Of a DNA stretch of 13,837 bases, positions 1-13,837 are shown piece after piece; the first letter of the stretch is position 1, and each line of letters begins with the position of its first letter. The translations under genes and the position numbers were made by a program. Below the pieces are notes generated by a model. It was not told where the DNA came from. It worked only from the letters and a program-made list of their open reading frames with translations, and did not search any database. The stretch covers positions 1 through 13,837 of the forward strand of contig DUNY01000036.1 of NCBI GenBank assembly GCA_012839145.1. Reading direction: 5' to 3'. The stretch is from Thermoanaerobacterales bacterium. GTDB lineage: Bacteria; Bacillota; Thermosediminibacteria; Thermosediminibacterales; Tepidanaerobacteraceae.

Positions 1-1
1 C

Positions 2-103
2 CGCCCTAAGTCCCCCGCCACTATAAGCGAATGCCAAAAGGCGGTTAAGATCGGTGTGGACTTGACTAACATTGCAATGAAAGCAATATTCTTGTCATCC
101 TAA
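2..103 (+). CDS. C-terminal end of an unidentified protein gene (cut by left edge)
   Basis: A frame open from the window edge encodes 33 residues and stops at TAA 101-103. The visible residues (for example SPATISECQKAVKIGVDL) have the composition of a real amphipathic helix near a protein C-terminus. I do not recognise the family. It points the same way as the PuuD-like and DppA-like genes that follow, so it may belong to the same peptide or amino-acid catabolic cluster, which is an inference from position only. The last residues (ILSS) and the stop codon lie inside the dispersed repeat at 70-187, so the repeat seems to have landed on, and now supplies, the end of this gene. No upstream sequence is available to confirm the call. 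Confidence 0.5.
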   Translation, partial: RPKSPATISECQKAVKIGVDLTNIAMKAIFLSS

Positions 104-187
104 GGGAGGCAACGACCGAAGGATTTTAAGATTTTTCGCTGTGCTCAAAATGACACTTTCGTTTATCGTGGTAAGGGCACTGTGTGG
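70..187. repeat. Dispersed imperfect-palindrome repeat, copy 1
   Basis: The core at 93-155 begins TGTCATCCT and ends AAAATGACA, so its ends are inverted repeats, with GAAGGAT and AAGATT blocks between. A second copy lies at 5439-5576 in the same orientation. It shares CATTGCAA upstream, the TGTCATCC/GAAGGAT/AAGATT/ATGACA core, and a downstream block CTTTCRTTTATCGTGGT followed by GGGCA and GTGG. The matching flanks make the mobile or amplified unit about 120-140 bp, longer than the hairpin alone. It carries no ORF of its own. Elements with a TGTCATCCTGA...GAAGGATCT core are, from memory, widespread in bacterial genomes, and I cannot check that here. The hairpin may also influence transcription across this gap. 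Confidence 0.75.
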
Positions 188-190
188 GAA

Positions 191-213
191 TAGAGGGGGG
201 CTTCGTCCCTCTA
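191..213 (+). promoter_or_regulatory. Hairpin in the leader of the PuuD-like gene
   Basis: TAGAGGG (191-197) pairs perfectly with CCCTCTA (207-213) around a 9-nt loop. It sits between the dispersed repeat and the GTG start at 255. No U-run follows, so it does not look like an intrinsic terminator. It may be a leader stem or a processing/stability element. It is not part of the repeat, because copy 2 lacks it. Function unknown. Confidence 0.35.
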
Positions 214-254
214 TAAATGAAGTCTCTTCAATTTTAAAGGGGGAGGGAGAACCG

Positions 255-974
255 GTGCAGCCTTTAATAGGTATAACCATGTCCTTTGATAATTGCAACA
301 ACAAGGCAAATATAAAGGAAAGATATTATAGTGCCGTAGAACGGGTCGGAGGTCTACCCTTGGCCATACCGCCACTTAGAGATAAAGCCGCCCTGAAAGC
401 CTTAGCAGAAAGACTGGATGGGGTGATCATATCAGGTGGTCCCGACATAGATCCTTCTTATTTTCACGAGCTACCACATCCTAAGCTCGGCAATGTATGC
501 CCAATTAGGGATGAAGCGGAAATCTTTATGGCCGGTGAAGTTATTAGATTATCAAAACCTCTACTGGGCATCTGCCGTGGAATGCAGGTAATGAATGTAG
601 TAATGGGCGGAAATCTTTATCAGGACATTCCTTCTGAGATAAAGGAATCCTTAAAACACATTCAAAATGCACCAAGATGGCATAAAAGTCATGAAATCAA
701 AATTATTGAAGAAGAGTCTTTACTTTTTAAAATAATAGGTAAAAAGCGTATAAAAGTAAATAGTTTTCATCACCAATCGGTAAAGAAACCGGCTCTTTGT
801 TATAAAATTACCGCTACAGCTCCGGATGGTATTGTTGAAGCCATGGAGTTAAGACAAAAGGGAGTATTTTGTCTTGGAGTGCAGTGGCATCCTGAAGAGC
901 TGACAGATGACCCGGTAAATTTGAGATTATTTCAAGTCATGATAGATGCAGCTAAAAGAAGACCGGAACAATGA
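255..974 (+). CDS. Gamma-glutamyl-gamma-aminobutyrate hydrolase-like class I glutamine amidotransferase (peptidase C26, PuuD family)
   Basis: A 239-residue cytoplasmic hydrolase of the PuuD/peptidase C26 group, which cleaves gamma-glutamyl amide bonds such as that of gamma-glutamyl-GABA. Visible: N-terminal PLIGITM strand, an SGGPDIDP oxyanion-side loop (60-67), the nucleophile elbow GICRGMQ with Cys107, and VQWHPEE near the C-terminus giving His212 and Glu214, so the Cys-His-Glu triad is complete. I chose GTG 255 because a purine-rich GGGGGAGGGAG site precedes it and PuuD proteins begin at this strand. An ATG at 141 lies inside the dispersed repeat and would add 38 unrelated residues. It ends 36 bp before the DppA-like gene on the same strand, suggesting one operon for breakdown of peptides or gamma-glutamyl compounds. 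The true substrate is not shown by sequence. Confidence 0.88.
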   Translation: MQPLIGITMSFDNCNNKANIKERYYSAVERVGGLPLAIPPLRDKAALKALAERLDGVIISGGPDIDPSYFHELPHPKLGNVCPIRDEAEIFMAGEVIRLSKPLLGICRGMQVMNVVMGGNLYQDIPSEIKESLKHIQNAPRWHKSHEIKIIEEESLLFKIIGKKRIKVNSFHHQSVKKPALCYKITATAPDGIVEAMELRQKGVFCLGVQWHPEELTDDPVNLRLFQVMIDAAKRRPEQ

Positions 975-1010
975 ACTATCAGATAAAGGCCGAAAGGGAT
1001 GGTAATTACA

Positions 1011-1832
1011 GTGAAAATTTATATTTCAGCTGATATGGAAGGAATCTCCGGGGTTGTTTCCATGCAGCAGATAGATTCCGGTGCTCGAGAGTTTGAAAGA
1101 GCTCGACGTATGATGACTAGAGAAGTCAATGCCATAATTGAATCGGCCTTTGAACATGGGGCGAGGGATATAGTTGTAAATGACGCCCACGGTGATATGG
1201 ACAATATATTAATTGAAGAACTTGATTCCGCCGGAGTTTCCCTCATCAGCGGCAGCCCGAAACCTCTCAGCATGATGGAAGGAATTGATAGATCCTTTGA
1301 TGGAGTGTTTTTTGTTGGATACCATGCTCGTGCAGGGAGTCCAGATGCCATAATAGATCATACGTATACCTTTCGAGTATTAAGTGCCAAGATTAATGGC
1401 AGACCTATGAGCGAAGCAGGTTTAAACGGTCGATTGGCAGGGTATTATCGTGTGCCCGTTGTATTTATATCCGGAGACCAAAATGCTATTCGATGTGCTC
1501 GAGAAGAGTTAAATAACCACATAGGAGTGGTCGTAAAGCAAGCAGTATGTCGTACCGCTGCTAAAATATATCCCTTCAGCCAAGTTGAGATTCGCCTAAA
1601 GGCCGGTGTTGCCGAAGCTATGAAGAAAATCCGGTCTTTTAAACCCACAGTGGAAAGGGACTCGGTAGAATTAGAGGTCTCCTTTACCGTGTCGGATATG
1701 GCAGCCATGGCACTTTTAATACCGGGTGTAATACGAAAAGACGCTCGAACTGTAATTTATACAGGAAGGGACTATCTTGAAACCTATAAGGTGTTTAGGG
1801 CAATGTTGGCTTTAACACGAGGTATAATATGA
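1011..1832 (+). CDS. dppA: D-aminopeptidase, M55 family (DppA-like)
   Basis: A 273-residue zinc peptidase close to the 274 residues I recall for Bacillus DppA, which releases N-terminal D-amino acids from short peptides. Metal-ligand positions can be read: Asp8 and Glu10 in SADMEG, His60 in NDAHG, His105 in GYHA and Glu135 in MSEAG. His117 (DHTY) fits the catalytic histidine. The C-terminal third is the usual alpha/beta cap. I prefer GTG 1011 because family members start MKIYISADMEG and AAAGGGATGG lies about 8 bases upstream. The ATG at 999 is in frame but its SD would abut the start. It follows the PuuD-like gene closely and is closed by the terminator at 1841-1866. A role in salvaging wall- or diet-derived peptides is inferred from the family. 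Confidence 0.9.
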   Translation: MKIYISADMEGISGVVSMQQIDSGAREFERARRMMTREVNAIIESAFEHGARDIVVNDAHGDMDNILIEELDSAGVSLISGSPKPLSMMEGIDRSFDGVFFVGYHARAGSPDAIIDHTYTFRVLSAKINGRPMSEAGLNGRLAGYYRVPVVFISGDQNAIRCAREELNNHIGVVVKQAVCRTAAKIYPFSQVEIRLKAGVAEAMKKIRSFKPTVERDSVELEVSFTVSDMAAMALLIPGVIRKDARTVIYTGRDYLETYKVFRAMLALTRGII

Positions 1833-1840
1833 AATCATCC

Positions 1841-1866
1841 GATGGGGTAAAAACCCGTCTTTTTTT
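1841..1866 (+). terminator. Rho-independent terminator after dppA
   Basis: GATGGG (1841-1846) pairs with CCCGTC (1854-1859) including one G-U pair, and seven T residues follow (1860-1866). It begins 8 bases after the dppA stop codon. It separates the PuuD/DppA unit from the amidohydrolase gene, although leaky read-through is possible given the short stem. Confidence 0.75.
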
Positions 1867-1916
1867 ACATTAAATCAATAATATTGTTTAAATATATTTC
1901 AGTAGGAGGAACTAAT

Positions 1917-3086
1917 ATGCTAGCGATTGTAAATGGCAAGGTATATACTATGGCCGGTGAGGTTATTGATAAAGGAACTGTGTTGATGGAGGACGGCAAA
2001 ATACAGGGAGTTGGGCGGGAGCTTGCCATTCCAGAAGATGGGAAAGTGGTTGATGCAAAGGGTAACTTTATTTTTCCGGGGTTTATCGACGCACACAGTC
2101 ATATAGGTATTTTTGAAGAGGCGGTAGGGGAGATAGGGGAAGAAGGCAATGAGTGGACCGATCCTGTGACACCTCAGCTTCGGGCTCTTGATGCTATAAA
2201 TCCTGCCGACAAGGCTTTTGAAGATGCGGTGATAGGTGGCGTTACCTGTGCCTTTACCGGACCGGGCAGTGCCAATGTTATCGGTGGGCAATCCATTGCC
2301 ATGAAGACTTACGGCAAAGTCATAGACCATATGGTGGTCAAAGAGCCCGCCGGCCTTAAAATTGCTTTTGGGGAAAATCCCAAGAGGGTATACGGTGAGC
2401 AGAAAAAAATGCCTGCTACAAGAATGGCGACTGCCGCTCTACTGAGGGAGGCCTTGGTCAATGCTCAAAACTATAAGGTTAAACTTGAAAAGAGCAGTCC
2501 AGATAAGGACAAAACAGTGGAACGGGATCTTAAAATGGAGGTTTTATGTGATGTCTTAGATAAAAAGCTTCGTTTGAGAGCCCATGCCCATAGGGCAGAT
2601 GACATTATGACAGCAGTGAGAATAGCAAAGGAATTTGATGTGGATATGGTCATTGAACACTGTACTGAAGGCCATCTGATAGCCGATGAACTGGCAGAAC
2701 TGGACATCCCGGCTGTAGTGGGACCATCTTTCTCGTCCCGTTCAAAGGTGGAACTTAAAAACTTGAGCTTCATAACACCGGGAATTCTTGCCGCAAAGGG
2801 TGTTAAAGTTGCAATAATGACTGATCATCCCGTTATACCCATACAATATCTTCCTGTTTGTGCCGCTTTGGCGGTGCGTGAGGGCATGAAGGAAGAAGAT
2901 GCATTGGCAGCCATTACTATCAATGCAGCCGAGATATTGGGCATTGCCGATCGCCTGGGAAGCCTTGAAAAAGGTAAAGATGCCGATGTGGTTGTATGGA
3001 ATGGACATCCGTTGGATATAAAATCCAAGCCCTCTTGTGTCGTAATAAACGGTGAAATAGTATATGAAAATTGTAAGTTCAAGTAA
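1917..3086 (+). CDS. Metal-dependent amidohydrolase, imidazolonepropionase-like (COG1228 type)
   Basis: A 389-residue enzyme of the amidohydrolase superfamily, which hydrolyses C-N bonds in cyclic or acylated amino-acid derivatives using one or two metals in a TIM barrel. A small beta-sandwich formed by the N- and C-termini (1-50, about 335-389) flanks the barrel. Metal-binding signatures: GFIDAHSHIG with His60 and His62, AHAHR with His223/His225, IEHC with His248 and MTDHP with Asp303. The C-terminal INAAEILGIADRLGSLEKGK block is typical of the superfamily. AGGAGG at 1904-1909 places the start at ATG 1917. An upstream ATG at 1884 lacks an SD. It lies behind a terminator but continues the same-strand hydrolase cluster. 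The substrate is unknown. Imidazolonepropionase itself is unlikely without other hut genes. Confidence 0.85.
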   Translation: MLAIVNGKVYTMAGEVIDKGTVLMEDGKIQGVGRELAIPEDGKVVDAKGNFIFPGFIDAHSHIGIFEEAVGEIGEEGNEWTDPVTPQLRALDAINPADKAFEDAVIGGVTCAFTGPGSANVIGGQSIAMKTYGKVIDHMVVKEPAGLKIAFGENPKRVYGEQKKMPATRMATAALLREALVNAQNYKVKLEKSSPDKDKTVERDLKMEVLCDVLDKKLRLRAHAHRADDIMTAVRIAKEFDVDMVIEHCTEGHLIADELAELDIPAVVGPSFSSRSKVELKNLSFITPGILAAKGVKVAIMTDHPVIPIQYLPVCAALAVREGMKEEDALAAITINAAEILGIADRLGSLEKGKDADVVVWNGHPLDIKSKPSCVVINGEIVYENCKFK

Positions 3087-3178
3087 AATATTTCTTTATG
3101 AGTCTAAGGCCTTATTATTTGGCAATCTATAAGGAAACATTCAACTAATAGCTCATTGTAGTCGTCAAACGGAATGGT

Positions 3179-3210
3179 AACGGCATTGACTATTCAATGC
3201 CGTTCCTTTT
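3179..3210 (+). terminator. Terminator hairpin downstream of the amidohydrolase gene
   Basis: AACGGCATTGA (3179-3189) pairs perfectly over 11 bp with TCAATGCCGTT (3194-3204), loop CTAT, followed by CCTTTT. The U-run is short but the stem is strong. It lies 92 bases after the amidohydrolase stop and just upstream of the tsaE promoter, so it insulates the t6A operon. Confidence 0.7.
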
Positions 3211-3224
3211 GTACCCTTTAGATT

Positions 3225-3251
3225 TTGCTCAATTACAATTTGTGGTATAAT
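3225..3251 (+). promoter_or_regulatory. Sigma-A promoter with extended -10 for tsaE-tsaB-rimI
   Basis: TATAAT at 3246-3251 is preceded by TGG (3243-3245), an extended -10 element. A weak -35 (TTGCTC, 3225-3230) is 15 bases upstream, or TTTTGC (3223-3228) with 17-base spacing. Transcription would begin near 3258, about 30 bases before the tsaE start and just after the terminator at 3179-3210. Confidence 0.6.
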
Positions 3252-3289
3252 GATTACAAATGATTTTAAAGTAAAATAGGATGAGTACA

Positions 3290-3745
3290 ATGGAAATAAT
3301 TTTTGAAACCCAAAGTGTGGAGCAAACAGAAAAACTGGGGGCATCACTGGGCAAGCTTCTTTTTGAGGGGGATTTTTTAGCTCTCACAGGAGATTTAGGG
3401 GCAGGTAAGACGGCTTTTACGCGTGGTATAGCTAGAGGTCTGGGTATGGACGAACTTATTACCAGTCCGACTTTTACTATAATTAATGAATATCATGACC
3501 CGGTTGCCCTTGCACATATGGATGCTTATAGGCTTAAAAGCCTTGAAGAGCTGGAGAACATTGGTTTTGACGATTATTTGCAGGGTTTTATCGTAGTTAT
3601 GGAGTGGGCTGATAAAGTTAAGGAGATGCTGCCTACCGATGTGCTGTGGATAGATTTCACAGTGTTGGAAGATGGGCGTCGTCGAATTAGATTTACATCA
3701 GACAGCCCTCATTATGACAAGATGATCGGGGAGCTGAGCAAATGA
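3290..3745 (+). CDS. tsaE: TsaE, ATPase subunit of the tRNA t6A37 synthesis complex
   Basis: A 151-residue P-loop protein of the TsaE (YjeE/YdiB) family. It drives the ATP-dependent cycle of the TsaB-TsaD-TsaE complex that puts N6-threonylcarbamoyl on A37 of ANN-decoding tRNAs. Visible: Walker A GDLGAGKT at 34-41 (Lys40), the SPTFTIINEY segment, HMDAYRL, and the C-terminal EWADKVKEMLP block. Length matches the family (about 150-160). The frame also has ATG 3281, but that codon abuts the AGG. With ATG 3290 the AGGATGAG site is correctly spaced, so I use 3290. It is the first gene of a tight operon: its stop overlaps the tsaB start by 4 bases (ATGA), implying coupled translation. Confidence 0.93.
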   Translation: MEIIFETQSVEQTEKLGASLGKLLFEGDFLALTGDLGAGKTAFTRGIARGLGMDELITSPTFTIINEYHDPVALAHMDAYRLKSLEELENIGFDDYLQGFIVVMEWADKVKEMLPTDVLWIDFTVLEDGRRRIRFTSDSPHYDKMIGELSK

Positions 3746-4461
3746 CACAGGTTTTAGGAATTGATTCATCCTCAATTGTGGCAACCATAGCCGTAATGAA
3801 TGAGGAAAAACTCCTTTCTGAATATATAGTGAACAATAAAAAGACCCATTCAGAAAAAATGATGGTTGTTCTAAATCAAGTATTAGAGGACTCAGGGATA
3901 ACCGTAAATGACGTAGATGTGGTGGCAGTTGCAAAAGGTCCGGGATCTTTTACGGGAATTCGCATAGGAATGGCATGTGCTCAAGGCATAGCTCATGCAC
4001 TGAAAAAACCAATGATTGGAGTCAATACCCTTGATGGTTTGGCATATAATCTTATGGGTACGAGAGATATTTTATGTCCGATGATAAATGCTCAGCGTCA
4101 TGAGGTCTACACTTCTCTCTACCGTTGGGAACAGGATGAATTGAAACGACTTTGGGATTATAGATTGATTAAAGCAGATAAACTGCTCAAAGAAATTTCA
4201 GCTTTTGACAAGAAGGTGATAGTTTTAGGTGACGGTGTACACTTACTAAGAAAATCAATGGAAAACATTAGTCAAGTGGTAGAAAACATCATACCTGCTC
4301 ATCCTGTATTTTCCATGCCTCGAGCTTCGTCTATTGCTGCGTCGGCTTTACATGAATATAATAGGGGAAATACAAAAGACTGCTTTTCAATTAAACCCTT
4401 TTATATCCGAAAATCCAATGCCGAGGAAAAGTGGGAGGAACGCTATGGAGCAAAGAGCTAA
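3742..4461 (+). CDS. tsaB: TsaB, scaffold subunit of the tRNA t6A37 synthesis complex
   Basis: A 239-residue ASKHA-fold protein of the TsaB (YeaZ/YdiC) family, a paralogue of TsaD that dimerises with it and lacks catalytic metal histidines. It opens with VLGIDSSS, the equivalent of the phosphate-1 loop, and has the family hallmark KGPGSFTGIRIGM (65-77) followed by an alpha helix and GVNTLDGLA. The C-terminal half (MINAQRHEVYTSLY and beyond) is the usual variable domain. The start overlaps the tsaE stop by 4 bases, and its own end overlaps rimI by 17 bases, so the three genes are surely co-translated. Its partner tsaD is in the window but on the other strand (5625-6635), so complex stoichiometry is not set by one operon here. 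Confidence 0.93.
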   Translation: MTQVLGIDSSSIVATIAVMNEEKLLSEYIVNNKKTHSEKMMVVLNQVLEDSGITVNDVDVVAVAKGPGSFTGIRIGMACAQGIAHALKKPMIGVNTLDGLAYNLMGTRDILCPMINAQRHEVYTSLYRWEQDELKRLWDYRLIKADKLLKEISAFDKKVIVLGDGVHLLRKSMENISQVVENIIPAHPVFSMPRASSIAASALHEYNRGNTKDCFSIKPFYIRKSNAEEKWEERYGAKS

Positions 4462-4909
4462 CCATGACCTGACAGTAGAGGTAATGCAAATGAAGGATTT
4501 GGATGAGGTAATGGAAGTGGAACAACGATGTTTCACTACCCCATGGTCCCGCTATTCCTTTACCTGTGAGCTTAGGGATAACCAATTTTCCCATTACATC
4601 ATAGCAAAACATCTGAGCAAAATTATTGGTTACGGGGGAATGTGGATAATTCTGGATGAAGCTCATGTAACCAATGTTGGAGTACTGCCGGAATACCGCG
4701 GCCTAGGTATAGGAGAACTTCTTATGCGATCACTCATGGCAGCGGCTAAAACCCGGGGAGCGAAAAAAATGACCCTGGAAGTTCGTAAAAGCAATTATAT
4801 AGCCCAAAATCTATATTCCAAATTGGGCTTTGAACCCATTGGCATCCGCCGTGGATACTACCTGGACGACAGAGAAGATGCGGTAATTATGTGGAAAGAC
4901 TCACTTTAA
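4445..4909 (+). CDS. rimI: RimI-type ribosomal protein N-acetyltransferase (GNAT)
   Basis: A 154-residue GNAT-fold acetyltransferase of the RimI (YdiD) type, which acetylates protein N-termini, classically of ribosomal protein S18, using acetyl-CoA. Visible: a TTPWSRYSF substrate-side loop (31-39), the acetyl-CoA pyrophosphate loop RGLGIG (85-90) after VGVLPEY, LEVRKSN (111-117) with a catalytic-type Glu, and NLYSKLGFE followed by IRRGYY. I chose ATG 4445 because GGGAGGAA lies at the right distance and RimI proteins are about 150 residues. The longer frame from 4334 sits wholly inside tsaB. It overlaps tsaB by 17 bases and converges on the acyltransferase gene with a 9-base overlap. Linkage to tsaE/tsaB is conserved in Firmicutes and supports RimI over other GNATs. 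Confidence 0.88.
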   Translation: MEQRANHDLTVEVMQMKDLDEVMEVEQRCFTTPWSRYSFTCELRDNQFSHYIIAKHLSKIIGYGGMWIILDEAHVTNVGVLPEYRGLGIGELLMRSLMAAAKTRGAKKMTLEVRKSNYIAQNLYSKLGFEPIGIRRGYYLDDREDAVIMWKDSL

Positions 4910-5374
4910 AGGCTTTATGGGTATCCCTCCTACAAATGAATTCTCAGGTACATCCCTGTTAACCAGTGAACAGGCTGAAACCGTTGCTCCGTCGCCTATA
5001 ACAACTCCGGCCAGTATGGTAACATTGGCACCGATTGTTACATCATTACCTATAACAACCTTTCCCTTTCCCCATTCTTTTACCATGTACTCATGTGCAA
5101 GTACTGTCGAGTTATATCCTATTATGGTATTGTCTCCGATTTCAATAAGTTCCGGAAAAAATATATCAAACATAGCCATTAAACCCACTGACACATTTTT
5201 ACCAACTTTCATCCCTATAATCCTATATAGGGAGTTTTTTAAGGGAAGATGCGGGATAAACCGGGCGATATAAATCACTATAAAATTAAGCACTACCTTT
5301 AACGGGTTAACGGTTTTATACCAAAACCATAGAGAATTGACCTCTCCTGCTTGATGCCTTTTTACTCTGCGCAT
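4901..5374 (-). CDS. Hexapeptide-repeat acyltransferase, YvoF-like
   Basis: A 157-residue left-handed beta-helix protein. After a basic, partly hydrophobic N-terminal region (12-55, including a stretch around VLNFIVIYIARFI that could lie against the membrane), hexapeptide-type repeats run from about 57 to 150: KVGKN, IEIGDNTIIGYN, VVIGNDVTIGANVTILAGVVIGDGA and SFVGG. His94 (VLAHEY) is the likely catalytic base, as in other acyl-CoA or O-acetyltransferases of this fold. The pattern resembles Bacillus YvoF, and the acceptor substrate is unknown. A GGAGGAAG site precedes ATG 5374. It is convergent with rimI, the last 9 bases of both genes overlapping, and no terminator is present at that junction. 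Upstream of it lies the second dispersed repeat. Confidence 0.82.
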   Translation of the reverse strand: MRRVKRHQAGEVNSLWFWYKTVNPLKVVLNFIVIYIARFIPHLPLKNSLYRIIGMKVGKNVSVGLMAMFDIFFPELIEIGDNTIIGYNSTVLAHEYMVKEWGKGKVVIGNDVTIGANVTILAGVVIGDGATVSACSLVNRDVPENSFVGGIPIKPLK

Positions 5375-5438
5375 TTCTTCCTCCAGAAAATAAATTTAAT
5401 TTTATTAAACCTTTACCATGAAAACCTCACTTCGTTGT

Positions 5439-5576
5439 CATTGCAACTATAAAAGCACCTCTAATTTGTCATCCTGAAGACTTTGCTTGAAGGATCTTAT
5501 AAGATTCCTCAGGCACTTTGCTCCTTCGGAATGACAGAAAGTGCTTTCATTTATCGTGGTTTGGGCAATACGTGGA
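5439..5576. repeat. Dispersed imperfect-palindrome repeat, copy 2
   Basis: The second copy of the element at 70-187, in the same orientation. The core 5467-5536 runs from TGTCATCCTGAAG to CTTCGGAATGACA, an inverted repeat with two mismatches in 13. It contains an internal perfect palindrome ATCTTATAAGAT (5494-5505). The outer blocks CATTGCAA (5439-5446) and TTTATCGTGGT (5550-5560) match copy 1. It lies in the 250-bp gap between the YvoF-like gene and the end of tsaD. This gap holds no gene. The hairpin could serve as a transcription stop for tsaD, though it lacks a clear U-run on that strand. Confidence 0.78.
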
Positions 5577-5624
5577 AATTCCGATGCTGTCATCTGCACC
5601 TTTCTACAGACAACTTCTAATGAC

Positions 5625-6635
5625 TTAAAATAGCTTTAAGTTTGCATATGCGTTTAGAGTCATATCGGCCTCATTTCCTATAATATAGCGGTAATACCCG
5701 GCACAAGCTATCATGGCAGCATTGTCGGTGCAAAGTATCATAGGCGGATATTGAACGTTAAAATCCGTTCCGGCTCTACTGCTCAATTCCTCTCGCAGGC
5801 GGCTGTTAGCTGCGACCCCACCGGCTAAGGCAATTGTCTTGACTTTTTTCATTTCTGCTGCCTTCAAGGTGTTTTCCACCAAAGCATCTACCACGGCCTT
5901 TTGAAAACTAGCTGCCACATCCTCCACTATTATAGGAAGCCCCTTTTGTCTTTGATGATTTAAATAATTTAAAACAGCAGACTTTATACCGCTAAAACTA
6001 AAAGACAAATCACCTTCCTTGAAATGGGCCACAGGAAAAGGTATAGCCGTTTCATCTCCCTGTTTTGCATATTTATCTATAAGAGGACCTCCGGGATACC
6101 CCAGACCTAAAGCCCGGGCAACTTTATCAAAGGCTTCACCGGCCGCATCATCCACCGTTTTTCCCATAACTTCATAATTGCCGTAATTATTCACATGTAT
6201 CAAATGAGAATGGCTTCCAGATACCACTAAGCATAAAAAGAGTGGGGTAAAATCAGTTTCAAGGAAATTAGCAAAAATATGCCCTTCAATGTGATTTACA
6301 CCTACCAAGGGTTTGTTAAGTGCATAGGCTAAACCTTTGGCATAGGACACTCCTACCAACAGGGCTCCGACCAAACCGGGTCCGTGGGTGACCGCTATCA
6401 AATCCACATCGTCAAAGCTAATTTTGGCATCTTCCAGGGATTTTTGCGTTACATGGGAAATTGCTTCAAGATGCTGCCTGGAGGCAATTTCCGGTACTAC
6501 ACCGCCGAATTTTGCGTGCTGTTTAATCTGAGAAAAAATAGCATTTGACAATATTTTTCTGCCGTCTTGCACCACCGACACTGAAGTTTCGTCACAAGAA
6601 GTTTCTATTCCAAGAGTAATAAAGTTTTCTTTCAA
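5625..6635 (-). CDS. tsaD: TsaD, tRNA N6-adenosine threonylcarbamoyltransferase
   Basis: A 336-residue ASKHA enzyme (Gcp/YgjD/Kae1 family) that transfers threonylcarbamoyl from threonylcarbamoyl-AMP to A37 of tRNA, with TsaB and TsaE. Visible: [11 protein letters not shown] at 8-18, [22 protein letters not shown], the metal site NHIEGH with His115 and His119, [27 protein letters not shown] and CTDNAAMIA with Asp304. The usual SGGHT motif reads SGSHSH at 139-144, a mild oddity. The start is TTG 6635: AAAAGGAGCG lies 8 bases upstream and the product begins like other family members. The TTG lies only 14 bases after the ABC-F stop codon, so the two are co-transcribed. It is on the opposite strand from tsaE/tsaB, unlike the common contiguous order. 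Confidence 0.95.
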
Positions 6636-6649
6636 GTATATCGCTCCTT

Positions 6650-8542
6650 TTATGCTTCCTGATCCAGCTGTTCATATAGCTGTTCCAAATCGGAAATCAG
6701 TTGATTGTATGCCGAATTTACCTTTTGTGCCTTTTTAGGGTTGCTGTATACTTCCGGTTGGCACAGCATGAGTTCAAGTTTTTCCAGTTCTATCTCTTTT
6801 TCCAGGATACTTTCTTCCAACTGTTTAAGCCTCTTTTTTTGCTGTCGTTTTTTCTCCCGCTCTTTTTTTTCTCGAAGTTTTGCTTTCCGTAACAAGGTTT
6901 TATTTTCCTTATACTCTGAAACGATATTTTTCTTGCTCTCGTTCTTTTTCTCCAAGTAATAATTGAAATTTCCCTTAATATCAGTTATATTACCATTATC
7001 AAATTCCCAAATTCGAGTGGCGATTTTCGTTAAAAAGTAGCGATCGTGAGAAACAGCGATAATGGTTCCGTTAAAAGATTTTAAAGCATCTTCCAACTTT
7101 TCTTTAGACAATATATCGAGATGATTTGTAGGCTCGTCCAGTAAAAGAAGATTTGCTCCTTGAAGGATTGCTTTTCCCAAAGCCACCCTGCTTTTTTCTC
7201 CGCCGCTTAGCACCTTAATGCTTTTTTCTACTTCATCACCTGAAAACAACAGACTTCCCAAAAAAGTTCTGATTTCTGTCAAGTTAAGACCCGGCGCCGA
7301 GCTCCACACTTCATCCAGAACTGTTGCATCAGGAGAAAGGTCCTGTTGTTCTTGATCAAAATATACCGGCTCAATCTGATGACCAAAATGTATACAGCCC
7401 TCCTGAGGTTCCAGTTCTCCCGCCAGAATCTTTAATAGGGTGGACTTGCCTATACCGTTGGGGCCGATTATCCCTATGCGCTCACCTCGGTAAACCTTTA
7501 AATTTACAGAGCTTAATATATTTTTATCTCCGTAGGAAAAGCCCAAATCATCAATTTGGAGCACCTCTTTCCCTCCGGTTTTTTGCATATCAAATCTCAG
7601 CCTAATAGAAGAACTGTTTTTCTTTAAAACGGATTTGGGAAGAAGCTCTTCCAGCCTTTTTCGACGACTTTCAGCCTGGATATAATTTCGATGAGAAATG
7701 AAGGTCTGAATGTTCCTTTCAAGCCTTTGGATCGCCTTTTGTCGTGTTTCCTCATGCTTTTCCGAAATTATCATAGCGGTATGTTTTTTGCTCATGAAAT
7801 CGGAATAATTGCCATTGTAAATCGAAACACGGTTGTTGTCCAGCTCGAAAATCTTTGTGGTTACATTATCAAGAAAATACCGGTCATGGGATACTACCAG
7901 CAGAGCTTTGGTATAGTCTTTTAAAAATCCCTCCAGCCACTGAATTGATTCTAAATCCAAATAATTTGTAGGTTCATCTAAAAGTAAAAGATCCGGTGAT
8001 TCCAAAAGAACCTGACCTAAAGCAAGACGGGTTTTTTGGCCTCCGCTAAGATTTGAAATAGGGGTGTCCTCATCATCGAAACCCAAGCCTCGAAGGACTC
8101 CTCGTATTCGGCTATCCACTTCAAATCCGCCGTTTGTCTTAAAGTCTTCGAAAATTACGGAATATCGGTGCATCAGGCTCTCTAACCGTGCTTCATCCTC
8201 ATAGACTTCCGGAGAAGACATCAAGTTTTCCAATTCACGTAATTCTTTTTCCTGATTGTGCTGCTCTTGGAAAATAGAAGAAAGAGCCTCCCCAATAGTT
8301 TGATGGCTTTCAAATTTTGCACCTTGAGCCAGATAACCAATCTTGATACCTCGTTCAATGAAAAGATTTCCACTGTCATAGGTCATTTTTCCAGCAAGTA
8401 TTTTAAGTAAAGTGGATTTGCCTGTCCCGTTCAAACCCACCAATCCTATTTTATCCTTTTCTTCAATTAAAAAATTGACGTCTTCAAGGATATTGTCTAT
8501 ACCAAAACTTTTATTTAAATTCGTCACATTTAATATAGCCAT
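6650..8542 (-). CDS. ABC-F family ATPase (YdiF/Uup-like), ribosome-associated
   Basis: A 630-residue protein with two ABC domains and no membrane segments, so an ABC-F translation factor or resistance-type ATPase acting at the ribosomal E site, not a transporter. Domain 1: Walker A GLNGTGKS 36-43, LSGGQ 165-169, Walker B LLLLDE 185-190, SHDRYFL 218-224. A charged inter-domain linker spans about 245-325. Domain 2: GPNGIGKS 360-367, LSGGE 445-449, LLLLDE 465-470. The C-terminal tail (540-630) is a Lys/Glu-rich coiled coil, as in Uup and YdiF. The SD is GGTGAT just before ATG 8542. tsaD follows by 14 bases. In Bacillus, ydiF also neighbours the t6A genes, which supports YdiF over a dedicated antibiotic-resistance ABC-F. 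The exact subfamily is uncertain. Confidence 0.92.
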
Positions 8543-8566
8543 TTTTAATCACCATATATAGAGTTT

Positions 8567-8595
8567 AGTGTAAGGTAAACCATTTTTTTTTGCAA
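8567..8595 (-). promoter_or_regulatory. Likely promoter of the ABC-F-tsaD operon
   Basis: On the minus strand TTGCAA (8595-8590) and TACACT (8572-8567) are separated by 17 bases that include a run of A residues, which would bend the DNA. Transcription would start near 8560, leaving a leader of about 18 bases, too short for an attenuator of the kind seen before many ABC-F resistance genes. A perfect 12-bp palindrome, TATGTTAACATA, lies just upstream (8604-8615). Confidence 0.5.
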
Positions 8596-8689
8596 GTTAA
8601 ATATATGTTAACATAAGCTTAGTGATAATAACAGTGAAAGTTAAAGCAAAATAGTTCAATAAACGAAAATTAACGAGGTAATTTGAAAA

Positions 8690-8824
8690 ATGAATCCAAA
8701 TAAACATATCAAACATTTGAGAGTTTGTTTTTTAGCGAGGGTTGAAAATAATACTTCATAAGTGAGAAATGTTAGACTGTATGAAAACTATTATGAAGCA
8801 AAAAAAGAAGATGCGTCAAGGTAG
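8690..8824 (+). pseudogene. Possible decayed serine-recombinase N-terminus
   Basis: From ATG 8690, with GAGGT upstream at 8675-8679, the frame reads MNPNKHIKHLRVCFLARVE. This resembles the catalytic opening (RVA-YARVST) of large serine recombinases. A TAA at 8759-8761 interrupts it, and the same frame continues VRNVRLYENYYEAKKE to a TAG at 8822-8824. Restoring Gln (CAA) at the first stop gives spacing close to the family's ARVST...Q...YE..YY pattern. Catalytic Ser is not preserved (ARVE). This is a weak, eye-based resemblance over about 40 codons, with nothing recognisable after it. The rest of 8616-8938 is AT-rich and shows me no intact gene. Confidence 0.22.
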
Positions 8825-8938
8825 AGGAGAGGCGGTGGAAGGGATAAGTAAACATCTCGGTACACTGCAACAAAGAATAAAAAAAGCCGAAATTATAAAA
8901 ATAAAAACGAGAAGTTGGATTCTTGGATTTTATTATAC

Positions 8939-9006
8939 AAAAAAGAGCCCGCAGTGACCTTCGCTACAGCTGTTATGAACCTCTACACAGCCCACTGCGA
9001 TCTTTC
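8939..9006 (-). terminator. 3' terminator region of the structured RNA, with a competing local hairpin
   Basis: Six T residues (8944-8939, minus strand) end the RNA. The preceding strand can pair with the RNA's 5' end (P1) or locally: TCGCAGTGG (9000-8992) with TCACTGCGG (8957-8949), extended by GAAAGA (9006-9001) pairing into the U tract past a 2-nt bulge. An inner stem GCTGT/ACAGC (8991-8987/8973-8969) stacks on the local form. The local form has the A-tract/U-tract shape of an intrinsic terminator. Confidence 0.6.
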
Positions 9007-9376
9007 GACTGCAATAGACCGTTACAAAGCCCATAACAACCTATGCTCGACCATCATGAGTACCTTAGAAGCCGGTAGCAACCACCCGGCTGCTACGGAC
9101 CTCCAATCAATGCAACAAAGTATTGCGGGGCAACACTCCATATTGTATTAATCTGCGGAACCCATGATGATCTTAGCTCGAAGACTACACCTCTTTTTTG
9201 ACCCTATGATAATAGTTTGGCTATATCATAGAGCCTTACAAGACGCATAGCCCTCTGCCCGCCGGCCGATGCCGAGCCCTAAAACTTTAGACCCGACATC
9301 GACCTTTGGCCGACCACCGGAAAACCCTCCGTTGGATCCTCCGGCAGTCTTGGCTCAGCCACTGCGAACCCTTCGA
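8939..9376 (-). ncRNA. Large structured noncoding RNA of unassigned class, about 435 nt
   Basis: No frame here codes convincingly, and the block is visibly richer in G and C than its surroundings. Read on the minus strand it folds by hand. P1: 9371-9358 with 8958-8945, 14 consecutive pairs closing the whole RNA, followed by six U. P2: 9349-9340 with 9321-9312, 10 bp. P3: 9304-9287 with 9282-9264, about 18 bp. P4: 9235-9224 with 9211-9200, 12 bp. P5: 9172-9161 with 9060-9049, 12 bp, enclosing P6 (9136-9130/9126-9120, 7 bp) and P7 (9096-9088/9083-9075, 9 bp). P8: 9046-9034 with 9024-9011, 13 bp with one bulge. I see no RNase P GAGGAAAGUCC, tmRNA or SRP landmarks. OLE RNA is a possible relative, but this is shorter than the roughly 600 nt I recall for OLE and I see no OLE-associated membrane protein gene beside it. 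It begins about 35 bases after the SLH gene's stop. Confidence 0.82.
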
Positions 9377-9402
9377 TATTATTCTACCCTTTGCAGTTTC
9401 AA
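9376..9402 (-). promoter_or_regulatory. Possible promoter for the structured RNA
   Basis: On the minus strand TTGAAA (9402-9397) lies 15 bases before TAATAT (9381-9376). Both are between the SLH gene's stop codon and the start of P1. The spacing is short, so the RNA could instead be processed from the SLH transcript, since no terminator separates them. Confidence 0.35.
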
Positions 9403-9409
9403 TTATTCA

Positions 9410-11569
9410 CTAATTACTATCATTTTTAAGCATACGGACCAAAATCGTTGCAGCCTGGGCTCGATTGACACTGTTTTTAGGTTTAAAGTTGCCGTCATCG
9501 GCTGAGGATAGGAGTTTAAGGCCTATTGCAATGGCAACATGACCTTTATACTCAGGTTTTATGGAAGCAATATCTTTTACTGTATCTTTATAAATATCAG
9601 AAAGACTTGCTACTTTTTCAAATCCCATTGCCCTTACTACAAAAGCCGTCGCTTTTTCCCGGGAAAGAAATCTTTTAACCTCTGCTTCACCGGGCTTTAT
9701 CCAACCCAGCTTCAGGGCTGCATCGATATATTTCTGGATATCCTCATTAGATTGTGAATCTTGGGATTCAAGCTTAATAATTGGGATAGGGGTGTCATCG
9801 GAGATTCTATGATTTTTTGCTATCATCAAAAGCTTAACGAAATCACCTTCCGTTATGTCCTCATCGGGTCGGAATTTATCTTCCGCAGATCTGATAACAC
9901 CAAGATTCACCAATAGTTGTATGTCATTTTCAGCCCAATGTCCTTTTATGTCAGTAAATATTGTCTTGATTTCTTCTTCAACAGGTTTTCCACTGTAGTC
10001 TAAAGGTTTAAAATCAAAGGCATCAAAAGTGTAGGACTTTGAAGGCTTGATTTTGTAAACTAGTTTATAATTGCTAGTTTGTTCTTTAGAGTTGTATATA
10101 GATGCATAAACCAATTCCAGCCCTACATTCTTTATAAAACGAGCGTCTACATCATCTTTTGTCAAAACTTCGTCTGCATTTGGGAACTCTCTATCATGCC
10201 ATCTCATCCGGTAGCCGGTTATTTCACCGTTTTGAGCATCCACAGTTAGATTAAACCCATTAGCGGTATAAGGAATATCATTTACCAATCTGGTATAGTT
10301 AAAATAATGTTCACGGATTTTCTCCGGGCTAGTTACCTGCTCTCTTTCTTCTTCCAGTTGAACATTTTCAAAGCGATTGAGCTGGAATTTCTTCAAAAAC
10401 TCTTCTGCCTTCTTTTGAGCCGCTGCTCTGCCATATTTTTGCTTAAATTCTTTTGAATACCTACCATAGTCGTAAAAATTAAAACTCAAAAGTTCGGAGT
10501 TTATAGCATGGACCTGGGCATATATTGATCCGCCTTCATCGTCATCAGTTTTTTGCCAATCGATATTCCAAATCTTTTGGTCGGGATTGTCATAGTCCTC
10601 ATAAAGATTTGCCGAACGTTGTTTATAACCATCGGGAATTGAAATATACTTTTTTACAATATCTATGGCAGCCTCTTTTGAAATGCAATTTTTTGTGACT
10701 TCAACCTCTTTGATTTCAACAGGCGTGAAACCGGAATCACTCATCTTCATAGATTCTTCTGCAGCCCCTCTACCATAGACATCATAATATTCATCCTCAA
10801 GAAGCTTCCCGGTAACAGCATCAATTAAAACTCCACGAGGTCCATCTAAAGTATAAACCAGTTTTATATTTTCATCCCGGGTACGATAGTCGAAATATCG
10901 TTGGTAAACCAGCCTTAACCCTACTTCATCACTAAAAACCTTTTCCGCATCTTCCATGGAAATCAGATTTCCAGCCGGAGGTAAAGGTTCCCAGGACCAA
11001 CTAAAGGAATAATTTTCAATTTCCCCGGTATGGGCACCCACCCTCATATTGATACCATTACCCTCAACAGGTATATCATTTTCAATGCGGGTGAAATTGA
11101 AGTAATAACTGTCACGGTAACTAGTGCGTTCCAAAGGATAGACAGGTTCCTCTCGGTCTATCAATCTTGTTTTGGCAAATTCTGAAGGCTGTAATTTCTT
11201 AGCAAAATTTTCAGCTATTTTCCTTGCTTCTTCCTCGTTATACTTGGGTATGGGCAAAGTCTTTCTGTCAGGGTCATAACCCTTATACATATATATGTGC
11301 AATATATCGCCGGTATCTGCATCAATACTTGCACTCAAACTACCGTAAGGTGATTTGGTATTAGACCAGTTCAGTTCCCAAACTTTCCTCTTGCCGTCAT
11401 TTTCGTTATAGTTTATATTAAATCGGTCATAGGAAGTCGTATCAAATATGTTTTTAACTTTTTCCACCGCTTTTTCCTGGGAAATGACCGTATTAGTCAA
11501 AGCCAGGACCGGAACAACACTAGAAAAAACAAAGGTTAATACTAAAATCAAGGCCAATCTTTTTTTCAT
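9410..11569 (-). CDS. Secreted, S-layer-anchored YcdB/YcdC-repeat protein with three SLH domains
   Basis: A 719-residue exported protein. A Sec signal peptide (basic MKKR, hydrophobic 5-22, likely cut after VLA near 23) is followed by two tandem homologous halves (about 28-265 and 290-525). Each carries a DIPxxxNGxN strand and a DAxTG/DAQNGEI turn, then VGLxLVY and KLVY strands, resembling YcdB/YcdC and PepSY-like modules. Three SLH domains follow: about 538-590 (FTDIKGHWAENDI), 605-650 and 656-717 (NRAQAATILVRM), which normally bind pyruvylated secondary wall polymer. PepSY-like modules are thought to inhibit or chaperone peptidases, and that role here is inference. AAGGAGG precedes ATG 11569. 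It faces glpP divergently across 200 bp, and the structured RNA lies directly downstream on the same strand. Confidence 0.85.
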   Translation of the reverse strand: MKKRLALILVLTFVFSSVVPVLALTNTVISQEKAVEKVKNIFDTTSYDRFNINYNENDGKRKVWELNWSNTKSPYGSLSASIDADTGDILHIYMYKGYDPDRKTLPIPKYNEEEARKIAENFAKKLQPSEFAKTRLIDREEPVYPLERTSYRDSYYFNFTRIENDIPVEGNGINMRVGAHTGEIENYSFSWSWEPLPPAGNLISMEDAEKVFSDEVGLRLVYQRYFDYRTRDENIKLVYTLDGPRGVLIDAVTGKLLEDEYYDVYGRGAAEESMKMSDSGFTPVEIKEVEVTKNCISKEAAIDIVKKYISIPDGYKQRSANLYEDYDNPDQKIWNIDWQKTDDDEGGSIYAQVHAINSELLSFNFYDYGRYSKEFKQKYGRAAAQKKAEEFLKKFQLNRFENVQLEEEREQVTSPEKIREHYFNYTRLVNDIPYTANGFNLTVDAQNGEITGYRMRWHDREFPNADEVLTKDDVDARFIKNVGLELVYASIYNSKEQTSNYKLVYKIKPSKSYTFDAFDFKPLDYSGKPVEEEIKTIFTDIKGHWAENDIQLLVNLGVIRSAEDKFRPDEDITEGDFVKLLMIAKNHRISDDTPIPIIKLESQDSQSNEDIQKYIDAALKLGWIKPGEAEVKRFLSREKATAFVVRAMGFEKVASLSDIYKDTVKDIASIKPEYKGHVAIAIGLKLLSSADDGNFKPKNSVNRAQAATILVRMLKNDSN

Positions 11570-11667
11570 TAAAACAATCCTCCTTAGTATAATATAAATA
11601 AACTCTATAACATTAGACGATGATTTTATAAAAAGGTTCCAACTTCTGCCTAGGTAAAAGGTAAAAA

Positions 11668-11696
11668 TTGACCGGTTGAGTAAATAGCGGTATAAT
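11668..11696 (+). promoter_or_regulatory. Near-consensus sigma-A promoter for glpP-mgtC
   Basis: TTGACC (11668-11673), 17 bases, then TATAAT (11691-11696). This is the best promoter in the window. It predicts a start near 11703 and a leader of about 67 bases before the TTG start of glpP. I see no terminator hairpin in that leader, so glpP itself does not look attenuated. Confidence 0.8.
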
Positions 11697-11769
11697 CTAT
11701 TTAGAAAGTTATGAAAAAGAACATAGTAATAGGTTCCGTATGCAGGAGATGTAACTGGGGAGTGATATT

Positions 11770-12354
11770 TTGAACAACGAAATCTTAGACGATATCAAGA
11801 AATGTCCTGTTATTGCAGCTATAAGAGATATTGACGATGTAGATACGGCATTATCCAGGAAAATCCAGTGTGTTTTTTTATTGACAGGGAGCATCTTAAA
11901 CATAAAGTATGTGGTTCATTGCATAAAAAAAGCCAGAAAAAGAGCATTTTTACACCTAGATCTTGTTGAAGGAATAAGCAAAGACAGTGAAGGAACCAAA
12001 TATATAGTGGAAGAAATCAGACCCGATGGGGTTATTACCACAAGAAGTAACCTGGCCATGAGTGCAAGAAGCATGGGTATGTTTACAATTCAAAGGGTAT
12101 TTATCCTGGATAGCCTTGCAGTGGATACTGCCGTAAAAACCATCGGCCAGGTAGAGCCTGATGCAGTGGAAATTTTACCGGGAGTATTAACTAAAACCCT
12201 GGGAAGAATTGCGATCAGGGTAGCTATCCCAATAATTGCAGGAGGGCTTATTGAAACAGAAGAAGAAGTTAAAAAAGCTTTGGCATCAGGAGCCGTAGCC
12301 ATATCAACCACGAGAAAAAGCTTATGGGATATGAATTTACAACAAAAGAGGTGA
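11770..12354 (+). CDS. glpP: GlpP-family glycerol-3-phosphate-responsive antiterminator
   Basis: A 194-residue protein of the GlpP family, a TIM-barrel-like RNA-binding regulator that in Bacillus binds glycerol-3-phosphate and prevents termination in the leaders of glp genes. Visible: CPVIAAIRD at 12-20, the FLLTGSI strand, HLDLVEGISKD, the DGVITTRSN loop, FTIQRVFILDSLA, VEILPGV, and IIAGGLIETEEEV followed by GAVAISTTRKSLW. The start is TTG 11770 with GGGGAGTGAT upstream. Its TGA stop is embedded in the SD of mgtC, so translation is coupled. No glpF, glpK or glpD gene is visible in the window, so it would act in trans. Paired with mgtC it may instead have a different ligand or target. The family call is firm and the biological role is inferred. 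Confidence 0.88.
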   Translation: MNNEILDDIKKCPVIAAIRDIDDVDTALSRKIQCVFLLTGSILNIKYVVHCIKKARKRAFLHLDLVEGISKDSEGTKYIVEEIRPDGVITTRSNLAMSARSMGMFTIQRVFILDSLAVDTAVKTIGQVEPDAVEILPGVLTKTLGRIAIRVAIPIIAGGLIETEEEVKKALASGAVAISTTRKSLWDMNLQQKR

Positions 12355-12358
12355 TGGA

Positions 12359-13030
12359 ATGCCTCTTAGTTATCTTGAGTTAACTGCAAGATTGATACTA
12401 GCGATTTTACTTGGTGGAATCATAGGCTTGGAAAGGGAAACCATTAATAAGCCGGCTGGATTCAGAACCCATATTTTGGTTTGCCTGGGATCTGCAATTA
12501 TCATGCTTGTATCCCTTTATATATTCAGCCAATTTCATGGTATAACCAATGTGGATCCGGGGCGAATACCCGCACAGGTTATTAGCGGTATTGGATTTCT
12601 TGGGGCAGGCACTATAATTATAGAAGGGGCTACCGTCAAAGGGCTTACTACAGCAGCCAGTTTATGGGCAGTATCGGCCATCGGCTTGGCCGTAGGGGTT
12701 GGTTTTTACTACGGTGCTGTTGTATCTACATTTTTAATACTTTTAACCCTTATCGCTTTCAACAAACTAGAGTGGTTCGTTTTAAAAAAGAAATTTTTAC
12801 AGCCTTTAACATTGTTGGTTAAAGATACCCCGGGTCAACTGGGTAAAGTGGGTTCATCTCTGGGAGAGATGAATATCAGTATAAAAGATGTAAAAATGGA
12901 AAACATTGAAGATGGTAAACTGATGATTACATTGATGATACAAAAGATAAACGGATTGGAGTTTGAAGAAATAAAGCAAAAACTCAAACAAATAGATGGA
13001 ATATACGACATAGAAACCGAATTTGATTAG
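12359..13030 (+). CDS. MgtC/SapB-family membrane protein with C-terminal ACT-like domain
   Basis: A 223-residue membrane protein. The N-terminal MgtC domain shows hydrophobic segments at about 7-24, 38-57, 70-88 and 98-135. It has the family hallmarks GGIIGLERE (19-27), [11 protein letters not shown], the [15 protein letters not shown] block and [20 protein letters not shown]. The C-terminal cytoplasmic part (about 148-223) looks like an ACT-type ligand-binding domain. MgtC proteins of pathogens modulate the F-type ATP synthase or phosphate and Mg2+ physiology. In free-living Firmicutes the role is open. GAGGTGAT precedes ATG 12359 and overlaps the glpP stop, so the pair forms one operon. Its TAG overlaps the stop codon of the convergent FlhB-like gene by 3 bases. 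Confidence 0.9.
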
Positions 13031-13329
13031 TCATCCAAATCTGAGTCGGGAATACTTGCCGCATCTACAGCATAAATAAATGCCAGAATTTCAGCTACAG
13101 CCCCATAAAGCTCAGGCGGGATTTCTAGGCCCACATCAAGTTGAATCAATGCTTCAACCAAAGGTGCGTCTTTGTATATGGCTATATTTTCTTTGCGAGC
13201 CAGTTCTAAGATTTTTTCTGCCAATAAACCTTTTCCGGAAGCAGTGATTTTTGGGGCAGCATCTTCGGCGCTGTTGTACTTTAGAGCTACTGCCTTTTTG
13301 CTTTTCGCAATGGATAATTTTTCACTCAT
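13027..13329 (-). CDS. Stand-alone FlhB C-terminal-domain protein (FlhX/YlqH-like)
   Basis: A 100-residue soluble protein matching only the cytoplasmic, autocleaving domain of FlhB/EscU/YscU-type export switch proteins. Recognisable family blocks are KAVALKYN (12-19), [38 protein letters not shown] and [17 protein letters not shown]. The NPTH cleavage motif that precedes AVALKY in true FlhB is absent (AKSKK here), so it should not self-cleave, and there are no membrane helices. AGAGGTGAG precedes ATG 13329. It follows a FliK/YlqG-like gene by 28 bases, the same pairing as ylqG-ylqH in Bacillus. It may interact with the flagellar export gate or FliK, but its role in that pairing is not settled as far as I know. 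It converges on mgtC with overlapping stop codons. Confidence 0.87.
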
Positions 13330-13357
13330 AGCTTATCAGCTCACCTCTTTTAAAACA

Positions 13358-13837
13358 TTAAACCTTAATATTTATTCCTGAAATTGGCAGTTTTTTTATT
13401 TCACCAAAAAAGAAGTCTTTTATCGATACCTTTCCAACTTTTAGCTCCATGGCCTTGATTAGGCTGTGGATATTTTTATTTATATTTAAAAACTTTTTAA
13501 CTGCATCCATGGCTTTTTTGTCTTCAAAGGTAGATGATGCAGTAACTTTTCCATTGACATACATAAGTTCGATAAGGACCGCTCCAAGGTTTTTTGTATT
13601 GATAATAAAACTTAGGCACATAGAAGACTGTGTATCGTTGGTGGAAGGGTAATCAGAAATCTTCAAGTAAATATTATGATATATAGGTATAGGCAATGCA
13701 TAATAAAAACCGGTGCTGCTTACAGAACCTTTATTATGCAAGTGGTTAAGAGCTTTTAAAGCCAACTGCTCTTTTATGAACGCGGTTTTTGTTCGGTTAT
13801 TCAACAAAGTTTTATTAAAAGAAAAGGACTCATCTTC
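13358..13837 (-). CDS. FliK C-terminal-domain-like protein (YlqG-like), cut by right edge
   Basis: The last 159 codons of a larger gene. The frame stays open to the window edge, so the TTG at 13807 is not the start. The visible part has the alternating strand pattern of the FliK/flagellar hook-length-control C-terminal domain: YALPIPIYHNIYLKI, then TKNLGAVLIELMYVNGKVTASSTF (LGxVxVxLxxxxGxVxVxF-like), then a helical region (MDAVKKFLNINKNIHSLIKAMELKVGKVSI). Lacking its N-terminus, I cannot say whether the usual disordered export region is present. Its place directly upstream of the FlhB-like gene supports a YlqG-like identity. Resemblance is by pattern, not strong identity. The TAA stop lies 28 bases before the next gene's ATG, so they are co-transcribed. 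Confidence 0.6.
   Translation of the reverse strand, partial: EDESFSFNKTLLNNRTKTAFIKEQLALKALNHLHNKGSVSSTGFYYALPIPIYHNIYLKISDYPSTNDTQSSMCLSFIINTKNLGAVLIELMYVNGKVTASSTFEDKKAMDAVKKFLNINKNIHSLIKAMELKVGKVSIKDFFFGEIKKLPISGINIKV

Follow-up and report, generated by a model that had tools for sequence, protein, structure and literature searches.

The window analyzed here (the whole stretch of DNA, 13,837 nt) encodes on its minus strand a large structured RNA of ~436 nt (8939..9374) that appears to represent an RNA class not yet described, being new relative to Rfam and to the literature searched. Its fold is conserved, its 5' end is preceded by a promoter signature of the forespore type, and its occurrence is nearly restricted to genomes encoding SpoIVA. 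We consider it highly probable that this is a real RNA class with forespore-type control. The full explanation that we favor, at a probability of roughly 0.6, is that it is a new trans-acting forespore RNA that would act as a multi-site scaffold gathering copies of a protein or of itself.

Locus and fold of the RNA

The source genome (G000; 2.58 Mb in 493 contigs) contains a single copy of the element. It lies in an intergenic gap of 867 bp (8543-9409), bordered on one side by an ABC-F gene (6650-8542, minus strand) and on the other by a PepSY/DUF4901-SLH gene (9410-11569, minus strand), in agreement with the original prediction of a gap without an intact gene. When the minus strand of 8935-9385 (451 nt) was folded, it reached -236 kcal/mol, compared to a mean of -142.8 (sd 5.97) for 100 dinucleotide shuffles, none of which was as low (z -15.61). 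Since the opposite (plus) strand gave a z of just -3.64 in the same shuffle test, the RNA strand is the minus strand. Judging from P1, the 5' end probably lies near 9374, while the 3' end would fall in the U tract described below. Between the RNA and the ABC-F gene are ~400 nt of A/T-rich DNA (8543-8938), where the listed ORF is just 62 aa and no RNA family matches above chance. Elsewhere in the window, 13027-13329 (minus strand) encodes a 100-aa protein that resembles the C-terminal part of FlhB at a score below curated cut-offs.

A single multi-helix hub gives rise to six arms, named P1 to P6. P1 joins both ends of the RNA, with its 5' strand (9374-9357) pairing with its 3' strand (8959-8942), a pairing supported by covariation, and it contains the wobble motif GNU/GNU, described below, at 9370-9368/8948-8946. 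Straight after P1 comes a U6 tract (8944-8939), and the two together look like an intrinsic terminator; the U run is absent in some relatives. A closing P1 followed by six U had been predicted, and the helix is slightly longer than originally drawn, with the end coordinates agreeing within 2 nt. The P2 hairpin (9349-9312) is formed by 9349-9334/9327-9312, with GNU/GNU at 9338-9336/9325-9323, and the P3 hairpin (9304-9264) by 9304-9291/9277-9264, with GNU/GNU at 9293-9291/9277-9275. P3 is directly preceded by the joint GUCGGCCAAAGG, which is one letter off in 1 of 18 aligned sequences of the class. The P4 arm (9255-9180) consists of P4 (9255-9240/9195-9180) and an outer P4b (9235-9220/9213-9200) with GNU/GNU at 9234-9232/9203-9201. 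The P5 arm (9177-9045), which we modeled as R1 (see below), comprises P5 (9177-9157/9064-9045), a side stem around 9153-9105, and an apical P5c (9104-9088/9083-9067) with GNU/GNU at 9101-9099/9072-9070. Finally, the P6 arm (9041-8968) has two GNU/GNU motifs in P6 (9041-9026/8983-8968) and a third in the outer P6b (9021-9007/9002-8988), which is capped by the GNRA loop GAAA (9006-9003).

This structure is supported by covariation. RNAalifold, applied to an alignment of eighteen copies from genomes of the class Thermosediminibacteria (A5), gave 151 pairs, with 98.1% of cells pairing. Changes on both sides were seen in 83 of these pairs, compared to 41.8 (sd 3.5) in shuffled alignments, with 0 of 500 shuffles as high. 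Sliding the structure along A5 gave at most 24 such pairs; the structure came from A5 itself and is favored in this control, but the gap to the slid values is far larger than that. In a wider set, in which 27 of 96 aligned sequences were dropped at 90% identity to leave 69 non-redundant sequences, 94.6% of cells pair. The original prediction of at least eight minus-strand helices, some with G-U pairs, is borne out by twelve helices with several conserved G-U pairs upheld by covariation. More broadly, it had proposed a large structured RNA of unassigned class, to be checked by covariation, by a search for homologues, and against Rfam; the covariation is strong, relatives exist across the family, order, class, and phylum, and Rfam gave no match, so the proposal stands. 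Neither the promoter-like elements at 9408-9380 nor the connection with sporulating genomes was part of that prediction.

Several other readings of the locus were rejected. The repeat search reported no DNA inverted repeat of at least 12 nt, and the plus strand folds far worse; no tRNA or tmRNA was found; and a phage or plasmid origin is contradicted by 0 matches in phage and plasmid collections and by an exact pattern from the P2-P3 region that was unmatched in viral_contigs. A protein gene is likewise rejected, as there is no conserved sense reading frame (the longest sense ORF per sequence has a median of 52 aa and a maximum of 125, in G007, with differing start positions; n = 69) and the sequence changes track base pairs.

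The most distinctive element of the fold is a symmetric double-wobble motif, in which 5'-GNU-3' is paired with 5'-GNU-3', found in eight places across the 69 non-redundant sequences. For this count, a wobble pair was one that is G·U or U·G in at least half of the sequences, and a motif was a G·U followed by a U·G two pairs on. Motifs in the reversed order numbered 0, and permuted pair labels gave a mean of 0.80 and a maximum of 5 in 20,000. The weakest members are a U·G present in 54% of sequences (P6) and a G·U present in 62% (P6 base). Counted by hand, GNU/GNU falls on pairs 12-14 of the main helix in P1, P2, P3, and P6, numbering outward from the hub. Two loops are mostly of the GNRA type, namely P5c (52 of 65 sequences having both closing letters) and P6b (58 of 61); the window copy's P5c loop is GGGU, which is non-GNRA.

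Distribution and possible arm repetition

By DNA similarity search, the RNA is present in 8 of the 13 genomes of the family Tepidanaerobacteraceae and in 15 of the 22 genomes of the order Thermosediminibacterales, counting G020, which has a shortened remnant only. This remnant (L029; G020:C1:1899696-1899795) sits in a one-contig genome with sigma-G and SASP genes. R1, a covariance model of the P5 arm seeded with 8 family sequences, matched 18 of 26 class genomes at E ≤ 0.01, with 10 of the 18 lying outside its seeds. An exact pattern from the P2-P3 region matched 89 stretches in a named collection of 84,980 species, and 80 of these, containing 82 copies, were fetched and examined as named loci. 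Carriers include Carboxydocella thermautotrophica, Thermosediminibacter litoriperuensis, and Acetivibrio mesophilus. R1, which represents a different arm from the fetch pattern, matched 76 of the 80 at E ≤ 2.7e-6, five of them from R1 seed genomes (L083, L088, L099, L101, and L103); the four that it missed comprise two loci truncated close to the element (L056 and L131) and two variants (L062 and L113). The 80 listed titles are Bacillota but for two metagenome bins (L105 and L126), labeled Deltaproteobacteria and Actinobacteria. Since both bins encode SpoIVA, we take these labels as wrong, and the bins are probably mislabeled Bacillota. At the level of the phylum, R2, a covariance model of P2-P3 built from 46 diverse sequences, matched, at E ≤ 1e-5, 150 of 398 genomes drawn from Bacillota; the matches span 109 of 267 genera, and the sample includes some R2 seed genomes.

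The models also match within the RNA itself. R2 gave weaker second matches inside the same RNA at 49 of the 80 loci (E ≤ 0.05), and R1 gave weak matches to other arms, a pattern that fits arm-module repetition as the origin of the RNA, or merely shared junction words. In G336, a short form (L229; G336:C45:105443 onward, plus strand) is matched by R2 and not by R1, and by eye consists of P1, P2, P3, and then straight the 3' strand of P1. It adjoins spoIVA and is preceded by a promoter-like stretch, GTATA...CATAATA, also noted by eye. If this three-arm form is real, then the arms are separable modules. Other variants include an insertion in the P2 loop in L097 and L134, which are contigs of the bin SKW257. 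Multiple copies were seen in Sporotomaculum syntrophicum (L091 743-1304; two copies ~508 nt apart with similar upstream regions) and in L058 (two copies 2.6 kb apart), and L118 has a second R2 match ~3.7 kb away.

Promoter signature and link to sporulation

Upstream of the RNA in the window lie a -35 element, GAATA (9408-9404), and, after a 17-nt spacer, a -10 element, TAGAATA (9386-9380), both on the minus strand and both of the sigma-F/sigma-G type by a de novo motif search and a sigma-factor comparison; the RNA begins 6 nt further on. The upstream signature of the RNA reads GNATA-N17/18-CANAATA, which is of the forespore sigma-F/sigma-G type. After 19 near-duplicates were removed from the 96 upstream regions, an unseeded two-block search of the remaining 77 (best of 12 starts) returned [G/T]NATA[A/T]-gap-GNCANAAT as the best motif, its gap measuring 14 or 15 in 59 of them. 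The motif totaled 912 bits, compared to 571-612 in five shuffled sets that were given 4 starts each, fewer than the real set. The published B. subtilis consensus for sigma-F is GTATA...GGNAANAMTR, that for sigma-G is GNATA...CAWAMTA (PMC3416734), and the C. difficile consensus for both factors is described as very similar (PMC3789822). Across all 96 upstream regions, near-duplicates included, the mean match to the consensus of each factor exceeded shuffles by 2.61 sd for sigma-G and 2.50 sd for sigma-F, compared to just 0.10 (sigma-A), 0.56 (sigma-E), and 0.36 (sigma-K), where the sd is that of single shuffled sequences. The sigma-A words and all spacings used in this comparison are those that we take to be standard. 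A loose promoter pattern was found in 52 of 94 upstream regions, whereas shuffled sets averaged 12 and reached at most 22. Judged by sequence, the promoter type at the 5' end is thus that of the forespore (sigma-F/sigma-G) regulon, to which the RNA may belong.

SASP genes of the same class have GTATA-N17-TATATTA-like promoters at the same place. A looser pattern with a fixed start matched 25 of 30 SASP, 62 of 96 RNA, and 46 of 273 control upstreams, where the scanned windows spanned 72 nt for the RNA and 135 nt for the other two sets; the match in L179 lies over the ribosome site, off its evident promoter. A matrix trained on the RNA upstreams, which places 81 of 96 of those upstreams above the control 95% mark, separated SASP genes from controls weakly: 7 and then 9 of the 30 SASP genes were located, with 3 of 7 and then 2 of 9 above that mark (Mann-Whitney p 0.004 for n = 7 and 0.002 for n = 9). 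The resemblance between SASP and RNA upstreams is therefore an agreement in architecture and not a strong statistic.

In the 398-genome sample, the RNA is nearly confined to spore formers. SpoIVA is encoded in 335 of the 398 sampled Bacillota genomes, comprising 147 of the 150 with an R2 match and 188 of the 248 without one (Fisher p 9e-11, uncorrected for ancestry). The three R2-matched genomes outside the 147 are G101 (97% complete), G254 (75%), and G300 (61%). Among the named genomes that carry the RNA, SpoIVA was present in 15 of 15 tested. In G068, G315, and G376 (L230, L231, and L232), full-length copies with both R1 and R2 matches lie right beside spoIVA and point toward its end in convergent orientation.

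Within the class, the presence of sigma-G supports the link to sporulation only partly. Sigma-G scored above the cut-off in 23 of 26 class genomes, and six of these (G006, G010, G011, G015, G020, and G025) are without a complete RNA. G012, which lacks sigma-G above the cut-off, SASP genes, and any RNA match, fits the sporulation link. G009 (88% complete) also lacks sigma-G above the cut-off and the RNA, yet has SASP genes and says little, and G008 (68% complete) has the RNA and no sigma-G above the cut-off. Since G010 and G011 have sigma-G and no match, and G020 has sigma-G and a remnant, the RNA is not required for sporulation as such.

Relation to known RNAs and candidate functions

An Rfam search (4227 families) gave no match on the RNA in the window at the gathering score or at E ≤ 10 (best E 1.8), and the same search across 144 kb from 18 of the named loci gave six matches, none of them on the RNA. 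CRISPR-DR21, plant-virus xrRNA, mir-548, nhaA-I, and bxd_5 scored below the gathering score (E 1.8 to 8.2) and were set aside as chance matches. The models for OLE, ROOL, GOLLD, and raiA were unmatched at the RNA. OLE, which had been put forward as the first comparison, is excluded: its model (RF01071) does not match here, and OLE itself lies elsewhere in this genome, at G000:C458:1625-2242 (528 bits). OLE was found in 22 of 26 class genomes, including G012, which is unmatched for the new RNA. A search of the literature, with supplements and subscription journals outside its scope, found no account of such an RNA; the section of PMC11109978 on its 55 high-ranking candidates describes one of them, so an earlier listing of this RNA there is possible.

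In size and complexity, the new RNA appears nearest to OLE, ROOL, and GOLLD, and by the tests made it belongs to none of them. OLE is, as far as its published accounts cited here go, similarly large, multi-helix, found in anaerobic Bacillota, and unsolved in its precise function, but its length is ~600 nt (PMC9723947), with 616 model positions, compared to ~436 nt for the new RNA, which thus falls short of the OLE length. GOLLD, ROOL, and OLE are described as RNA-only oligomers, ROOL and GOLLD being large ornate RNAs that form cages (PMC12286853). The new RNA shares the large, ornate character of ROOL and GOLLD; it differs in leaving their Rfam models unmatched and in the exact pattern being unmatched in viral_contigs. 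ModT (raiA motif RNA) is reported as a structured trans-acting RNA of Bacillota that alters sporulation frequency via c-di-GMP levels (PMC11706538). The new RNA would resemble it as a structured trans-acting Bacillota RNA tied to sporulation, but the raiA model is unmatched and the new RNA has a forespore-type promoter. CsfG is an RNA linked to sporulation, and it and Bvs196, both compared by description only, share that link with the new RNA; Bvs196 is reported as a sporulation-linked RNA of 294 nt from Bacillus velezensis (PMC9147052).

Under the explanation that we favor, RNA polymerase with sigma-F or sigma-G would transcribe the RNA in the forespore, and the transcript would fold into a rigid six-arm wheel around one hub. 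The eight GNU/GNU repeats would be equivalent docking sites, with which this pre-formed scaffold could bring together multiple copies of a protein present in the forespore, or of the RNA itself, and the resulting particle, which may be stable in the spore, would serve dormancy or revival. Our estimate for this explanation is no higher because a protein scaffold and an RNA-only oligomer are not told apart here. Counting against it, the wobble motifs could instead serve RNA packing or stability. A more specific version, which we advance tentatively, is that a forespore-only RNA assembles through its eight equivalent wobble sites and its GNRA loops into a stable RNA or RNP body in the mature spore, where it shelters, or sequesters, some component on which revival depends. 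Such an RNA would be large, structured, and devoted to the interior of the spore, and to our knowledge it has no counterpart.

One alternative is that the RNA is a cis-regulatory leader, such as a riboswitch or attenuator, of a downstream gene, as the terminator-like P1 and U6 at the end of the window copy might suggest. However, the downstream genes vary by lineage and lie on either strand, and the RNA has its own promoter motif. Our survey of neighbors covered 91 distinct RNA loci and 308 adjacent ORFs, for which a simple ORF-calling script was used. The largest cluster spanned 10 of the 91 loci, all in Thermosediminibacterales, and the next 9, 6, and 6. Other lineages have mostly different neighbors on either strand, three of them with a SpoVT-like gene (named by eye), and in G001 and G007 an opposite-strand gene intervenes between the RNA and the gene found ahead of it in the window. 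Since no neighbor cluster exceeds 10 of 91 loci, the RNA looks free-standing, and since no neighbor is widely shared, we reject the leader as highly improbable. With its forespore-type promoter, the RNA appears to be transcribed as a unit of its own.

The remaining alternatives concern what the repeated motif is for. The RNA could be a protein-free homo-oligomer that functions as an assembled particle, with the P5c and P6b GNRA loops of one copy docking into the regularly placed wobble motifs of another. Consistent with this are the predominance of GNRA loops among the sequences, the regular spacing of the symmetric wobble motifs, and the very high stability predicted without protein. GOLLD, ROOL, and OLE, which form RNA-only oligomers (PMC12286853), provide precedent, with cages for ROOL and GOLLD and a dimer for OLE. 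The P5c loop of the window copy is, however, the non-GNRA GGGU, and we consider this reading doubtful. We think it unlikely that the RNA is instead a regulator that sequesters one protein in the late forespore, in the way that 6S RNA does with RNA polymerase, with the repeats as copies of one putative binding site. The forespore-type promoter, the free-standing gene, and the repeated motif would suit such a role, although the 6S model is unmatched at the RNA and scores elsewhere in L105. Alternatively, the wobble motifs may merely shield long helices from RNase III cleavage, making the RNA a stable store or by-product that has no role in binding. The helices are indeed long and near-perfect, and the wobble motifs lie roughly one helical turn out from the hub, but plain protection needs no bias toward one motif type present eight times with its reverse order at 0, nor would it need the unpaired joint letters to be kept in the 18 A5 sequences, and we find this reading quite unlikely.

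Endospore formation is among the best studied bacterial developmental programs and has been described almost wholly via proteins. A large conserved RNA under forespore-type control would be a missing part of that program. Its architecture adds to the few known for large bacterial RNAs, and the eight equivalent motifs and two GNRA loops yield testable predictions at single-pair resolution, for which the sporulating genomes without the RNA, the G020 remnant, and the three-arm short form in G336 are natural comparisons. Altogether, the way in which bacteria form dormant spores or revive them may involve this RNA as a component that has so far gone unnoticed.
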